Shown: positions 1 to 64,000 of the stretch, one piece after another | Layout of the letters: every line of letters begins with the position of its first letter | Numbering within the stretch: position 1 is the stretch's first letter | Assembly: GCF_014647455.2 (NCBI RefSeq) | Contig: NZ_BMPF01000001.1 | Coordinates: 496,001-560,000 of the forward strand | Length of the DNA: 64,000 bases | DNA from: Halarchaeum grantii | GTDB lineage: Archaea; Halobacteriota; Halobacteria; Halobacteriales; Halobacteriaceae | Reading direction: 5' to 3' | The notes under the pieces: generated by a model | What the model was told of the DNA's origin: nothing | The model's database searches: none | What the model saw: the letters and a program-made list of their open reading frames with translations, nothing else | Translations under genes and position numbers: made by a program

Positions 1-1
1 G

Positions 2-1261
2 CGCGACGGCGTCATCCTCGCGACCGGCGGCGACGGGCAGGTCTTCGACCACACGACGAACGCCGTCGCGAACACCGCCGACGGCGTCGCGATGGCGTAT
101 CGCGTCGGCGTCCCCATCGAGGACATGGAGTTCGTCCAGTTCCACCCGACGACGCTCCCCTCCACGGGGGTGCTCATCTCCGAGGGGACGCGCGGCGAGG
201 GCGGCATCCTCTACAACGACGAGGGCGAGCGCCTCATGTTCGAGTACGGCTACGCGACGAACGACGGCGAACTCGCCAGTCGGGACGTCGTCTCGCGCGC
301 CGAGCTCACCGAGATCAACGCCGGGCGCGGCGTCGAGGACGAGTACGTCCACCTCGACATGCGCCACCTCGGCGAGGAGCGCATCATGGACCGCCTCGAG
401 AACATCCTCCACCTCGCCGAGGACTTCGAGGGCGTCGACGGCCTCGAGAAGCCGATGCCGGTCAAGCCCGGCCATCACTACGAGATGGGCGGCATCGAGA
501 CGAACGAGAACGGCGAGACCGTCGTCGACGGCCTCTACGCGGTCGGCGAGGCCGCCTGCGTCTCCGTCCACGGTTCGAACCGTCTCGGCGGGAACGCCCT
601 CCCCGAACTCATCGTCTTCGGCGCACGCGCGGGACAGCACGCCGCCGGCGAGGACGTCGGCGAACCCGAGATTCCCGTCGGGAAGCGCGGTGAGGGCATC
701 GAGGAGAGCGACGTCGACTTCCCGGTCGAACCCGGCGCGCTCAGCGCGTCCTCCGCCGTCGTCTCCGGCGAGGGCGCCGACGACGTCATCGCCAACGCCG
801 TCGAAGCGGAGACCGAGCGCATCGACGGCCTCCTCGAGAAGGAGGAGGGCGTCAACCACGCCGAGGTCCGCTCGAAGATCCAGCGGACGATGACGGACAA
901 CGTCAACGTCTTCCGCACCGAGGAGGGCATCGAGGAGGCCCTCGAAGTCATCCGGGAGGCCCGCGAGGAGTACGACGACGTCTACGTCGCCGACAAGTCC
1001 CGCACCTTCAACACCGACCTCCAGCACACCATCGAGACCCGGAACGTCATCGACGTCGCGGAGACCATCGCGATGGGCGCGCTCGCACGCGAGGAGTTCC
1101 GTGGCGCGCACTGGCGCAAGGAGCACCAGGAGCGCAAGGACGACGAGTGGCTCAAGCACACCTGCATCTCGTGGAGCAACGGGACGCCCGACCTCTGGTA
1201 CCGCCCCGTCCTCCTCGAGGGCGAGAACCAGACGTACGAGCCCAAAGAGCGCCACTACTAG
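2..1261 (+). CDS. sdhA: Succinate dehydrogenase/fumarate reductase flavoprotein subunit (5' end outside window)
   Basis: This is the C-terminal part of the FAD-carrying catalytic subunit of complex II, which oxidises succinate to fumarate at the cytoplasmic face of the membrane. The frame is open from base 2, so the N-terminal Rossmann and His-FAD region lies upstream of the window. Visible hallmarks are QFHPTTLP and EGTRGEGG of the substrate/FAD region, HYEMGG, and the second FAD-contact stretch GSNRLGGNALPELIVFG, followed by the helical C-terminal domain ending in YEPKERHY. Other sdh genes should lie upstream. The TAG stop lies in a CTAG tetramer. Confidence 0.95.
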   Translation, partial: RDGVILATGGDGQVFDHTTNAVANTADGVAMAYRVGVPIEDMEFVQFHPTTLPSTGVLISEGTRGEGGILYNDEGERLMFEYGYATNDGELASRDVVSRAELTEINAGRGVEDEYVHLDMRHLGEERIMDRLENILHLAEDFEGVDGLEKPMPVKPGHHYEMGGIETNENGETVVDGLYAVGEAACVSVHGSNRLGGNALPELIVFGARAGQHAAGEDVGEPEIPVGKRGEGIEESDVDFPVEPGALSASSAVVSGEGADDVIANAVEAETERIDGLLEKEEGVNHAEVRSKIQRTMTDNVNVFRTEEGIEEALEVIREAREEYDDVYVADKSRTFNTDLQHTIETRNVIDVAETIAMGALAREEFRGAHWRKEHQERKDDEWLKHTCISWSNGTPDLWYRPVLLEGENQTYEPKERHY

Positions 1262-1308
1262 CGCTCGGGTTCCGCAAGCCGTTTTTCCGCGCCGCCCGTA
1301 GCGAGCGC

Positions 1309-1779
1309 ATGGAGATCACGCCGCTGCGCGACGTCGACCTCGACGCCTTCGTCGACGAGCTGTGGCTGCCCGCCCAGCGCGAGCTCGCGGCGATGACGTC
1401 GTACACGCTCGCGGACGACATCCGCGCGGGCGGCGTCTCGTACCACCGCAAGCGACTCGACAGCGACGACGCCATCACGTACGTCGGCTCGCTCGGTGAC
1501 GACCTCGTCGCGCACGTGAGCGCGGCCGTGCAGACGCCGTCACCGGTCTACGAGCAGATCCACGAGTGCCACGTCGGCGAGCTCTACGTCGACGGCTCGA
1601 TCCGGCGACGTGGCGCCGCGCGGGCGCTCCTCGACGCCGCAGAGCAGTGGGGGCGCGCGATGGACTGCGAGCGCCTCGACCTGAACGTCGACGTCCAGAA
1701 CGAGGCGGCGCGCGCGCTCTACGAGGACGTCGGCTACCGCGTCGAACGGCAGAACATGAAGAAGCCGCTGGACGACTAG
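1309..1779 (+). CDS. GNAT family N-acetyltransferase
   Basis: A 156-residue GCN5-related acetyltransferase; the substrate is unknown. The acetyl-CoA pyrophosphate-binding motif is the stretch ELYVDGSIRRRGAARALL near residues 90-107. The typical C-terminal end NEAARALYEDVGYRVE follows. The ATG at 1309 was chosen because the upstream part of the open frame is a shadow of sdhA and a T-run (CGTTTTTCC near 1280) lies about 30 bases before it. The stop overlaps the stop of the convergent GINS gene inside one CTAG. Confidence 0.85.
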   Translation: MEITPLRDVDLDAFVDELWLPAQRELAAMTSYTLADDIRAGGVSYHRKRLDSDDAITYVGSLGDDLVAHVSAAVQTPSPVYEQIHECHVGELYVDGSIRRRGAARALLDAAEQWGRAMDCERLDLNVDVQNEAARALYEDVGYRVERQNMKKPLDD

Positions 1780-2651
1780 TCGAGGCGCTCGGCGGCGTCA
1801 CGCTCGACGAGCGGGTCGACGTTCTCCTCGGGGAGGGTGACGACGTCGTCGGCTTCGAGCGTGTACGTGCGGTCGTCGACGCCGTATATCTCGCCGATGT
1901 CGCGCGTGATCCGGACGGTCGCGCGCTCGATTCGCGGCGCCTCGGTGTCGTCGTCCGCGTCGCCGGCCGCCTCGTCGCCGGCGTCACCACTCGCGTCCGG
2001 AGGGGGACCGGCGCCAGCATCGGCCTCCGGGTCTGCGTCCGCGAACTCCTCGCCGCCACCCATCGCCGCGGCCGCCGTCGACGGGTCGCTCTCGGTCGCG
2101 TCGACGTCGCCCGCGTCCTCGGAGCCGGTGGTGGGTTCCTCGGGCGGCGGTGAGGGCGCGTCCATGCCCGACGCGCGGTCGTTCACGACGTCCGCGGGGT
2201 CCGGCGAGGCGTCGCCCTCGGGTGGCGCGTGCGCGTCCGGGCCGGACGACGTCGCGGCGTCCGCGTCGCCCGCGAGCACGTCGAGGACGTGCGATTTGTT
2301 CTCCTCGATCCGCTCGACGAGGTCGGTGTAGAGGGCGCGCTCCTCCTCGGTGAGCCCCTCGGCGTCCGACCCCATGCCGGCGGCCGCGAGACTCGCCTGC
2401 TTGACGATCTTGCCCATGCGGCGCTCGTAGATGGCTTCGGCGACCTGCTCTGCGGTCTCGATCTCGTCCGTGAGCGACTGGACCTCGTCGTCGCCGAACG
2501 GGTCGTCGGCGGCCTCGGCGGCCTGCCGACGCCGCTCGCGCAACTCGCCGATGTAGTCCGCGACCTCCTGGTAGAAGGAGTCCCGGAGGTCCTGCAGTCC
2601 GTCCGACGTCCGTTCGCGCGTCTGTGCCGCGCGGAGTTCTTCGATGTTCAT
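1776..2651 (-). CDS. Archaeal GINS complex subunit (Gins51/Sld5-like) with long acidic linker
   Basis: A DNA replication factor. GINS joins MCM helicase in the archaeal CMG-like complex. The N-terminal helical domain (residues about 1-140, MNIEELRAAQTRERTSDGLQ to NKSHVLDVLAGD) resembles archaeal Gins51. The C-terminal 50 or so residues (RATVRITRDIGEIYGVDDRT onward) look like the small beta domain. Between them lie roughly 100 residues of Asp/Ala/Pro/Gly/Ser-rich low-complexity sequence, so the protein (291 aa) is much longer than the roughly 180-200 aa I expect for the family. It sits 7 bp downstream of priS in the same direction, the classical archaeal pairing. Confidence 0.85.
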   Translation of the reverse strand: MNIEELRAAQTRERTSDGLQDLRDSFYQEVADYIGELRERRRQAAEAADDPFGDDEVQSLTDEIETAEQVAEAIYERRMGKIVKQASLAAAGMGSDAEGLTEEERALYTDLVERIEENKSHVLDVLAGDADAATSSGPDAHAPPEGDASPDPADVVNDRASGMDAPSPPPEEPTTGSEDAGDVDATESDPSTAAAAMGGGEEFADADPEADAGAGPPPDASGDAGDEAAGDADDDTEAPRIERATVRITRDIGEIYGVDDRTYTLEADDVVTLPEENVDPLVERDAAERLD

Positions 2652-2658
2652 CGGGTAC

Positions 2659-3834
2659 TCATTCCGTCGCCTTCTCCGCCCAGCCGCGAGCCATCAGGAA
2701 GACGCCCGCGTACTCCGGTAGTGTCTGCTCGCCCGGCGTGACCGTAATCGTTTCGCCGCGGAACCCGAGTTCGTACTCGCGCTCGACGTCGACGCGGATG
2801 TCGTGGCCGACGAACGTCTCGGGCACCGCGTCGTCGAGCGGGTCGAAGGCCGCGAGGTCGTCGCGCTCGATGGGGACGACTTCGAGGCCGCTCCCGCCGT
2901 GCAGCGACCCGGGGAGACGGATGAGGCGGTGGGTGTCCGTCGTCACCGGCTCGTCGATGGGCGCCTCCTCGGCGTCAACGGCCTCCGCGACGAGCTGGCG
3001 CGCGACCGTGAGGAACGCCGGGTGGACGTCGACGTTCCCCGAGCGCACCGCCTCCGTGTTGTTCTGCACGACGTTCAGGACGCTCTCCGCGCGGCCCTCG
3101 CCGACGCCGTCGAACGTCCGGAGGTGGAGGATGGCGTCCTCCTCGTCCATCGCGAGCAGGTCGTCGACGAACGCGTCGACGTGCTCGACGACGCGGCGGC
3201 CCCACCCGCCCTCGGTCGGGAGCGTGCGCCGCGTCGTCGGGTTCTGGAGGCCGAGGCCGCCGACCGCCTCCTCCGTGATGAGCTCCTCGAACTCGATGCC
3301 GTTCCCGCGAACGTAGTCGACGATTTCGCGGCGGTGGTCGCGCTCCAGCGGGAAGACGGACTCGTCCCGAACGTGGACGTGGTAGCCGCGCCCGCCGGAG
3401 AAGACGACCGTAAGGTCCTCAAAGCCGAAGTCGCGTTCGAGGAAGTCGAGGAGCTTCACGAGCGCGTCCTTGCTCTTCGCGAGCATCTCCGCGTACGTGT
3501 CCTCGCCGAGCGTAACAGTCGGTAAGTGGTCGGCGTCGATGTCGAAGACGAGGTCGGAGCCGAGCCAGTCCTTCTCCGCCATCGTCGAGGCGCCCGGCGT
3601 CTCGTAGTGGCCGGCGGAGAAGTAGACGTGACGCGGGCGCTTGCGCCGGAGGAAATCCTCGACGTTCCCGAGGTCGAGGAGGTCGCGGTGGCGGACCATC
3701 GTCTCGTCCGGGCCGTCCGTCCACGGGATGTAACCCCACTCGCGCGCGTCCGCGTCGGGCGGGAGCGCGACGTCGGCGCGGCGGTAGTGGTCGCGGAACC
3801 GCCCGCGCAGGTACGCTCGCGTTCGCTCCTCCAT
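2659..3834 (-). CDS. priS: DNA primase small (catalytic) subunit PriS
   Basis: The catalytic subunit of archaeo-eukaryotic primase, which makes RNA/DNA primers with PriL. The 391-aa length is normal. The N-terminal region contains YIPWTDGPDETMVRHRD and HVYFSAGHY; the metal-binding Asp pair is in LVFDIDADHLP (residues about 94-104). SGGRGYHVHVRDE (residues about 145-157) is the conserved nucleotide-binding motif. The basic C-terminal part carries GSLHGGSGLEVVPI, the typical end motif. It is the first gene of a two-gene replication operon with GINS. Confidence 0.96.
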   Translation of the reverse strand: MEERTRAYLRGRFRDHYRRADVALPPDADAREWGYIPWTDGPDETMVRHRDLLDLGNVEDFLRRKRPRHVYFSAGHYETPGASTMAEKDWLGSDLVFDIDADHLPTVTLGEDTYAEMLAKSKDALVKLLDFLERDFGFEDLTVVFSGGRGYHVHVRDESVFPLERDHRREIVDYVRGNGIEFEELITEEAVGGLGLQNPTTRRTLPTEGGWGRRVVEHVDAFVDDLLAMDEEDAILHLRTFDGVGEGRAESVLNVVQNNTEAVRSGNVDVHPAFLTVARQLVAEAVDAEEAPIDEPVTTDTHRLIRLPGSLHGGSGLEVVPIERDDLAAFDPLDDAVPETFVGHDIRVDVEREYELGFRGETITVTPGEQTLPEYAGVFLMARGWAEKATE

Positions 3835-3885
3835 AGCTCTCGAAGCGTAGGACGCGTAGCGGAAAAAGACGTGTCGGTCTCGCCG

Positions 3886-4365
3886 TCAGCGACGGAGGTA
3901 CTCGGAGAGCTTCTCGCGGATGCCTTCGCGCTCGCCGATCCGGAGGTAGTAGGCGGTCTCGCCGTCCTCGTAGTAGTTCTCGATCTCGCGGACGATCTCG
4001 AAGCCGAGATGCCGGTAGAAGTCGAGGGCGTTCGCGTTGGAGACGCGGGCGTGACAGGAGACGGAGTCGGCGTCCTCGGCGACGGCGGCGACGAGGCGCT
4101 CGCCGAACCCCTCGCCCTGATACGCGGGGTCGACGGCGAGGAAGAGGATGTAGCCGTCGTGGCGGGCGGCGGCGAAGCCGACGAGGTCGTCGTCGGGGGT
4201 GACGTAGGCGTAGACGGTTGCGCGCCGGTAGGCGTTCGCGAAGAAGCCGTGACGCTGGCGGAGCAGGCCGTGCTCGGCGCGGATGCGCTCCTTGAGGTCC
4301 CACGCCTGCTCGAGGAGGTCGTCGCTACCCCGTGGAACCACCCGTTTCTCGACCGTGACGCTCAC
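3886..4365 (-). CDS. GNAT family N-acetyltransferase
   Basis: A 159-residue acetyltransferase with unknown substrate. It has the acetyl-CoA site FLAVDPAYQGEGFGERLV (residues about 84-101) and the C-terminal NALDFYRHLGFEIV. I start it at GTG 4365 (VSVTVEKRVVPRG): the frame remains open further upstream, but that extension has no acetyltransferase similarity and would run into the promoter region of the divergent DUF502 gene. The start choice is therefore an inference. Confidence 0.8.
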   Translation of the reverse strand: MSVTVEKRVVPRGSDDLLEQAWDLKERIRAEHGLLRQRHGFFANAYRRATVYAYVTPDDDLVGFAAARHDGYILFLAVDPAYQGEGFGERLVAAVAEDADSVSCHARVSNANALDFYRHLGFEIVREIENYYEDGETAYYLRIGEREGIREKLSEYLRR

Positions 4366-4459
4366 TGTGACCCCGTAGCCCGTCACGGAATATAGTTCCA
4401 CCGTCACTCCCGGCGTGATGCCACAACCCTTTCGGTCGCCGCTCGCGGAGTCGTACGCA

Positions 4460-5239
4460 ATGTCCATGGACGGGTCCCGCGCGGGCCGCAAGCGGATGCA
4501 GGCCGCGGGCGAGTCGGTCGTCGCACGGATCAGGGAGGCGTTCCTGACCGGTATCGCCGTGATGGTCCCCCTTCTCATCACGCTCTACGTTCTCAGCACG
4601 GCGTTCGGTATCTTCACCGACATCCTCGATCCGCTGGCGCGCGCCCTCCAGCAGCTCGACGTCGCGGCGCAGAGCCGCTTCATCATCGTCGAGGCCACCG
4701 CCGCGATACTCCTCGTCACGGTGACGCTCGCCGTCGGCTTCATGGCGACGTTCAGCTCGGGCGAGCGCGCCCTCGAGTATTTCGACCTCCTCATCGAGCG
4801 CATCCCCGGTGTGGGCTCCGTCTACACGAGCTTCCGGCAGATGAGCGACGTGATGTTGGAGTCGGACGCGGAGAACTTCCGGAAGGTCGTCCTCGTCGAG
4901 TACCCGCACGACGGCGCGTACACGCTCGGCTTCGAGACCGTCCGGACGCCGGAGGCGATACGGGACGCCGCGGGCGAGGAGGGCCTGCGGACGCTCTTCC
5001 TGCCGCTCGCGCCAAACCCCGTGATGGGCGGCTTTCTCGCGCACGTCCCGGAGAGCCGCATCATGGACGTGGACATGACCGTCGAGGAGGGGATGCGCAC
5101 CGTCATCACGACCGGTGTCGCGGTCGCTGACTCCGAGGAGGCGGCGGGCCTCTCCCGCGAGCAGCTCGAACAGCTCGGCGGCGTGAACGTCGCGGAGAAC
5201 TTCCCGAGCGAGAGCGAGCGCGAGGGCGAGGAGCGATGA
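4460..5239 (+). CDS. DUF502 family membrane protein
   Basis: A 259-residue integral membrane protein. There are two hydrophobic segments near the N-terminus (LTGIAVMVPLLITLYVLSTAFG and FIIVEATAAILLVTVTLAVGF), then a soluble beta-rich domain with the family motif RIPGVGSVYTSFRQ (residues about 113-126) and PNPVMGGFLAHVPESRI. The function of DUF502 is not established. The stop overlaps the archease start by 4 bp (ATGA), so the two are almost certainly translationally coupled. ATG 4460 was preferred over 4415 because the extension is poor. Confidence 0.88.
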   Translation: MSMDGSRAGRKRMQAAGESVVARIREAFLTGIAVMVPLLITLYVLSTAFGIFTDILDPLARALQQLDVAAQSRFIIVEATAAILLVTVTLAVGFMATFSSGERALEYFDLLIERIPGVGSVYTSFRQMSDVMLESDAENFRKVVLVEYPHDGAYTLGFETVRTPEAIRDAAGEEGLRTLFLPLAPNPVMGGFLAHVPESRIMDVDMTVEEGMRTVITTGVAVADSEEAAGLSREQLEQLGGVNVAENFPSESEREGEER

Positions 5240-5676
5240 GTCGGTCGTTCGAGCTGCGCGAGCACACGGCGGACGTGGCCGTCGAGGCGCACGGTGCGAC
5301 GCTCGGCGACGTCTTCGCAGCGGTCGCGGACGGGATGGCGGCCGCGATGTGCGACGACGTCCCGGAGACGGACGCCGAGCGCTTCACCGTCGAGGTGCGC
5401 GCCTCCACGAAGAAGCGCCTCCTCTTCGACTACCTCGACGCGCTCATCTACGAGCGCGACGTCCGGGGCGTCCTCCCCGTGGCGAACGAGGCGACGGTGG
5501 CGTACGGCGGCGACGACGGCGGGCACGGGAACGAGCCGTGGGTGCTCGACGCGTCGGCGGCCGGCGTCCCCCTGATCGAGGTCGCGGCGCGCGACCTGAA
5601 GGCGGTGACGTTCTCGGAGATGCGGATCGAGGAGCGCGACGGCGGGTGGGAGGTGTACGTCGTCTTCGACGTCTGA
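5236..5676 (+). CDS. Archease, RtcB ligase activator
   Basis: A small protein (146 aa) that promotes guanylylation and turnover of the RNA ligase RtcB. The family signature SFELREHTADVAVEAHG is at the N-terminus, with a second block RLLFDYLDALIYERD and the conserved DLKAVTFSEMRIE near the C-terminus. The acidic residues of HTADVAV correspond to the metal site of the family. It overlaps DUF502 by 4 bp and is followed 48 bp later by rtcB, which has its own promoter-like box. Confidence 0.95.
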   Translation: MSRSFELREHTADVAVEAHGATLGDVFAAVADGMAAAMCDDVPETDAERFTVEVRASTKKRLLFDYLDALIYERDVRGVLPVANEATVAYGGDDGGHGNEPWVLDASAAGVPLIEVAARDLKAVTFSEMRIEERDGGWEVYVVFDV

Positions 5677-5690
5677 GCGGACGCGAACGG

Positions 5691-5699
5691 TCCTTTTAC
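5691..5699 (+). promoter_or_regulatory. Putative TATA box for rtcB
   Basis: TCCTTTTAC lies 26-34 bases before the rtcB ATG (5725), the distance expected for a haloarchaeal TATA element with a leaderless or very short-leader transcript. Inferred from spacing and composition only. Confidence 0.5.
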
Positions 5700-5724
5700 G
5701 ACTCCGGCAGTCACAGAGAGGGGT

Positions 5725-7185
5725 ATGACCACGTTCGACGCCGACGACGTCACCCTCGAGGAAGTCGAGGAGCACGTCTGGGAGATCGCCCGCGAGGACG
5801 GCATGAACACGCCGGCGCGCGTCCTCGCGAGCGAAGCCCTCTTGGAGGAAATCGCCGACGACGACACGCTCCGGCAGATTCGGAACGTCACGCACCTCCC
5901 CGGCGTGCAGCGACACGCCCTCTGCATGCCCGACGGCCACCAGGGCTACGGCTTCCCCGTCGGCGGCGTCGCCGCCATCGACGCCGAGGACGGCTGCATC
6001 AGTCCCGGCGGCGTCGGGTTCGACATCAATTGCGGCGTGCGAATGGTGAAAACGAACCTGACGTACGACGACGTGCGCGGCCGCGAGGAGGAACTCGTGG
6101 ACGCGCTCTTCGACGCCGTTCCCACGGGCCTCGGCGGCGGCGGCGTCGTGAACGGCGACGCGGAGACGATGTCGGGCGCGCTCTCGCGCGGCCTCGACTG
6201 GGCGCACGAAGCGGGCTACGCGACGCGCGACGACCTGAAGCACTGCGAGGACGAGGGGATGCGCCCGGACGCCGAGCCTGCGAAGGTCTCGCAGAAGGCC
6301 AAGGACAGGGGGCGCAACCAGCTCGGGAGCCTCGGGTCGGGCAACCACTTCCTCGAAGTCCAGCGCGTCACCGACGTCTACCGGACGGACGTCGCCGACT
6401 CGTTCGGCCTCGAGGCCGACCAGCTCGTCGTGCTCATCCACTGTGGCTCTCGCGGGCTCGGCCACCAGGTCTGCTCGGATTACCTCCGGCGCATCGAGGA
6501 GGAGTACGAGGAGTTCTTGGCCGACCTGCCGGACGACAACCTCGCGGCCGCGCCCGCCGGGAGCGACCTCGCCGAGGACTACTACGGCGCGATGTGCGCG
6601 GCGATCAACTTCGCGTGGGTGAACCGCCAGCTCATCACCCACCAGGTGCGCGAGACGTTCGCGGACGTCTTCGAGACGCCGTGGGAGGAGCTGGGGATGG
6701 AGCTGCTCTACGACGTCGCGCACAACATCGCGAAGAAGGAGGTCCACGAGGTGGACGGCGAACAGAAGGAGCTCTACGTCCACCGGAAGGGCGCGACGCG
6801 GGCGTTCCCCGCCGGCCACCCCGAGGTGCCGAGCGCGTACCGCGACGTCGGGCAGCCCGTCATCATCCCCGGGAGCATGGGCGCGGGGAGCTACGTCCTC
6901 CGGGGCGGCGAGGAGTCGATGGCCCGAACGTTCGGCTCGACGGCGCACGGCGCGGGCCGCCTGATGAGTCGGACGCAGGCGAAGCGCGAGTACCGCGGCG
7001 AGGACGTCCAGTCCGACCTGCAGGAGCACGAGCACGTCTACGTGAAGGCCGAGTCGGGCGCGACGGTCGCGGAGGAAGCCCCCGGCGTCTACAAGGACGT
7101 CGACGAGGTCGTGCGCGTGAGCGACGAACTCGGCATCGGCGACAAGGTCGCGCGCACCTACCCCGTCGTGAACATCAAGGGCTGA
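5725..7185 (+). CDS. rtcB: RNA-splicing ligase RtcB (tRNA ligase)
   Basis: A 486-aa GTP- and Mn-dependent ligase that joins 2',3'-cyclic phosphate and 5'-OH RNA ends, needed for tRNA splicing in archaea. Visible motifs: CMPDGHQGYGFPVGG (residues about 68-82), GGVGFDINCGVRM with the metal-binding Cys, GSGNHFLEV, VLIHCGSRGLGHQ, the HNIAKKE stretch, and SMGAGSYVLRGG. The C-terminal Gly-rich VVNIKG end is conserved and the HGAGR motif holds the guanylylated His. No intein is present at the usual sites. It clusters with its activator archease. Confidence 0.97.
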   Translation: MTTFDADDVTLEEVEEHVWEIAREDGMNTPARVLASEALLEEIADDDTLRQIRNVTHLPGVQRHALCMPDGHQGYGFPVGGVAAIDAEDGCISPGGVGFDINCGVRMVKTNLTYDDVRGREEELVDALFDAVPTGLGGGGVVNGDAETMSGALSRGLDWAHEAGYATRDDLKHCEDEGMRPDAEPAKVSQKAKDRGRNQLGSLGSGNHFLEVQRVTDVYRTDVADSFGLEADQLVVLIHCGSRGLGHQVCSDYLRRIEEEYEEFLADLPDDNLAAAPAGSDLAEDYYGAMCAAINFAWVNRQLITHQVRETFADVFETPWEELGMELLYDVAHNIAKKEVHEVDGEQKELYVHRKGATRAFPAGHPEVPSAYRDVGQPVIIPGSMGAGSYVLRGGEESMARTFGSTAHGAGRLMSRTQAKREYRGEDVQSDLQEHEHVYVKAESGATVAEEAPGVYKDVDEVVRVSDELGIGDKVARTYPVVNIKG

Positions 7186-7203
7186 GGGGGCACGCGCTCG
7201 CCG

Positions 7204-7596
7204 TCAGCGGTTCGTCGGCCCGCCCGGACCGCTCGGACCGGACGGTCCGCGCGGCACGCGGCCCTCCGCGAGTTCGACGTACTCGCTCTCGCGCTCGCCC
7301 TCGGCGGCGACCTCCGTCCCGTCCTCGTAGCGCACGAAGTTGAGGTAGAAGGGCTCGCCACAGCCTGTGGCGTCGCCCTCGTTCTCGCCCTCGACGGGCG
7401 GTTCCCACTCGCAGTCGCTCTCGCCGCAGACGAAACGGACGCCGTCGAACGCGTCGCCCTCGTAGTCGTCGGCGGGCGCGGCGTACGTCCAGCCCTCGAG
7501 GGGGTAGGGTGTGACGGACTTGTCACTGAGGTAGGCGTCGCGTTCGAGGACGGCGAGCGTCCCGCAGCGCGGGCAGTAGTAGCGAACGGCGACCAT
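7204..7596 (-). CDS. Haloarchaeal zinc-binding protein of unknown function
   Basis: A 130-residue protein starting MVAVRYYCPRCGTLAVLERD. An N-terminal CPRCG knuckle is followed by a second Cys set (CGESDCEW, residues about 76-83; CGEPF), suggesting one or two zinc ribbons. The C-terminal tail VPRGPSGPSGPGGPTNR is an unusual Gly-Pro-Ser low-complexity run. I do not recognise a specific family. It lies convergent to rtcB and divergent from the eIF2B-like gene. Confidence 0.7.
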   Translation of the reverse strand: MVAVRYYCPRCGTLAVLERDAYLSDKSVTPYPLEGWTYAAPADDYEGDAFDGVRFVCGESDCEWEPPVEGENEGDATGCGEPFYLNFVRYEDGTEVAAEGERESEYVELAEGRVPRGPSGPSGPGGPTNR

Positions 7597-7711
7597 GGGC
7601 GTGGCGAGGGCCCGCGGACGGATAGCTCTACTTCCGCCCCCGTACCCGGTGGGACGGCGCGCCTCGGCTGCCGTCGCAAGCTTCAGGGTACCGCGGGTCG
7701 CTTGCTCGGAT

Positions 7712-8566
7712 ATGATAGACGAGACCGTCGAGGAGATCGCCGAGATGCAGACCCACTCCTCCTCGGCCGTCGCCGTGAAGGCCGCGCGCGCGCTCGCCGA
7801 CCTCGACGACGAGGCGTTCCCGACCGTCGAGGAGTACGTTCGGGCGCTCGAACGCAACAGTTCGGCGCTCCGGCGCGCGAACCCCTCGCACGCCTCGCTC
7901 GTGACGACGCAGCACGAGATCGTGAGCGCCGTCGAGGACGCGAACCCCGACACCGTGGAGGCGGCGAAGGCGGTCACGGCGGACGCCATCGAGGACGTCG
8001 TCGAGCGCGTGGAGACGGCGAAACACGAGGCCGCCGAGCGCGTCGCCGAGCGCCTCGCGGACGGGATGGCACTCCTCACGCACGACTACTCGACGACGGT
8101 GCTGGAGGCGATCGAGTCCGCGGCCGAGCGCGGCGCCTACCTCGACGTCTACGTCACGGAGGCCCGCCCCCGCTATCTCGGGCGGAAGACCGCGCGCACG
8201 CTCGCCGGCATCGACCGCGTGAACGCGACGCTCATCGTCGACGGCGCGGCCGGCCACTACATGAGCGAGGTGGACGAAGTGCTCGTCGGGATGGACTGCA
8301 TCGTCGACGAGCACCTCTACAACCGCGTCGGCACCTATCCGGTCGCCACCGTCGCGAACGACGCGGGCGTCCCCGTGGTCGCGACCGGGTCGTCGGCGAA
8401 ACTCGTCGATAGCGGGGGCTTTCGCTTCGAGAACGACTTCCGGTCGCCGAGCGAGGTCGTCCTCGAACCACCGGAGGGCTTCGACGTCGGTAACCCGGCG
8501 TACGACGCGACGCCCACCCGTCTCCTCGACCGGGTCGTCACCGACGAAGGCGTCCGCGAGTACTGA
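7712..8566 (+). CDS. eIF-2B alpha/beta/delta-related protein
   Basis: A 284-residue member of the initiation-factor-2B/ribose-1,5-bisphosphate isomerase/MtnA superfamily. An N-terminal helical domain (residues 1-120) precedes a Rossmann-like part with LDVYVTEARPRYLGRKTART, ATLIVDGAAGHYMSEVDEVLVGMD (the D of VGMD aligns with a conserved catalytic-region Asp) and VPVVATGSSAKLVD. Archaeal members are annotated either as translation factors or as R15P isomerase. This one is somewhat short for the isomerase, so I leave the reaction open. Confidence 0.85.
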   Translation: MIDETVEEIAEMQTHSSSAVAVKAARALADLDDEAFPTVEEYVRALERNSSALRRANPSHASLVTTQHEIVSAVEDANPDTVEAAKAVTADAIEDVVERVETAKHEAAERVAERLADGMALLTHDYSTTVLEAIESAAERGAYLDVYVTEARPRYLGRKTARTLAGIDRVNATLIVDGAAGHYMSEVDEVLVGMDCIVDEHLYNRVGTYPVATVANDAGVPVVATGSSAKLVDSGGFRFENDFRSPSEVVLEPPEGFDVGNPAYDATPTRLLDRVVTDEGVREY

Positions 8567-8569
8567 GTC

Positions 8570-9637
8570 TCAGTCCGCCGTCGGCGGGGCGTCGCCGCGC
8601 GCGACCGTTATCTCGTAGGCCTCCACGTCCTCGTAGGCGGCGACGCGTCCGCCGATGGAGACGACGTCGTCGCCCTCGCCGGTCTCGAGGACGAGCGTCG
8701 CCACCTCCTCGGACTCGGAGAACTCGGTCTGGACGACGCGCCCGCTGACGACGCGCGAGTCGCCGGACTCGACGTCGCGGCCCTCGACGGTCGCGTAGAG
8801 GTCGCCCTCGAGTTCGCGGAGGTCCTTCACGCAGCGCCGGATGGAGGCGTAGCGCCGTGGGAGGTCGATCTCGGTCGTGTGTTCGAGGAGTTCGGTCTCG
8901 GCGGTCGTCCAGACGACGGTGCCGAAGAAGCCGAGGACCAGAAATCCGAGCGCGGAGCGGTTGAAGATGACGGCGTAGCGATCCGGATTGGAGGTGATGG
9001 CGTCCTGCGTGGCGTAGACGGAGTAGTCGCCGTCCGCGACGGCGAGGAGCGGCGTCGTGATGCCGCGTCGGGCGCGCGCGGCGGTGGCGATCCTGTCGTA
9101 GTCGTAGGTGCGCCGGTCGGGGGCGTCGGCGGCGGGCGTGACGACGAGTTCGATGTCGACGTCGCGCTCGCGCGCCGCGCGGAGTTCCTCCTCGAAGCGC
9201 CCGACGAGCGACGGCGTGAGCGAGAGCGCGAGTTCGTACTCGGCGGCTTCGATGGTCTCGCGGAAGTAGCGGAGGATGGTGGTGCGGCTCTTCACGAGCG
9301 AGACGGCTTCGGTCTCGCGCGACGGCGCGGTGTAGAGGGATTCGAGGTCGTCGACGAGGTCGACGAGCGAGGAGCGGAGCGAGGAGAACGCCTCGTCGGG
9401 GTCGACGGCGACGACGACCATCGGACGGGACTCGCGGAGTTCGACCAGCCCGCGGTCGGAGAGGCTCCGCACGGTGTCGTAGACGCGGGGCTGTGGGACG
9501 TCCGTCTCGTCGGCTATCTCGCTCGCCGTCATCTCGCCGTGCTCGAGGACGGCGAGGTAGGCCGCGATCTCGTACTCGCCGAGGTCGAATCCCTCCCCAA
9601 CGTGCTCGAGGACGTCGCGGAGGTCGGACTCGCTCAT
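8570..9637 (-). CDS. TrmB family transcriptional regulator
   Basis: A 355-aa regulator of the sugar-responsive TrmB family. A winged helix-turn-helix at the N-terminus ([20 protein letters not shown] ... [20 protein letters not shown], residues about 22-65) is followed by a coiled linker, a PLD-like domain (residues about 115-250) and a C-terminal beta domain (about 290-350) that binds sugar in characterised members. Length matches the Halobacterium TrmB family. Target genes cannot be deduced here because no sugar-metabolism genes are adjacent. The stop lies 3 bp from the convergent eIF2B-like stop. Confidence 0.88.
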
Positions 9638-9744
9638 GGTCGAACGTGGGAGACGTGGGAGCTAAAAACCACTCGCTTCGGCGGGAATTCTCGTGGGCGC
9701 CGAGAGGACAACCCTTTTCGCCGGGGCCACCGACGGTTTCGGGT

Positions 9745-10650
9745 ATGCCGTGGCCGCCCGAGATTCAGGAGTTCGTCGTGCAGGCCACGCGGTTCGTCCA
9801 CGACTTCGGCGTCGTCTTCGCCGTCCTCGCCATCGTCGTCAGCTGGTACGCCGGGCGCGTGCTCACGGGCGTGCTCGGCCGCCGGGTCGCGCGACGCTTC
9901 ATGCGGCCGTCGGTGACGCGCACCGTCCTGCGCCTCATCCGGACGGGCGTGCTCTTCGTGGGCGTCGTCGTCGCGCTCTGGACGGTCGGGCTCGGTCTCG
10001 GGAACCTCTTCGTCTCCGTGACGGTGTTCTCGGCGGTGCTCGGCATCGTGCTCGCGCCGATCGTCGGGAGCGTCATCAACGGGATCTTCGTGCTCGCCGA
10101 CCAGCCCTACGAGATCGGCGACATGATCGAGTTCACGGAGACCGGCCAACGCGGGTTCGTCGAGGACATCACCCTGCGGTACACGAAGGTGTTCACGCTC
10201 GACAACACCTTCCTCGTGATGCCGAACGGGGAGATGCGCGAGGCGAACATCGTGAACTACTCGGCGGAGGACGAGCGCACGCGCCTCTCGCTGACGGTGC
10301 AGGTGACCTACGAGAGCGACGTGGAGGCGGCGCGCGAGGCGATGGAGCGCGCGGCGGCGCGCTGTGAGGAGGTCATCGAGGGCGGCCCGGACATCCGTAT
10401 CGGGAGCGCGCGCTACCCGGCGAAACCGACGTGCTACCTCGATGAGTACGCGGACAGCGGGATCGACCTGACGCTGCGCTACTGGGCGAAACAGCCGTAT
10501 CGACTCCCCGGCATCCGCTCGAACGTCCAGCGTGCGATCCGCGAGGAGTTCGAGGCGCGCGAGGACGTCGCGTTCGCCTACCCGCACGTCCAGCACGTCT
10601 TCGACGAGGAGAGCGGGGAGGCGAACGTGGCGCTCAGACGGCGGCCGTGA
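9745..10650 (+). CDS. MscS-type small mechanosensitive channel
   Basis: A 301-residue membrane channel that opens on membrane tension to release solutes on hypo-osmotic shock. Three N-terminal transmembrane helices lie in residues about 20-115. The pore-like TM3 is LGNLFVSVTVFSAVLGIVLAPIVGSVINGIF. The cytoplasmic beta domain follows with YEIGDMIEFTETGQRGFVEDITLRYTKVFTLDN and the conserved VMPNGEMREANIVNYS, then the alpha-beta C-terminal domain. The 3' end overlaps the convergent Usp gene by 17 bp. Confidence 0.92.
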   Translation: MPWPPEIQEFVVQATRFVHDFGVVFAVLAIVVSWYAGRVLTGVLGRRVARRFMRPSVTRTVLRLIRTGVLFVGVVVALWTVGLGLGNLFVSVTVFSAVLGIVLAPIVGSVINGIFVLADQPYEIGDMIEFTETGQRGFVEDITLRYTKVFTLDNTFLVMPNGEMREANIVNYSAEDERTRLSLTVQVTYESDVEAAREAMERAAARCEEVIEGGPDIRIGSARYPAKPTCYLDEYADSGIDLTLRYWAKQPYRLPGIRSNVQRAIREEFEAREDVAFAYPHVQHVFDEESGEANVALRRRP

Positions 10651-11035
10651 CGAGTTCGCAGTCGAGTTGCTCGCGGAGGTAGGCCTCGATGTCGGGTTCG
10701 CCGAGGAGCGAGCGGAGCGCGCGCCGCCAGCGCGAGGCCTGCGCGCTCCCGATGACGACGACGTCGGCGTCCTCGGCGGCGACTTCGTCGAGGATGGTCT
10801 CCTCGACGAGGAAGGAACGCCGGACGACGTAGCGGGCGTTGTCCAGTTGGCCGAAGGAGCGCTCGACGGCGTGCTTGAGGTCGCTCCACGTGACGCGGTG
10901 GTCGTTCTGGTAGAGGTCGACGTGGAGGACGGTGAGGCCGGCGTCGCGCTCCTCCGCGAGGTCGATGGCGGCACGGAGCGTCGCGCGCGAGTGTCGGGTG
11001 AGCGGGTAGCGGACCGGCACGACGACGGTGGTCAT
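10634..11035 (-). CDS. Universal stress protein (UspA family), single domain
   Basis: A 133-aa cytoplasmic protein with the Usp fold. The N-terminus MTTVVVPVRYPLTRHSRATL forms strand 1 and helix 1. ADVVVIGSAQASRWRRALRS matches the position of the ATP-binding G-2x-G-9x-G(S/T) motif but is degenerate, so nucleotide binding is doubtful. Function is presumably stress-related and cannot be specified. Confidence 0.85.
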   Translation of the reverse strand: MTTVVVPVRYPLTRHSRATLRAAIDLAEERDAGLTVLHVDLYQNDHRVTWSDLKHAVERSFGQLDNARYVVRRSFLVEETILDEVAAEDADVVVIGSAQASRWRRALRSLLGEPDIEAYLREQLDCELVTAAV

Positions 11036-11126
11036 TACTCCACGGGAGGGGTGCCGGTGGCCTAAGCGTTCCCCACTGCGGTCGGTGACGGAAGGGGTAA
11101 AGGCCCCGTCGCTCCGAGTACGTCGT

Positions 11127-11366
11127 ATGTTCGAGTTCGAGACCGGCGACGGCGAGACGGTCTACGTCGCCGAGGACGATGGCGAGCGCGGCGACGAGGG
11201 GCCGTTCATGGCCGTCTATCGGACGCCCGACCGGGAGGTCCGCTACGGGTGGTACTGCACGAACTGCGAGTCGATCGACAACGCGATGGACGCGATGGGG
11301 CGCATCGAGTGCAACGTCTGCGGGAACTGGCGCAAGCCGGACGAGTGGGACGCCGCGCACGAGTAA
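11127..11366 (+). CDS. Small haloarchaeal zinc-finger-like protein (possibly DUF5816)
   Basis: A 79-residue acidic protein. Two Cys pairs, CTNC (residues about 48-51) and CNVC (residues about 67-70), suggest a zinc ribbon. The N-terminus FEFETGDGETVYVAEDD looks beta-stranded. I believe it belongs to the haloarchaeal DUF5816 type but cannot confirm. A perfect hairpin follows immediately after the stop. Confidence 0.75.
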   Translation: MFEFETGDGETVYVAEDDGERGDEGPFMAVYRTPDREVRYGWYCTNCESIDNAMDAMGRIECNVCGNWRKPDEWDAAHE

Positions 11367-11367
11367 T

Positions 11368-11388
11368 CGTGGTTCCACAGGAACCACG
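11368..11388 (+). terminator. Perfect hairpin directly after a stop codon
   Basis: CGTGGTTCC and GGAACCACG form a 9-bp perfect inverted repeat with a 3-base ACA loop, starting 2 bases after the TAA of the small zinc-finger gene. No T-run follows, so it may act in RNA 3' end protection or be part of the repeat block downstream rather than a classical terminator. Confidence 0.4.
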
Positions 11389-11393
11389 AGGAA

Positions 11394-11420
11394 GCGAGCG
11401 GGGAGGGACGACCCGCGAGT
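11394..11420 (-). repeat. Dispersed GC-rich repeat, copy A
   Basis: Read on the minus strand this is ACTCGCGGGTCGTCCCTCCC followed by CGCTCGC. At least 25 consecutive bases are identical to 32947-32972, and nearly as many to 25910-25935. It lies in a 380-bp spacer with no convincing gene. Confidence 0.85.
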
Positions 11421-11460
11421 GAACGTCGAACTGAACGCCAGTGAAGTTCGACGGAGAGGC

Positions 11461-11561
11461 GAACGCTGAACGGAGTGAGGCGTGAGTGAACGCGGCTCCG
11501 ACGGTGGGAGGAACCGCGAAGAGACGAACGCTGAGCGATAGCGAGGCGTGAGTGAACGCGG
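11461..11561 (+). repeat. Imperfect tandem duplication, period about 65 bp
   Basis: GAACGCTGAACGGAGTGAGG (from 11461) and GAACGCTGAGCGATAGCGAG (from 11526) both continue into CGTGAGTGAACGCGG. The units share about 30 of 35 positions. They read as a locally amplified intergenic unit. Confidence 0.75.
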
Positions 11562-11746
11562 TTTCGCAGAACCCGCGGAAAGGAGAGCGGTGATAGCCGC
11601 GAGCGACCGTAATTCCGGCGGAGCAGCGACGAACGACGACGCCGCGAGCGAACGCGCGGAGCCGGTTCGGCGCGACGACGGCGGGTGGAAACATCTAGCG
11701 GGTGCGCAACAACAGTTATTACCCATCGGCGTCAACAGTGTGATGG

Positions 11747-12058
11747 ATGGTACCGAGTAACACGCCTCCGGTGGACGAAGCGCGCGAGATCTTCACCGAC
11801 CTCGGCTACGAGGTCACCGGCGACGCCGGCAACAGCTTCCGCGCCGCGCGCGAGTGGAAGGAGGTCGACGTCCTCGCGGTGACCGACGACGTGAGCACCG
11901 GCGATGGCGACCGCATGCGCTGTTTCGTGACGTGGAACGACCACGTCGAGCGACTCGAACGCGCGCTCGACGCCGACGACCACGACTACGAGTGGGCGGT
12001 CATCGGCGTCGCCGAGGACGGGGAGTATCAGGTCGCACGCGCCCCGCCGACGCCGTAG
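11747..12058 (+). CDS. Haloarchaeal hypothetical protein
   Basis: A 103-residue acidic soluble protein (MVPSNTPPVDEAREIFTDLG ...). Predicted alternating helix and strand pattern, no membrane segment, no Cys pairs. It contains SFRAAREWKEVDVLAV and RCFVTWNDHVERLERAL. I do not recognise the family. It is followed 63 bp later by the short MscS-like protein in the same direction. Confidence 0.7.
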   Translation: MVPSNTPPVDEAREIFTDLGYEVTGDAGNSFRAAREWKEVDVLAVTDDVSTGDGDRMRCFVTWNDHVERLERALDADDHDYEWAVIGVAEDGEYQVARAPPTP

Positions 12059-12121
12059 GCGTGACTCGATGCGGCCCGCTCGGGCCGTAGCTATTTGTCC
12101 GACCCGTTCGACGCCCCGAGC

Positions 12122-12664
12122 ATGCCCACCGTGAGCACCGTCGTCAACGACACCGTGCAGGGGTTCGTCGACGGCATCGTCAGCGCGCTCCCGAAGATAC
12201 TCACCGGCGTCGTCTTCCTCGTCATCGCCTACGCCGTCATCAGAACCGTCCTCTGGGGCGTCGGCGTCGTCGTCTCGCGCACCACCGACCAGGAGATATA
12301 CGTCCAGTTCGCGCGCACGCTCATCGGCGTCTTCCTCTGGTTCGGCGCGATCCTCGCCTTCCTCACCCTCGTCGGCCTCCCGAGCATCGCCGCCGCGCTC
12401 GGCACCGCCTCCGGCTTCCTCGCGCTCGGCGTCTCCTACGCGCTCAGCGGGATGCTCGCGGACGCCGTCGCCGGCATCTACCTCCTGCGCGACCCCGACT
12501 TCAACCCGGGCGACCGCGTCGTCGCCGGCGACACCGACGGCACCGTGGCCGAGATCGAACTCCGCAAGACGCGCTTCGACGTCGGCGACGACGTCGTCGT
12601 GCGCGCCAACGCGGACGTCGAGAAGAAGTGGACGAAGAAGGGCGAGCCGAGCGCGAGCGAGTAG
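12122..12664 (+). CDS. Short MscS-like membrane protein
   Basis: A 180-residue protein related to mechanosensitive channels but lacking most of the cytoplasmic vestibule. Hydrophobic segments are ILTGVVFLVIAYAVIRTVLW, TLIGVFLWFGAILAFLTLVG and the Gly/Ala-rich SIAAALGTASGFLALGVSYA that resembles the MscS pore helix. A short beta domain follows (FNPGDRVVAGDTDGTVAEIE). It ends in a basic, Lys-rich tail (KKWTKKGE). ATG 12122 was preferred to TTG 12095. It may be a channel subunit or an accessory protein. Confidence 0.75.
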   Translation: MPTVSTVVNDTVQGFVDGIVSALPKILTGVVFLVIAYAVIRTVLWGVGVVVSRTTDQEIYVQFARTLIGVFLWFGAILAFLTLVGLPSIAAALGTASGFLALGVSYALSGMLADAVAGIYLLRDPDFNPGDRVVAGDTDGTVAEIELRKTRFDVGDDVVVRANADVEKKWTKKGEPSASE

Positions 12665-12694
12665 CACGCCACGGCGTGGCGCGCCAGTGGAAGG

Positions 12695-12703
12695 TTTTCA
12701 TAC
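12695..12703 (+). promoter_or_regulatory. Putative TATA box for the DUF457-like gene
   Basis: TTTTCATAC ends 22 bases before the ATG at 12725, suiting a near-leaderless haloarchaeal transcript. Inference from spacing. Confidence 0.45.
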
Positions 12704-12724
12704 GTCGGGCGCGTTCGAGTGCGT

Positions 12725-13642
12725 ATGTTCGTCGGCCACGAAACCATCGCGTTCGCGCTGGTCGCCCTCCTCGCGTACCGGTACGGCCTCGGGCGTGAAC
12801 GCGCGCTCGCGCTCGGCGTCGCCGCCGGCCTCTTCGCCGCCGTGCCCGACGTCGACATGGCGTACGCGCCCCTCGGCCTCCTCGCCGCCGACGCGTCGTC
12901 CCCGCTCGCCGCCGCCGACGCCTTCTGGAGCGCGAGCACCGCCGTCCACCGCGCGGTCACGCACTCGCTGGTGCTCGCACCGCTCGCCGCCGCGACGTTC
13001 GCGCTCGCCGCCAGCCGCCGCTACCGCGTCCTCGCCGGCGTCGGCACGCTCGCACTCGTCGGCACCGCGGCGGTCGTCTCCGGCGGCCTCGGCGCCGCCG
13101 TCATCGCCGTCTACTGCGCCACCGGCATCGCCGTCGCCGTCCTCGTCGCGCGCTTCCTCGACCTCGGCGTCGGCGCGCTCGCCGCGACGGCGCTCGCCGG
13201 CCTCGTCACGCACCCGTTCGGCGACCTGCTCACCGGGGAGCCACCGCACTTCCTCTACCCGTTCGCCGAGCACCTGCTCACCGCGCGCCCCGTGCTCTTC
13301 GCGGACCCCACGCTCGACCTCCTCGCCGCGTTCGCGCTCGAGCTCGCGTGCATCTGGGCGGGCGTCTACGCGTACCACCGCGTCTCCGGCGTCCCGATGC
13401 GCCGTCACCTCCACGGCCGCGCGGCCGCCGGCGGCGCGTACGCGCTCGCCGCCCTCGTCATCACCCCACCCACCCTGCAAGTGTCGTACCACTTCGTCTT
13501 CAGCGTCGCCGCCGTCGGCGTCGTCGGCCTCGTCCAACCGCTGAAGCGCCGCCTCCCCGACGCGCCGACGGCGCTCGTCACGGGCCTCGCCGCCGTCACG
13601 GCCGCCGGCGTCGGCTACACCCTCGCCTACCTCCTCCTGTAG
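12725..13642 (+). CDS. Membrane-bound metal-dependent hydrolase-like protein (DUF457/YdjM type)
   Basis: A 305-residue multi-pass membrane protein. It begins MFVGHETIAFALVALLAYRYG. The family's polar motifs are HE (residues 5-6), PDVDMAYAP (about 41-49), HRAVTHSLVLAP (about 77-88) and THPFGDLLTGE (about 160-170), whose His and Asp residues are presumed metal ligands within the membrane. At least seven hydrophobic segments are visible. The enzymatic activity of this family is inferred, not proven. Confidence 0.82.
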   Translation: MFVGHETIAFALVALLAYRYGLGRERALALGVAAGLFAAVPDVDMAYAPLGLLAADASSPLAAADAFWSASTAVHRAVTHSLVLAPLAAATFALAASRRYRVLAGVGTLALVGTAAVVSGGLGAAVIAVYCATGIAVAVLVARFLDLGVGALAATALAGLVTHPFGDLLTGEPPHFLYPFAEHLLTARPVLFADPTLDLLAAFALELACIWAGVYAYHRVSGVPMRRHLHGRAAAGGAYALAALVITPPTLQVSYHFVFSVAAVGVVGLVQPLKRRLPDAPTALVTGLAAVTAAGVGYTLAYLLL

Positions 13643-13690
13643 CGCCATCGCCCGGTGCTTTTGTATCACCCCGGAGCGAACCCCGAGTGA

Positions 13691-14326
13691 ATGAGAGACG
13701 AGCGGCGACTCGGGCGCGTCCTCGAAACGGAGCGGACGAACGCGGCACTCGGCTGGGCGCTCCTCGCCCTCGTCGCGGGCGTCGCGCTCGCGAGCGTCGT
13801 CGACGGCGATTTCGCGTGGGCGGCGTTCTGTACGGGCGTCGCCGCCCTCGCGGTCGTCCCCCCCGTCGTCTACCGCGCCCCGCGCGTGATGCTCCCGTGG
13901 GAGGTGTTGCTCGTCGCGTTCCTCCCCGTCCTCGGCCACGCCCTCGCGACGTGGTGGCTCACCACCGCGCTCGCCACCTACCTCTCTGTCGCCGCGCTCG
14001 CGCTCGTCGCCGTCGTCGAGCTCGACGTCTTCACGAGCGTCCGCATGACCGACGGCGTCGCCGGGTTCGTCGTCGTCGTCACCACGATGGCCGTCGCGGG
14101 CCTGTGGGCCGTCGTCCAGTGGCTCAGCGACATCTACCTGCACACGACGCTCGTCTACGTCTCACGCCCCATCACGCCCGCCGTCGACGCCGCCTCCCTC
14201 GACGCACTCATGTGGGACTTCATCGCCGCGACCGTCTGCGGCGTCGCGGGGGCCGCCCTCTTCGTCCTCTACTTCCGCCGGCGCGTCCGCGCCGAGGACC
14301 GCCTCGCGGAGGAGGTGCTCCCATGA
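13691..14326 (+). CDS. Haloarchaeal multi-pass membrane protein
   Basis: A 211-residue integral membrane protein with about six hydrophobic helices between residues 19 and 198 (for example LGWALLALVAGVALASVVDG and CGVAGAALFVLYFRRRVR). No catalytic motif is evident. Its stop codon overlaps the start of the next gene by 4 bp (ATGA), so the two are likely coupled, and their products may form a complex. Confidence 0.78.
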   Translation: MRDERRLGRVLETERTNAALGWALLALVAGVALASVVDGDFAWAAFCTGVAALAVVPPVVYRAPRVMLPWEVLLVAFLPVLGHALATWWLTTALATYLSVAALALVAVVELDVFTSVRMTDGVAGFVVVVTTMAVAGLWAVVQWLSDIYLHTTLVYVSRPITPAVDAASLDALMWDFIAATVCGVAGAALFVLYFRRRVRAEDRLAEEVLP

Positions 14327-14982
14327 GGATTCGGGAGCGCCTCGGCGTCTCGAAGCGCCGCCAGCGGCAACTCGTGCACGTCCTCCAGCTGTGCCTCGTC
14401 GGCTTCTGCTTCGTCGGCCTCTACGAGGGCCAACCCGGCGTCGTCGTGAACGCCGCCGTCGGCCTCGGCGTCTCCTCTCTCCCCGCGATCCTCGAACGCG
14501 ACTACGGCGTCCCCATGGACCCCGCGCTCGTCCTCTGGGTGACGCTCGCCGTCTTCCTCCACGCCCTCGGCACCGTCGGCGTCCCCGGCACCGGCTCGTT
14601 CTACAAGAACGTCTGGTGGTGGGACCACCTCACGCACACGCTCTCCTCCTCCGTCGTCGCCGCCGTCGGCTACGCCGCCGTCCGCGCCATCGACGAACAC
14701 ACCGAGCACGTCGACTTCCCGCCGCCGTTCCTCTTCGTGCTCCTCTTCGTCATCACGCTCGCCTTCGGCGTCTTCTGGGAGGTCATCGAGTTCGCCATCT
14801 CCGAAGTCGCCGCGCTCGCCGGTGTCACCAGCGTCCTCACCCAGTACGGCGTCACCGACACGATGCTCGACCTCGTCTTCGACACCGCCGGCGCGCTCGT
14901 CGTCGCCGTCTGGGGCACCGCCTACCTCTCCGGGGTCGTCGACGTCCTCGCCGAGCGCCTCGAAGCGCGCGACGGCGAGTGA
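14323..14982 (+). CDS. YjdF/DUF2238-like membrane protein
   Basis: A 219-residue multi-pass membrane protein with the stretch NVWWWDHLTHTLSSSVVAAV (residues about 90-109) and FWEVIEFAISEVAAL further on, resembling the WYDHxxH and FWExxE blocks of the YjdF/DUF2238 family. The His, Asp and Glu placed at membrane boundaries hint at metal or substrate binding. Function is unknown. It overlaps the upstream membrane gene. Confidence 0.75.
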   Translation: MRIRERLGVSKRRQRQLVHVLQLCLVGFCFVGLYEGQPGVVVNAAVGLGVSSLPAILERDYGVPMDPALVLWVTLAVFLHALGTVGVPGTGSFYKNVWWWDHLTHTLSSSVVAAVGYAAVRAIDEHTEHVDFPPPFLFVLLFVITLAFGVFWEVIEFAISEVAALAGVTSVLTQYGVTDTMLDLVFDTAGALVVAVWGTAYLSGVVDVLAERLEARDGE

Positions 14983-15029
14983 CGCGTTTGCCGCGCTTCG
15001 CCCTCCCGCGCTCGCGCCTCGCTTTCGCC

Positions 15030-15057
15030 GTGCGGGCGACTCGTGGGTCGCCCGCAC
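15030..15057 (+). terminator. Perfect 11-bp inverted repeat between genes
   Basis: GTGCGGGCGAC (15030-15040) and GTCGCCCGCAC (15047-15057) flank a 6-base loop, 48 bases after the YjdF-like gene. Without a T-run the role is uncertain: RNA 3' end hairpin, or part of the intergenic repeat population. Confidence 0.4.
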
Positions 15058-15146
15058 GGACACGCGGACCCCCCGGTTCCGCATGGCTCAGCGCTCGCCG
15101 TCCCGTTGACCCTCGCTTCGCTCGGTTCCACGTGCCCGGCGACCAC

Positions 15147-15153
15147 CTTTAAC
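15147..15153 (+). promoter_or_regulatory. Putative TATA box for dodecin
   Basis: CTTTAAC lies 25-31 bases before the dodecin ATG at 15178; position and sequence fit a haloarchaeal TATA element. Confidence 0.5.
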
Positions 15154-15177
15154 AGAGCGCCCGGTGAACGGGTAGGT

Positions 15178-15387
15178 ATGGTCTACAAGAAGATCGACCT
15201 CGTCGGCACCAGCACGGAGAGCTTCGAGGACGCCGTCGACGACGCGCTCGACCGCGCCGATGAGACGCTCGACAACGTCTCGTGGGCGGAAGTCGTCGAA
15301 CAGCGCGTCGGCATCGAGGGCCGCGACGAACGACAGTATCAGGTGGAAGTCGAAGTCGCCTTCGGCCTCGGCGACAGCGAGGACTGA
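15178..15387 (+). CDS. Dodecin (flavin-storage protein)
   Basis: A 69-residue protein that in haloarchaea assembles into hollow dodecamers binding riboflavin or lumichrome. [20 protein letters not shown] at the N-terminus and the conserved Trp of [14 protein letters not shown] (Trp about 39, which stacks on the flavin) are diagnostic. [19 protein letters not shown] completes the beta sheet. Monocistronic, with its own promoter-like box. Confidence 0.95.
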
Positions 15388-15396
15388 CGCGCCCCC

Positions 15397-15438
15397 TTCT
15401 CGTCGGCCCTCGCCGTCGTTCGGCCCGACGGTTACTCG
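15397..15438 (+). repeat. 42-bp direct repeat, first copy
   Basis: TTCTCGTCGGCCCTCGCCGT followed by CGTTCGGCCCGACGGTTACTCG. It is nearly identical to 15517-15558, exactly 120 bp downstream. Each copy is itself an imperfect hairpin (CGTCGG against CCGACG). Confidence 0.88.
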
Positions 15439-15459
15439 CGGCTCACGCCGCTCGCCCCA

Positions 15460-15514
15460 TCGCGGCGCCCTTCGGTTACCGCGTTACTCGCGGGTCGCTC
15501 CCGCTCCCCGCTCG
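15460..15514 (+). repeat. Dispersed GC-rich repeat, copy D
   Basis: The sequence TCGCGGCGCCCTTCGGTTAC, then CGCGTTACTCGCGGGTCG, recurs at 32921-32958 with one difference. It continues into a CTCCCCGCTCG end like copies A, B and C. Confidence 0.85.
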
Positions 15515-15516
15515 TG

Positions 15517-15558
15517 TTCTCGTCGGCCCTCGCTGTCGCTCGGCCCGACGGTTACTCG
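15517..15558 (+). repeat. 42-bp direct repeat, second copy
   Basis: Second unit of the pair starting at 15397, with about two substitutions. Its GGTTACTCG end contains the complement of the TAA stop of the minus-strand gene 15552-16190, so the repeat supplies that gene's last codons. Confidence 0.88.
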
Positions 15559-16190
15559 AACCCGCGGCCGCCGCTCACGTAGTCGCGGCCCGTCGGCGGC
15601 TCCTGCTCGACGTCGCCCTCGAGAACCGGCAGGTCGAGGAGGCGGTAGTAGGCGCGGTAGGCGCGCGAGACCGCGCTCGTGACGGCGCGCACCGCGTCGT
15701 CGAAGTCCTCGGGGGCGAAGCGCCCGTCCGGGAAGAGGCGACGGTGGAAGTAGAACTCGCTGAGCGCGCCGTGTCGCGTGTAGTGGGGTTCGTAGGTGAC
15801 GGCGCTCGTGTCGCACTCCGCCTCGAGTTCCTCGATGGCTTCGCGCATCCCGTCCGCTTCGTCGAGGGCGGCGCGCGCGGCGACGCGCGACTCGGGCTCG
15901 TCGCCGTCCTCGTAGGCGACGTCGCGCGACGCGTACTCCTCGACGTCCGCCTCCCCGAGTTCGAACGTGAGCGCCTGCACGGGCGCGTGATGCGACGTGA
16001 CGTAGAGGTACTCGGCGCTCTCCGGGCCGTAGACCAAGTATGGCTCGTCGTCCGCCGTCGTGAACCGGTAGCCGCGACAGGTCGTGCCGTGGCGGTCCGT
16101 GAACGACTCCAAGGTGCCGTCGTGCGTGTGGCGGGCGGCCTCGGCGTAGCCGGCGACGGTGCCGAGGGCGGCCGCTCGCGACGTGGGCAT
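15552..16190 (-). CDS. Haloarchaeal hypothetical protein
   Basis: A 212-residue acidic soluble protein that I do not recognise. Beta-rich N-terminal half (TCRGYRFTTADDEPYLVYGP, EYLYVTSHHAPVQALTFELG), then a helical C-terminal half with AVRAVTSAVSRAYRAYYRLL. There is one Cys-containing segment (EAECDTSAVTYEP). The C-terminal residues and stop lie in a duplicated intergenic repeat, so the natural C-terminus may have been altered by the repeat. Confidence 0.7.
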   Translation of the reverse strand: MPTSRAAALGTVAGYAEAARHTHDGTLESFTDRHGTTCRGYRFTTADDEPYLVYGPESAEYLYVTSHHAPVQALTFELGEADVEEYASRDVAYEDGDEPESRVAARAALDEADGMREAIEELEAECDTSAVTYEPHYTRHGALSEFYFHRRLFPDGRFAPEDFDDAVRAVTSAVSRAYRAYYRLLDLPVLEGDVEQEPPTGRDYVSGGRGFE

Positions 16191-16217
16191 ACCGCGAGAA
16201 GGGAGGGGACGCCTAAA

Positions 16218-16583
16218 TCAGGTCCGGAAGGACTCGCCACAGCCGCACTCGGCCTCGACGTTCGGGTTCTCGACGTTGAAACCGGCGGCCTGCAGGCCGT
16301 TCTCGTAGTCGAGCTTGCTGCCGGCGATGTACTTCTCGCTGGAGGGGTCGACGAAGACGCGGAGGCCGTGGGCCTCGACGATGGTGTCGTCGTCCTCGGG
16401 GGCGTCGTCGAAGCGCATCCCGTAGGAGAGGCCGGCACAGCCCCCCTGCTGGACGAAGAGGCGCAGGCCCGCGACGTCCGTGTCCAGTTCCTCGCTCTCC
16501 AGTAGGGCGAGCGCCTGCTCGGCGGCGTCCTCGGTGACGGTGACCGTCCGGGTCTCCGCGCCACCGTCGGCGGTCGTGCTCAT
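16218..16583 (-). CDS. A-type iron-sulfur carrier (IscA/ErpA family)
   Basis: A 121-aa HesB/IscA/SufA protein involved in Fe-S cluster delivery. The three conserved Cys are present: VQQGGCAGLSYGMRF (residues about 45-59) and the C-terminal ECGCGESF. It starts at ATG 16583 (MSTTADGG). The extension before the core carries extra acidic residues, normal for halophiles. It stands alone rather than in a suf operon. Confidence 0.93.
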   Translation of the reverse strand: MSTTADGGAETRTVTVTEDAAEQALALLESEELDTDVAGLRLFVQQGGCAGLSYGMRFDDAPEDDDTIVEAHGLRVFVDPSSEKYIAGSKLDYENGLQAAGFNVENPNVEAECGCGESFRT

Positions 16584-16657
16584 GGTCGGAACCACGTCGC
16601 CCAGAGGGTTAACTGTGGCGTCGGTTCACGCGCCCGCCGGTTCCTGTGAGACGGCGC

Positions 16658-17578
16658 TCAGAACGGCGCCGGACCGCCGGCACCGGCGAGGAGGACGGCG
16701 ACCTCCGCGAGCGCGAACGCGGTGTAGGCGAGCGCGGGCGCGAGGAGCGAGTCGCTTCGCTCGTAGGCGACGGCGGCGACGGCGAGCACGCAGACGCGGG
16801 CGAGGACGTACGCGCCGGCCACGAGCGAGGCGAGCAGGTGGAGTGCCGACGCGCCGACCGCCGCCGCGAGGACCGCGAGGAGGCCCGCGGTGAGCGCACG
16901 CGCGCGCTCGTCGTCGAGGCGCGCGTTCGCGAGGGACCCGAGGACGGCGAGGACAGCGAGGACGACGGCGGCGGCGAGGCGGCCGAGGTCGGGCACGAGC
17001 GCGAACCCGCCGGTGTCGCTCACGACCGCGACGCCGGCGAGGAGCGTCGTCGCCGCGACCGCTTCGCGTGCGTCGAGCGCCACGCGGAGCGGCGTCTGGA
17101 CGAGGAGCTGACAGACGAGGAGGAGGGCGGGGACGCTGACGAGCAGGCCGAGTCCCGCGACGGCGAGTATCGGCACGAGCGCGTCCGTCGCCCCGTAATG
17201 CGCCTTCGCGAGCGCGCCGTACGGCACGGAGACGACGCGAGCGAGCGCGGCGGTCGCACCGACGAGCGCGACGGGACCGACGAGGGCGAGCGCCACGGCC
17301 GAGGCGTCGTCCCGTGACGGCCACCGCAGGCCGACGTCGACGGGGCGGGACGCGGCGTATCCGGCGGCGAGGAGCGCGACGCCGCCGACGAACAGCGCGG
17401 TCGAGAGAAGCCCGCGAGCGAGGAGACCGATGCCGGGCACGGCGGCGGCGAGCGCGTGCGCCGTCGCGCGGACGACGCGCTCCCACGCGAGGACGCCGGC
17501 GAGGAGGGCGACGGCGACGGCGGTCTGCCGGGCGGCGGCACGGTCGGGGAGGGCACGGACGAGTGCGTAGAGGGACAC
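16658..17578 (-). CDS. Haloarchaeal polytopic membrane protein (possible degenerate CPBP protease relative)
   Basis: A 306-residue protein made almost entirely of Ala/Leu/Val-rich transmembrane segments (about 8-9). The overall layout, including GLRWPSRDDASAVALALVGP, recalls CPBP (CAAX-protease) membrane proteins, but I cannot find the EExxxR and HxxxB catalytic motifs. If it is a relative it is probably inactive. Otherwise it is an unassigned membrane protein. Confidence 0.7.
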   Translation of the reverse strand: MSLYALVRALPDRAAARQTAVAVALLAGVLAWERVVRATAHALAAAVPGIGLLARGLLSTALFVGGVALLAAGYAASRPVDVGLRWPSRDDASAVALALVGPVALVGATAALARVVSVPYGALAKAHYGATDALVPILAVAGLGLLVSVPALLLVCQLLVQTPLRVALDAREAVAATTLLAGVAVVSDTGGFALVPDLGRLAAAVVLAVLAVLGSLANARLDDERARALTAGLLAVLAAAVGASALHLLASLVAGAYVLARVCVLAVAAVAYERSDSLLAPALAYTAFALAEVAVLLAGAGGPAPF

Positions 17579-17616
17579 GCCGGCCGTTCGACGCCCGAGT
17601 AGTAAAGGCTGGAGGC

Positions 17617-18897
17617 TCAGTCGTCGTCGAAGCGGACGTCGACGCTTCGCTCGTGGGCTTCGAGGCCCTCCGCGTCCGCGAGCGTCGTGACGGTGTCGCG
17701 GAGGTCGGCGAGCGCGCCCTCATCGAGGCGCTGGACGGTGCTCGCGCGGAGGAAAGTGTCGACAGAGAGGCCGCCCTGTACCTTCGCGCCGGCGTTCGTC
17801 GGGAGGACGTGGTTCGTCCCGGTCGCGTAGTCGCCGGCGGCGACGGGCGTGTACGGCCCGAGGAAGACGCTCCCCGCGTTGTCGATTCGCTCGAGGATCG
17901 CCTCGTCGTCGGCGGCCTGAACGGAGAGGTGCTCGGCGGCGTACTCCTCGGCGAACAGCACGGCCTCGCTCATCGAGCGCGCGTGGAAGACGCCGCTCGC
18001 GTCCGAGTCGAGCGCGGCCTCGATGACGTCCGCGCGCTCGCGGCCCGCGAGACCCGCCGCGACGGCGTCGCAGATGGCGTCGGCGGTCGCCTCGTCGTCC
18101 GTCACGGCGACGACGGAGGCGTTCGGGTCGTGCTCGGCCTGCGCGAGCAGGTCGGCGGCGACGAACTCGGGCGTGCAGGTGTCGTCGGCGACGACGCAGA
18201 CCTCGGAGGGGCCCGCCAAGAAGTCGATTTCGACGTCGCCGCGCACCTCGGCCTTCGCGGCGGTCACCCACTTGTTCCCGGGGCCGACGACGAGTTGGGT
18301 TCGGTCGACCGTCTCCGTGCCGTACGCGAGCGCGGCGATGGCCTGCGCGCCGCCGGCGGCGTACACGCGGTCCGCGCCCGCGGCGTGGCAGGCGGCGAGC
18401 GTCACGGGGTTCAGCTCCTCCGCGGGTGGGGTCGCGACCGCGACCTGCTCGACGCCCGCGACCGTCGCCGGGACGACGGTCATCACGACGCTGGAGGGGT
18501 AGGTGGCGGCCCCGCCCGGGACGTACGCGCCGACGCGCTCGACGGGCCGGAACCGCCTCCCCAATTCGCGGCCGTCGAACTCGCGCGTCCAGTCCTCGGG
18601 GAGCTGGGCCTCGTGGAACGCCCGGACGTTCTCGACGGCGGTCTCGATGGCGTCGCGCACGTCGTCGTCGATCTCGTCGTAGGCGCGCTCGGCCTGATCG
18701 CTCACGTCGAGGTTCCCGACCTCGACGCCGTCGAACTCGCTCGCGAACTCGCGGAGCGCGGCGTCGCCCTCCTCGCGGACGCGCGAGACGATGTCGCGGA
18801 CGTCGTCGCGGACGGCGTCGATGCCGGCGTCGCGCTCGAAGAGCGCGCGTCGACGCGCCGGACCGAGGTCCGCGAGCGCCGCTGGCTCGATAGGCAT
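17617..18897 (-). CDS. hisD: Histidinol dehydrogenase
   Basis: A 426-aa enzyme catalysing the last two steps of histidine synthesis (histidinol to histidine, two NAD-dependent oxidations, zinc enzyme). Diagnostic stretches are VYAAGGAQAIAALAYGTETV, VVGPGNKWVTAAKAEV, DFLAGPSEVCVVADD and AQAEHDPNASV (residues about 165-255), and NHVLPTNAGAKVQGGLSVDTF near residue 360. The zinc-ligand residues of the family fall in these blocks. No other his gene is in the window. Confidence 0.97.
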   Translation of the reverse strand: MPIEPAALADLGPARRRALFERDAGIDAVRDDVRDIVSRVREEGDAALREFASEFDGVEVGNLDVSDQAERAYDEIDDDVRDAIETAVENVRAFHEAQLPEDWTREFDGRELGRRFRPVERVGAYVPGGAATYPSSVVMTVVPATVAGVEQVAVATPPAEELNPVTLAACHAAGADRVYAAGGAQAIAALAYGTETVDRTQLVVGPGNKWVTAAKAEVRGDVEIDFLAGPSEVCVVADDTCTPEFVAADLLAQAEHDPNASVVAVTDDEATADAICDAVAAGLAGRERADVIEAALDSDASGVFHARSMSEAVLFAEEYAAEHLSVQAADDEAILERIDNAGSVFLGPYTPVAAGDYATGTNHVLPTNAGAKVQGGLSVDTFLRASTVQRLDEGALADLRDTVTTLADAEGLEAHERSVDVRFDDD

Positions 18898-18934
18898 ACT
18901 CGATACGTCGGGAGCGTCGCGGTAAACCGTTACG

Positions 18935-19645
18935 CTAAGCGGGGCGGCGAAATGCGAGCCCGTACATCCGCCCGGCGTCCTCGCTCTCGACGTCGGCGTC
19001 GAGTCGGGCGACGTCCTCGCGCAGGCCGGCGGCGACGCCGCCGTCGAGCGCGCGCGCGGCGTCGCGCGCCGCGCCGAGGTGCGCCCGAACGTGCTGGCTC
19101 GTCCACGGCACCGGCTCCAGGAGCGTGCGCTCGCGCTCGAACGCCCACCCCCAGCCCTCGCAGAGCCGTCGCAGGTGGCGCGCCGGGTAGAACGTCAGCG
19201 CCGCCTCACCGAACGCGAGTTCGTGGGCGGCGTTCTCGACGGCGACGACGTCGCGCATCCGCGCGCCCGTTGGGAGCGGGTCGTAGTCGTTCACGAGGAG
19301 GCGCGCGCCGGGCGCGGCGACGCGCGCGAACTCGGCGAGCACGGCGTCGAGCGCGGCGGGCGCGAGCACGTTACAGAGACCGTGCGCCGTCACGAGGTCC
19401 ACCGAGTCGGCGGGGAGCGGCGTCGCGCACAGGTCGGCCTCCAGAACCGCGGCGCGCTCGTCGACGCCGACGCGCTCGCGCGTCGTTCGGGCGTGCGCGG
19501 CGTCGTCCGTGATGGCGTAGACGCGCTCGGCGCCGGCGTCGAGCAGGCCGACGGTGGTGTTGCCGACGCCCGCGCCCGCCTCCAGACAGACCGCACCCGA
19601 AACGGGCTGGTCGGCGAGCGCCGCGCGCACCGTCGAGGGCACCAT
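18935..19645 (-). CDS. Class I SAM-dependent methyltransferase
   Basis: A 236-residue methyltransferase with motif [21 protein letters not shown] (residues about 19-38), an acidic post-I residue in YAITDD, and motif IV-like [15 protein letters not shown]. The C-terminal half is lineage-specific. Substrate unknown. Its ATG follows directly on the TAG stop of the aldo/keto reductase gene (no spacer), so the two are co-transcribed. Confidence 0.85.
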
Positions 19646-20521
19646 CTAGTGGTGGAGTTGCTCGGGGACCGGGCTGTCCTCGTGGCGGAGTCGCTCGACG
19701 AGCGAGCGCTGGGCGGCGTCGTCCATCCCGTCGTAGTTCCGGGCGGCCGCCAGCACCATCGCGACGAGCTTCGGGTCACCGGGGTTGATGACGCTCGTCA
19801 GCCCCTGCGAGGCCGCGAAGTCGAATCGCTCCTCGATTTCGGCGGGCGTGTCCACCGGCTCGTACCAGTTCGAGAACGGCCGGTCGTGCTCGGGGCGGTT
19901 GTCCCACGGCCCGCGCGCGAACGCCTTGATGCCGAGCGTTCCGATGTCCTCCTCAGCGGCGCGCTCGAGCACGCCCGCGTAGTCGTGCTCGTCGTCGTCC
20001 TTCCCGACGACGACGGAGTTCATCGGGAACATCAGCGTCTCGAGGTCGTCGATGCGCTCGACGGCGTCGAGGATGAGTCCGGGGTCGGCGTGGCTCGTCA
20101 GCCCGATGTGGTCGATGAGCCCCTCCGCCTTCGCGTCGCGGATCGCCGCGAGCGCGCCGTCCTCGCTCGTTATCTCCTCGAGTTCGTGCTCGTACTCGAG
20201 GCCGTGGACCTGATAGAGGTCGATGGTCTCGACACCGAGGCGGTCGAGCGAGCGCTCGAGCTTGCGGCGCGCGCCCTCGTAGTCGCGCTCCTGTGTCTTG
20301 CAGCCGAGGAAGATCTCATCGCGGTGCTGGCGGAGCTTCGGGCCGAGCTTGAGTTCGGCGTCGCCGTACGTCGGCGCGACGTCGAAGTGGTTGACGCCGG
20401 CGTCGAGCACGTGCTCGACCATCTGGTTCGCGCCCTCCTGTTCGAGCCAGTTCAGCGCGATCGCGCCGAACGTCATCACGGTGCTGTCGTGGCCGGTCCC
20501 GCCGAGCGGACGAGTCTCCAT
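19646..20521 (-). CDS. Aldo/keto reductase
   Basis: A 291-residue NAD(P)H-dependent oxidoreductase with a TIM barrel. Catalytic-type residues are Asp and Tyr in [17 protein letters not shown] (residues about 44-60), Lys in [14 protein letters not shown], and His in [13 protein letters not shown]. The N-terminus [19 protein letters not shown] is typical. Members of this clade handle a variety of aldehydes and the substrate cannot be told. First gene of a two-gene unit with the methyltransferase. Confidence 0.9.
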
Positions 20522-20543
20522 AGCGGGATGACGTGCAGGACCG

Positions 20544-20550
20544 TTATAAA
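20544..20550 (-). promoter_or_regulatory. TATA box of the aldo/keto reductase operon
   Basis: TTTATAA on the minus strand, 23-29 bases before the ATG at 20521, is the best TATA match in the window and implies a leaderless transcript. Confidence 0.65.
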
Positions 20551-20629
20551 TATGGCCGGACGAGTCCCGCCGACCGAGGGCCGGCGTCCGGCCGCTACAT
20601 TATTCCGACAGCCGCGTGCCCACGCGAAC

Positions 20630-22072
20630 ATGGAAGGGCCACACGAACCAGAACGGAGCGGAACGAACGAGGCGGGTGAATCGCCGACGCAGGTAGGGCA
20701 CCCGGCGGACGCCGAGGCGGAGGCGTCCGTCACCGAGGAGGGGACCGAGCTCGAACGCTCCATCGGCCTCGTCGGCGGCGTCGCCATCGGCGTCGGGACG
20801 ATGATCGGCGCCGGCATCTTCGTCTTCCCCGGGCTCGCCGCCGGTCAAGCGGGCCCGGCGGCCGCCGGCTCGTTCGCCATCGGCGCCGTCATCGCCCTCC
20901 TCGTGGCGCTTCCCGCGTCCGAGCTCGCCACCGCGATGCCGAAATCCGGCGGGGGCTACTACTTCATCTCGCGCGCGCTCGGCGCGCTCCCCGGCGCGGT
21001 GGTCGGCATCAGCATCTGGCTCGGCCTCGTCTTCGCGACCGCGTTCTACCTCGTCGGCTTCGGGAACTACGCCGCCGAGCTGCTCGTGCAGGCCGGCATC
21101 GGGGCCTCCATCGGCGGCCTCGGCGTCGTCACACCGCTCGCGCTCGTCTTCGGCGTGCTCCTCACCGGTCTCAACCTCTTCGGTACCGAGAACGCCGCGA
21201 AGCTCCAGAACTACGTCGTCGGCCTCCTCCTCACCATCCTCGTCCTCTTCCTCGGCTACGGTGGCCTCGACGCCGTCGGCGTCTTCGGGCGCGCCACCAC
21301 CCCGGAGACGTTCCTTCCGTTCGGCGTCGCGCCCGTCTTCACGACGGCCGCGCTCGTCTTCACCTCCTACCTCGGCTTCGCGCAGGTCGCCACCGTCGCC
21401 GGCGACATCAAGAACCCCGGGCGGAACCTCCCGCTCGCGATGGTCGGGAGCGTCCTCATCGTCGGCGTCCTCTACGTCGGCACCATCTTCGTCGCGACGA
21501 GCGCGATGGGGTCGCTCGCGCTCGGACGCGCCGGCGAGACCGCCATCGTCGACGTCGCGGCCGAACTGTTCGGCGTCGCGGGCGTCTTCGCCATCCTCGT
21601 CGCCGGCCTCCTCGCCACCGTCTCCTCCGCGAACGCCTCCATCCTCTCCACCTCGCGCGCGGTGTTCGCCGTCAGCAAGGACGCGCTCATCCCCCAGCAG
21701 GCCAGCCGCATGAACCTCAAGTACGGGACGCCACACGTCGCGCTCGCGATGGCTGGCGGGCCCGTCCTCGTCCTCGTCGCGCTCGGCGAAACCGAGGTGC
21801 TCGCCGAAGTCGCGTCCTTCCTCCACCTCATCATGTACGGCCTGATGTGCGTCGCGCTCATCGCGCTGCGCCGCGACGAACCCGAGTGGTACGACCCGGA
21901 CTTCCGCGTGCCCGCCTACCGCGTCGTCGCCGGCCTCGGCGCGCTCGCGAGCTTCGGGCTCATCTTCTTCATGCAGCGCGCCTCCCAGATCATCGGCCTC
22001 GTGGTCATGGTCGCGGCCGCCGGATGGTACAAGTACTACGCGAGCGACGTCAGCCTCAAAGGGGTGCTCTAA
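20630..22072 (+). CDS. APC family amino acid permease
   Basis: A 480-aa transporter of the amino acid-polyamine-organocation superfamily with about 12 transmembrane helices. A soluble acidic N-terminus (about 40 residues) precedes helix 1, which carries the unwound Gly motif [20 protein letters not shown]. Further family blocks are [14 protein letters not shown] and [26 protein letters not shown]. It is followed 3 bp later by a two-domain Usp-like gene. Such permease-Usp pairs are common in haloarchaea, and the partner may regulate uptake. Confidence 0.93.
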
Positions 22073-22075
22073 GCG

Positions 22076-22819
22076 ATGACTCAGACCACAGACGACCTCG
22101 CGATCCGCGAACCGCCGAAGGTGCTCGTGCCCGTCGAAGTGCTCGAGGGCGAATCCGTCTCGGAGTCGCTCGCCGCGTTCCTCGCGCCCGCCGACGTGGT
22201 CGTGCTCGGCTACCACGTCCTCCCGGAGCAAACACCGACCGAACAGGCGAGCATGCAGTTCGAGGAGCGCGCACAGACCGCCGTCGATGACCTCGCCGCC
22301 GTCTTCCGCGACGTCGGCGTCACCGTCGAGACGCGCGTCGCGTTCACGCACGACCGCGACCAGACCGTCGAGCGCGTCGCCGCCGACGTCGGTGCGACCG
22401 CCGTCCTCCTCCCGAACCCCGTCGGCGACGTCTCGGACGTCCTCGTCCCGATCCGCGGCGTCGTCGACCGCGAGCGCCTCGCCGACCTCGTCGCTACCCT
22501 CCTCGCGGACGGCGACGGCGAAGTGACGCTCTGGGGGCTCGGGAGCGACGAGTACGACGCCGAGGCCGCCGTCGAGGCCGCACGCGAGAGCCTCGCCGAG
22601 CGCGGCCTCGACACCGCCCGCATCACCACCGAGACGAGTCCCGCCGACTCGCCGGTCCACGACATCGTCTCGCGCTCGGCCGACTTCGACGTCATCGTCA
22701 TGGGCGCGGGCGAGGGGTCGCTCTGGTCCGTGCTCTTCGGCGGGGAGTCCGAGCGCGTCGCCGAGGGCGCCGTCGCGCCCGTGCTCGTCGTGCGCGACCG
22801 AGAAGCCGTAGGCGACTAG
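22076..22819 (+). CDS. Usp-domain protein coupled to the permease
   Basis: A 247-residue protein whose C-terminal half has the Usp signature SADFDVIVMGAGEGSLWSVL followed by FGGESERVAEGAVAPVLVVR, including a G-2x-G-9x-like glycine pattern. The N-terminal part (PPKVLVPVEVLEGESVSESL ... VAADVGATAVLLPNP) looks like a second, diverged Usp domain. The 3-bp gap to the permease indicates one operon. Confidence 0.85.
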   Translation: MTQTTDDLAIREPPKVLVPVEVLEGESVSESLAAFLAPADVVVLGYHVLPEQTPTEQASMQFEERAQTAVDDLAAVFRDVGVTVETRVAFTHDRDQTVERVAADVGATAVLLPNPVGDVSDVLVPIRGVVDRERLADLVATLLADGDGEVTLWGLGSDEYDAEAAVEAARESLAERGLDTARITTETSPADSPVHDIVSRSADFDVIVMGAGEGSLWSVLFGGESERVAEGAVAPVLVVRDREAVGD

Positions 22820-23207
22820 CGATGTAGAGCTTCCGCTGCGAAGAGGGGCGACACACGGCGACGAGCGCTCGCGGAGCGACGGCTCACAGGAGAGTCGTAT
22901 GTTCTGCCCGGAACACTAACGACCGGCCTCATCCCTGGGCTGCGTGCCGTGTCGGCCGGGAAACCCTCGTGCCGGGCAGGATCGGCGCGGGGTCAGTTGG
23001 TCCCGCGCGAGACGTGACGTGTCTCGGCCGGAGGATCGCTGATCCTCGGGGTCGGCGGCTGACGCCGCCTCATCGGCGTTCCGTGAGGTCCGCCGGCTGT
23101 CGCGTGCCCGGGTTCTCCGCGCGTCATCGCGCCCGGAGTGGGTGTGCTCGGGCGGGGACTAAAGGCACGCAGCGCACGGTACGGCGGCCACGCGCTTGAG
23201 GGCTACG
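22820..23207. other. 388-bp spacer with dense hairpins, no convincing gene
   Basis: The open frames here read as shadow-like Arg-rich peptides. The composition stays GC-rich, but the sequence is packed with perfect inverted repeats (see the ncRNA candidate), unlike the coding DNA around it. Confidence 0.7.
22985..23138. ncRNA. Candidate structured non-coding RNA (class and strand unknown)
   Basis: Six consecutive inverted repeats: 22985-22991 with 23002-23008 (GCGCGGG/CCCGCGC); 23008-23013 with 23021-23026 (CGAGAC/GTCTCG); 23031-23037 with 23041-23047 (GAGGATC/GATCCTC); 23054-23059 with 23064-23069 (GGCGGC/GCCGCC, TGAC loop); 23074-23078 with 23091-23095; 23119-23123 with 23128-23132 (GCGCG/CGCGC, TCAT loop, outer CTCC/GGAG). 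I looked for the SRP core motif (GGAAGGGAGCA type) and RNase P conserved regions and found no clear match, so it stays unassigned. TTTAGT on the minus strand at 23158-23163 could be a promoter if the RNA is on that strand. Confidence 0.4.
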
Positions 23208-23459
23208 CTATGCGACGTCGCCCGCGCTCTCGCTCTCGGCCGCGTCCTCGCGGAGCTGATAAACCTGCTCGCGGGTGGCACAGACCCCGCAGACGCATTC
23301 GGCGAGGCCGACCTCCGCGAGTTCGGCGAGCGCGTCGCGCGCTTCGTCCTCGTCGATACGCGCTTCGCTCGCGACTTCGGCGGGGGAGAGTGGCCCCCGG
23401 TTGTCGAGGACCACGCGGGCGAGCTTCGCGTGGCACGAGAGGGTGACGGTACCGCTCAT
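23208..23459 (-). CDS. Small winged helix-turn-helix protein
   Basis: An 83-residue protein. A helix-turn-helix-like part (LARVVLDNRGPLSPAEVASEARIDEDEARDALAELAEVGL, residues about 13-52) is followed by a Cys triplet CVCGVC (residues about 55-60) that could bind a metal. The acidic tail is typical of the group. Likely a DNA-binding or metal-sensing regulator, but the target is unknown. Confidence 0.75.
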   Translation of the reverse strand: MSGTVTLSCHAKLARVVLDNRGPLSPAEVASEARIDEDEARDALAELAEVGLAECVCGVCATREQVYQLREDAAESESAGDVA

Positions 23460-23526
23460 ACCGCGACCTTACCGATGCCTGCCAAAAACCCTTGCCTTAC
23501 CGGCGAGGACGGCGTCTGTCGACCGG

Positions 23527-23703
23527 CTACGCCGCGTTCTCCGTCCCCCGTGCGGCGTACCGGTAGAGGGCGGGGCCGCCGAGGCCGATACCGAAGAGGA
23601 CCGCCCAGAGGACGAGGTCGCTGTCGGTGAGTTGGGCGGCGACGAGCCACGCGCCGACGGCGAGCGCGACGCAGACGGCGGTGACGAGCGAATCTCGCTC
23701 CAT
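23527..23703 (-). CDS. Small two-helix membrane protein
   Basis: A 58-residue protein, MERDSLVTAVCVALAVGAWL onward, with two hydrophobic segments (residues about 6-24 and 29-50) separated by the loop QLTDSD. The start at 23703 is preceded by a lineage-typical CGGTATG-like context. The longer open frame upstream is a shadow. No function can be assigned. Confidence 0.65.
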   Translation of the reverse strand: MERDSLVTAVCVALAVGAWLVAAQLTDSDLVLWAVLFGIGLGGPALYRYAARGTENAA

Positions 23704-23878
23704 ACCGCGACGTGACGGGGGAGGCCCGTAACTCCCACGCTCGCGCTCTCGGCCGGCGAGGCGACCGGACCCGAGCGCACAGCGGGCGGGGGCGCGAGCG
23801 ACACACGCGAAGTAGACGTTCGTCCACGGTCGCGCGCCGGCACAAAGGTTGATAGTCATTGGCACACAATGATACGGT

Positions 23879-24121
23879 ATGCCACAGACGCAGCTCGACG
23901 TCGACCGGTACGTCCCGAGCGAGTACCTCAAGCGCCAGCTGCTCTCCGGGGACATCGAGACGCTGACGCTCCACGAGCGCGTCGCCGACCCCGGGGACAC
24001 CTTCGAGGTACACGGCGCGACCTTCGAGATAACCGCCGTAGAAGTACGTGACGCGGCCGACCTCGACGTCCCCGACGAGGACGGGAACGCCGTCGTCCAC
24101 TTCTTCGAGCGCGTGGCGTAG
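23879..24121 (+). CDS. Small haloarchaeal protein, possibly ASCH/PUA-like
   Basis: An 80-residue protein beginning MPQTQLDVDRYVPSEYLKRQ. The pattern LSGDIETLTLHERVADPGDT, then FEVHGATFEITAVEV, resembles the beta core of ASCH/PUA-like domains (a GxK/T start and a PGD turn). That would suggest nucleic-acid binding, but the match is from pattern only. Convergent with asd. Confidence 0.7.
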   Translation: MPQTQLDVDRYVPSEYLKRQLLSGDIETLTLHERVADPGDTFEVHGATFEITAVEVRDAADLDVPDEDGNAVVHFFERVA

Positions 24122-24125
24122 GGCC

Positions 24126-25157
24126 CTAGAGCCAGCCGTCGCGCGCGAGCAGCTCGCCGTTCAGCACGGACGCGCCCGCCGCACCGCGAATCGTGTTGTG
24201 CGCGAGGCAGTTGTACTGGATACCGGCCGGCGTCTCCTGCACGCCGCCCGCCGCCACCGCCATCCCGTCGCCGAGGAACCGGTCGAGGCGAGGCTGCGGT
24301 CGGTCCGGCTCGTCGAACGTCTCGATGAGCGGGTCGGGCGCCGAGTGGAGCTCCTGCGACGGGTAGGCTTCGAAGGCCTCGTAGATGTCGGCGATGGTCG
24401 GGTTCTCCGAGAGCTCCGCCCAGACGTTCTCGAGGTGGCCGTCGAGCGTCGCGACGCGGTTACACGACGCGGAGACGTCGACGTCGTGCCACCGGATCTC
24501 GCTCCCGTCGAACTCGCCGAGGAGCTTGCGGCTCTCCGTCTCCATCTTCTCCTCCTCGCCGCCGATGTAGGGGATGACGTTGTCGAGGATCTCCATCGAC
24601 GTCACGCCCGAGTAGCCCGCACCCGAGACCGCCTGGAGCGTCGAGACGTGGACGCGCTCGAGGCCGAAGTCGGTGAGCGCCGCCAGCGTCGGGACCATCG
24701 TGATCGTCGAGCAGTTCGGGTTCTTCACGAGCGCGCCGTCCCATCCCCGATTATCGCGCTGGACCTCGATGAGGTCGAGGTGCTCGGCGTTCACCTCGGG
24801 GATGACGAGCGGCACGTCCTCGGCGGCGCGCTCGTTCGAGGAGTTCGAGGAGACGACGTAGCCCGCCTCACAGAAGCCGTGCTCGACGCGTTCGGCGACC
24901 GAAGAGGGGAGCGAGGAGAAGACGAGGTCGACGTCGTTCGGGATGGCGTCCGGGTCCGTCTCGACGACCTCGACGTCCCGAACGGCCTCCGGAATCGGCG
25001 TGTCGACGCGCCACTTCGCGGCCTCGTGATACGGCTTCCCGGCCGAGGAACTGGAGGCGGTCAGTGCGGCGATGTCGAACTCCGGATGCTCGGAGAGCAG
25101 TTGGATGAAACGCTGGCCGACGGCACCAGTCGCTCCGAGTACGGCTACGCGAGTCAT
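24126..25157 (-). CDS. asd: Aspartate-semialdehyde dehydrogenase
   Basis: A 343-aa NADP enzyme reducing aspartyl phosphate to aspartate semialdehyde in the Lys/Thr/Met/Ile pathway. It has the N-terminal Rossmann motif VAVLGATGAVGQRFIQLL, the catalytic Cys in VKNPNCSTITMVPTLAAL (Cys about 147), and QAVSGAGYSGV. The active-site His lies in the GSEIRWHDVDVSASCNRV region. Length and motifs fit the archaeal/fungal-type enzyme. ATG 25157 was chosen; the upstream frame is shadow of rps17e. Confidence 0.96.
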   Translation of the reverse strand: MTRVAVLGATGAVGQRFIQLLSEHPEFDIAALTASSSSAGKPYHEAAKWRVDTPIPEAVRDVEVVETDPDAIPNDVDLVFSSLPSSVAERVEHGFCEAGYVVSSNSSNERAAEDVPLVIPEVNAEHLDLIEVQRDNRGWDGALVKNPNCSTITMVPTLAALTDFGLERVHVSTLQAVSGAGYSGVTSMEILDNVIPYIGGEEEKMETESRKLLGEFDGSEIRWHDVDVSASCNRVATLDGHLENVWAELSENPTIADIYEAFEAYPSQELHSAPDPLIETFDEPDRPQPRLDRFLGDGMAVAAGGVQETPAGIQYNCLAHNTIRGAAGASVLNGELLARDGWL

Positions 25158-25204
25158 TACCTCGCCACAGGTGCGAGGAGGACAAAGTGGCTTCGGTTCG
25201 GGCG

Positions 25205-25384
25205 CTAGTTGCGCTTGTGCGTGATGTAGCCCGCGATGCGGTTGCGGACTTCCTTCGACTCGATGTTCGTGAGCTCCTGAACGGCCTCCTTGTTGTGCTC
25301 GAAGTCCTTGCGGCTGAAGGCGTCCGGGTAGCGTTCGAGGAGGATGTTCCCCGTCTTCTTGACGTAGTCGGGCTTGATGGCCAT
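25205..25384 (-). CDS. rps17e: Small ribosomal subunit protein eS17
   Basis: A 59-residue archaeal/eukaryotic-type 30S protein. It begins [20 protein letters not shown] and ends AGYITHKRN. The family motif [20 protein letters not shown] is intact. The length is normal for euryarchaeal S17e. It sits between asd and the cofactor operon, all on the minus strand. Its TAG lies in a CTAG. Confidence 0.97.
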
Positions 25385-25449
25385 GGGTGCGCGTTCGGCC
25401 GGTGGGCGTTAAAACGTTCTGTATTGGACCCGCCCGCGCGCACGCCGCG

Positions 25450-26064
25450 TCAGCCCGAGAGCGCGCGGAGGCGCTCGAACGCCTCGCGCTCGCGCGGCCC
25501 GCCACAGCGCTCGCAGACCGACTCGAAGTAGTCGAGGCGCTCGCGGAGCACCTCGGTGTCGTAACCCGGGACATCGAGACGCGACGCCGCCACCGTCGCC
25601 TCGATCACCGCCGCGTACCCCCGGTTCGTCGTCGGCACCGCCTCGCGCACCACGCGCGATTCGACCGGCGAGAGCGCCCACGTCGCGACCCGCGTCCCCT
25701 CGCGCTCCTCGACGCCCGTCCGCTCGACGTCCACGCGCGCCCACGCCGCCGCCCCCGGGAGGACGGGTTCCTCGCGCTCGACCACGGAGAGCGCCGCCTC
25801 GACGAACGTCACGGCGTCGTCCACGAACTGGACGTACCCCCCGCCGCGCTCACGGAAGTTCCGCCACGTCCGCGTCCGCCCGAACGTCCGCGCGGTGGCC
25901 GGCGCGGTGCTCGCGGGTCGTCCCTCCCCGCTCGCTCTGTCTGCGCCTTCACTTCGCTCAGGCGCATGGACCCCCAGCGCGGCGAGGTTCCACAGCCCGT
26001 TCGGCCCCCGGGTCGTCACCACCGTCTCGGTCACGCCGCGCAGGGGGGTCGGCCACTCGCTCAC
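25450..26064 (-). CDS. DUF447 family flavoprotein-like protein with repeat-derived insertion
   Basis: A 204-residue protein starting at GTG 26064 (VSEWPTPLRGVTETVVTTRG). DUF447 proteins bind flavin in structures. The N-terminal beta barrel contains LRGVTETVV and RTFGRTRTWRNFRERGGGYV (residues about 59-78); C-terminal Cys pair CERCGGPRERE. Residues about 35-54 (PERSEGADRASGEGRPASTA) are foreign-looking: the DNA encoding them includes the dispersed repeat found in intergenic spacers. The start overlaps the CitG-like stop (GTGA), so it is the last gene of the cofD operon. Confidence 0.85.
   Translation of the reverse strand: MSEWPTPLRGVTETVVTTRGPNGLWNLAALGVHAPERSEGADRASGEGRPASTAPATARTFGRTRTWRNFRERGGGYVQFVDDAVTFVEAALSVVEREEPVLPGAAAWARVDVERTGVEEREGTRVATWALSPVESRVVREAVPTTNRGYAAVIEATVAASRLDVPGYDTEVLRERLDYFESVCERCGGPREREAFERLRALSG
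25910..25935 (+). repeat. Dispersed GC-rich repeat, copy C (inside a CDS)
   Basis: CTCGCGGGTCGTCCCTCCCC followed by GCTCGC, essentially identical to copies A and B over 25-26 bases. On the coding (minus) strand it encodes residues about 44-52 of the DUF447 protein. A small inverted repeat GCGCCT/AGGCGC (about 25945-25967) lies just beside it and may be part of the inserted unit. Confidence 0.88.
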
Positions 26065-26954
26065 ACCGACACCCCGCGTTCGAGCGCGACGAAGAGCCCC
26101 GCCGCGACCGCGTCCGCCGTCGTCCCCGGGTTCCACCCCCTCGCGACGAGCTCGTCCCCGAACGCGCTCACCGCCTCGCGACTCGCGCCGGATTCGTGGA
26201 GGTCGCGGGCGCGCTCGCGCACCTCGAACGCGGCCTCGAGGCCGTGCTGTTTCGCGAGGAGCGTGTCGAGGCCCTCGCCCAACAGCGCGAGGAAGACGTC
26301 CGCCGTCCGCTCAAGTATCGGTCCCTCGCCGGCCGCGATGCGCTCGGCGGCGTCGAAGGAGCGCGCGAACCCCCCGCACCACTCCGCCGCGTTCCCGTCG
26401 CCGAGTTCGGCGAGCGAGTCGGGGTCGCCGCGCAGCGTCGCGACGCCGTCGTCGGGCGCGCCCGCCGCGAGGACGTCCGCGAGCGTCGTCCCCCGGGATT
26501 CGAGGGCGGGAATCGCGTCCGCGCCCCGCCGCACGTCGAGGGCGGCCATCTCCTCGGGCGGGTCGGAGACGGCGACGTCGGCGTGCTCGAACGCCCGGTA
26601 GAAGCCCGCCGCGTCCGCGACGGTGGTGTCCGCGACCACGTCCGCGACGCCCTCGGGCGTACAGTCGTCGCGTGCCGCCGCGCGAACGAGCGGGACGAGC
26701 AGGAGCAGACAGCCGAACTGGGTGTTTCGCCCGTGCTCGGCCATCCCCGCGACCGCGTCCTCGAACGCCTCGCCCACCGGCGCACCGGCTGCAGCGCGTT
26801 CGAGCCCGGGGCGCGCGCCGACCGCGCCCGCGAGGAAGTGCTCGAAGCGCAGGTCGGCGACGTCGCGCTCGCGGTCGACGTTCCCGGGCTTCGGCGTTCC
26901 AGCGACCTCCAAGAGGAGCGCGAGCTCGGCGTTCGCGGCCGGGCTACGCGGCAT
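26061..26954 (-). CDS. CitG/MdcB-like triphosphoribosyl-dephospho-CoA synthase family protein
   Basis: A 297-residue all-helical protein with the family hallmark LEVAGTPKPGNVDRERD (residues about 14-30; conserved KPGNV). GRNTQFGCLLLLVPLVRAA (residues about 89-107) matches the T-N-x-G block that contacts nucleotide. In bacteria this fold makes the citrate-lyase prosthetic group. Haloarchaea with this gene lack an obvious citrate lyase, so the real role is likely different. It overlaps both neighbours. Confidence 0.82.
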   Translation of the reverse strand: MPRSPAANAELALLLEVAGTPKPGNVDRERDVADLRFEHFLAGAVGARPGLERAAAGAPVGEAFEDAVAGMAEHGRNTQFGCLLLLVPLVRAAARDDCTPEGVADVVADTTVADAAGFYRAFEHADVAVSDPPEEMAALDVRRGADAIPALESRGTTLADVLAAGAPDDGVATLRGDPDSLAELGDGNAAEWCGGFARSFDAAERIAAGEGPILERTADVFLALLGEGLDTLLAKQHGLEAAFEVRERARDLHESGASREAVSAFGDELVARGWNPGTTADAVAAGLFVALERGVSV

Positions 26955-27693
26955 CGAACCACTCCACGACGGCGTCGCGGACCCGCGCCCGCACTCGCGG
27001 GTTGTCGCTCGGGCGGCCGATGGAGACGGCGTCCGCGCCGTACGCGAGGTACTCGCGCGTCGTCTCGCGGTCGCGCACGCCGTTGTTCGCGATGATGAAG
27101 CCGCCGAAGGCGTCCCGAACACCCGCGACAACCCCCTCGGAGTCCATCGCGTCGACGTGGAGGACGGACGCGCCCGCGTCCTCGAGGGCGCGCGCGAGGT
27201 CGGGGAGGTCGACGTCCGGCACGTCGGCGCGGACCTTCACGCTCGTGGTCGCGCCCGCGTCGCTCGCCGCCGAGACGATGTCGCAGAGGCGCTCCGTGTC
27301 CCGGAGGAGCGTCTCGCCCGCGCCCGCCGCGCACATCTCGGACTGCCGGCAGTGCGCGTTCACCTCGCAGAGCGCGCCGCGGTCGGCGCAGACCTCGGCG
27401 ACCGGGCGGACGGGCGCGGGCGTCGTCGCGCGGACGTTCACGCCCGCCTCGAGCGGCGCGTCCGCGAGCGCGTCCAGTTCGTCGGCGACGAACGCCACGG
27501 GGTCGGCGGGCAGGAACTCGTCGCGGTTGCGGTCGGCGACCATCCGCTCGGCCGCGTTCCGCGTCGGGTCGTCGAGCGCGACGCCACCCAAGAATGCGAG
27601 GCCGACGTCGCCGCTCGCCTCGCGCGCCCACGCCGCGTCCGACTGCCCGGAGAGGCTCGCGAGCGCGACGCGGGGGCGGAAGTCGACGCTCAT
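26944..27693 (-). CDS. Dus-like (dihydrouridine synthase superfamily) TIM-barrel flavoprotein
   Basis: A 249-residue protein related to tRNA-dihydrouridine synthase. It contains [32 protein letters not shown], where the N-x-x-C block corresponds to the Dus active-site loop. [20 protein letters not shown] and [20 protein letters not shown], then AVSIGRPS, supply the phosphate/FMN-binding end. At 249 aa it is shorter than true Dus and lacks their C-terminal tRNA-binding domain, so a non-tRNA substrate is possible. It overlaps cofD by 4 bp and CitG-like by 11 bp. Confidence 0.82.
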
Positions 27694-28682
27694 CGTGCGG
27701 CCTCCAGCGCCGCCGCGCACGCCTCCGCGACGCGCGCGGCGTCCGCGTCGTCGTCCATCCGCGTGTCAGTCCGAACGACGGGGCGGTCGAGCGACGTCGA
27801 GTCCGCCGTGTCGAGGACGAACGCGTCCGCGAACTCGTAGGCCGCCGCGACGCCCGCCGTGCTCGGCTCGCGCCCCGTCGCGCGCATCAGGTCGTCCGCC
27901 GGCCCGCTGAACACCTCGTCCTCGACGAACGGCGAGACGGCGACCACCGTCGTCTCGCGCAGCGCCTCGCGCACCCCGTCGAGGGCGAGCATCGGCCCGA
28001 GGCTCGTCACGGGGTTCGACGGGCCGACGATCACGTCCTCCGAGAGGGCGTCGAGCACGGCATCGGTGGGCTCGGCGTCGCTCGCACCGCGAAACTCCAC
28101 GTCCTCGATGTCGACGTCCCCGCGCCGTCCCACCCAGAACTCCTGGAAGTGCATCACGCCCTCGGGCGTGTGGACGACTGTCGCGACGGGGTCGTCGCTC
28201 ATCGGCAGGAGGTCGACGGTCAGGTCGAAGGCGTCCGCGAGCGTGCGCGTCACCTCGGTGAGCGTGCGCCCCTCGTCGAGGAGGCTCGTCCGGAGGACGT
28301 GGACGGCGCGGTCCCGGTCGCCGATGGTCATGAACTCGCGCGCCGCCGAGAACCGCCGCCAGCGCGCGATGTCGCGGCCCGCCGTCTGCGCCTCGGCGTC
28401 GAGATACCGAGGGCCATCGTCGAGGCCCGCGCGGTCAGCGAGGCGCTCCAGCTCGTCGTGCGTCTCGTGTGTGTCGTCGTCGATACCCCACCAGAACTCC
28501 CGGTCGAGGACGCCGCCCTGCTCGAAGAGCACCGTATCGACGTCCGGGCAGACGAGCGAGCCGCCGAGCTCGACGTCGTCGCCCGTGTTCCCGACGACGG
28601 TGGTGTCGGCGGGGTCGAAGACGTCGGCGGCGCCCGCGAGGAGCTTCGGGGTTCCGGTCCCCCCGGAGAGGAACGTCGGCAT
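27690..28682 (-). CDS. cofD: 2-phospho-L-lactate transferase (F420 biosynthesis)
   Basis: A 330-aa enzyme that joins the phospholactyl (or related) moiety to the deazaflavin Fo, giving F420-0. The N-terminal Gly-rich motif [20 protein letters not shown], then [20 protein letters not shown] (residues about 33-52), [16 protein letters not shown] and the C-terminal [20 protein letters not shown] are characteristic. First gene of the overlapping four-gene minus-strand operon. Confidence 0.95.
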
Positions 28683-28728
28683 ATCCCGAGAAACGACCGC
28701 AGACGTGTAAACGCTTACCGTCCCGGCG

Positions 28729-29472
28729 CTAGTTCGTGGCGGTCTCTGCGGTGGTGTTCGCCCGGGCCGCGTCGAGCCACGGCGGCGTCGGGTCGGTCGA
28801 GCCGACGTCCGTGTAGCGCATCGTCACGTCGACCGATCTCTGCGACGCGTTCACGGTGTAGTGGACGCGCTTCACGAGGCCGTCCGGGCGGACGTCGAAG
28901 CGCGCGGTGGCGTTCGCGCTCGCCTCCGCCGAGAGCCCGCCGACCGTGCCCGAGGCGTCCGCGCCGGCGGACGCGTTCACGTGCGCGACGTACGTGTGGA
29001 CCGTCTCGCCGTCGAGGGTGCTCGTCCCCTCGTAGGTGACGTTCGCGCGCTCGGTGAGGTTCTCGGCGCCGAGGCGACTGAACTGCGTCGCGTCGACGTC
29101 GAACGCGCTCCCCTGCCGGTAGAGCACGCCCGTCGAGGAGTTGATGCGCGTGTACGCCGTGCCGTTCCCGTCCGCGTAGACGGTGGCGTCACCGAAGGCG
29201 CTCGACGTCGAGAGCGCGTACGCCCCCGAATCGAGGTCGACCTTCGCGGTGAGGTCCTGCGTCGTCGACGTCGTCTCGGCCGACGACGCGTTCACCGTGA
29301 GATGATACGTGAAGCTCCCCGCTTCCTCGAGGGCGCTCGCGTGCTGTGCCTCCATCTGCGAGCCGTTCACCGGCGTCTCGTACGGTTGGCCGCCTCCGCC
29401 CGACATCGCGCTACAGCCCGCGAGGGCGACGAGCGCGACGACGGCGAGCGCGGCGAGCGCGTTCTTCTGCAC
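28729..29472 (-). CDS. Secreted lipoprotein (haloarchaeal)
   Basis: A 247-residue protein with an N-terminal signal and lipobox ([20 protein letters not shown], Cys 20) starting at GTG 29472. The mature part is Ser/Thr/Asn/Ala-rich, beta-stranded and packed with N-glycosylation-like sequons (NASS, NGT, NSST, NAS, NVT). Layout resembles LolA/LppX-like outer-surface lipid-binding folds of haloarchaeal lipoproteins, but this is only pattern. Exported and membrane-anchored. Confidence 0.82.
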
Positions 29473-29536
29473 ACTCCCCCTCGGTGGGGCGACGGGTAGT
29501 AGCTGACGGCTTCCGCGCGCGTCGAGCCCCCGGCCG

Positions 29537-29544
29537 TTTTTGTA
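29537..29544 (+). promoter_or_regulatory. Putative TATA box for the HD-domain gene
   Basis: TTTTTGTA lies 23-30 bases before the ATG at 29567, as in other leaderless genes of the window. Confidence 0.45.
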
Positions 29545-29566
29545 GGGGCGCGCGCCAACGTCGCGT

Positions 29567-30811
29567 ATGACGACCATCAAGGACAGCGTCCACGACCACA
29601 TCGAGGTGACGGGCGTCGCCGACGCCCTCCTCGACACGCCGCCCGTCCAGCGCCTGCGGCGAATCCACCAGCTCGGCACCGCGAACCTCGTCTACCCCTC
29701 CGCGAACCACACGCGCTTCGAGCACAGCCTCGGCGTCTACCACCTCGCCTGCGAGGCGCTCGACGGCCTCGGCGAGGACGGGACGCGCGCGAAGCGCACG
29801 CGCGCCGCCGCCCTCCTCCACGACGTCGGCCACGGCCCGTTCAGCCACACCATCGAGGACCTCATCCACGAGCACACCGGGAAGTACCACGACGACGTCA
29901 CCGACCTCCTCACCGACGGCGACGTCGCCCGCGTCCTCACCGAGCACGGCCTCGACCCCGAGCGCGTCGCCCGCATGGTTCGCGGCGAGGGCGAACTCGG
30001 GCAGGTCGTCGCGGGCGAACTCGACGTCGACCGGATGGACTACCTCGTGCGCGACGCTCACCACACCGGCGTCCCGTACGGCACCATCGACCACGGCCGC
30101 CTCGTGCGCGAGCTCACCATCCACGACGGCGAACTCGTCCTCGACGAGGGGAACGTCCAGACCGCCGAATCGCTCCTCCTCGCGCGCGCACTCATGAACC
30201 CCACCGTCTACAACCACCACGTCGCGCGCATCTCGAAGGCGATGCTCCGCCGGGCCGCCGAGCGCCTCCTCGAAGCGAGCGACACCACGCCGGGCGACCT
30301 CCGGCGGATGGACGACCCCGCGCTCCAAGTTGCGCTCCGCGAGTGCGACGCGAGCGCCGACTTCGCCCGCCGCCTCGACCGGCGCGACCTCTACAAGCGC
30401 GCCGTCTGGGCGGAGATGGCGGACGTCACCGGTGACGTCTTCGCGGACGACACCGTCCTCGACGCCGACGACGACGAGCTGCGCGACTACGAGCGCGAAA
30501 TCGCCGACCGCGCGAGTGTCGACCGCGACGCCGTCCTCCTCGACGTCCAGTCGCGCCCCCGGATGCGCGAATCCGACTCGCGCGTCCTCGTCAACGGCGA
30601 CGTCCGGCCGCTCGACGAGCAGTCAACGCTCGTCAGGGCCCTCCAGATGACGCAGCGCGAGCAGTGGCGCCTCGGCGTCTACGCGCCCGCCGACCACACC
30701 CAGTCGGTCGGTCGCGCCGCCGTCGACGTCCTCGGCCTCGACATCGACGGCGCGCTCGTCACCGAGACGACGCAGAGCCAGTACGCGCTCGACGACTTCG
30801 GGGAGAATTAA
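29567..30811 (+). CDS. HD-domain phosphohydrolase (dNTPase-like)
   Basis: A 414-residue metal-dependent hydrolase. VQRLRRIHQLGTANLVYPSANHTRFEHSLGVYHLA (residues about 26-60) gives the first His, and AALLHDVGHGPFSHTIEDLI (about 83-102) the HD pair. The C-terminal half has DRMDYLVRDAHHTGVPYGTI (about 156-175), the usual Asp. It resembles SAMHD1-like dNTP triphosphohydrolases (YdhJ type). Substrate is not proven. Divergent from the lipoprotein. Confidence 0.9.
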   Translation: MTTIKDSVHDHIEVTGVADALLDTPPVQRLRRIHQLGTANLVYPSANHTRFEHSLGVYHLACEALDGLGEDGTRAKRTRAAALLHDVGHGPFSHTIEDLIHEHTGKYHDDVTDLLTDGDVARVLTEHGLDPERVARMVRGEGELGQVVAGELDVDRMDYLVRDAHHTGVPYGTIDHGRLVRELTIHDGELVLDEGNVQTAESLLLARALMNPTVYNHHVARISKAMLRRAAERLLEASDTTPGDLRRMDDPALQVALRECDASADFARRLDRRDLYKRAVWAEMADVTGDVFADDTVLDADDDELRDYEREIADRASVDRDAVLLDVQSRPRMRESDSRVLVNGDVRPLDEQSTLVRALQMTQREQWRLGVYAPADHTQSVGRAAVDVLGLDIDGALVTETTQSQYALDDFGEN

Positions 30812-30835
30812 ATCAATTCGCCCCCGAGTGTCGGT

Positions 30836-31855
30836 ATGGAACTAGCGGGCACGATACTCGCGGGCCGCGACTTCGAGGCCGTCGAAGGGAGAGTCGTCGT
30901 CGAGGACGGTGAGATCGCCGCCCTCGAGGAGGCGAGCGTCGAGAGCGACGACATCGTCCTCCCGGCGTTCGTGAACGCGCACACCCACCTCGGGGACTCC
31001 ATCGCGAAGGACGCCGGACGCGGCCTCTCACTCGAGGAGCTCGTCGCGCCGCCGGACGGCCTCAAGCACCGCCTCCTCCGGCAGGCCGACCGCGACGAAC
31101 TCGTCGCGGGGATGCGTCGCTCCCTCCAGTACATGGCGGAGTCGGGCACGGCGGCGACGCTCGAGTTCCGCGAGGGCGGCGTCGCGGGCGTCGAGGCGCT
31201 CCGCGAGGCCGCCGCCGGCGTCGACGTCGACGCGTTCGTCCTCGGGCGCGACGACCCGGACGTCCTCGACGTGTCTGAGGGGTACGGCGCGAGCGGCGCG
31301 AACGACGCGGAGTTCTCGCGCGAGCGACGGGCCGCCCGCGACGCCGGGAAGTGCTTCGCCATCCACGCCGGCGAGGTCGACGACAGCGACATCCACCCCG
31401 CGCTCGACCTCGACCCCGACCTGCTCGTCCACATGGTGCACGCGGACGATGTCCACCTCGACCGCGTCGCGGACGCCGAGATCCCGGTCGCGGTCTGCCC
31501 GCGCTCGAACCTCGTGACGGACGTCGGCCTCCCGGACGTCCCCGAACTCCTCGAGCGAACCACCGTCGCGCTCGGCACGGACAACGTGATGCTGAACTCG
31601 CCGTCGATGTTCCGCGAGATGGCGTACACCGCGAAGACCTACGACGTGACCGCCGTCGAGGTGCTGCGGATGGCGACGACGGCGGGCGCGGAAATCGCCG
31701 GCCGGAACGACGGCCTCGTCGAGGCGGGTCGGGACGCGAACCTCCTCGTCCTCGACGGCGACTCGCACAACCTCGCGGGCTACCGGGACCCCGTGCGGGC
31801 GGCCGTCCGGCGCGCGAGTACCAGCGACGTGAAGCGCGTCGTCCACTCGACCTGA
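30836..31855 (+). CDS. Amidohydrolase superfamily deaminase-like protein
   Basis: A 339-residue metal-dependent hydrolase of the cytosine/guanine/adenosine deaminase type. The zinc motif is NAHTHLGDS (residues about 46-54). Other conserved parts are CFAIHAGEVDDSDIHPALDL (about 176-195), LVHMVHADDVHLDRVADAEI, and CPRSNLVTDVGLPDVPELLE with the Asp of GTDNVMLNSPSMF. The barrel ends RDANLLVLDGDSHNLAGYRD. The substrate cannot be deduced. It follows the HD gene by 24 bp. Confidence 0.88.
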   Translation: MELAGTILAGRDFEAVEGRVVVEDGEIAALEEASVESDDIVLPAFVNAHTHLGDSIAKDAGRGLSLEELVAPPDGLKHRLLRQADRDELVAGMRRSLQYMAESGTAATLEFREGGVAGVEALREAAAGVDVDAFVLGRDDPDVLDVSEGYGASGANDAEFSRERRAARDAGKCFAIHAGEVDDSDIHPALDLDPDLLVHMVHADDVHLDRVADAEIPVAVCPRSNLVTDVGLPDVPELLERTTVALGTDNVMLNSPSMFREMAYTAKTYDVTAVEVLRMATTAGAEIAGRNDGLVEAGRDANLLVLDGDSHNLAGYRDPVRAAVRRASTSDVKRVVHST

Positions 31856-31881
31856 ACGCGCCCGCGCGACCGGCGTTCGGC

Positions 31882-32826
31882 CTAGACGGGCCGGAGGTGC
31901 TCGCAGTCCCCGGCGTGGACGACGCGCTCCTCGCGTCCGGTGTCGACGACGAGCGCGCCGGCGTCCGTGACGTCCACCGCCTCACCCACGACCGTCTCCT
32001 CGGGAAGCGTGACGCGGACGCGGGTGTCGAGCGTCGCGGCGTGCGCGCGCCACGCCTCGCGCGTCGCCTCGGGGTCGCCCCGGAGCGCGTCGAAGCGCTC
32101 GAGTATCCGCTGGACGAGCACGCGGCGCTCGACGGCCTCGCCGAGCTCCACGAGGAGGCTCGTGGCGTCGTCCGGGAGCGCGTCCGCCGGGACGTTCGCG
32201 TTCAGCCCGAGGCCGGGGATCACCCACGCGACGCGCCCGGCTTCGCCCTCCATCTCGGTGAGGATGCCGGCGAGTTTCCGACCGCCGCGCGCGTAGGCGT
32301 CGTCGGGGACGAGCAGGTCGTTCGGCCACTTGATCGCGGCGTCGACCCCCGTCTCGCGGACGGCCGCGCAGGCCGCCGCGCTCATCGCCATCGTGACGAG
32401 GGTCGCGCGCGCCGGCGAGAGGTCCGGACGGCAGACGACGCTCAGCCAGACGCCGCCGGGCGGCGAGGACCACGCGCGCTCGAGGCGGCCGCGCCCCCCG
32501 GTCTGCTCGTCCGCGAGGACGACGACGTCGCTCGCGCCCGACGCCGCGAGCTCGCGCGCCCGGTCGTTCGTGCTCGCGATGCTGTCGTGGTACTCGACCT
32601 CGAAGGGCGCCTCGCAGCCGTACTCGACGGCGGGCCCGCCGTACTCCGGAATCGAGTCGAGGACGTAACCCGCCCCGTCGCTCTCGATGCCGAAGCCGGC
32701 GTCGCGGAGCGCTTCGACGTGCTTCCAGACGGCGGCCCGCGAGACGTCGAGCGCGTCGGCGAGCGCCGGCCCGGAGACGGGGCCGTCGGCGACGCGTTCG
32801 AGGACGGCGCGGCGCGTCTCGTTCAT
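31882..32826 (-). CDS. birA: Biotin protein ligase, BirA type with N-terminal HTH
   Basis: A 314-aa enzyme that activates biotin to biotinyl-AMP and attaches it to the carrier Lys of PccA. HTH at residues about 1-60 (LADALDVSRAAVWKHVEALRDAGF), catalytic domain with GGRGRLERAWSSPPGGVWLS (about 110-129), IKWPNDLLV and GLGLNANVPADAL, and a C-terminal SH3-like domain. The HTH suggests it may also regulate the biotin/carboxylase genes. Its substrate gene pccA lies immediately upstream on the same strand. Confidence 0.95.
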   Translation of the reverse strand: MNETRRAVLERVADGPVSGPALADALDVSRAAVWKHVEALRDAGFGIESDGAGYVLDSIPEYGGPAVEYGCEAPFEVEYHDSIASTNDRARELAASGASDVVVLADEQTGGRGRLERAWSSPPGGVWLSVVCRPDLSPARATLVTMAMSAAACAAVRETGVDAAIKWPNDLLVPDDAYARGGRKLAGILTEMEGEAGRVAWVIPGLGLNANVPADALPDDATSLLVELGEAVERRVLVQRILERFDALRGDPEATREAWRAHAATLDTRVRVTLPEETVVGEAVDVTDAGALVVDTGREERVVHAGDCEHLRPV

Positions 32827-32889
32827 ACCCGGGGTACGGAACCCAGCGATAAGAACGCCTCCCTCCGCGCGCTCTCTCGAGAGCGCGTT

Positions 32890-32915
32890 ACTCGCGGATC
32901 GTTCCTCTCCGCTCG
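32890..32915 (+). repeat. Dispersed GC-rich repeat, diverged copy B2
   Basis: ACTCGCGGATCGTTCCTCTC then CGCTCG: a version of the repeat with three changes, 57 bp before copy B in the birA-pccA spacer. Confidence 0.75.
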
Positions 32916-32920
32916 TGGTG

Positions 32921-32972
32921 TCGCGGCGCCCTTCGGTTGCCGCGTTACTCGCGGGTCGTCCCTCCCCGCTCG
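32921..32972 (+). repeat. Dispersed GC-rich repeat, copy B
   Basis: Starts TCGCGGCGCCCTTCGGTTGC (as copy D at 15460) and ends with ACTCGCGGGTCGTCCCTCCC then CGCTCG (as copies A and C). It fills most of the 172-bp gap between pccA and birA. Confidence 0.88.
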
Positions 32973-32998
32973 TCTTTCCGCGCTCCTGACGTCGCGCG

Positions 32999-34801
32999 TT
33001 ACTCCACCACGACGAGGACGTCGCCCATGTCGACGCTGTCGCCCTCCTCGACGGCGACCTGCGAGACGGTGCCGCCGTGGGAGGCGACGACGTCGTTCTC
33101 CATCTTCATCGCCTCGAGGACGACGAGGACGTCGCCGGGTTCGACGACGTCGCCTTCCTCGACGTCGACGGAGAGGATGGTGCCCTGCATCTCCGCTTCG
33201 ACCGTCTCGCCGCCGCCCTCGACGACCGTCTCGGAGTCGTCGCCGTCGTCCGGGCCGGCGGGGCCGGGCGCGCTCGCCGACGTATCGGTATCGACGTCGA
33301 GGTCGGGAATCGCGGGCGCGTCCCCGTGCTCCTCGAGGTTCACCTCGAAGCGCTTCCCGTTCACCTCGACGGTGAACTCGCGCTCGCGCGTCTCCTCCCC
33401 GTCCTCGCTCTCGCTCGCCGTCGACCCCCAGCGCTCCTGTGCGTCGTAGAGGCGCGTCTCGTCGAACGCCTCGTCGAGGTACGTCGTGGTGTGCTCGCCG
33501 GCGACGAACGTCTCGTCCTCGAGCATCAGGCGATGGAAGGGGACGATGGTGACGATGCCCTCGACGTCGTACTCGGCGAGCGCGCGCTGCGAGCGCGCGA
33601 TGCACTCCTCGCGGTCGCTCCCGTGGACGACGAGTTTCGCGACCATCGAGTCGTAATCGGTGACCAAGTCGTCGCCCTGGCGGAGGGCGTCGTCGACGCG
33701 CACGCCGATGCCGCCCGGCGGGTCGTACACCTCCAACCTCCCGCCGGTCGCGGGCGCGAAGTCGTCGGCGGCGTTCTCGGCGTTGATGCGGAACTCCATC
33801 GCGTGCCCCTCGAGTTCGACGTCGTCCTGTGCGAAGTCGAGCTCCTCGCCGGCGGCGACGCGGAGCTGCCACTTCACGATGTCGACGCCCGTGAGCGCCT
33901 CCGTGACGGTGTGCTCGACCTGAATGCGGGTGTTCACTTCGAGGAAGTAGAACTCGTCGCCGGAGACGAGGAACTCGACGGTGCCGGCGTTCACGTAGTC
34001 GGCGGCCTCGACGCCGCGACGGGCGGCTTCGCGGATCTCAGCCTGCATCTCGGGGTCGAGGCTCGGACTCGGACCCTCCTCGATGACCTTCTGGTGGCGG
34101 CGCTGCAGGGAGCAGTCGCGCTCGCCGAGGTGGCGGACGTTCCCGTGTTCGTCCGCGATGACCTGGACCTCGATGTGCTTCGGGTCGGCGAGATAGCGCT
34201 CGAGGTAGACGGAGTCGTTCCCGAAGTAGGCCTCGCCCTCGCGTTTCGCGGCCTCGAGTTGCTCGTCGACCTCGCTCTCCTCGGTGACGACCTTCATCCC
34301 GCGCCCGCCGCCGCCGCCCTCGGCCTTGACGGCGATGGGGTAGCCGTGCTTGTCGCCGAACTCGCGAACCGTCTCCGCGTCCGCAACGGGGTCCGTGGTG
34401 CCGGGGACGATGGGGACGTCCGCGCCGTCCATCACTCGTCGGGCACCCGTCTTCTCGCCGAGTTGCTCCATCGCGTCGCTCGACGGCCCGACCCACGTCA
34501 CGCCGTCGGTCGCTTCGACGCGCTCGGCGAACTCGGCGTTCTCCGCGAGGAAGCCGTACCCCGGGTGGATGGCGTCCGCGCCCGCCTCCAGTGCGGCGTC
34601 CACGATGGCTTCCTGGTCGAGGTAGGACTCGGCGGCGCGCGCCGGGCCGACGCGGTAGGCCTCGTCCGCGTATCGGACGTGGCCGGCGTGCTTGTCCGCC
34701 TCAGAGTAGACCGCGACCGTCTCGATACCGAGGTCCTCGCACGCCCGCATCACGCGAACGGCGATCTCGCCCCGGTTCGCGACGAGAACCGTCTCGAACA
34801 T
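32999..34801 (-). CDS. pccA: Acetyl/propionyl-CoA carboxylase alpha chain (biotin carboxylase + BCCP)
   Basis: A 600-residue fusion. The biotin carboxylase (residues 1-450) begins [20 protein letters not shown], with the ATP-loop [33 protein letters not shown] and [18 protein letters not shown]. After a linker of about 80 residues rich in Asp/Gly/Pro comes the biotin carrier domain with [15 protein letters not shown], the biotinylated Lys being in AMKM. Partners are PccB and PccX upstream and BirA downstream. Confidence 0.96.
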
Positions 34802-34897
34802 ATCGCCGGATTCGGCGACCGCGCACGTTATACTGTCGATCCGGGAGGGCGACAGTCGTCGAATCCGCCCGCCACGCGGGCGACGCGGCCTCCGCCG

Positions 34898-35209
34898 CTA
34901 GAGGAACTCCTCGTACTCGTAGTGGCGCACCGTCGGCTCCCAGTCCGCGAGCACGTCGCGCGCGATTTCGGGAACGTGGGCGGCCTCGTAGTCCTCGCCC
35001 GCGAACGTCTCGACGGCGTCCCAGTCCTCGAACGTCATCGTCGTCACCAGCTCCACCATCTCGTCGGCGGTCTCGCGTCGCCCGAGTCGGAAGCCCGTGA
35101 GCCCGTCGACGTTCGCCTCGAACTCCGGGACGATCTCGTGCTCGAGGAGGTGTGCGTACTCGTCGGCGTTCTCGGGCGTCGCTCGCGCGTACCAGATGCG
35201 CTCGATCAT
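34898..35209 (-). CDS. Antibiotic biosynthesis monooxygenase (ABM) domain protein
   Basis: A 103-residue ferredoxin-fold protein. MIERIWYARATPENADEYAH begins the ABM pattern, and VDGLTGFRLGRRETADEMVE plus TTMTFEDWDAVETFAGEDYE are the second and third strands/helices. Members act as small monooxygenases, haem-degrading enzymes or non-catalytic dimeric domains. It lies between pccA and a divergent alpha/beta hydrolase, next to an FAD oxidoreductase, so a shared small-molecule pathway is possible. Confidence 0.82.
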   Translation of the reverse strand: MIERIWYARATPENADEYAHLLEHEIVPEFEANVDGLTGFRLGRRETADEMVELVTTMTFEDWDAVETFAGEDYEAAHVPEIARDVLADWEPTVRHYEYEEFL

Positions 35210-35292
35210 ACGGCGATGGAGGGCCGCCGGACGGGAAAACCTCACCGGTGCCCGGCCGAACGCCTTTGGTGGTCGACACCCGACTGATCGTC

Positions 35293-36192
35293 GTGCCACC
35301 GACCGAGACCACCGCCCACCTCGCGGAGGTGGGCGTCCCGTCGGCGAGCGCGGACGTTCGGGACGTCGGCGACGTCTCGCTGCACTGCGTCGCCGCCGGC
35401 GACCCGGCCGACCCGCTCGTCGTCCTCCTCCACGGCTTCCCCGAGTTCTGGTACGAGTGGCGCGACTACGTCGGCCGGTTCGTCGACGCCGGCTACCGCG
35501 TGCTCGTCCCCGACCAGCGCGGCTACAACCTGAGCGAGAAACCGGACGGCGCCCGCGCCTACCGCACCAGCGCGCTCGCGCGCGACGTGCTCGGACTCGT
35601 CGAGAGCGAGGACCGCACGTCCGCCCACCTGCTCGGCCACGACTGGGGCGCGGCGGTCGCGTGGGAGGTCGCGCTTCGACACCCCGACGCCGTCGACAGG
35701 CTCGGAATCGTCAACGTGCCCCATCCCTCGGCGTTCGAGGCCGCCCTGCGCTCGAACCCCGCGCAGATGCGGCGGAGCTGGTACGTGTTCTTCTTCCAAC
35801 TCCCGCGACTCCCCGAGTGGTACGCGCGCCGCGACGGCTTCGCGTTCTTCGAGCGCGCGATGGTCGAGGACGCACGGCCGGGCGCCTTCGAGGCGGGGGA
35901 CGTGGACCGCTATCGCCGCGCGTGGTCGCGCGAGGGCGCGCTCACCGCGATGCTCGACTGGTATCGCGCCCTCCTCCGCCACCGCGACGACCCGCCGCGG
36001 GAGACGGTGACCGCGCCGACGCTGGTCGCGTGGGGCGACCGCGACCGGGCGCTCCTCCCCGAACTCGCCGCCGCGAGCCTCGACTACTGTCGGGACGGCC
36101 GCCTCGAACGGTTCCCCGAGGCCACGCACTGGCTCCCCCACGAGTACCCGGAGCGCGTCGCCGACTCGTTCGTCGAGCACTTCGACGGCTGA
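35293..36192 (+). CDS. Alpha/beta hydrolase (epoxide hydrolase-like)
   Basis: A 299-residue hydrolase. The oxyanion-hole motif is LLHGFPEFWYEW (residues about 48-59), the nucleophile elbow GHDWGAAVAWEVAL has Asp as nucleophile, typical of epoxide hydrolases/dehalogenases, and the late acid and catalytic His are in VAWGDRDRALL and ATHWLPHEYPERV. I start it at GTG 35293 because a CTTTGG box lies about 25-29 bases before it. GTG 35269 is also possible. On the plus strand, against its neighbours. Confidence 0.85.
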   Translation: MPPTETTAHLAEVGVPSASADVRDVGDVSLHCVAAGDPADPLVVLLHGFPEFWYEWRDYVGRFVDAGYRVLVPDQRGYNLSEKPDGARAYRTSALARDVLGLVESEDRTSAHLLGHDWGAAVAWEVALRHPDAVDRLGIVNVPHPSAFEAALRSNPAQMRRSWYVFFFQLPRLPEWYARRDGFAFFERAMVEDARPGAFEAGDVDRYRRAWSREGALTAMLDWYRALLRHRDDPPRETVTAPTLVAWGDRDRALLPELAAASLDYCRDGRLERFPEATHWLPHEYPERVADSFVEHFDG

Positions 36193-36249
36193 GGTGTCAG
36201 AACGGCGCGGTGTCGAAAGGCGGCGACGCGAGTCGCGCGGGCGGGGGTC

Positions 36250-37587
36250 CTACGGTCGGAGCGCGCGCCACAGGACGCGCGGGCGGAACAGGTCCGTCGC
36301 GGGGCGTTCGAGTCGATAGACGCGAAGGAACGTCTCGGAGAGGAACGGGTCGGTCTGCGCGCGCTCGACGAGGCGGCCGACGTAGGCGTTGAGGGCGTTC
36401 GTCCCGAGCGGCTTCGGCCCGGTCGTCTCCGCGAACGTGAAGTCGTTGCCGACGGCGAGGCGCCACGTCGCCTCGACGATATCGCTCGCCCGCTCGAAGA
36501 CGCGCGGCCCGATGCCCTCAAGGCCGGCCGCGAGTTCGTGGTGGAGGCAGAGCGCGTCGAGCGCCGCGACCGACATCCCCTGTCCGTAGATGGGGTTGAA
36601 GCTCGCGATGGCGTCCCCGGTCACCACCAGCCCCTCGGGGAAGCGGTCGAGCGCGTCGTAGCGCCGGCGCACGTTCGCGGGGAACGGGTAGCGCCGCACG
36701 CCGTCGGCCGTCCACGGGCGCTCGCGGACGAGACGGCCGATGTCGTCGACCGGGATGGACGCCGCCCACTCGACGAACGCGTCGCGCTCGGTCGGGACGG
36801 GTTCGCCGTGGACGCCCTGGAAGATGACCTCCCACTGGCCGTCCTCGATCGGGATGAGCGCGGCGCCGCGCGGGCGCTCCGGCTGGGGCGCACAGAGGAG
36901 CATCCGGCGGTCGTCGGCCGGCCGGTCGATCCGCGTGGAGCCGTAGACGACGTCCACCGTCACCTCCTCGCTCTCCGGCGCCGGGTAGCCGTGTTCGGCG
37001 AGCCAGTCGGGCGTGTGGCTGGCGCGCCCGGTCGCGTCGACGACGAGCGACGCCTCGACGTGTCGCGTCTCGCCCGCGTCGTCGCGGACCGCGACGCCGC
37101 TCACGCGCCCGTCGGCGTGGTCGTAGTCGAGGACGCGGTGGCCGCCCCGGAGCGTGACGTTCTCGACGGCGCGAACGCGTTCGCGGACGACGTGCTCGAA
37201 GAGCGGGCGCGACGCGCAGTAGGTCGGGAGGCGCGCGTCCGTCCCGGCGAGCGTCCCGCCGCGGTCGTACCACGTCATGTCGCTCCCGGAGTCGATGAGG
37301 AGGCCGCCCGCCGACAGCAGGTCCTCGCCGAAACCGGGGAAGACGTCCGCGAGCGTCGCCCGACCCGCCTCGAGGAGCGCGTGCGGGTGGTGGGTCTGCG
37401 GGGCGCCGTCGCGCGCGGCCGGCCCCTCGGAGAGCGCGTCGCGCTCGAACACGACGACGTCCTCGAAGGCGTCGGCGAGCACGCGGGCCGCACAGAGGCC
37501 CGCGACGCTGCCGCCCGCGACGACCGCTCGCTCGCCGACGGTCGCGACCCGCTCGGGATCGTAGCGCTCGATGCTGGCCAGCGTCAT
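36250..37587 (-). CDS. FAD-dependent oxidoreductase/monooxygenase-like protein
   Basis: A 445-residue flavoprotein of the p-hydroxybenzoate-hydroxylase fold. FAD-binding motif AVVAGGSVAGLCAARVLADA (residues about 21-40), middle motif VVDATGRASHTPDWLAEHG (about 185-203) and the third FAD motif GLVVTGDAIASFNPIYGQGM (about 327-346). It could be a hydroxylase, halogenase-like enzyme or geranylgeranyl-reductase relative. Placed after pccX. Confidence 0.88.
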   Translation of the reverse strand: MTLASIERYDPERVATVGERAVVAGGSVAGLCAARVLADAFEDVVVFERDALSEGPAARDGAPQTHHPHALLEAGRATLADVFPGFGEDLLSAGGLLIDSGSDMTWYDRGGTLAGTDARLPTYCASRPLFEHVVRERVRAVENVTLRGGHRVLDYDHADGRVSGVAVRDDAGETRHVEASLVVDATGRASHTPDWLAEHGYPAPESEEVTVDVVYGSTRIDRPADDRRMLLCAPQPERPRGAALIPIEDGQWEVIFQGVHGEPVPTERDAFVEWAASIPVDDIGRLVRERPWTADGVRRYPFPANVRRRYDALDRFPEGLVVTGDAIASFNPIYGQGMSVAALDALCLHHELAAGLEGIGPRVFERASDIVEATWRLAVGNDFTFAETTGPKPLGTNALNAYVGRLVERAQTDPFLSETFLRVYRLERPATDLFRPRVLWRALRP

Positions 37588-37668
37588 TCTCTATACGCGA
37601 TCAGTTCGCGTCAGCGACAGAAATAGGTGGCAGATCGCCGCGCGCTCGCCACTCGCGGACGGATCCCA

Positions 37669-37926
37669 TCAGAAGCGCTCGGCGCGTCCGGCCGCGCTCC
37701 ACGCGTCCGTCGGCGCGCCGTCCGGCACGCGCTTCCCGGTGTCGCCGATGGCGTCGAGGCGCCCGGCGAAGCGCCACTTCTCGCCGTCCCACGACGCCGA
37801 CTCGTCCGCGGCGTCGCGCGCCGCCGCGACCGCGAGCGCGCGGCGCTCGCTCAGGTGCGCGGTGATGGCCGCGACGATCGCGGCCGCCTCCGCCTCACTC
37901 GCCGACTCGGGTATCGTGAGGTCCAT
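37669..37926 (-). CDS. pccX: Acyl-CoA carboxylase small subunit PccX (epsilon-like)
   Basis: An 85-residue protein following pccB by 1 bp. MDLTIPESASEAEAAAIVAA is a helical segment. The Trp-containing C-terminal part SWDGEKWRFAGRLDAIGDTG is the pattern seen in actinobacterial AccE-type epsilon subunits, and in haloarchaea a third subunit PccX is required for propionyl-CoA carboxylase (established for Haloferax mediterranei, from memory). Same role is inferred from position and pattern. Confidence 0.85.
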   Translation of the reverse strand: MDLTIPESASEAEAAAIVAAITAHLSERRALAVAAARDAADESASWDGEKWRFAGRLDAIGDTGKRVPDGAPTDAWSAAGRAERF

Positions 37927-37927
37927 C

Positions 37928-39478
37928 TCAGAGCGGGATGTTCCCGTGCTTCTTCGACGGGCCGTCCTCGCGCTTCGACGCGAGCATCTCGAGGTCGGAG
38001 ATGAGCCGCTGGCGCGTCTCTGCGGGTTCGATGACGTCGTCGAGGAACCCCCGGTCGGCGGCCGTGTAGGGGTTCGCGAACTCTTCTCTGTATTCCTCGA
38101 CGAGCGCGTCCCGGAGCTCGTCCGGGTCCTCGGCCTCCGAGAGCTCCTTCCGGTAGAGGACGTTGACGGCGCCGCGCGGCCCCATCACGGCGATTTCGGC
38201 CGTGGGCCACGCGTAGTTGACGTCCGCGCCGAGGTGCTTGGAGGCCATGACGTCGTACGCGCCGCCGTAGGCCTTGCGCGTGATGACGGTGAGGAGCGGG
38301 ACGCTCGCCTCCGAGTAGGCGTAGAGGAGTTTCGCGCCGTGGCGGATGATGCCCTCGTGCTCTTGGTCGGTGCCGGGGAGGAAGCCCGGGACGTCCACGA
38401 GGGAGACGATGGGGACGTTGAAGGAGTCACAGAAGCGCACGAACCGGCTCGCCTTCTCCGAGGCGTCGATGTCGAGCGTGCCCGCGTTCACCCGCGGCTG
38501 GTTCGCGACCACGCCGACGGAGCGCCCGTCGAGGCGCGCGAACCCCACCACGAGGTTCTTCGCGTAGTCGGGTTGGACCTCGAAGAATGAGCCCTCGTCC
38601 ATCAGCTCGTCGACGACGTCGACGGCGTCGTAGGGCTTGCGCGGTTCGTCCGGGACGATACTCTCCAGTTCTTCGGGGCGCCGCTCGGGGTCGTCCCACG
38701 GCTCCACTCTGGGCGGGTCCTCGACGTTGTTCTGCGGGAGGTAGGAGAGGAGGCGACGGATGTCGTCGAGGGCGTCCTCCTCGGACTCCTCGGCGAAGTG
38801 CGCGACGCCCGACGTCGAGGTGTGCGCGGTCGCGCCCCCAAGCTCGTCGAAGCCGACCTCTTCGCCGGTGACCGTCTCGATGACGTCCGGGCCGGTGATG
38901 AACATGTGGCTCGTCTCCTTCACCATGAAGACGAAGTCGGTGAGCGCGGGCGAGTAGACCGCGCCGCCCGCGCACGGCCCCATAATGGCCGAAATTTGGG
39001 GAACGACGCCGCTCGCCTGCTGGTTCTTGTGGAAGATCTCGCCGACCCCACCGAGCGACTCGACGCCCTCCTGGATGCGCGCGCCGGCGGAGTCGTTGAG
39101 GCCGATGACGGGCGCGCCGACCTCCATCGCCTTGTCCATGACCTTACAGACCTTCTCGCAGAAGACCTCGCCGAGGCTGCCGCCGAAGGCCGTGAAGTCG
39201 TGCGCGAAGACGAACGTCTTCCGCCCGTTCACTTCGCCGTACCCCGTCACGACGCCGTCGCCGGGGATGGTGTTCTCCTCCATCCCGAAGTTGTGCGAGC
39301 GATGCGTGCGGAGCGCGTCGAACTCCGTGAAGGTGCCGTCGTCGAGGAAGTAGTCGATGCGTTCGCGCGCCGTCATCTTGCCCTTCTCGTGCTGGGACTC
39401 GATGCGGGACTCGCCGCCGCCCTTCTCGGCGCGGCGTTTGCGCTCGCGCAGTTCCTCGATGCGCTCGTCCATCGTCAT
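37928..39478 (-). CDS. pccB: Acyl-CoA (propionyl-CoA) carboxylase carboxyltransferase subunit
   Basis: A 516-residue carboxyltransferase that moves CO2 from carboxybiotin on PccA to propionyl- (or acetyl-) CoA. Both crotonase-like halves are present: N-half with [18 protein letters not shown] and [21 protein letters not shown]-half with [19 protein letters not shown]-like [20 protein letters not shown] and [20 protein letters not shown]. Length is normal. First gene of the pccB-pccX unit. Confidence 0.96.
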
Positions 39479-39537
39479 CTGTTGAATCCCGTTTCACCGG
39501 TCGTCGTCAAAAGGACACCGGATGGCGGAGTGCGACG

Positions 39538-40977
39538 CTACAGCATCGAGTCCGGCCGCCGGAGGCCGGCGACGGCGAGGAGCGTGACCACGACGGCGCC
39601 GACGAGCGAGAGCGTCGAGGACGCCACGCGGACGCCCATCACGTCGAGTTCGGTGACGGAGACGCCGAGGACGGGCAGGAGGCCGGTGATGAGCGTGAAG
39701 AGGAGGAAGATCGGGATGAGGACGCCGACGAAGAGGAGCCACGGCGTCCCGAGCGAGCGCGCGAACTCGCCCGCGCCCGCCTCGTACTCCGCGAGGGCGC
39801 GCCGGCCGAGCACCCAGCCGACGAAGAGGAGGAAGCCCGCGAGGCCGGCGGTCATGAGGAGGTTGACGAGCGTGTTCGCGAGCAGGCCGAAGACCGAGGC
39901 GTCGAGCGCGCACGCGGCGGTGCCGACGGCGACGAGGCCGGCGACGCCGACGGTCGCACGCGAGCGCGGGACATCGTGCTCGTCGACGAGGTACGCGACC
40001 GGGATTTCGAGCATGCTGATGGCGGAGGAGAGCGCGGCGAGCAGGACGACGCCGAAGAACGCGACGCCGAGGACGCGCCCGAAGACCCCGAGGGAGGCGA
40101 ACGCGCTCGCGACGGAGACGAAGATGGCGCCGGGGCCGCCGCTCCCGACGTCGAGGCCGAAGCTGAAGAGGAGCGGGAAGACGAGCAGGCCGGCGAGGAC
40201 GCCGACGCCGGTGTTGAGGACGGCGATGGTGGTGGCGTCGCTCGGGAGCGAGCGCTCCTCGCCGAGGTAGGAGGCGTACGTGATCATCGTCCCGGTGCCG
40301 AGCGAGAGCGTGAAGAGCGCCTGCCCGACGGCCGCCGGGAGGATGTCGAGGGCGTTCGCGCGGAGGTAGGCGACGTCCGGGGAGAGGAGGAACGCCGCGC
40401 CGTCGAGGGCGCCGGGTCGCGTGAACGTCCAGGCGGTGAGCGCGACGAGGAGGAGGACGATGGCGGGCATCATCAGTTTCGTCGCGCGCTCGATTCCCTT
40501 CTCGACGCCGCCGTAGACGATGGCGGCGCTGGCCGCGAGGAACGCGAACCCGAAGGCGAGTGCGCCGGGCCCGTGGCTGATCGCGGAGAAGTACGCGCCC
40601 GACTGGCCGAAGTAGCTCGCGGTGGCGGAGGCGGCGGTGTACCGGACGAACCAGCCCCCGACGACCGAGTAGAAGGAGACGAGGAGGAGCGTCGTCGCGA
40701 CGGCGAAGAGGCCGAACGCGCCCCAGAGCCGGGAGCCGCCGGAGAGGTCGCGGAGCGCGCCGACGGGGTTTCGCTGCGAGCGTCGGCCGATCACGAACGC
40801 GCCGAGGAGACCGGGAACGCCCACGAGGAGAACGATGCCGAGGTAGAGGAGGAGGAACGCGCTACCGCCGTTGTTCGCGGTCATCCACGGGAACCGCCAG
40901 ATGTTGCCGAGGCCGACCGCGGAGCCGACGGCGGCGAGGATGAACCCCGCGCGCGTCTTCCACGTCTCGCGTGTCAT
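39538..40977 (-). CDS. SNF-family sodium-dependent transporter 1
   Basis: A 479-residue neurotransmitter:sodium symporter homologue (LeuT fold, about 12 TM helices). The Na/substrate site of TM1 is FILAAVGSAVGLGNIWRFPW (residues about 12-31). NNGGSAFLLLYLGIVLLVG and GTGTMITYASYLGEE (TM6) follow the family. Bacterial relatives carry amino acids or osmolytes. It lies 134 bp from a second copy in the same orientation. Confidence 0.94.
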   Translation of the reverse strand: MTRETWKTRAGFILAAVGSAVGLGNIWRFPWMTANNGGSAFLLLYLGIVLLVGVPGLLGAFVIGRRSQRNPVGALRDLSGGSRLWGAFGLFAVATTLLLVSFYSVVGGWFVRYTAASATASYFGQSGAYFSAISHGPGALAFGFAFLAASAAIVYGGVEKGIERATKLMMPAIVLLLVALTAWTFTRPGALDGAAFLLSPDVAYLRANALDILPAAVGQALFTLSLGTGTMITYASYLGEERSLPSDATTIAVLNTGVGVLAGLLVFPLLFSFGLDVGSGGPGAIFVSVASAFASLGVFGRVLGVAFFGVVLLAALSSAISMLEIPVAYLVDEHDVPRSRATVGVAGLVAVGTAACALDASVFGLLANTLVNLLMTAGLAGFLLFVGWVLGRRALAEYEAGAGEFARSLGTPWLLFVGVLIPIFLLFTLITGLLPVLGVSVTELDVMGVRVASSTLSLVGAVVVTLLAVAGLRRPDSML

Positions 40978-41111
40978 TGCGAGCCGGTAACACGCTGTCG
41001 TTCAAGAGGGTTTCGTATCGGCGAACGCCGAAACGCGGCAGTATCGGCCGCGAGACGGCCGTATTGTCGATACGGTGACGGAAGAACCGTCGAGAAAGCG
41101 GCGTCAGCGCG

Positions 41112-42440
41112 TCAGAAGTACGCGCCGGTCGTCAGTCCCGTGTAGAAGGAGGTGACGCCGAGGTAGAGGGTGACGATGACCGCGATGGGGACGACGATGC
41201 GCACCCACCAGAGCCAGATAGTCGTCGCGCCCTCGCCGATGGAGGACCCGCGCCCGAGCTCGTCGACGGCTTCGCGGTTGGCGACCCAGCCGACGAAGAG
41301 CGCGATGAACAGCACCGCGACCGGGAGGAGGACGTTGAACACGAGGTCGTTGAAGAGGCCGACGTAGCCGTACGCCGGGGCGATGCCGAGCACGAAGGCG
41401 ACGGCGCCGATGCCGATGGCGACCGTCCGGCGCTCCATGCCCTGCGAGTCGACGACGTAGGACGTCGGCGCCTCGAGGAGGCTGATGGAGGAGGAGAGCG
41501 CGGCGAACAGGAGGACGACGAAGAAGACGAGGCCGATGATCTGGCCGGCCGGCAGCTGGCCGAACGCGCCGGCGAGCGCGATGAAGGCCGTGCCGGCACC
41601 GCCGGAGGCGTCCCCGACGCCGCTCGTCGCGGCGAGGATCGGGAAGACGGCGAAGCCGGCGAGGAGCGCGACGATCGTGTTGAGCACGACGATGATGGCG
41701 CTGTCACCGGGGAGGCTGTCGTCGCGTCCGAGGTAGGAGGCGTAGGCGATCATCACGCCGAACCCGAGCGAGAGCGTGAAGAACGCCTGCCCCATCGCCG
41801 CCGGCACGATGTCGGCGAAGTTGCTCGCGATGACGCTGAAGTCCGGGGAGAGGTAGTAGCTGTACCCCGCGCCCGCGCCGGGGAGGGTCGACGCCCACGC
41901 CGCGAGGCCGACGAGCAACACGAGGATCGCCGGGATCATGAACTTGGTCGCGCGCTCGATGCCGTCCGCGACGCCGAACGCGACGATGCCGATGGTGACC
42001 GCGATGAAGACGGCGTGCGCGCCGACGGCGACGAGGCCGGAGGAGACGCTGCCGAAGTAGGCCCCGGCGTCACCGAGGTAGGCGCCGGTCACGCTGCCGA
42101 CGATGTAGCTGATGACCCAGCCGCCGACGACCGAGTAGAAGGCGAGGGTGATGAACGACGCGAAGACGCCGATGGCGCCCGCGAACGTCCAGTCCCCGTA
42201 GCCGAGTTCAGCGAACGCGGAGACGGCGTTCTGTTTCGAGCGCCGCCCGATGGTGAACTCGATGAGCATCGTCGGGAAGCCGATGAGGAAGACGGCGAGC
42301 AGATAGACCACCAGGAAGGCGGCCCCGCCGTTCGATGCTGTCTGGAACGGGAACGACCAGATGTTCCCCAGCCCCACTGCGCTGCCGACCGCGGCGAAGA
42401 TGAACCCCGCGCGGCTCGTCCAGGTCTCTCGTTGTGCCAT
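41112..42440 (-). CDS. SNF-family sodium-dependent transporter 2
   Basis: A 442-residue paralogue of the previous gene, starting at ATG 42440 (MAQRETWTSRAGFIFAAVGS). TM1 has AVGSAVGLGNIWSFPFQTAS (Ser-Phe replacing Arg-Phe-Pro-Trp-like residues), TM6 has LGFGVMIAYASYLGRDDSLP. About 11-12 TM helices, slightly shorter at the C-terminus than copy 1. A difference at the substrate-site residues suggests a different ligand. Confidence 0.92.
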   Translation of the reverse strand: MAQRETWTSRAGFIFAAVGSAVGLGNIWSFPFQTASNGGAAFLVVYLLAVFLIGFPTMLIEFTIGRRSKQNAVSAFAELGYGDWTFAGAIGVFASFITLAFYSVVGGWVISYIVGSVTGAYLGDAGAYFGSVSSGLVAVGAHAVFIAVTIGIVAFGVADGIERATKFMIPAILVLLVGLAAWASTLPGAGAGYSYYLSPDFSVIASNFADIVPAAMGQAFFTLSLGFGVMIAYASYLGRDDSLPGDSAIIVVLNTIVALLAGFAVFPILAATSGVGDASGGAGTAFIALAGAFGQLPAGQIIGLVFFVVLLFAALSSSISLLEAPTSYVVDSQGMERRTVAIGIGAVAFVLGIAPAYGYVGLFNDLVFNVLLPVAVLFIALFVGWVANREAVDELGRGSSIGEGATTIWLWWVRIVVPIAVIVTLYLGVTSFYTGLTTGAYF

Positions 42441-42529
42441 ATCCACTCAATCCCTGTGAGGCCCGGCCTAATAAGCGTGCGTTTCGCACACGTACGGGAT
42501 GCGTGGACGTGTCGGCCGTCGGACCCGAC

Positions 42530-43489
42530 TCAGGGCTCGACGACGAGCTTCCCGAAGAAGGACTCCTCGACGACCGCGCGCTGGGCGTCGGCGGCCTCCT
42601 CGAGCGCGTAGCTCCGCTCGACGTCCGGCGCGAGCCGACCGTCCGCGAGCAGTCGCGCGAGGCGGCCGAGCACGTCGCCGAAGTCCGGCGTGTTGTACAT
42701 GCTCATGAGCGCGACGGTGAGCTCCTTCGCGCGAGCGCCCGGGACGTCCGGGAGCGTCGCCGCCGCGTCGGTGTTTCCGATGGCGACGACGGTCGCGCCG
42801 GGCGCGGCGACCTCGACGTCGAGGCCGACGTAGTCGTCGACGCGGTGGTCGAGTATCACGTCCGGCGCGCCCGCCTCGACGATGGCGTCGGCGAGGTCCT
42901 CGCGCCGGTAGTCGAGAACGGCGTCCGCGCCGAGCGTCCGCAGGCGGTCGTGGTACGCCTCGCGCGCGGTCGTCGTCACGGTCGCGCCGGTGGCGTCCGC
43001 GAGCTGGACGGCGACGTGACCCACCCCGCCGGAGCCGCCGTGGACGAGACAGGTCGCGGCGGGTTCGAGGTTGCCGTGGTCGAGGAGCGCGCGCCACGCT
43101 GTCACGCCGACGAGCGCGACGGCCGCGCCCTCGGCGAAGGAGACGCCGGTGGGGAGCGGCGCGAGGGCGTCGGCGCCGGCGACGGCGTACTCCGCGTACG
43201 ACCCCTGATTCCAGTTCCCGAGGCCGGTGCCGAAGACGCGGTCGCCGACCGCCCACTCGGTGACGTCGCCGCCGACGGCGTCCACGACGCCCGCGAAGTC
43301 CGAGCCCGGAATCATCGGGAGGGTCGCGGGCTCGTAGGCGCCCTCGCGGAAGTAGGTGTCTACGGGGTTGACGCCCGCCGCCCGCACGTCGATGCGGACC
43401 TCGTCCGCCTTCGGCTCCGGTATCGGGACGCCCTCATCGACTCGCAGTACGTCGGGACCGCCGGTCTCGTGGTAGCGGACAGCGCGCAT
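42530..43489 (-). CDS. NAD(P)H:quinone reductase, zinc-free MDR family
   Basis: A 319-residue medium-chain oxidoreductase. N-terminal GroES-like domain (MRAVRYHETGGPDVLRVDEG; GVNPVDTYFREGAY), then the nucleotide-binding motif CLVHGGSGGVGHVAVQLADA (residues about 148-167). No catalytic or structural zinc Cys cluster is seen, which fits QOR-type quinone reductases. Single-gene unit with a possible TATA-poor promoter. Confidence 0.9.
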   Translation of the reverse strand: MRAVRYHETGGPDVLRVDEGVPIPEPKADEVRIDVRAAGVNPVDTYFREGAYEPATLPMIPGSDFAGVVDAVGGDVTEWAVGDRVFGTGLGNWNQGSYAEYAVAGADALAPLPTGVSFAEGAAVALVGVTAWRALLDHGNLEPAATCLVHGGSGGVGHVAVQLADATGATVTTTAREAYHDRLRTLGADAVLDYRREDLADAIVEAGAPDVILDHRVDDYVGLDVEVAAPGATVVAIGNTDAAATLPDVPGARAKELTVALMSMYNTPDFGDVLGRLARLLADGRLAPDVERSYALEEAADAQRAVVEESFFGKLVVEP

Positions 43490-43531
43490 GGTGTGTGGAT
43501 GGCGACGCGAGAGGATAAGTGTAGGAGGGAG

Positions 43532-43909
43532 TCAGGCGGGTTCGGCGAGCGCTTCGAGCGACATGACGGCCATGGAGGCGACGAGGCAGATACCCCAGAG
43601 GAAGGCGAGCAGACCGAGCTGTGGCAGTCCGAGCGTCGCCTGCACGACGAGCGTCCCCGGCAGGAGCCACTGGCCGACGACGAAACCGTAGACGGCGACG
43701 CTCCGGCGCGTTCCCGACGTCCCGTAGTGGTCGATGGCGAGGCCGGTGACGACGGCGAGGATGCCGAGGACGCCGAAGTGCGCGTGCGCGCCGACGAGTT
43801 GGCCCCAGTAGGGCGGGACGCTGACCATGTGGCCGGCGACGTTCCCCATCCCCCAGAGCATCTGCACGGTCAGTCCGACGAACCCCGATATCTTGAGTAG
43901 GCGTGACAT
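43532..43909 (-). CDS. Small polytopic membrane protein (haem-oxidase-subunit-like pattern)
   Basis: A 125-residue protein, MSRLLKISGFVGLTVQMLWG onward, with about four TM helices. The HAHFGVLGILAVVTGL stretch (His pair, residues about 42-57) is reminiscent of haem-copper oxidase or NorB-like helices that bear haem-ligand His. No oxidase subunit neighbours it. Alternatively an unrelated membrane protein with His in a helix. Confidence 0.72.
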   Translation of the reverse strand: MSRLLKISGFVGLTVQMLWGMGNVAGHMVSVPPYWGQLVGAHAHFGVLGILAVVTGLAIDHYGTSGTRRSVAVYGFVVGQWLLPGTLVVQATLGLPQLGLLAFLWGICLVASMAVMSLEALAEPA

Positions 43910-44103
43910 GCGGCCGGCCGTCTCTCCTAATCGACCATAATGGTTTCCCCACCGACACGACTTGGCGGCGCGTATTCCCGCGACGGCGCCGGGGTGGTGC
44001 GCGCCCGAGCACGCGCCCCGGGTGAGGCGAATGGGAGGCGTTCGCTCGGCACGTTCCGATACTACTAACTCACCCTCTCGGGAACCTACGGCACGAGTCA
44101 CAA

Positions 44104-45246
44104 ATGAGGCTTCACGAGTACCAGGCGAAGGACGTCTTCGCCGACGCGGGCATCCCGACGCCCCCGTCCGCGCTCGCGACCACCGTCGACGAGGTCGTCG
44201 AGCAGGCCGAGGAAATCGGGTACCCGGTTGCGGTGAAGGCACAGGTCCACGTCGGTGGGCGCGGAAAGGCCGGCGGTATCAAACTCGCCGAGGACGCGAC
44301 GGAAGCGCGCGAGGCCGCCGAGGACATCCTCGGTATGGACCTCAAGGGCTACACGGTCGACAAGGTGCTCGTCGAGGGCGCCGTCGACTTCGTGAACGAG
44401 CTCTACGTCGGCGTCACGATGGACCGCGGCGAGGGCAAGCCCGTCGCCATGGTCTCCACGCAGGGCGGCGTCAACATCGAGGAGGTCGCCGAGGAGAACC
44501 CCGACGCCATCGCCCGGGAGCACATCGACCCCGCGTTCGGCATGCATCCCTATCAGGCCCGGAAGGTCGTCTACGACGCCGGCGTCCCCGCGGAAGTCGC
44601 TCGCGACGTCGCGAGCATCCTCACGACGCTCTACGACCTCTGGGAGGACACGGACGCCTCCGACGCCGAGATCAACCCGCTGATGATCACGGGCGACGAC
44701 GAGGTCATCGCCGCCGACGCCGTCCTCAACATCGACGAGGACGCCCTCTTCCGCCACCCCGACCTCGCGGAGATGGAGGACGAGGCCGCCGGTGACGACC
44801 TCGAAGCGAAGGCCAACGAGTACGGCTTCGACTACGTCCGCCTCGACGGCAACGTCGGCATCATCGGCAACGGCGCCGGTCTCGTCATGACGACGCTCGA
44901 CCTCGTCGACTACTACGGCGGGAAGCCCGCGAACTTCCTCGACATCGGCGGCGGTGCGAAGGCCGAGCGCGTCGCGAACGCCCTCGACATGGTCTTCTCC
45001 GACGAGAACGTCGACGCCGTCGTCTTCAACATCTTCGGCGGCATCACGCGCGGCGACGAAGTCGCGAAGGGCATCAACGAGGCCCTCGAACAGTTCGACG
45101 AGATCCCGAAGGAGGTCGTCGTTCGGCTCGCCGGGACGAACGCCGAGGAGGGGCGCGAGATCCTCAACGACGAACTCGTCACGGTCGAAGAAACCCTCGA
45201 AGGCGCCGTTCAGCGCGCCGTCGAATACGCGGAGGACGCAGAATGA
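44104..45246 (+). CDS. sucC: Succinate-CoA ligase (ADP-forming) beta subunit
   Basis: A 380-aa subunit with an N-terminal ATP-grasp fold ([40 protein letters not shown], residues about 42-61) and a C-terminal CoA-ligase domain carrying [20 protein letters not shown] and [20 protein letters not shown]. Converts succinyl-CoA, ADP and Pi to succinate, CoA and ATP in the citric acid cycle. It overlaps sucD by 4 bp. Confidence 0.97.
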
Positions 45247-46112
45247 GCATTCTAGTCGACGAAGACACCCGCGTCGTCGTGCAGGGCATCACCGGCGGCG
45301 AGGGCAAGTTCCACACCGAGCAGATGATCGAGTACGGCACGAACATCGTCGCCGGTACCTCGCCCGGGAAGGGCGGGCAGGAAGTCGCCGGCGTCCCCGT
45401 CTACGACACGGTCGAGGAGGCCGTCGACGAGGAGGACGCCGACGCGTCCGTCGTGTTCGTCCCGCCGGCGTTCGCCGCCGACGCCATCTTCGAGGCCCTC
45501 GACACGGACCTCGACCTCGTCGTCGCCATCACCGAAGGCATCCCGACGCAGGACATGGCGAAGGTCAACAAGCGCCTGAAGGAGGTCGACACGCGCCTGC
45601 AGGGCCCGAACTGCCCGGGCATCATCACGCCCGGCGAGGCGAAGCTCGGCATCCTCCCGGGGAACATCTTCTCCGAGGGGAACGTCGGCCTCGTCTCCCG
45701 CTCCGGGACTCTCACCTACCAGGTCGTCGACTCGCTCACCGAGCGCGGCATCGGCCAGACCACCGCCATCGGCATCGGCGGCGACCCCATCATCGGGACC
45801 TCGTTCATCGACGCCCTCGAGGAGTTCGAGCAGGACGAGGAGACCGACGTCATCGCCATGTGCGGTGAGATCGGCGGCGAGGACGAGGAGGAGGCCGCTG
45901 CGTACATCGCCGAGAACATGGACACGCCCGTCGTCGGCTTCATCGCCGGCCGCACCGCGCCCCCGGGCAAGCGCATGGGCCACGCCGGCGCCATCGTCTC
46001 CGGCTCCGGAACGGGCACCGCCGAGTCCAAGATCGACGCCCTCAACGACGCCGGCGTCCCCGTCGGGGACACCCCCGAAGAGGTCGCCGACCACGTCGAA
46101 GACCTCCTGTAA
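45243..46112 (+). CDS. sucD: Succinate-CoA ligase alpha subunit
   Basis: A 289-aa CoA-binding subunit. Residues 1-125 form the CoA Rossmann domain with [20 protein letters not shown] and [17 protein letters not shown]. The phosphohistidine loop lies in [20 protein letters not shown] (residues about 239-258). [20 protein letters not shown] is conserved. Translationally coupled to sucC. Confidence 0.97.
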
Positions 46113-46113
46113 C

Positions 46114-46136
46114 GGGTTTCGATCTCTCGTTTCTTT
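46114..46136 (+). terminator. T-rich tract after sucCD
   Basis: GGTTTCGATCTCTCGTTTCT, continuing into TT, begins 1 base after the sucD stop; it is the most T-rich stretch nearby and fits an archaeal oligo-T termination region. Weak evidence. Confidence 0.3.
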
Positions 46137-46266
46137 CGCGAGGCGAGCGCTCAGCGGCCGCGCTCGTGGTCGCACACGCCGTCGGCACCGTATACCGCGC
46201 CGAACCGCCGGCCGTCGTCACGGCGCGTCCGGGACGTTGAAGGTGTTCGCTTCCCCAGTTTCGAGT

Positions 46267-46578
46267 ATGCCGGACTCGTCCGCGAATCGCCGCCTACCCG
46301 GGTTCTTCTACCGGTTCGCACACCCCGCGCTCGCCGTCGTCAGCACGGTCGGCGCCGTCCTCTGGCTCGCCGGCTTCGGCCTCGCCGGCGCGGGCGTCGG
46401 CCTCCGCGCGAGCGACCCCACGTTCGCGTATCGGCTGTTCGCGTGGAGCGGCGTCGTCACCTTCGTCGGCGTCGCACTCATCGTCGCCGTCGTCGCCTAC
46501 CTCGTCGGCCTGTGGCTCCTTCGGGACGTCCTCGGCGTGCTCGACCGGGAGAAACCGGAGCCGGGCGCGCGCCGATAA
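46267..46578 (+). CDS. Small membrane protein of unknown function
   Basis: A 103-residue protein with two or three TM segments (PALAVVSTVGAVLWLAGFGL, VVTFVGVALIVAVVAYLVGL). Cytosolic Arg-rich tail (REKPEPGARR). I do not recognise a family. It precedes the DNA methyltransferase gene by 41 bp in the same direction. Confidence 0.7.
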   Translation: MPDSSANRRLPGFFYRFAHPALAVVSTVGAVLWLAGFGLAGAGVGLRASDPTFAYRLFAWSGVVTFVGVALIVAVVAYLVGLWLLRDVLGVLDREKPEPGARR

Positions 46579-46619
46579 CTCCCGAACGATTAACCCCGCG
46601 GCCGCGCGACTCCCCGAGC

Positions 46620-47663
46620 ATGGAGACAACCCACCGCGTCGTCACCGGCGACGCGCGGGACCTCGCCGCCCTCGACGACGACAGCGTCGAACTCGTCGTC
46701 ACCTCACCCCCCTATCCGATGGTGGAGATGTGGGACGACCTCTTCGCCGACGCCGCCCCCGCCGTCCGCAACGCCCTCGACGACGGCGACGGCGAGCGAG
46801 CCTACGAGGCCATGCACGGCGTCCTCGACGCGGTCTGGGACGAAGTCGCGCGCGTGCTCGTCCCCGGCGGCATCGCCTGCGTCGACGTCGGCGACGCCAC
46901 CCGCACGCTCGACGACGCCTTCCGCGTCTATCGCAACCACGCGCGCGTCGCGGACGCCCTCTGCGAGCGCGGCCTCGACCCGCTCCCCGAGGTGCTCTGG
47001 CGCAAACCCACGAACAGCGCGGCGAAGTTCATGGGCTCCGGGACGCTCCCGCCGAACGCCTACGTCACGCTCGAACACGAGCACGTTCTCGTCTTCCGCA
47101 ACGGCGCCGAGCGCCGCTCGTTCCCGCCGAACGACCCCGACCGCTACGCCTCGGCCTACTTCTGGGAGGAGCGCAATCGCTGGTTCAGCGACGTCTGGAC
47201 GGATGTCCGAGGCGAGCGGCAGGGCCTCCCGGCCGCTCGCGGCGCGCGCGAGCGCTCCGCCGCCTATCCCTTCGAGATACCGCATCGACTCGTCAACATG
47301 TTCAGCGTGCGCGGCGACACCGTCCTCGACCCCTTTTGGGGGACGGGGACGACGACGCTCGCCGCGCTCGCCGGCGGGCGCTCCTCCGTCGGCTACGAAC
47401 TCGATGCGGGCCTCGTCGAGGCGTTCGCCGACCGCGTCACGGACGTCGAGGCGTTCACCGACCGCGTCGCCCGCGAGCGCCTCGCGCGCCACCGCGAGTT
47501 CGTCGCGGAGAGCGACGGCGAGTTCGGCTACGACGCCACGCACTACGACGTCCCCGTGAAGACGAAGCGCGAACGCGACATCCGCCTCTACCGCGTCAGC
47601 GATGTCGAACGCGAGGACTGGGGCTACCGCGCCCGCCACGCGCCCGTCGACGCCGAGCGGTAG
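46620..47663 (+). CDS. Site-specific DNA methyltransferase (TSPPY type; candidate CTAG m4C enzyme)
   Basis: A 347-residue DNA methyltransferase of the N4-cytosine/N6-adenine group. Motif IV is VVTSPPYPMVEMWDDLFA (residues about 27-44), the S/TPPY form favouring N4-cytosine or adenine methylation. Motif I is DPFWGTGTTTLAALAGGRSS (about 238-257), located after motif IV, so the gene has the beta-type motif order. No restriction endonuclease is adjacent, so it is probably an orphan. Haloarchaea conserve an orphan CTAG m4C methylase, which this may be. Specificity is an inference. Confidence 0.85.
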   Translation: METTHRVVTGDARDLAALDDDSVELVVTSPPYPMVEMWDDLFADAAPAVRNALDDGDGERAYEAMHGVLDAVWDEVARVLVPGGIACVDVGDATRTLDDAFRVYRNHARVADALCERGLDPLPEVLWRKPTNSAAKFMGSGTLPPNAYVTLEHEHVLVFRNGAERRSFPPNDPDRYASAYFWEERNRWFSDVWTDVRGERQGLPAARGARERSAAYPFEIPHRLVNMFSVRGDTVLDPFWGTGTTTLAALAGGRSSVGYELDAGLVEAFADRVTDVEAFTDRVARERLARHREFVAESDGEFGYDATHYDVPVKTKRERDIRLYRVSDVEREDWGYRARHAPVDAER

Positions 47664-47693
47664 GCGCGCGTCGCCACCCACGTGGCCTATGCC

Positions 47694-49553
47694 TCAGACC
47701 CCGAAGAGCGCGCCGATACCGAGCGTGACGACGACGCAGAGGAGGAGCTGGAGGGGCGCGCCCACGCGGACGTAGTCCGTGAACGTGTAGCCGCCCGGCC
47801 CGTACACCATCAGGTTCGTCTGGTAGCCGATGGGGGTCGCGAACGCCGCCGACGCCGCGAACAGCACCGCGAGCAGGAAGGAGAACGGCGCGGCGTCGAT
47901 CCGCGTCGCGGTGTCGACCGCGATCGGGCTCATCAGGACGGCGCTCGCGACCGGCGTGACGACGCTCGCGAACGCGCCCGTGAGGAGGAAGAAGAGCGCG
48001 AGCACGCCGAGCACCGGGAGGACGTCCGCCGACCCGACGAGCAGGCTCGAGAGGAACGCCGCCCCGCCCGTGCGCTCCATCGCCACACCGAGCGGCAGGA
48101 CGCCCGCGAGCAGGAAGACGACGTTCCAGCTCACCGCGTCGTAGGCGTCGGACGGGGAGAGACAGTCCGTGGCGACCATCGCGACGACGCCGCCGAGCGC
48201 CGCGATGACGATGGGGACGAGACCGAGCGCCGCGAGCGCGACCACGCCGCCCATGATGCCGAGCGCGAGCAGCGTCTTCGGGCTGAGCGGCGCCACCGCC
48301 GCCTCGTCCGCCTCCGGCTCGATGACGTCCAGCATCCCCTCCGGGAGGTGTGCGAGCGCGACGCCCTCTCGGTCCTCCAGCTGCTCGACGTCCGCGAGCG
48401 TCGTGTAGAGGAGGAGCGAGTCGCCGGCGCGGAACTCGACGCCGTCGACGTCGTCGAGGAGGGTGTCACCGCGCTGGACCGCCAACACCGTCGAGTCGTA
48501 CTGCTCGTCGAGGCGGGCGCTCGCCGCCGTCTCACCCGCGAGTCGCGACCCCGCGAGCACCACCACCTCCGCGAGCGTGCTCGATTCCGTCGTCAAGTCC
48601 GCCGTCGAGACGTCCTCGTCGCGCCGCCGCCGCAACCCGTAGCGGTCCAGCAGGCGCTCCGTCGTCGCCTCGTTCGCGCGCACCGTCACCACGTCGCCCG
48701 CCGCGAGCGTCTGATCCGACGCCGGCGCGTGAAACGCCTCGCCGTCGCGCTCCACGAGGAGGACGTCCACGTCGAGCGCGTCGCGCGCCGCGAACTCCTC
48801 GCGCACCTCCTCGATACGCCGCCCCACCACCCACGACTCCGCCGGGACGTCCACCCGGACGAGATGGCGCTCCACGTCGAAGGCCGCCGTCAGCGCCGCC
48901 TCAACCGGCACGCGCGCCGGCGTCAGCCGACGCCCCACCGTCAGGAGGTAGGCCGCGCCGACGAGGAAGACCACGATTCCGAGCGGTGTGAACTCGAACA
49001 TCCCGATCGCGCCCCGACCCGGGAGTTCGCGCGCGAAATCGCTCACGAGGAGGTTCGTCGACGTCCCGATGAGCGTCAGCGTCCCGCCGAGCATCGCCGC
49101 ATAGGAGAGCGGAAGGAGGAGCTTCGACGGCGAGACGCCCGCCCGCTCGGCGAGCCCCGTCACCATCGGCACGAACACCGCCACCACCGGCGTGTTGTTC
49201 ACGACCCCCGCGGAGAGCCCCGTCGTCCCCACCGTCGCCGCCAGCAGCCGGCGCTCGTCGCCGCCCGTCACGCGCGCCAGATGGACGCCGAGCCGCTCCA
49301 CGACACCGGTCTCCTGGACGCCCGCGCTCAGAATGTACATCGCCAGAATCGTCACCGTCGCCGAACTCGCGAACCCCGAAATCGCCTCCGACGACGACAC
49401 CCCCGTGTAGGGCTCCAGCACCGCCAGCGCCACCAACACGCCGATGGCCGTGAAGTCGGAGGGAATCGCCTCCGTCACGAACAACACCAGCGCGGCCACG
49501 ATCAGCGCGAAGACGACGAGCATCCCCACGGAGACCGACTCGAGAACCATCAT
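47694..49553 (-). CDS. SLC13/DASS-type permease with TrkA-C domains
   Basis: A 619-residue transporter of the divalent-anion:sodium symporter superfamily. N-terminal TM helices (residues 1-190) include GLSAGVVNNTPVVAVFVPMV and GGTLTLIGTSTNLLVSDFAR (the NTP/SNL-like site). A cytosolic part with two RCK_C/TrkA-C domains (about 210-390) is followed by further helices with TPIGYQTNLMVYGPGGYTFT. Substrate possibly sulfate, a dicarboxylate or arsenite-like anion. The regulatory domains suggest control by nucleotides. Confidence 0.92.
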   Translation of the reverse strand: MMVLESVSVGMLVVFALIVAALVLFVTEAIPSDFTAIGVLVALAVLEPYTGVSSSEAISGFASSATVTILAMYILSAGVQETGVVERLGVHLARVTGGDERRLLAATVGTTGLSAGVVNNTPVVAVFVPMVTGLAERAGVSPSKLLLPLSYAAMLGGTLTLIGTSTNLLVSDFARELPGRGAIGMFEFTPLGIVVFLVGAAYLLTVGRRLTPARVPVEAALTAAFDVERHLVRVDVPAESWVVGRRIEEVREEFAARDALDVDVLLVERDGEAFHAPASDQTLAAGDVVTVRANEATTERLLDRYGLRRRRDEDVSTADLTTESSTLAEVVVLAGSRLAGETAASARLDEQYDSTVLAVQRGDTLLDDVDGVEFRAGDSLLLYTTLADVEQLEDREGVALAHLPEGMLDVIEPEADEAAVAPLSPKTLLALGIMGGVVALAALGLVPIVIAALGGVVAMVATDCLSPSDAYDAVSWNVVFLLAGVLPLGVAMERTGGAAFLSSLLVGSADVLPVLGVLALFFLLTGAFASVVTPVASAVLMSPIAVDTATRIDAAPFSFLLAVLFAASAAFATPIGYQTNLMVYGPGGYTFTDYVRVGAPLQLLLCVVVTLGIGALFGV

Positions 49554-49664
49554 TGAGGGTGAATCACCCCGCCGCGAAAAAGATGTGGAAGCCGACCGAC
49601 GACCGCGAGCCGTCAGCCTGCCCGCTCGAAACCGACGGCTCCGTCACGAACAAAGAGAGTGAAC

Positions 49665-49681
49665 GGGTCCGGGCGGATTCG
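49665..49681 (+). repeat. tRNA-Val 3'-end-like fragment, direct copy
   Basis: GGGTCCGGGCGGATTCG differs at one of 17 positions from the tRNA acceptor/T-arm at 49784-49800 (GGGTCGGGGCGGATTCG) and is in the same orientation. Confidence 0.7.
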
Positions 49682-49715
49682 GGAACCACGGTCGGAGCAA
49701 AGCTCCTCTCTGTTT

Positions 49716-49742
49716 CGAATCCGCCGACCCACTTCGACGAAC
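49716..49742 (-). repeat. tRNA-Val 3' end and downstream flank, inverted copy
   Basis: CGAATCCGCCGACCCACTTC then GACGAAC is the reverse complement of 49771-49800 apart from a 1-base and a 2-base difference. It includes both tRNA tail and 10 bases of its 3' flank. Confidence 0.8.
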
Positions 49743-49770
49743 GGACTCCTCACTGTCGCTCGTCGTTGCG

Positions 49771-49800
49771 GTTCGTCAGAAGTGGGTCGGGGCGGATTCG
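49771..49800 (+). repeat. Second arm of the long inverted repeat (real tRNA tail)
   Basis: GTTCGTCAGAAGTGGGTCGG then GGCGGATTCG. With the arm at 49716-49742 it can form a stem of about 27 bp with a 28-base loop, placing the tRNA 3' end in a large hairpin. Confidence 0.78.
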
Positions 49801-49857
49801 AACCGCCGGCCTGCTCCGTGTGAAGGAGCCGTCATAACCAGACTAGACCACCGACCC
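49783..49857 (-). tRNA. tRNA-Val (anticodon CAC)
   Basis: 75 nt without intron. Acceptor GGGTCGG pairs with CCGACCC, discriminator A. The anticodon stem GCTCC/GGAGC encloses loop TTCACAC with anticodon CAC; the T-arm has GGTTCGAATCC. No CCA is encoded, as usual in archaea. Confidence 0.95.
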
Positions 49858-49896
49858 GCTACCACCGGATAGCGGGAGCGGCGACTTAAGGCTGTC

Positions 49897-50136
49897 TTAT
49901 TCGGCGCGGCGGACGAGGACGCTGCGGGCGTCGGTGACGTAGCTCTCGACGTCGCCCCGGGCGCGCTCGGCGTAGTGCTGGACGCGTTCGCTCGGGGTGG
50001 GCTCGCGCTCGTGGTCGCGGCCGAGGAGGTGGCGAACGCGCGTCTCGTAGGGCGTCGCTTCGGTGCGGACGCCGGCGACGACGTGGTAGGCGGTGCGGCC
50101 GAGGTGATAGCGGGCGTCGTCGAGGTGTCGGTTCAT
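49897..50136 (-). CDS. Small haloarchaeal hypothetical protein
   Basis: A 79-residue charged helical protein, MNRHLDDARYHLGRTAYHVV onward, with GVRTEATPYETRVRHLLGRD and EPTPSERVQHYAERARGDVE. It resembles a family of short haloarchaeal helical proteins (I recall the DUF7553 type, unconfirmed). Located 39 bp upstream of tRNA-Val on the same strand. Confidence 0.7.
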   Translation of the reverse strand: MNRHLDDARYHLGRTAYHVVAGVRTEATPYETRVRHLLGRDHEREPTPSERVQHYAERARGDVESYVTDARSVLVRRAE

Positions 50137-50225
50137 GTCCTTTCGTAGGCGACAGAAGTATATGGCTCTGTCGCCGCCACGCGTCTCCCGCAAGCGGTTT
50201 GTCGGTGTCGGCTGTGGCCTCGACT

Positions 50226-50264
50226 ATGACGACGGAGACGCGAACGGCGGTGGGTCGGCCGTGA
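50226..50264 (+). CDS. Possible 12-residue leader ORF of adenine deaminase
   Basis: ATG at 50226 opens a short frame (MTTETRTAVGRP) whose TGA (50262-50264) overlaps the GTG start of the ade gene at 50261 as GTGA. It is not in frame with ade. The geometry suits translational coupling, but a chance ORF is possible. Confidence 0.35.
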   Translation: MTTETRTAVGRP

Positions 50265-51973
50265 ATCGGCGCGAGGCGGTGGCGCTCGGTGAGGCGCCGG
50301 CGGACCTCGTGGTGCGCGGCGGGCGGGTGTTCCGCCCGGAGACGCGAACGTTCGACGACGTGGCCGTCGCGGTCGTCGACGGGACGGTGGCGGCGCTCCC
50401 CGAGGACGCCGCGTCGGTGACCGGCCCGGAGACGACGGTGGTGGAGGCGACGGACCGCGTCGTCGTCCCGGGGTTCGTGGACGCGCACACCCACCTCGAC
50501 CTCCACCAGTCCTTCGACACCGCCTACCACTACGCCCTGCGCGGCGGGACGACGTCGTTCGTCACCGAGGCGTCGGGGATCGGCACGGCGTTCGGCGCGG
50601 CCGGCGTCGAGGCGCTCCTCGACGCGCTCGCCGACCTCCCGGTGACGGTTCGGGCCACCGTCCCGCCGCAGGCGCTCTTCGACACGTTCGGGCCCGCCGA
50701 GGAGGCGCGCGGTGACGCGTTCGAAGCCCTCCTCGACGACCCGCGCGTGGTCGGCGTCGGGGAGAGCGCGTGGGTCCACGTCGTCGGCCGGGAGCCACCC
50801 GCCGAGCGGCTCTACGAGCACGCACGCGATTGCGGGAAGACCGTCACCGGGCACGGCGCGGGCTGTTCGGGCGCGACGCTGCAGGCGTTCGCCGGCACCG
50901 TGACCGACGACCACGAAGCCATCACGTCCGAGGGTGTCGAAGCGCGCGTCGAGCACGGCGTGCACGCTATCGGGCGCTGTGGCTCGATTCGCGACGACCT
51001 CGACGCGTTCGCCGAGGCCTACGAGACGCTCGGCGCGAGCGAGCTCTCGCTCTGCACGGACGGGGTGTGGCCGCGCGACCTCCTCGACGGCTGCATGGAC
51101 GCCGTCGTCGAACGCGCCATCGACGCCGGAATCGCGCCGGTGGACGCCCTCCGGATGGCGACGCTGAACCCCGCGCGCCACTTCGGTCTCGGCGGGAAGG
51201 GGACGCTCGCGCCCGGGAGCGACGCGGACGTCGTGATCCTCGAGGACCTCGAAACGGTGGACGTCGCGTCCGTCGTCGCCGACGGCGACGTCGTCGTCCA
51301 CAACCACGACCTGCGCGTCGGGCCGCGCGCGCACGACTACCCCGACGAGTTCTACGACGCGGTGCGGACGCCGAGCGCGGACGCGTGGCGCGTGCCGGTC
51401 GACGCGACCGACGGGAGCAGCGTCGAAGCCATCGCGTACGACGAGGGGCTCTTCTCCGCGCCGACGACGGTCGAACCGACGCGGGAGAACGGCGAGTTGC
51501 GCGCCGACCCCGCGAACGATATCGCGAAAATCGGTTTATTCGACCGGCGCGACGGCGAATCGGGGTTCGTCGGTTTCTGCACCGGGTTCGGGATCGAGGG
51601 CGGCGCGCTCGCGACGACGGGGACGTGGGAGACGCCGGGCGTGCTCGGCCTCGGCGTCAACGACGCGGACCTCCGGCAGGCCGTCGCACACGTCGGTGAA
51701 CTCGGTGGCGGGTGGGCGGTCGTCCGCGACGGCGAGGTGCTCGTCGATCTCCCATACTCGATCGGCGGCGTCGCGAGCGCGCGCGACGTCGAGGAGACGG
51801 CGCAGTTGCTGTCCGCCGTCGAGGAGGCGACGCGGCGACTCGGTATCGACGCGGCGCGCCCGCTCCTCGGCGTGCAGACGCTCACCTTCACCGGCGTCCC
51901 GGCGCGCAAGCTCACGTTCGGGGGGTACGCCGAGATCCGCGAGCGAGCGGTCGTCGGGCTCGCGCCTCAGTAG
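50261..51973 (+). CDS. ade: Adenine deaminase
   Basis: A 570-residue metal-dependent deaminase converting adenine to hypoxanthine in purine salvage. N-terminal VVRGGRVFRPETRTFDDVAV, metal motif VVPGFVDAHTHLD (residues about 66-78), VTGHGAGCSGATLQAF, SLCTDGVWPRDLLD, and C-terminal GGWAVVRDGEVLVDLPYSIG all match the Ade family. GTG 50261 gives a start comparable to homologues (NRREAVALGEAPADLV). Its 3' end overlaps the adenosyltransferase gene by 7 bp. Confidence 0.94.
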   Translation: MNRREAVALGEAPADLVVRGGRVFRPETRTFDDVAVAVVDGTVAALPEDAASVTGPETTVVEATDRVVVPGFVDAHTHLDLHQSFDTAYHYALRGGTTSFVTEASGIGTAFGAAGVEALLDALADLPVTVRATVPPQALFDTFGPAEEARGDAFEALLDDPRVVGVGESAWVHVVGREPPAERLYEHARDCGKTVTGHGAGCSGATLQAFAGTVTDDHEAITSEGVEARVEHGVHAIGRCGSIRDDLDAFAEAYETLGASELSLCTDGVWPRDLLDGCMDAVVERAIDAGIAPVDALRMATLNPARHFGLGGKGTLAPGSDADVVILEDLETVDVASVVADGDVVVHNHDLRVGPRAHDYPDEFYDAVRTPSADAWRVPVDATDGSSVEAIAYDEGLFSAPTTVEPTRENGELRADPANDIAKIGLFDRRDGESGFVGFCTGFGIEGGALATTGTWETPGVLGLGVNDADLRQAVAHVGELGGGWAVVRDGEVLVDLPYSIGGVASARDVEETAQLLSAVEEATRRLGIDAARPLLGVQTLTFTGVPARKLTFGGYAEIRERAVVGLAPQ

Positions 51974-52500
51974 GAGGGAGCGTCCTCGGTGACGCCCTCG
52001 CGGGCGTTCACGAGGCGCGCGAGCGTGAACAGCGCGTCCGAGAGGCGGTTCAGGTAGACGACGACCGTCTCGTTGATCGCTTCCGACTCGGCGAGTTCGA
52101 CGGCGCGACGCTCCGCGCGACGCGCGACGGAGCGGGCGTGATGGAGGCGCGCGCCGGCCTCGCTCCCCCCGGGGAGGACGAAGTTCGTGAGCGGGTCGAG
52201 TTCGTCGTCGGCGTCGTCGATCCAGCCCTCGACCGCCTCGACGTGCGACTCGCGCACGCGCGGGTCGTCCGCGTCCGGCTCCGGGTTCGCGAGGTCGGCC
52301 TGCACGACGTGCAGGTGGTTCTGCGCGCTCGCGAGCGCCGAATCGACGTCGTCGTAGCCCGTCGGCGCGACGACGCCGAGTAGCGAGTTCACCTCGTCGA
52401 CGGTGCCGTACGCCTCGATGCGGGCGTTCGTCTTCGAGACGCGGTCCGCGCCCCGGAGGTCGGTGCGGCCCTCGTCGCCGCGACCGGTGTAGATCGTCAC
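51967..52500 (-). CDS. ATP:cob(I)alamin adenosyltransferase, PduO type
   Basis: A 177-residue enzyme that adenosylates cobalamin. The N-terminal VTIYTGRGDEGRTDLRGADR is the conserved ATP-binding loop. Helices with AYGTVDEVNSLLGVVA, NHLHVVQADLANP, and the C-terminal ARSVARRAERRAVELAESEA and VVYLNRLSDALFTLARLVN follow, the Arg-Glu-Arg block being typical. GTG start overlaps the glutaredoxin stop (GTGA). Confidence 0.94.
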   Translation of the reverse strand: MTIYTGRGDEGRTDLRGADRVSKTNARIEAYGTVDEVNSLLGVVAPTGYDDVDSALASAQNHLHVVQADLANPEPDADDPRVRESHVEAVEGWIDDADDELDPLTNFVLPGGSEAGARLHHARSVARRAERRAVELAESEAINETVVVYLNRLSDALFTLARLVNAREGVTEDAPSY

Positions 52501-52745
52501 GACTCGGCCGCGAGCGTCTTCTCCACGTAGTCGAGGATGTTCGCGGACTCCGACATGGTGACGCCGCGCTCCTCGTCGACGATGACGGGCACGGTCCGCG
52601 AGCCGCTGACGCGCTTCACCTCGTTGCGCTCGGAGTGGAGCGCCGCCGTCCACTCCGTCTCGTAGTCGATGCCGTGCTCCTGCAGGGCGTCGTGGACCTT
52701 CTCGCAGTACGGACAGCCCTCGAGCGCGTAGAGCGTGATACCCAT
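52497..52745 (-). CDS. Glutaredoxin-like protein
   Basis: An 82-residue thioredoxin-fold protein. The redox motif CPYC is at residues 10-13 (MGITLYALEGCPYCEKVHDA), and the GSH-binding-like VPVIVDEERGVTMSESANIL (cis-Pro TVP) follows. Length suits a single-domain glutaredoxin or GST N-domain. Haloarchaea use gamma-glutamylcysteine rather than glutathione, so the thiol partner may be that. Confidence 0.9.
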   Translation of the reverse strand: MGITLYALEGCPYCEKVHDALQEHGIDYETEWTAALHSERNEVKRVSGSRTVPVIVDEERGVTMSESANILDYVEKTLAAES

Positions 52746-52841
52746 GGTCGAGTGATGGGGCGCCGCGCCCATAGGTGTTCCCCGAGGGCCGGGAGTGCGC
52801 GTCCCGACACGTTAAACACCCTTCCCGTTCGACACCCGCGT

Positions 52842-53009
52842 ATGGCCACCGAACTCGAACGCACCTGTCCCGACTGCGACGACGAGCAGACGTTCTACCG
52901 CGCGGCGGCGACGAACCTCCATCTCGGACTGAAAACGAAGTGGTACTGCCCGGACTGCGGCTACGGCTTCGTCCGCGTGAACGGCGACATCGACAGCTCG
53001 ACGGCGTAA
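52842..53009 (+). CDS. Small zinc-ribbon protein
   Basis: A 55-residue protein with CPDCDDEQTF (residues about 9-18) and CPDCGYGFVRVNGDIDSSTA, two CxxC knuckles separated by about 23 residues, forming one zinc ribbon. A TTAAACAC element at 52812-52819 lies 23-30 bases before the start. Function unknown, haloarchaeal. Confidence 0.82.
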   Translation: MATELERTCPDCDDEQTFYRAAATNLHLGLKTKWYCPDCGYGFVRVNGDIDSSTA

Positions 53010-53023
53010 GGAGTCTCGGCCGG

Positions 53024-53407
53024 TTAGTCCCGGCTCGCGCGGCGGAAGAAGGAGACGGCGGCACCGAGCACCGCGATATTCTGGAGGAAAGACATGAGTT
53101 CGTCTTCGACGCCGTCCTCGACGTTCCAGAAGTCGTGCATCAGCGGCGTGACGCCGACGAAGAACGTGGCGATACTTCCCGCGGAGAGCTTCGGGCGCGT
53201 CCAGGAGGCGATGCCGAGGCTCCCGCCGAGCAGGAGAGCGCTCGCGGCCGGGACGAGTTTCGTCGCGGCGGGGACGCCCTTCGCGTCCGCGTAGGCGATT
53301 CGCCCATCGAGGTTCTTGAGGTTCAGTGCGGCGAGGACGGTGAGTCCGCCCGCGAAAAGCAGCCGCCCGAGTCGGGACGGCGCACCGGTCGCGTCTGTGT
53401 CTGCCAT
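53024..53407 (-). CDS. DoxX/DoxD-like membrane protein
   Basis: A 127-residue protein with four TM segments. GRLLFAGGLTVLAALNLKNL begins the DoxX-like region, and HDFWNVEDGVEDELMSFLQN, then IAVLGAAVSFF, are the end. Residues PLMHDFWN match the conserved middle block of DoxX-type proteins. Role is unproven, possibly respiratory or redox-linked. Confidence 0.82.
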   Translation of the reverse strand: MADTDATGAPSRLGRLLFAGGLTVLAALNLKNLDGRIAYADAKGVPAATKLVPAASALLLGGSLGIASWTRPKLSAGSIATFFVGVTPLMHDFWNVEDGVEDELMSFLQNIAVLGAAVSFFRRASRD

Positions 53408-53600
53408 CTTTCGGTGTAAACGGCGCGGGAAACAAGAGGGCGCCCTTCTCGGCGGCAGCCACCGCTTCCGACAATCCGTACACCGCATTCGGCGATACGA
53501 AATCCGTCGCTTCGAGGGACCAGCGTCGAATCGCCGGCGCGATGGCTGGTCGGGTAGCGACGCGGCTATCGGCGAGAGGCGGGTGAGTCGGGGCGGCCGG

Positions 53601-55268
53601 TCAGTATCGGCCGTCGAGCGGGTCGTCCCACGGGTCGCGCTCGACGACGCCGGGGTCGGCGCTCCCGACGGCGTGCGGGTCGCTCTCCGTGAGGTGGTCG
53701 TGGAGGTCGGGGATATCGTCGAGGGACGGCCCGCGCGTCTCCGTCGGCGGGCGCGGGTTCGGCCCGGCGTGTCCGCTCGCGCGCGCCGCGCGCTCGGCCC
53801 GGTCGTCGGCGTCCTCGGTTCGGGCGTCGTCGAGTTTCGCGTCGACGCGGTCGCGCGAGCGCTCGAAGCCGACGGCCGCGTAGTGCTCGCGCGCGGCCTC
53901 GAGATGCGTCTCGACGGCTCCCTCGGCGTCCTCGCGGGCGAGGAGCGCGAGCCGCTCGTGGCGCTGGCCGTCGAGGTGGTGGCGTATTTCGTCGAAACGC
54001 TCCTCGGGCGGGTCGAGCGCCGCGATCTCCTCGCGGCCCGTTTCGAGGATGCGGACGGCGGTCTCGTGGTCGCCGCGCGCCGAGGCGGCGTTCGACGCGA
54101 CGACGGTGCGACTGTAGAGCGGGTCCCACGGCGTGAGCGCGTCGTAGTCGTACTCCTCGGCGATCCCGCGGGCGCGCTCGAACGCCGCGACGGCGAGGGC
54201 GTGGTTCGTCGCGCTCCGGTGGCGGTGGCCGACGGCGCGAGCGCGCTCGTATCGCGCGTGCGCGATGAGCCACTCGACGCCGTCCTCGCGGGCGGCGACG
54301 AGCGCGCCGTCGTAGCAGAGCTCGTCCACGCGGGCGTCCGCGCGGCTCACCTCGCCCGTCCAGTAGCACGCGTTCGCGAGGACGTACGCGAACTCGGCGC
54401 GCGAGCGCCGACTCGCGGGCCCGCAGAGCGCGCGCCACGCCGCGCCGCGCTCGTGATAGGGCGCCTCGGAGGCGCGGTCCTTCAGGCGGGCGTACTCGCC
54501 GTCGGCGCGGCCGGCGCTCGCGACGTCCCGTGCGGCGTCGAGGCCGTCCTCGCGGGCGACGCCGGCGAGCCAGTACGCCTCGAAGCGGCCGTCGTCGCGG
54601 TGCGCGAGGCGCACGAGGTCGTAGCCCAGATCCCGGACGGGGGCGAGGCCGTGGACCGCGACGAGGTCGCCGAGCGCGTCGAGCGCGTCGACGTCGCCGA
54701 CCTCGGTCACGTCGTCGAGGCCGTCAGCGAGACGCTCGAATTCCTCGGCGGTGTGGACGGCGAGGCCGTTCCGGGCGCGGGCGGCGGCGCGAGTGAGCGC
54801 GTAGCGCCGGGCGTGCAGGTCGTCCGAGGCGTCGCCGTCGGCGCCCGCGAGCGCGTCGACGAGCGCGACGACCCCCTCGACGTCGAGCGCGGGCGCACAG
54901 GCGTGTACGGCGGCGACGGCGGAGCCGCGTGCGGTCGCGAGCGTGCGCGCCGCCGCGTCATTGCCACGGAGCGCGTCCGTGAGCGCGGTGCCGAGTGACG
55001 GGTCGAGGAGGGGGAGACGGTCGGTGCCGGCGTCGGTTGTGAGGCGGACGCGCGCGACGCCGACGCCGTCGGGGACGCGGACGGTGACGCGCTCGCCGTC
55101 GCGTTCGAGCGCCACGCCGTCGGGCGACGCGAGCGCGAGCGACCCGGGGAGGCGGACGTCGTAGCGTCGGTGGGCGTCGGGGCCGTCCTCGTGGTCGCCG
55201 GCGACGCGCGAGACGGTGCACTCGCGGTCGTCGGGGAGCGCGTGCGTCCAGCGGAATCGATGCGCCAT
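53601..55268 (-). CDS. Large haloarchaeal hypothetical protein with helical repeats
   Basis: A 555-residue, Ala/Arg/Asp-rich protein starting at ATG 55268 (MAHRFRW). An N-terminal beta-rich region (residues about 1-95) with RYDVRLPGSLALASPDGVAL is followed by about 350 residues of helix pairs with patterns such as ATNHALAVAAFERARGIAEE and NAASARGDHETAVRILETGR, resembling TPR repeats. A Pro/Asp-rich low-complexity C-terminal tail follows. No catalytic motif seen. It may be a scaffold. Confidence 0.72.
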   Translation of the reverse strand: MAHRFRWTHALPDDRECTVSRVAGDHEDGPDAHRRYDVRLPGSLALASPDGVALERDGERVTVRVPDGVGVARVRLTTDAGTDRLPLLDPSLGTALTDALRGNDAAARTLATARGSAVAAVHACAPALDVEGVVALVDALAGADGDASDDLHARRYALTRAAARARNGLAVHTAEEFERLADGLDDVTEVGDVDALDALGDLVAVHGLAPVRDLGYDLVRLAHRDDGRFEAYWLAGVAREDGLDAARDVASAGRADGEYARLKDRASEAPYHERGAAWRALCGPASRRSRAEFAYVLANACYWTGEVSRADARVDELCYDGALVAAREDGVEWLIAHARYERARAVGHRHRSATNHALAVAAFERARGIAEEYDYDALTPWDPLYSRTVVASNAASARGDHETAVRILETGREEIAALDPPEERFDEIRHHLDGQRHERLALLAREDAEGAVETHLEAAREHYAAVGFERSRDRVDAKLDDARTEDADDRAERAARASGHAGPNPRPPTETRGPSLDDIPDLHDHLTESDPHAVGSADPGVVERDPWDDPLDGRY

Positions 55269-55336
55269 TACCACCTCGAAGGCGGTGGAGGCGTTTCAGC
55301 GTGCGGGTTCGGTGCCGGTGCGCCCGTCGCGTGCGG

Positions 55337-56770
55337 CTACGCGTCCGAGTCGTCGTCGAGCGCGTGCCACGAGAGTCGGAGGTCGCGCGCGGCGCTCGTC
55401 TGGTCGATGCGTCGCGCCGCCGTCTTCTCGGGGGCGTTCGCGAGCGCGGCGTCGTCGTCGGCGGCGGCGCGCTCGAACGCCGCCGCGAGCTGGTCGAGTC
55501 CGCGCAGGCCCTCGGCTTCGGTGGGTTCGGTCATCAGCGCCTCCTCGACCGTCTCCGGCCACTTGGTGGTGGGCGGATGCACCGCGTAGTCGAGCATCCG
55601 CTTCGCGACGTCGGCGGCGTCCTGCTCGCCCGCGCTCGCCACGAATTCGTGGTGGAACGGCCCGTAGGGGACGTCGTAGGGGACCTGCTCGGCGAGGTAG
55701 TTCGCGTTCAACACCGCCTTCCCGGAGGCGTCGCGGAGCCCCGCGTCGCCGAGGCGGAGGAGGTAGGCGTAGGCCTTCACGAGCACCAGCCAGTTCCCCA
55801 ACTGTCCGTGGACCTTCCCGATGGAGTTCGCGGGCGTGACGCGCTCGTAGTCGCCGTCCTCACCCTCTCGGACCTGCGGGCTCGGGAGGAAGTCGGCGAG
55901 GTCCGCGGTGACGCCGACCGGGCCCGCGCCGGGGCCGCCGCCGCCGTGCGGCGTCGCGAACGTCTTGTGGACGTTGAAGTGCATCACGTCGAAGCCCATG
56001 TCGCCCGGTCGCGCGCGCCCGAGGAGCGCGTTCAGGTTCGCACCGTCGTAGTAGAGCAATCCCCCCGAATCGTGGACGACGTCCGCGACCGCCTCGATGT
56101 CGCGCTCGAAGAGCCCGAGCGTGTTCGGGTTCGTGAGCATCAGCGCCGCCGTCTCCTCGCCGACCGCCGCCTCGAGGGCGTCGAGGTCGACGCGGCCGTC
56201 CTCGCCCGAGGGGAGCGAGACGACGTCGTAGCCCGCCATCGCCGCCGTCGCGAAGTTCGTGCCGTGCGCGCTGTCCGGGACGACGACCTCGTGGCGCTGG
56301 CCTTCGCCGTTCGCCTCGTGGTAGGCCTTCGCGATCGCGATGCCGGCGAACTCGCCGGCGGCGCCCGCCGGCGGCTGGAGCGTCACCGCGTCCATCCCGC
56401 CGATCCGCGCGAGGGAGTCCTGCAGGGCGTGCAGAAGCGCGAGCGTCCCCTGCACGCTCTCGTCCGAGCGGTCCGGGTGGACGGCCGCGTCCGGGTGTGC
56501 GGCGACGTCCTCGGTGAAGCGCGGGTTGTACTTCATCGTGCAGGAGCCGAGCGGGTACGGGCCGGTGTCGACGCCGTAGTTCATCTGCGAGAGCCGGACG
56601 TAGTGCTCGGCGATCTCGGGCTCCGAGGGCGACGGCAGCGTCACCGAGTCGCGCGTCAGCTCCTCCGGGAGAGGCGTGTCCTCGACCGCGACGGTCGTCT
56701 CACCTTTCTCGGAGAGGAGTGGTTCGTGGGCGTCCTCGCCCGCGTAGCGGGCCTGGTCGTACTCGTCCAT
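55337..56770 (-). CDS. gcvPB: Glycine dehydrogenase (aminomethyl-transferring) subunit 2
   Basis: A 477-aa PLP subunit of the split P-protein, decarboxylating glycine and loading the aminomethyl group on lipoyl-GcvH. The PLP Lys is in FNVHKTFATPHGGGGPG (residues about 261-277). GPYPLGSCTMKYNPRFTEDV and VTLQPPAGAAGEFAGI are conserved. ATG overlaps the gcvPA stop by one base (TGATG). Confidence 0.96.
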   Translation of the reverse strand: MDEYDQARYAGEDAHEPLLSEKGETTVAVEDTPLPEELTRDSVTLPSPSEPEIAEHYVRLSQMNYGVDTGPYPLGSCTMKYNPRFTEDVAAHPDAAVHPDRSDESVQGTLALLHALQDSLARIGGMDAVTLQPPAGAAGEFAGIAIAKAYHEANGEGQRHEVVVPDSAHGTNFATAAMAGYDVVSLPSGEDGRVDLDALEAAVGEETAALMLTNPNTLGLFERDIEAVADVVHDSGGLLYYDGANLNALLGRARPGDMGFDVMHFNVHKTFATPHGGGGPGAGPVGVTADLADFLPSPQVREGEDGDYERVTPANSIGKVHGQLGNWLVLVKAYAYLLRLGDAGLRDASGKAVLNANYLAEQVPYDVPYGPFHHEFVASAGEQDAADVAKRMLDYAVHPPTTKWPETVEEALMTEPTEAEGLRGLDQLAAAFERAAADDDAALANAPEKTAARRIDQTSAARDLRLSWHALDDDSDA

Positions 56771-58089
56771 CACGCGGCCTCCTCGAAGGCGGCGACGAAC
56801 TCCTCGACGTGCGCGTCGTTCGCGTCCGTGACGCAGACCTGTACCTCGTGCCCGCCGACGACGTGGACCGCGAACCCCTCGGCTTCGAGGGCCTCCGCGA
56901 CGGCACCCGCAGGCTGGTCGGTGTGCGCGACGAACTCGCGGAAGTGGTGGCGGTCGTGGACGGGCGCGCGGACCCCGGTGATGGCGTCGAGTCGCGAGGC
57001 GAGGTCGCGCGGGAGCTCGACCATCCGCTCGGCGAGGTCCACCAGCCCGTCGGGGCCGAGCCACGCCGCGTGGATCGCCGCGCGGAGCGCGAGCCACGCC
57101 TGATTCGTGCAGATGTTGCTCGTCGCGCGCTCGCGGCGGATGTGCTGTTCGCGCGTCTGCAGGGTGAGCGTGTACGCGCGCTTGCCCGCCGCGTCCGTGC
57201 TCGCGCCGACGAGTCGCCCGGGCACCTGTCGGACGTAGGCCTCGCGGCACGCGAAGAGCCCGAGCCCCATCCCGTACGCGGTGCCGAGGCCGAGCACGCT
57301 CGCGTCCCCGACGACGACGTCCGCGCCGACGTCGGCGGGCCGCTGGAGGAGGGAGAGCGCGACTGGGTCGGAGCCGAGGCAGAAGAGCGCGTCGTGCTCG
57401 TGGGCGACGTCGGCTATTTCCGCGAGCGACGCCTCGATCGCCCCGCGCGTGGTCGGCGACTCCGCGTACACCAACACGGTGTCGTCGTCCACGAGCTCGC
57501 GGAGCGCGGGGACGTCGAGCGTCCCGTCGGCCATCGGCACCGACTCGACATCGAGGTCGGCGCCCGCAACGTAGTTGCGGAGGACGCTCTCGCGCTCCGC
57601 CCGGAGGCCGTCCGGGACGACGACGGTGTCGCCGGTCGTCTCGCGGACGCGCGCGGCGAGCAGCGCCGCCTCACCGAGCGCCGTCGCCGCGTCGTACATC
57701 GAGCAGTTCGCGACGCCGAGGCCGGTGAGCTCGACGAGGAGGGACTGGTACTCGAAGAGCGCCTGCAGGAAGCCCTGCGTGACCTCGGGTTGGTACTGCG
57801 TGTAGGAGGTGAGGAACTCCGAGCGCCCGGAGAGGTCGTCGACGACCGAGGGGACGTAGTGGGCGTAGTGGCCGCGTCCGAGGAACTCGGTCAGGTCGGC
57901 GTTGCGCGCGAGCGTCCCCTCCACCTCGCGGCGCGCCTCGCGCTCGGTGTGCTCGTCGATACCGAACGCGCCGTCGAACCAGACCGATTCGGGGATGTCG
58001 AAGAGGTCGTCGATGGAGTCCGCGCCGACGACGTCGAGCATCGCCTCGACGTCCGCGTCGGTGTGGGGGGCGTACGGCGTCCCGCTCAC
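56770..58089 (-). CDS. gcvPA: Glycine dehydrogenase (aminomethyl-transferring) subunit 1
   Basis: A 439-aa partner subunit starting with GTG 58089. [20 protein letters not shown] begins the typical P-protein fold. [20 protein letters not shown] and [20 protein letters not shown] (residues about 118-137) form the N-part. It lacks the PLP lysine motif, as expected for this half. It lies downstream of gcvT-gcvH, separated by a 284-bp spacer. Confidence 0.96.
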
Positions 58090-58166
58090 GCGAATCCCCT
58101 CGAGGGTGAGCGTGGGTAAGCCGGACGCCGTTCGGCGCTACTCACGCGAATCCCTCTGTGAGTGAG
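58085..58166 (-). promoter_or_regulatory. Paired 14-bp repeats with hairpins at the gcvPA start
   Basis: CTCACGCGAATCCC occurs at 58085-58098 and 58141-58154, each followed on the plus strand by a GTGAG that can pair with its CTCAC. The downstream copy carries the GTG start of gcvPA within GTGAG, so its start codon can be in a hairpin. The other copy's GTG (58145) opens a 19-codon ORF. Confidence 0.5.
58086..58145 (-). CDS. Possible 19-codon leader ORF of gcvPA
   Basis: GTG at 58145 opens a frame ([19 protein letters not shown]) ending in a TGA (58088-58086) that overlaps the gcvPA GTG (58089) as GTGA. The same overlap geometry as the leader ORF before ade. Chance is possible. Confidence 0.3.
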
Positions 58167-58373
58167 TGGCGGTCAGCAAGTCGAGTCGCCGGGCGTCCGG
58201 CGGTCACGTCGAATCACTCCCCGTCGCCGCGTGCGTCCGCGGAAGCATGCCGGGGTCTGCGAGCGGGAGGACCAAGATACCCCCGGTCGCCCCGAAACGT
58301 CCGCGTCCGTGTGCGGACTCGCCGTCCTCACCGACGCGAGTTTAGCGCTGTGACACGCCGGCCGTGAGCGGGC

Positions 58374-58751
58374 TCACTCGGTCCGCTCGCGGTAGCCGTC
58401 GGGCGCCAGCAGGTCGTCGACGTCGCCCTCGGGCACGTCCTCGAGTTCGAGGAGCCACCCGCCCGCGAACGGCTCGTCATTGACGAGTTCGGGCGCGTTC
58501 TCGAGGTCGTCGTTGACGGCGGCGACCGTGCCCGAGACGGGCGCGTAGAGGTCGCTGACGGCCTTGATCGACTCGACGACGCCGAACTGCTCGCCGGCCG
58601 TCACCGACTCGCCGACCACGGGGAGGTCCACGAAGACGACGTCACCGAGCTCGTCCTGCGCGAAGTCGGTGATGCCGACGCGGCCGTCGGCGGGGCGATA
58701 CCACTCGTGCGACTCGAGATAGTAGCAGTCGTCGGGTACGTCGAAGCTCAT
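58374..58751 (-). CDS. gcvH: Glycine cleavage system H protein
   Basis: A 125-aa lipoyl carrier. The lipoyl Lys is in [18 protein letters not shown] (Lys about 61). N-terminal [20 protein letters not shown] and [19 protein letters not shown] complete the fold. Its ATG overlaps the gcvT stop by 4 bp. It lies at the end of the gcvT-gcvH unit. Confidence 0.97.
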
Positions 58752-59845
58752 CTGTCTATGAAGGGGGGTTCGGTGATAGTTGCGCGTTTCGCCTCGCCGC
58801 GAATGACGACGTAGACGGTCGTTCCGGGGTCCGCGTAGGCGGCGTCGAGGTAGCCGAGGCCGATGGGTTCGCCGCGCGTCGGACTCATCGTCCCGCTCGT
58901 CAGCTCGCCGATTCGGTCCGCCGCGTCGGCGTCCGCCGTAACGGCGTAGCCGTGTCGGGGGACGCCGCGCTCCTCGAGGACGAGGCCAGTGAAGCGCTCG
59001 GCGAGTTCGCCCGCCGCCTGCGCGACGAGGGCGTCGCGCCCGACGAACGCGTGGTCGAGGTCGACCGCGAAGCCGACGCCCGCCTCGAAGGGCGTTCGGG
59101 GGTTCTCCTCGTGGTGAAAGTCCTGCCCGGAGAGCAGGAACCCCATCTCCGTGCGGAGGGTGTCGCGCGCGCCGAGCCCGCAGGGGCGATAGGCCGGGAC
59201 GAAGGCGTCCCACAGCGTCGCGCCGTCGCCGGTCTCGAAGACGAGTTCGACGCCGTCCTCGCCCGTGTAGCCCGTCCGCGAGACGAGGCAGTCGACGCCC
59301 GCCACGGTCGCGTTCGCGGCCTCGAAGCGCCCGAGCGCCTCGACGTCGGCGGTCGTCTCGTCGGCGACAGCAGAGACGGCGTCGGGGCCCTGCACCGCGA
59401 GCATCCCGCGCTCGTCGCTCACGTTCTCCACGGCGGCGTCGAGCCCCCACGCGTCGCGGTGGTCGCGCCAGCGCGCGACGGCCTCGGCGTCGTGGCCGGC
59501 GTTCGGCACGAAGAGATAGGTCTCGCCGTCCGGGAGCAGGTAAACGAGCGTGTCGTCGACGATGACCCCCTCCTCGTCGGTCTGGAGGGCGTACTGGGCG
59601 TCGCCGGGGTCGAGGTGCGACGCGTCGTTCGTCGTCATGCGGGAGACGAGTTCGAGCGCCTCGGGACCCGACACCTCGACTTCGCCCATGTGCGAGACGT
59701 CGAAGACGCCGACGCCCTCGCGGACGGCCGCGTGCTCGTCGCGGATACCGTCGAACTCGACGGGCATCTCCCACCCGCCGAAGTCGGTGAACGTCGCGCC
59801 CGCCTCGGCGTGCCGGTCGTGCAGCGGCGTCGTCCGGGAGGCCAT
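58748..59845 (-). CDS. gcvT: Aminomethyltransferase (glycine cleavage T protein)
   Basis: A 365-residue folate-dependent enzyme transferring the methylene group from GcvH to tetrahydrofolate. [20 protein letters not shown] and [20 protein letters not shown] at the N-terminus, and [19 protein letters not shown] (residues about 168-186) with the conserved Tyr-Thr-Gly-Glu-Asp motif. The C-terminal small domain has VEPPF-like TITEPPF end. First gene of gcvT-gcvH. Confidence 0.96.
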
Positions 59846-59869
59846 ACGGAACGCGCGGACGCCGACGAC

Positions 59870-59877
59870 CTAACGCT
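59870..59877 (-). promoter_or_regulatory. Weak TATA-like element for gcvTH
   Basis: GCGTTAGG on the minus strand lies 25-32 bases before the gcvT ATG at 59845. It is only a partial TATA match. Confidence 0.3.
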
Positions 59878-59963
59878 TTCCCCGGACCGGGGGAGGGAGA
59901 GACGACAGTCGGCGCTGTACCCCCCGTTTCGGGACTACAAGCGCCGTTGAACCCTCGCGATAG

Positions 59964-59970
59964 CTTATAC
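59964..59970 (+). promoter_or_regulatory. Putative TATA box for the ArsR-like gene
   Basis: CTTATAC lies 30-36 bases before ATG 60000 and 24-30 before GTG 59994. The second distance would suit a leaderless transcript starting at the GTG, so either start is possible. Confidence 0.5.
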
Positions 59971-59999
59971 GCGATGGCGACGAACTGTCCCGTGTGAGC

Positions 60000-60716
60000 A
60001 TGAAGGAGCTGTTCCCGCTCAAGCCCGCGTCCGAGGGCGAGCGCGAACGCGACCCCAAACTCGTCGGAATCGGGGAGGCGGAGGCCGAGTCCGTGTTCGC
60101 GGCGCTCTCCTCGGGGACGGCGCGCGCCGTCCTCGACGCGCTCTACGAGGAGCCGCTGACGGCCTCGGACATCGCGGAGGAGGTGGACACGAGCCTCCAG
60201 AACGCCACCTATCACGTGAACAAGCTCCGGGACGCCGGCCTCGTCGACGTCTCGGAGACGTGGTACTCCGCGCAGGGCCGCGAGATGAAGGTGTACGCGC
60301 CGACGAACGGCCCGCTCGTCGTCTACGCCGGCGCGCGCGAGGGCGAGGCGGACGAACCGCTGTCGGCGGCGCTCGCGAAACTCTTCGGCGCGGTGGGCGT
60401 CGTCGCGCTCCTCGGCGCGCTCGTGAACGGCCTCGCCGGGGTCCTCGCGTCGACCACGAGCGGGCCGGGAATCGGGGGCGACGCCGGGGCGGGCGGTGGG
60501 TACGCGGTCTCCACCGCCCGCGCCGAACCGGCGGGCGACCCGTCGCTCCTCGACGCGGCCGTCGCCGCCCTCCAAAGCGTCGCCGACGCGGCCCTCGCGC
60601 TGCTCGGCTCGCCGGGCGGCGTGACGTTCCTCGTCGGGACGCTCGTCCTCCTCGCGCTGTTCGCGCGCTGGTACGCCGCCGCGTATCGCGGCGGGCGCGT
60701 CCGCGTCACGCGCTGA
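60000..60716 (+). CDS. Membrane-anchored ArsR-like winged-helix regulator
   Basis: A 238-residue protein. N-terminal winged helix ([56 protein letters not shown], residues about 28-83) is of the ArsR/GntR-like haloarchaeal type. The C-terminal half has two TM segments ([40 protein letters not shown]) separated by a Gly/Ala-rich loop, so the DNA-binding domain may be tethered to the membrane. ATG 60000 was chosen by homology pattern (KELFPLKP). Confidence 0.85.
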
Positions 60717-60760
60717 CCGGTGGCGGCCGTCGTCGGCGGGGCTCGGCCGATTCGCCACGG

Positions 60761-60767
60761 CTTTACC
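60761..60767 (+). promoter_or_regulatory. Putative TATA box for the NYN gene
   Basis: CTTTACC lies 22-28 bases before the ATG at 60789, the usual leaderless distance. Confidence 0.45.
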
Positions 60768-60788
60768 CGGCCACCCCCCACGGATGGT

Positions 60789-61247
60789 ATGGAACGGCTC
60801 CGTGACGCCCTCGCGGGCGGCGACGACCCCGGGGTCGCGCTCTTCGTGGACGGCCCGAACGTCCTCCGCGACGAGTTCGACGTCGACCTCGACGACGTGC
60901 TCGCGGCCGCACGCGAGGAGGGCCGCCTCGTCGTCTCGCGACTCTACCTCGACGAGCACGCGACGCCCGGCCTCATTCAGGCGGGCGAGGCACGCGGCTA
61001 CGACGTGCGGGTGACGAGCGGCGACGTGGACGTGAAGCTCGCGGTGGACGCGACCGAACTCGTGTTGAGCGAGCACGTCGACCTGCTCGCCGTCGCCTCC
61101 CGGGACACCGACTTCAAGCCCGTGCTGGAGAAGGCCGCGGAGAACGGCGTCGCGACGCTCGCCATCGCGCCCGGCGAGCACGGCCGCTCGGACGCCCTTC
61201 GGAACGCCGCCGACGACGCGCTCGTCCTCGCGGACCCCGAGGAGTAG
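60789..61247 (+). CDS. NYN-domain (PIN-like) nuclease family protein
   Basis: A 152-residue protein of the TIGR00288 type. [20 protein letters not shown] (residues about 19-38) provides the first acidic residue with the GPN motif. [13 protein letters not shown] (about 80-92) and [20 protein letters not shown] (about 101-120) provide the other Asp residues of the PIN-like active site. Predicted RNA nuclease; targets unknown. In line with TatD-like and DUF2150 genes downstream. Confidence 0.88.
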
Positions 61248-61273
61248 CCGGGGCGCGACGGACGGAACGGTCC

Positions 61274-61280
61274 TTTTTCA
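61274..61280 (+). promoter_or_regulatory. Putative TATA box for the TatD-like gene
   Basis: TTTTTCA lies 25-31 bases before the ATG at 61305. Confidence 0.45.
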
Positions 61281-61304
61281 CGCCGGGCGCGCGTGGGGTC
61301 GAGT

Positions 61305-62150
61305 ATGCGCGACTTGGGCACGCCCGTACTGGACGACCACCTGCACCTCGACCCGCGCCACGCCCGTGGCATCGATGCGGTGACGGACTTCGCGCGCTCG
61401 GGCGGAACGCATCTGCTCGTCGTGAACAAGCCGTCGTGGCACCTCGGCGTCGAGGCCGACGTCGGCGAGGACTTCCGCGCGGTCTTCGAGGAGACGCTCG
61501 ACGTCGTCGCGGACGCGAGCGAGGAGTTGCGCGGGCGCGCGTGGCCCGTCCTCGGGGTGCATCCCGGACTCGTCTCCCGCCTCGTCGACGAGCGGGGCTT
61601 CGACGCCGACGAGGCGGCGGAGTTGATGTGCGCGGGCCTCGACGTCGCCGCCGAGTACGCCGCCGACGGCGAGGCGGTGGCGCTGAAGTCCGGCCGGCCG
61701 CATTACGACGTGAGCGAGGCGGTGTGGGACGCCTCGAATCGCGTCCTCCGGCACGCCCTCGAGCGCGCGGCCGAGACCGGCGTCGCGCTCCAGCTCCACA
61801 CGGAAGCCACCGAGGACCTCACGGACGTCGCGGCGTGGGCGGAGGACGCCGGAATCCCCCCGGAGCGCGTCGTGAAACACTACGCGAGCGGCGAGTGCGC
61901 GGGCGTGACGCCGTCGGTGATGTGCGAGAAAGACTACCTCGAGGACGCGGTCGCGTCGGACGCCCCGTTCCTGATGGAGACGGACTACGTGGACGACCCG
62001 GAGCGTCCCGGCGCGGTGATGGGCCCGAAGACCGTCCCGCGACGGGTGAACTGGCTCCTCGAGAACGGCCACGAGGCGGCGGTGGAGCGAGCGCACGTCG
62101 AGAGCCCCGACGCCGTCTACGGGATCGACACCGTCGGGACGCTCGAGTAG
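61305..62150 (+). CDS. TatD-like metal-dependent hydrolase
   Basis: A 281-residue TIM-barrel hydrolase. First metal motif LDDHLHLDPRHA (residues about 8-19; HLHLD), then VLGVHPGLVSRLVDERGF, LKSGRPHYDVSE, QLHTEATEDL (His), VVKHYASGE and LMETDYVDDPERPG (Asp). This archaeal form is diverged from true TatD DNases. Substrate unknown. It follows the NYN gene by 57 bp. Confidence 0.85.
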   Translation: MRDLGTPVLDDHLHLDPRHARGIDAVTDFARSGGTHLLVVNKPSWHLGVEADVGEDFRAVFEETLDVVADASEELRGRAWPVLGVHPGLVSRLVDERGFDADEAAELMCAGLDVAAEYAADGEAVALKSGRPHYDVSEAVWDASNRVLRHALERAAETGVALQLHTEATEDLTDVAAWAEDAGIPPERVVKHYASGECAGVTPSVMCEKDYLEDAVASDAPFLMETDYVDDPERPGAVMGPKTVPRRVNWLLENGHEAAVERAHVESPDAVYGIDTVGTLE

Positions 62151-62236
62151 CACGCCGATGAATCGGGGCGTGCGTGCGCCTCGCAGGCGCCGGCGGATAG
62201 GAAAGGCATTTGTCCCGCGCTCCGGTCGTATGGGGT

Positions 62237-62818
62237 ATGAGTGATATCGAGGAGGAGTTCTACTCCGATGAGCGCTGGCAGAACTGGCTCGACAGGCTCC
62301 GCGACGAGGAACTCGACCCCGAGGACGAGGACTCCGCGCGCCTCCTGTACAACCTGCAGGACGACGTCGCGATCGCGGTCGCGAAGATCGTCTCCGCCCA
62401 CCAGAGCGACGAGCTCGAGGAGGAGGAGGCGCTCGACGAACTCGCGTCCATCCGCGAGGTCGTCCTCGCCGAGCCCGAGTTCGACGACCAGGACAAGAAG
62501 ATGCTCGTCGAGGGCGTCCAGACGAGCCTCGTCGCGGTCTTCTACTCCGCCGACGTCTACATCTCGAACGGGCCTGCGGAGGACGCGAGCGTCCAAGAGT
62601 ACGTCGAGGCGGCGGCCTCGGCCGAGCGCGAGGAGGAGTTCGACCGCGCGCTCGAACTCGCGGCGTGCGCCGGCTCGCAGCTCTTCGACGGCGCCGAGAT
62701 CGACCTCGGAATCACCGAAGAGCTCGAGTACGGCCCGCTGACCGACTGGCTGAGCGGCCTCGACAGCCTCCAGAGCGCGCTCGCCGACCCGGAAGTCATC
62801 GAAGACGACGAGGAGTAA
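62237..62818 (+). CDS. DUF2150 family protein
   Basis: A 193-residue, strongly acidic helical protein. MSDIEEEFYSDERWQNWLDR starts the DUF2150 pattern, with EDSARLLYNLQDDVAIAVAK (residues about 30-49) and VAVFYSADVYISNGP (about 98-112). Function is unknown in the archaeal family. It has no membrane segment and no motif of an enzyme. Confidence 0.88.
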   Translation: MSDIEEEFYSDERWQNWLDRLRDEELDPEDEDSARLLYNLQDDVAIAVAKIVSAHQSDELEEEEALDELASIREVVLAEPEFDDQDKKMLVEGVQTSLVAVFYSADVYISNGPAEDASVQEYVEAAASAEREEEFDRALELAACAGSQLFDGAEIDLGITEELEYGPLTDWLSGLDSLQSALADPEVIEDDEE

Positions 62819-62873
62819 CGCCGCGTGTGCCGGCCATCGGTTTTAGGAGAGTGGCGGGGGTCGTCTGCGAACG

Positions 62874-64000
62874 ATGAGGGACAGGAGGGCCGTCGCCGGC
62901 GTCGTCGGAGCCGTCTTACTCTTCGGTATCCTCGTTATCTCGCTCTCGATCTATCAGGCGCAGGTCGTGCCCGCTGAGAACGAGCAACTCGAGTTCCAGC
63001 ACAACGAGCGCATCCACGACCAGTTGACGGACGTCCGAAACGCCGTCCTGCGGACGGCCGGGTCGGGGAACTCCCAGCCGGTCTCGGTGTCGCTCGGACT
63101 GCGTTATCCGACGCGCGTCGCGGCGGTGAACCCACCGCCGGTCACCGGAACCCTTCGCACCGACTCGTTCGCGTCGAACGTCACGATACGGAACGTCGAG
63201 GCGACGAACGCCGAAACCGCCGACTACGTCTCCGGCACGCTCTCTTACTCGACGTCGCGACTCGTCTACAGCGGCGACTACCACGAGTATCGGAACGCGC
63301 CGCGAACGGTCTACGAGAACGGCGTCCTCTACAACCAGTTCGACAACGGCGCGAACCTGACGCTGACCGGGCAGTCGATGCTGTCGGGGAACCGCCTGAC
63401 GCTCGTGACGCTCGCGGGCGACTACGAGGAGTCCGGCATCAGGTCGGCGTCCGTCGACCCGCACCCGTCGAGCGCGCCCTATCACGAGGTGACGGTGACG
63501 AACGAGAGCAACGGGCCGCTCGTCCTCTCGCTCCCGACGACGCTCCCGGACTCGACGTGGGAGGACCTCCTCGCCGAGCAGATATCGAGCGGACGCGTGC
63601 TCGACGTCACCCCCGGCGACAACGGCACCGTCGACGTCCGCCTCGAACCCGGCACGTACGTCCTCCAGCTCTCGCGCGTCGGCGTCGGCTCGGGGGTCGA
63701 GGACCCCGGCCCGCACTACCTCGTGCGGGACGGCGGCGACGGCGCGACCCTGAACCCCGGCGAGTCGCACACCCTCGACGTCGCGGTCCGCGACCGATTC
63801 AACAACCCGTTCGCGGGCCAGACGGTGAACGCGACGGTGACACGCGGGCCGGGGTCCGTCTCGGGGCCGGCCACGACCGGATCGGACGGTGGCGCGTCGT
63901 TCACCTACACCGCGCCGGGAACGGTCAGCGGGAGCGAGGCCGTCGGTGTGACCGTCTGGTTCGGCGCGTCGAACGCGAGCGCGGCCGGCACGCTCGAGCG
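62874..64000 (+). CDS. Haloarchaeal surface protein with pilin-like N-terminus (3' end outside window)
   Basis: At least 375 residues, open to the end of the window. MRDRRAVAGVVGAVLLFGIL then VISLSIYQAQVVPAENEQLE is a type IV pilin/archaellin-like start (charged segment then one hydrophobic helix). After it come about 330 residues of beta-rich extracellular sequence with many N-glycosylation sequons (NVT, NLT, NGT, NES, NAS). The region near residue 295-365 resembles an invasin/Big-like Ig repeat (TLNPGESHTLDVAVRDRFNN). Surface-exposed. Confidence 0.85.
   Translation, partial: MRDRRAVAGVVGAVLLFGILVISLSIYQAQVVPAENEQLEFQHNERIHDQLTDVRNAVLRTAGSGNSQPVSVSLGLRYPTRVAAVNPPPVTGTLRTDSFASNVTIRNVEATNAETADYVSGTLSYSTSRLVYSGDYHEYRNAPRTVYENGVLYNQFDNGANLTLTGQSMLSGNRLTLVTLAGDYEESGIRSASVDPHPSSAPYHEVTVTNESNGPLVLSLPTTLPDSTWEDLLAEQISSGRVLDVTPGDNGTVDVRLEPGTYVLQLSRVGVGSGVEDPGPHYLVRDGGDGATLNPGESHTLDVAVRDRFNNPFAGQTVNATVTRGPGSVSGPATTGSDGGASFTYTAPGTVSGSEAVGVTVWFGASNASAAGTLE

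Follow-up and report, generated by a model that had tools for sequence, protein, structure and literature searches.

Archaeal box H/ACA RNAs work with the partner proteins Cbf5, Nop10, Gar1 and L7Ae. Each of their hairpins is followed on the 3' side by an ANA box (usually ACA) at about 14-16 nt from the top of the pocket, has a K-turn or K-loop with sheared G-A pairs above the pocket, to which L7Ae binds, and offers two guide strands complementary to the rRNA that flanks an unpaired UN. In H. volcanii and other halobacteria, two such hairpins, HP1 and HP2, were predicted by Grosjean 2008 (PMC2584109). In that paper, HP1 is assigned to pseudouridine 2621 (E. coli 2586) and HP2 to 1956 and 1958 (E. 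coli 1915 and 1917), the two are 'separated by a long spacer', and HP2 is given as the homolog of stem III of Pf7 and HP1 as apparently that of stem II. According to a 2015 paper (PMC4652768), which cites Blaby 2011 as experimental validation, the hairpins were refolded and renamed Hvo1 and Hvo2a/b. Two H/ACA RNAs on one H. volcanii transcript were later detected by RNA-seq, as stated in a 2019 study (PMC6490895).

Here, we analysed a 64,000-nucleotide stretch of Halarchaeum grantii DNA (the window). The noncoding gap at 22820-23207 holds the haloarchaeal two-hairpin box H/ACA guide RNA on the minus strand, which belongs to a known family and a known ortholog group. The published descriptions of HP1 and HP2 in halobacteria make the window RNA an ortholog of the RNA already known, and the novel content is limited to the evidence on strand, promoter and covariation, the distribution and the structured spacer. 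The sequence-only reading of this DNA had proposed a candidate unannotated structured RNA in a 388-bp noncoding spacer. The spacer is real, with ORFs ending at 22819 (plus strand) and 23208 (minus strand), and the RNA is genuine and has no Rfam match, but it is not new, being of the box H/ACA kind and already described. Likened by the published description, it agrees with the H. volcanii and halobacterial HP1/HP2 in having two hairpins on one RNA with a long spacer, in the same predicted targets (equivalents of E. coli 2586, and of 1915 and 1917) and in the same guide logic; the 5-nt 3' guide and 9-nt lower arm of its HP1 also fit the printed 10/5/9 fold. It differs from that account in genus and in its spacer, which is structured and ranges from 3 to 261 nt among the loci compared. 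Unlike the three adjacent hairpins of Thermococcales, the window RNA has two, which in haloarchaea are usually spaced. The features are as follows.

22820-23207: noncoding gap of 388 bp, between a plus-strand ORF ending at 22819 and a minus-strand ORF ending at 23208
22076-22819, plus strand: convergent neighbour, universal stress protein gene (Usp, PF00582, by domain match)
23208-23459, minus strand: 83-aa helix-turn-helix-like ORF outside the RNA (weak HTH_20 and AlkZ-like matches)
23179-23204, minus strand: promoter, from A/T peaks in 122 loci (BRE/TATA at about 23195-23204, W of the -10 element at 23180)
23096-23175, minus strand: HP1, first H/ACA hairpin
23164-23170 with 23102-23108, minus strand: HP1 lower stem
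23157-23159, minus strand: HP1 5' guide, GUC
23124-23128, minus strand: HP1 GAUGA of the predicted k-turn
23110-23114, minus strand: HP1 3' guide, AACCC
23098-23100, minus strand: HP1 ACA box
22978-23097, minus strand: spacer of 120 nt, a series of local hairpins (by folding; statistics from spacers of 79 relatives)
22898-22979, minus strand: HP2, second H/ACA hairpin
22972-22977 with 22906-22911, minus strand: HP2 lower stem
22962-22968, minus strand: HP2 5' guide, GAGGGUU
22929-22933, minus strand: HP2 GAUGA
22915-22920, minus strand: HP2 3' guide, GUUAGU
22900-22902, minus strand: HP2 ACA box

Each hairpin consists of two stems, lower and upper, a two-sided pocket in which the bases hardly vary, opposed GA and GAUGA in a k-turn-like arrangement and a 3' ANA box, and this anatomy fits the definition of an archaeal box H/ACA RNA as given in PMC2584109. 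At the level of sequence, the UGA and the GA facing it vary little or not at all in HP1 and in HP2, the k-turn itself being predicted. We aligned 48 loci taken from 122 (alignments A1 and A2), keeping one locus per near-identical HP2 and those with an ACA at the usual place after HP1. Lower as well as upper stems covaried in both hairpins. Double-sided changes were found at 11 of 16 pairs in HP1 and 9 of 15 pairs in HP2; in either case none of 500 shuffles reached the observed number and all slid versions were far lower, so that the covariation which the sequence-only reading had suggested looking for in relatives is strong in both hairpins. Conservation of the ACA in alignment A1 is by selection, because only ACA-bearing loci were taken. 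The unselected counts are those over 146 loci, where an A-N-A lies exactly 9 nt past GAACCC of HP1 (14 nt from the pocket top) in 141, and HP2 is followed by ACA or AUA in 144. Within the genus, three sister loci (L003, L004 and L005; L142 is L003 again) have GCA in place of ACA after HP1, a point against the H/ACA reading. RNAalifold paired some of the pocket positions (19-71 and 20-70 in HP1; 9-11 with 66-68 in HP2), which would hide guide bases and thus counts against the guide reading.

The sequence-only reading had further supposed that CCCGGAACAC (22907) and GTGTGCTCGGG (23142) pair and close the whole region into one domain. Both pieces are present, though they sit in two separate hairpins and the closing helix is not conserved, its 4-bp ACAC:GTGT part occurring in 9 of 48 relatives; we rejected this helix, and two adjacent hairpins with a spacer take the place of the closed domain. 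A long-range pairing between the two conserved blocks (GCGTGCC with GGCACGC) was likewise dropped on inspection of the alignments, because GGCACGC pairs, and covaries, with the other arm of its own hairpin.

A plain DNA search matched 49 of 59 relatives. The matches were confined to two blocks, 22906-22980 and about 23092-23171. Across families, identity within the blocks was often 80-96%; the sequence separating them could not be aligned. Of 149 fetched loci, 146 had HP1 and HP2 together in unchanged order, the three misses being cut by a contig end; the 149 loci include some genomes twice (e.g. L003/L142 and L016/L039), and there are 141 different HP1-HP2 sequences among the 146. The covariance models built here, R1 for HP2 and R2 for HP1, both of which include the window sequence itself, matched the window with E 2.9e-24 (G000:C1:518898-518979) and E 1.2e-16 (G000:C1:519096-519175), respectively. 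Each model matched 53 of the 59 relatives, with one match per genome, and both together recovered the RNA in 52. Neither R1 nor R2 matched G034, G037, G039, G040 or G051, among which G034 alone (92%) is more than 90% complete; its copy may be divergent. Across the phylum, R1 matched 74 of 196 sampled genomes. Of these, 33 are from its own order or nearer (up to E 8e-26), and the other 41 belong to different families (E 5e-9 to 5e-4). Such weaker matches are what one would expect of the wider H/ACA family linked to Pf7 and Afu4 in PMC2584109; Pyrococcus Pf7/Pab40 (stems II and III) and A. fulgidus Afu4 are among the closest known systems.

Scanning of named genomes with an exact pattern yielded at least 119 stretches, which is no census; the pattern was built from HP2 and so cannot show divergent copies. 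Among the matches listed, all records were from haloarchaea or from archaea without a haloarchaeal name, except one. This was a 3.2-kb contig labelled Halobacteroidaceae bacterium (L120, PUNE01000061.1), which carries the haloarchaeal RNA and was probably wrongly binned. A draft genome of Haloquadratum walsbyi (L073) carries the RNA, despite the report of no identified H/ACA RNAs in a transcriptome study of this species (PMC5496347). The scaffold concerned (KE356560.1, Haloquadratum walsbyi J07HQW1 MAG) has two HP1-HP2 copies (L073 and L075) with equal 31-nt spacers and non-identical sequences, the model-matching genomes otherwise having one copy each.

No Rfam family matched the RNA in the gap at gathering score, and at E up to 10 just a meaningless short match was obtained. 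The sequence-only reading was right that the gap contains neither RNase P nor SRP RNA: the models of archaeal RNase P RNA (RF00373) and archaeal SRP RNA (RF01857) had no match in the gap, and both genes were found elsewhere in the genome (G000:C2:582785-583114 and G000:C2:24394-24709, respectively). The significance of the finding is mainly one of bookkeeping. The RNA held responsible in the 2008 paper for the few pseudouridines of haloarchaeal rRNA is without a matching Rfam family, and genome annotation can therefore miss it. The sole match of the window at Rfam gathering score was a tRNA-Val (CAC) at 49782-49857 on the minus strand.

We determined the complementarity of both pockets to the organism's own rRNA (821 uridines). 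With the pocket boundaries of HP1 fixed (3' guide AACCC, 5' guide ending in GUC), which was done after the published target was already known, the pocket fits a single uridine among the 551 of 23S rRNA and no uridine among the 270 of 16S rRNA. This site is U2613, in GCUGGGUU-U-A-GACCGUCG, which corresponds to E. coli U2586. HP2 can be drawn at two sites of helix 69, U1950 (UAGU:ACUA and GAGGGU:ACCCUC) and U1948 (GUUA:UAAC and GAGGGUU:GACCCUC, a third base being left unpaired, as the 2015 model of PMC4652768 has it), the equivalents of E. coli 1917 and 1915, respectively. When the pocket boundaries were left free, the same thresholds were passed for HP2 at 11 of the 551 uridines in 23S and 5 of the 270 in 16S rRNA, some of them outscoring the helix-69 sites, and the HP2 targets thus rest on homology and literature. 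A wide-open target scan was uninformative, with neither helix-69 site among the 12 HP2 sites listed. We take the H. volcanii target numbers to be 1940, 1942 and 2605 and the name of the RNA there to be sR-h45; a literature search under that name gave no paper.

In the proposed mechanism, the minus strand from about 23175 to 22898 would be transcribed in this species as one RNA comprising HP1, spacer and HP2, which would load Cbf5 and its partner proteins. The HP1 pocket would pair around 23S U2613 in the peptidyl-transferase centre, and the HP2 pocket around U1948 and U1950 in helix 69. The enzyme would then isomerise U2613, U1948 and U1950 to pseudouridine. For H. volcanii, both transcript and modification have been published. 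The Cbf5 gene is present in the genome and intact (291 aa). This gene, together with the structure, strand, conservation, ACA boxes and pocket complementarity of the RNA, is established directly by the present analysis. We consider the proposal as a whole, i.e. one minus-strand two-hairpin box H/ACA transcript guiding pseudouridines at U2613 and U1948/U1950, to be correct with near certainty.

The spacer, measured from the ACA of HP1 to the start of HP2, has a median length of 51 nt across the loci and is 120 nt long in the window. Folding was compared with dinucleotide shuffles for the 79 spacers of at least 40 nt among 122 deduplicated loci. On the minus strand the mean z was -3.85, with 65 of 79 spacers below -2, and on the plus strand it was -3.11, the minus strand folding better (Wilcoxon p 1.8e-6). 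Flanks of equal length gave mean z of -0.22 (3') and -0.02 (5'), and an earlier run of these statistics went in the same direction. Formation of one long closed domain by the spacer was rejected, as ends closed with at least 4 bp were seen in 4 of 79 spacers against 25.1 expected. We also rejected a dispersed mobile repeat as the source of the spacer hairpins: when one 106-nt spacer piece from Halobacterium was searched against 7 genomes, the window's own included, the only matches were the place it came from and this RNA locus in one further genome. Two kinds of hairpin alternate in Halobacterium loci such as L011, L020 and L029, one of 9 bp with a 3-nt loop and one having a symmetric internal loop, and in L011, L017, L020 and L029 the spacer is enlarged by what appear to be repeated two-hairpin modules.

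We read the spacer as a hypervariable string of local hairpins, in which structure is kept while sequence turns over. Tentatively, and with the balance of probability somewhat against it, the spacer might be a locus-specific RNA domain in which selection acts on structure and not on sequence, with a job such as keeping the two GC-rich guide hairpins apart during folding or docking another protein. The alternative is a neutral origin by local inverted duplication without selection, against which the folding preference for the minus strand speaks moderately. A literature search gave no account of the spacer as a structured, fast-changing string of hairpins, and the structured spacer seems undescribed so far. 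It is a small and testable example of structure being retained in an RNA despite sequence change.

The hairpin richness noted by the sequence-only reading is real. The gap has 15 inverted-repeat pairs, several being self-overlapping palindromes, and the GC stem with a TGAC loop is present at 23054-23069. Perfect stems of at least 5 bp with loops of 3-8 nt number 8, against 3.8 in dinucleotide shuffles (12 of 300 reach 8), and those of at least 6 bp number 4, against 0.95 (8 of 300 reach 4). Both strands were folded as that reading had advised, and the total folding energy was found to be mildly unusual, with z of -1.53 on the plus and -1.18 on the minus strand. Such modest values are what chance hairpins in GC-rich noncoding DNA might give, yet HP1 and HP2 are conserved across the order with compensatory changes, and this covariation already refutes chance, the probability of which we put at practically nil. 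Since the plus strand also folds slightly better than shuffles, and many spacer hairpins on it show, by eye, GAAA-like loops and paired GA mismatches, the gap might instead produce a structured RNA of another, unknown kind from the plus strand, the strand on which the sequence-only reading had placed it. Against this, G-U exceeds A-C on the minus strand, in 49 versus 7 cells over 31 core pairs (a count that leans toward the minus strand, on which we drew the pairs) and 13 versus 3 in imperfect spacer stems (p 0.02); the spacers are better folded on that strand; and the promoter signals lie on its side. Upstream of HP1 in 122 loci, A/T peaks form a BRE-TATA pattern, with TTWA at -39 to -36 from GTCCCC and W at -21 in 95%, and a T-rich run lies downstream of the HP2 ACA on the minus strand. 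The TATA of the window is weak (TCAA), which counts against the proposed transcript. On the plus strand, each conserved block starts beside TGT and contains TCATC, i.e. ACA and GAUGA on the minus strand. The G-U/A-C counts in the core and the spacer stems, together with the promoter and T-run signals, place the gene on the minus strand, and a plus-strand RNA is extremely improbable.

The gap could also be the 3' UTR or an attenuator of the upstream 83-aa gene without any independent RNA, as this ORF lies on the same strand, stops some 38 nt short of the inferred start of the RNA and has a similar counterpart in several relatives of the same family (alignment, by eye). Its HTH_20 and AlkZ-like matches are both below the curated cut-off. 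However, the promoter sits between this gene and the RNA, and loci from other families (e.g. L010, L013, L014 and L019) as well as L027 keep the RNA without that gene (by eye), which makes this explanation highly unlikely beside that of an independent box H/ACA RNA.

Two further observations concern the surroundings of HP2. L006 (at 14 and 1245) and L007 (at 205) carry additional sequences that resemble the 3' arm of HP2 (GCCCGGAACACTACCGGG and near variants) and are located, in the plus-strand reading, upstream of the true copy. In the window, stretches like GACGAGCGCTCGCGGAGCGACG at 22856-22893, just 3' of the RNA, recur elsewhere in genomes of the same genus and look like a small dispersed palindromic repeat.

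Follow-up and report, generated by a model that had tools for sequence, protein, structure and literature searches.

A palindromic haloarchaeal repeat in spacers and, in frame, in the DUF447 gene of Halarchaeum grantii

Introduction

The Rickettsia palindromic elements (RPE) of Ogata et al. (2000, 2002) are described in PMC10969869 as palindromic repeats of about 150 bp that occur between genes and also in frame within unrelated housekeeping proteins. The GTAG- or CGTC-tagged REPs of bacteria are palindromes of 20–40 bp that lie mostly behind genes and can supply stop codons, and some copies are found within open reading frames, including those of repair and RNA-binding genes (PMC3733652). From haloarchaea, PMC3119063 describes the MITEs, SMRs and PATEs of Haloquadratum, short repeats without a transposase that are about 80 bp or longer (about 110 bp for SMR-A) and have either terminal inverted repeats or IS605-like palindromes close to their termini. 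Mini-hairpins of the d(GCGNAGC) type, which are exceptionally stable in DNA, are known from biophysical work (PMC4686876 and works cited there).

The present study concerns a repeat of Halarchaeum grantii that lies in spacers and inside a gene for a DUF447 protein. An earlier note, comparing this repeat with RPE, had proposed that a mobile or amplified non-coding unit entered the gene without breaking the reading frame.

Results

The DNA analysed, referred to here as the window, was a stretch of 64,000 nt at positions 496,001–560,000 of the forward strand of contig NZ_BMPF01000001.1 from H. grantii (GCF_014647455.2). The GC content of the window was 71% and the size of the genome 3.02 Mb. The DUF447 coding sequence at 25450..26064 of the minus strand specifies 204 aa, matches Pfam families DUF447_N and DUF447_C, and begins with a GTG that overlaps the stop of the upstream gene. 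On the minus strand between 25450 and 27720, the gene so overlapped is CitG-like (weak NCBIfam matches) and adjoins an MJ0144-like gene of the dihydrouridine-synthase type, all NCBIfam matches being below cut-offs.

The repeat within DUF447 was a 25-mer box, CGAGCGGGGAGGGACGACCCGCGAG, at 25910..25934 of the minus strand, from which DUF447 is read; the forward strand reads CTCGCGGGTCGTCCCTCCCCGCTCG. This box forms a hairpin with a GNA triloop, in which a 5-bp helix is flanked on either side by a tandem GA/GA mismatch. A second hairpin, TGCGCCT-GAGCGAAGTGA-AGGCGCA, with a stem of 7 bp, lies upstream of the box at 25942..25966 (minus strand), and its left arm extends into the native codons CAYGCGCC. 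Copies of a 26-bp repeat had been reported from three spacers of the window, and all three were recovered. Thus, identical 25-mers were found at 11395..11419 (plus strand; sense, 28 nt after a stop codon and behind a 10-bp hairpin) and at 32948..32972 (minus strand; sense, 26 nt after a stop codon), and a variant with a longer apical helix, CGAGCGGGGAGCGGGAGCGACCCGCGAG, at 15487..15514 (minus strand, 38 nt after a stop codon). A further, diverged copy with 3 mismatches, at 32891..32915 of the minus strand, was arranged in tandem with the copy at 32948–32972. The chance expectation for the 26-mer with up to 3 mismatches was 0.00 in the window. The assignment of residues 44–52 to the repeat proved exact, as these are the residues encoded by the 25-mer. 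The extra segment of the protein, placed in the earlier note at about residues 35–54, was present, but its limits were refined to residues 36–53 (ERSEGADRASGEGRPAST; 25906..25959, minus strand), a net gain of 54 bp relative to same-genus orthologues; this segment also includes part of the second hairpin, which had gone unmentioned. The 26-bp repeat is not the whole unit, which is a composite of two hairpins.

A complete unit, with a total length of about 55–65 bp, joins an upstream perfect hairpin of variable stem sequence, across a linker of about 6 nt, to the conserved box CGARCGGGGAGGNACGACCCGYGAG, itself a hairpin. This architecture was assessed in 107 distinct copies, drawn from genomes within the family and elsewhere among the haloarchaea. 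The pattern of the box was C-GA-RCGGG-GA-G-GNA-C-GA-CCCGY-GA-G, corresponding to an outer C-G, tandem GA, a 5-bp helix, tandem GA, G-C and a GNA triloop. In alignments that included flanking sequence, nearly all upstream hairpins ended 4–8 nt before the box. A perfect stem of at least 6 bp within 48 nt upstream was present in 72% of the 107 copies as opposed to 11% of shuffles, and one of 7 bp in 60% as opposed to 3%. These stems were diverse, with 55 different ones among 73. Box positions 4 and 22 covaried (G-C in 78 copies, A-T in 16, G-T in 9 and A-C in 4; Fisher p 1.5e-9, a value that is only indicative since the copies are related). The excess of G-T over A-C fits pairing on the gene-sense strand, without separating RNA from DNA. 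The only other freely varying position was 13, the N of the GNA; almost all of the rest were fixed, and nearly all of 53 copies had the ends CGA(G/A) and (C/T)GAG.

The same two-hairpin fold was predicted by ViennaRNA for all six copies tested. Among 80 loops of the upstream hairpin, 10 were GNA triloops and 23 were of the form GA-XC-GNA-GX'-GA, with pairing of X and X' possible in 21 of the latter. No enrichment of GNA-triloop hairpins was noted across the window as a whole, indicating that this loop grammar is specific to the units rather than to hairpins generally. That the GA pairs are sheared is inferred by reference to known tandem GA motifs. None of the Rfam 15 covariance models matched the units at E values up to 1; the only matches were one to a neighbouring tRNA and two weak ones far below gathering scores. 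The possibility that the right arm of the upstream hairpin arises in every case by new inverted copying of native sequence was considered and dropped as a general rule, since it holds for DUF447 and Bud32 and fails for DapF, where the complete hairpin, GCGGCAACCGAAGGGCGCCGC, also occurs in spacers, and has no clear fit in UvrC.

A pattern search of the whole genome with the 25-mer, as the earlier note had proposed, revealed 21 copies when up to 3 mismatches were allowed, including 8 exact matches, and these were mapped to genes and spacers; the reversed pattern, used as a control, gave 0 matches in the genome at the same tolerance. Of 242 genomes sampled from the class, 83, representing 34 of 74 genera, contained the exact degenerate box. 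It was absent from all of approximately 312 genomes taken from the phylum beyond the order, and the viral contigs searched likewise contained no copy. A looser pattern, CGAGCGG-N-CCGCGAG, was abandoned as too weak (99 matches observed, 48 in the control). Sixteen or 17 of the 18 intergenic copies in H. grantii, depending on how locus L010 is called, followed a gene on the same strand by 18–106 nt from the stop codon, which the hairpin often abutted. The remaining three copies were inside genes, all in sense orientation, namely DUF447, DapF and a Kae1-Bud32 fusion. A universal rule of sense copies 3' of genes fails in Halobacterium, where many copies were antisense to both neighbours or lay between divergent genes, as judged from rough gene calls based on a simple codon model.

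Arrays of three to four tandem boxes at regular spacing were seen in unrelated genomes, with intervals of 54 bp in L238 (G014:C1:413138-413324), 63 bp in L257 (G177:C1:1131393-1131543) and 45 bp in L266 (G074:C1:1819477-1819636). At another locus (L086:1385-1675, genome G022), two units stand about 150 bp apart, the first directly downstream of a tRNA gene and the second preceded by a similar, tRNA-end-like sequence; this layout suggests a link between units and tRNA 3' ends. Units of two Halobacterium species (L074 and L076) share a further upstream motif, CGCGTTTAGTGGTTGCGGAGAGC.

Alignment of DUF447 proteins indicated that the loop containing the insert is 28 aa long in H. grantii as opposed to 10 aa in same-genus orthologues (L024, L031, L036 and L043), and the segment was absent from most of 111 orthologues in the order, as judged by match span. 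The missing segment in the same genus supports the proposal that an amplified non-coding unit entered this gene in frame. A related unit (GAACGAGCGAGCGGCGANGC...CGCGAG), longer in one case, was present at the same position in four Halobacterium species and lacking in other Halobacterium DUF447 genes, while other long loops in the order were unrelated, acidic stretches of low complexity. The loop is thus permissive: either units have entered it repeatedly, or a single old unit has been retained in some lineages and lost in others. An AlphaFold model of the protein (28 sequences) had a mean pLDDT of 87, with values below 50 only at model residues 40–51, between two beta strands, so that the insert is predicted to be the only disordered loop. 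Alignment with a solved relative, 2IML (E 1.4e-13), left a gap of 12 residues opposite the insert.

In-frame entry was also supported by the same unit in two more genes of the H. grantii genome. In DapF (L007; G000:C2:169683-170657), the H. grantii sequence is FVDIAATEGRRETASGEGRPASDGQDTT...DDGVRATMTL as compared with FLDIRDGGERATMTL or similar in three congeners (G003, G004 and G005), in which the site is cleanly empty. This DapF insert exceeds 100 nt and consists of one intact unit followed by what is apparently decayed unit sequence. In the Kae1-Bud32 fusion (L011:1193-2926; G000:C1:916903-918636), where the insert derived from the repeat measures about 45 aa, units lie in a loop between RNARV and YLIDFGL, a position flanked by the HGD and DFG catalytic segments. 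Box-like units were found in this loop in H. grantii (G000), G006, G008, G010 and G016, and the loop was short or empty in at least 8 genomes; in at least four genomes besides H. grantii it holds different units. Outside H. grantii, UvrC of G018 contains a net insert of 51 bp, comprising hairpin and box, that is lacking in G013, although the two proteins are 92% identical over their length. By eye, the DapF and UvrC junctions showed neither shared terminal repeats nor obvious duplication, but substitutions have blurred them.

Further sense, in-frame copies were noted in other haloarchaea in genes for a PF01877 RNA-binding protein (L073), a NirDL-like protein (L088), chlorite dismutase-ABM in two genomes (L250, L252) and DUF7089 (L260); the comparison with empty orthologues covers DUF447, DapF, Kae1-Bud32 and UvrC and not these four. 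Coding copies were sense in all eight gene families, even though the antisense strand of the box is also free of stops. The frame used was ASGEGRPAS/ASGEERPA in six of the eight families, RAGRHDPRA/RAGSDDPRV in two and the third frame in none. This sample is small, was found by pattern and is not exhaustive.

Discussion

Like RPE, the haloarchaeal unit forms hairpins, has copies in spacers and lies in frame within conserved proteins (DUF447, DapF, Kae1-Bud32 and UvrC) whose orthologues may be empty; the RPE length of about 150 bp is not matched. In contrast with RPE of the AT-rich Rickettsia genomes, the unit is GC-rich, archaeal and composed of two successive hairpins. The comparison drawn in the earlier note holds for behavior, while homology is not shown and bacterial REPs are the closer parallel. 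Units resemble the latter in their location behind genes, their palindromic form and their occasional presence in open reading frames, but differ in the fixed tandem-GA/GNA design of the box and its pairing with a second, variable hairpin; no link to a RAYT was apparent. No GTAG or CGTC tag was seen among 53 copies, nearly all of which had the box ends given above, and the units are not, by this measure, tagged REPs. The elements of Haloquadratum are likewise short haloarchaeal repeats without a transposase, but the accessible part of their description includes no such hairpin box and no in-frame protein inserts (PMC3119063). Both unit hairpins end in a GNA triloop that caps G-C pairs, a feature shared with d(GCGNAGC), which is an in vitro biophysical motif and not a genomic element. 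Hairpins near transcript 3' ends in another haloarchaeon, Haloferax volcanii, are a structural class without the repeated sequence of the unit (PMC7237163), and a connection between the two, resting on analogy, is a hypothesis only. The unit is thus an archaeal repeat with REP- and RPE-like behavior, a different structure, no tag and no matching transposase. No earlier description of it, or of in-frame palindromic repeats in archaeal proteins, was found in open-access full text.

We consider it quite probable that a composite palindromic haloarchaeal repeat accounts for the DUF447 feature, one copy having entered a surface loop in frame. The architecture, covariation and amplification of the unit, its placement behind stop codons in H. 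grantii and its in-frame insertion relative to empty orthologues were observed directly, whereas the mode of movement and the role of intergenic copies are inferred. Chance convergence on the same letters, through codon usage rich in GC and acidic loops of low complexity, might be entertained in a window of 71% GC, given that DUF447 loops of other haloarchaea do lengthen by unrelated stretches of this kind, but can be dismissed almost entirely: the 25-mer is identical in 7 other copies with none in the control, the upstream hairpin stands at a fixed spacing and identical DNA is read in two different frames. Copy number and two-hairpin architecture refute it. It is also quite improbable that the segment in DUF447 represents an adaptive loop, retained for its peptide with the DNA match secondary, since the peptide differs by lineage (PERSEGADRASGEGRPAS versus PAGAERASGEARESRAAP), is modelled as disordered and is missing from most orthologues; in favor of such a loop, some Halobacterium DUF447 genes carry a unit at the same place.

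Two further explanations concern the nature of the units. That they are REP-type elements moved in trans by an IS200/IS605-like (Y1) transposase would agree with the location, palindromic form and occasional ORF insertion that units have in common with REPs (PMC3733652). Y1_Tnp is encoded in 17 of 26 genomes of the family but is absent from 9, among several unit-bearing genomes without it being G019 with 9 copies, and the units lack a GTAG or CGTC tag. The Y1_Tnp frames are, moreover, mostly 126–156 aa, which we take to be the ordinary size of TnpA. Dependence on a Y1 transposase is unsupported, as Y1 genes do not track units in the 26 genomes, and we regard it as improbable. A stronger case, still on balance unlikely, can be made that the units are solely functional 3'UTR structures (terminators or stability elements) kept by selection, with coding copies arising by rare recombination or gene conversion and without mobility of their own. 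Copies in H. grantii are sense and close to stop codons, covariation indicates a folded strand, and hairpins precede transcript ends in Haloferax volcanii (PMC7237163). However, the recurrence of units in the same coding loops across several genomes, the tandem arrays and the antisense or upstream copies of Halobacterium look like spread rather than 3'-end selection alone.

For the favored reading, a composite repeat inserted in frame, the units may have spread as short DNA copies, either through transposition by an unidentified enzyme or through template switching and repair aided by unusually stable single-stranded hairpins. Intergenic copies would probably serve as 3' end or stability elements of transcripts, an inference made without transcript-end data, and coding copies might persist where the polar, stop-free peptide (frame ASGEGRPAS or RAGRHDPRA) lands in a tolerant turn. 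Against the full explanation, neither a target-site duplication nor an enzyme was found, the placement behind genes in sense orientation does not extend to Halobacterium, and the term mobile, as used in the earlier note, remains an inference. The order of insertion and loss at the Bud32 and DUF447 hot spots is not resolved, nor is the choice between a mobile hairpin with a single-stranded stage and a functional 3'UTR structure copied by recombination; the main finding is common to both.

By analogy with what has been reported for Rickettsia, these results show a non-coding repeat turned into protein sequence in archaea. Among the recipients are enzymes of core metabolism (DapF) and of tRNA modification (Kae1-Bud32), and because congeners are empty at the DapF site, the effect of such an insert on a housekeeping enzyme is testable by simple deletion in a model haloarchaeon. 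The grammar of tandem GA and GNA triloop provides a precise pattern with which spacers of haloarchaea can be annotated, as well as a possible link to transcript 3' ends that can be tested. More tentatively, and with rather less than even confidence, the units may represent a hitherto unrecognised class of haloarchaeal mobile hairpin DNA, built of tandem-GA helices and GNA triloops, that spreads through a single-stranded form and, by repeated in-frame insertion into turns of housekeeping proteins, would be a lasting source of new loops.
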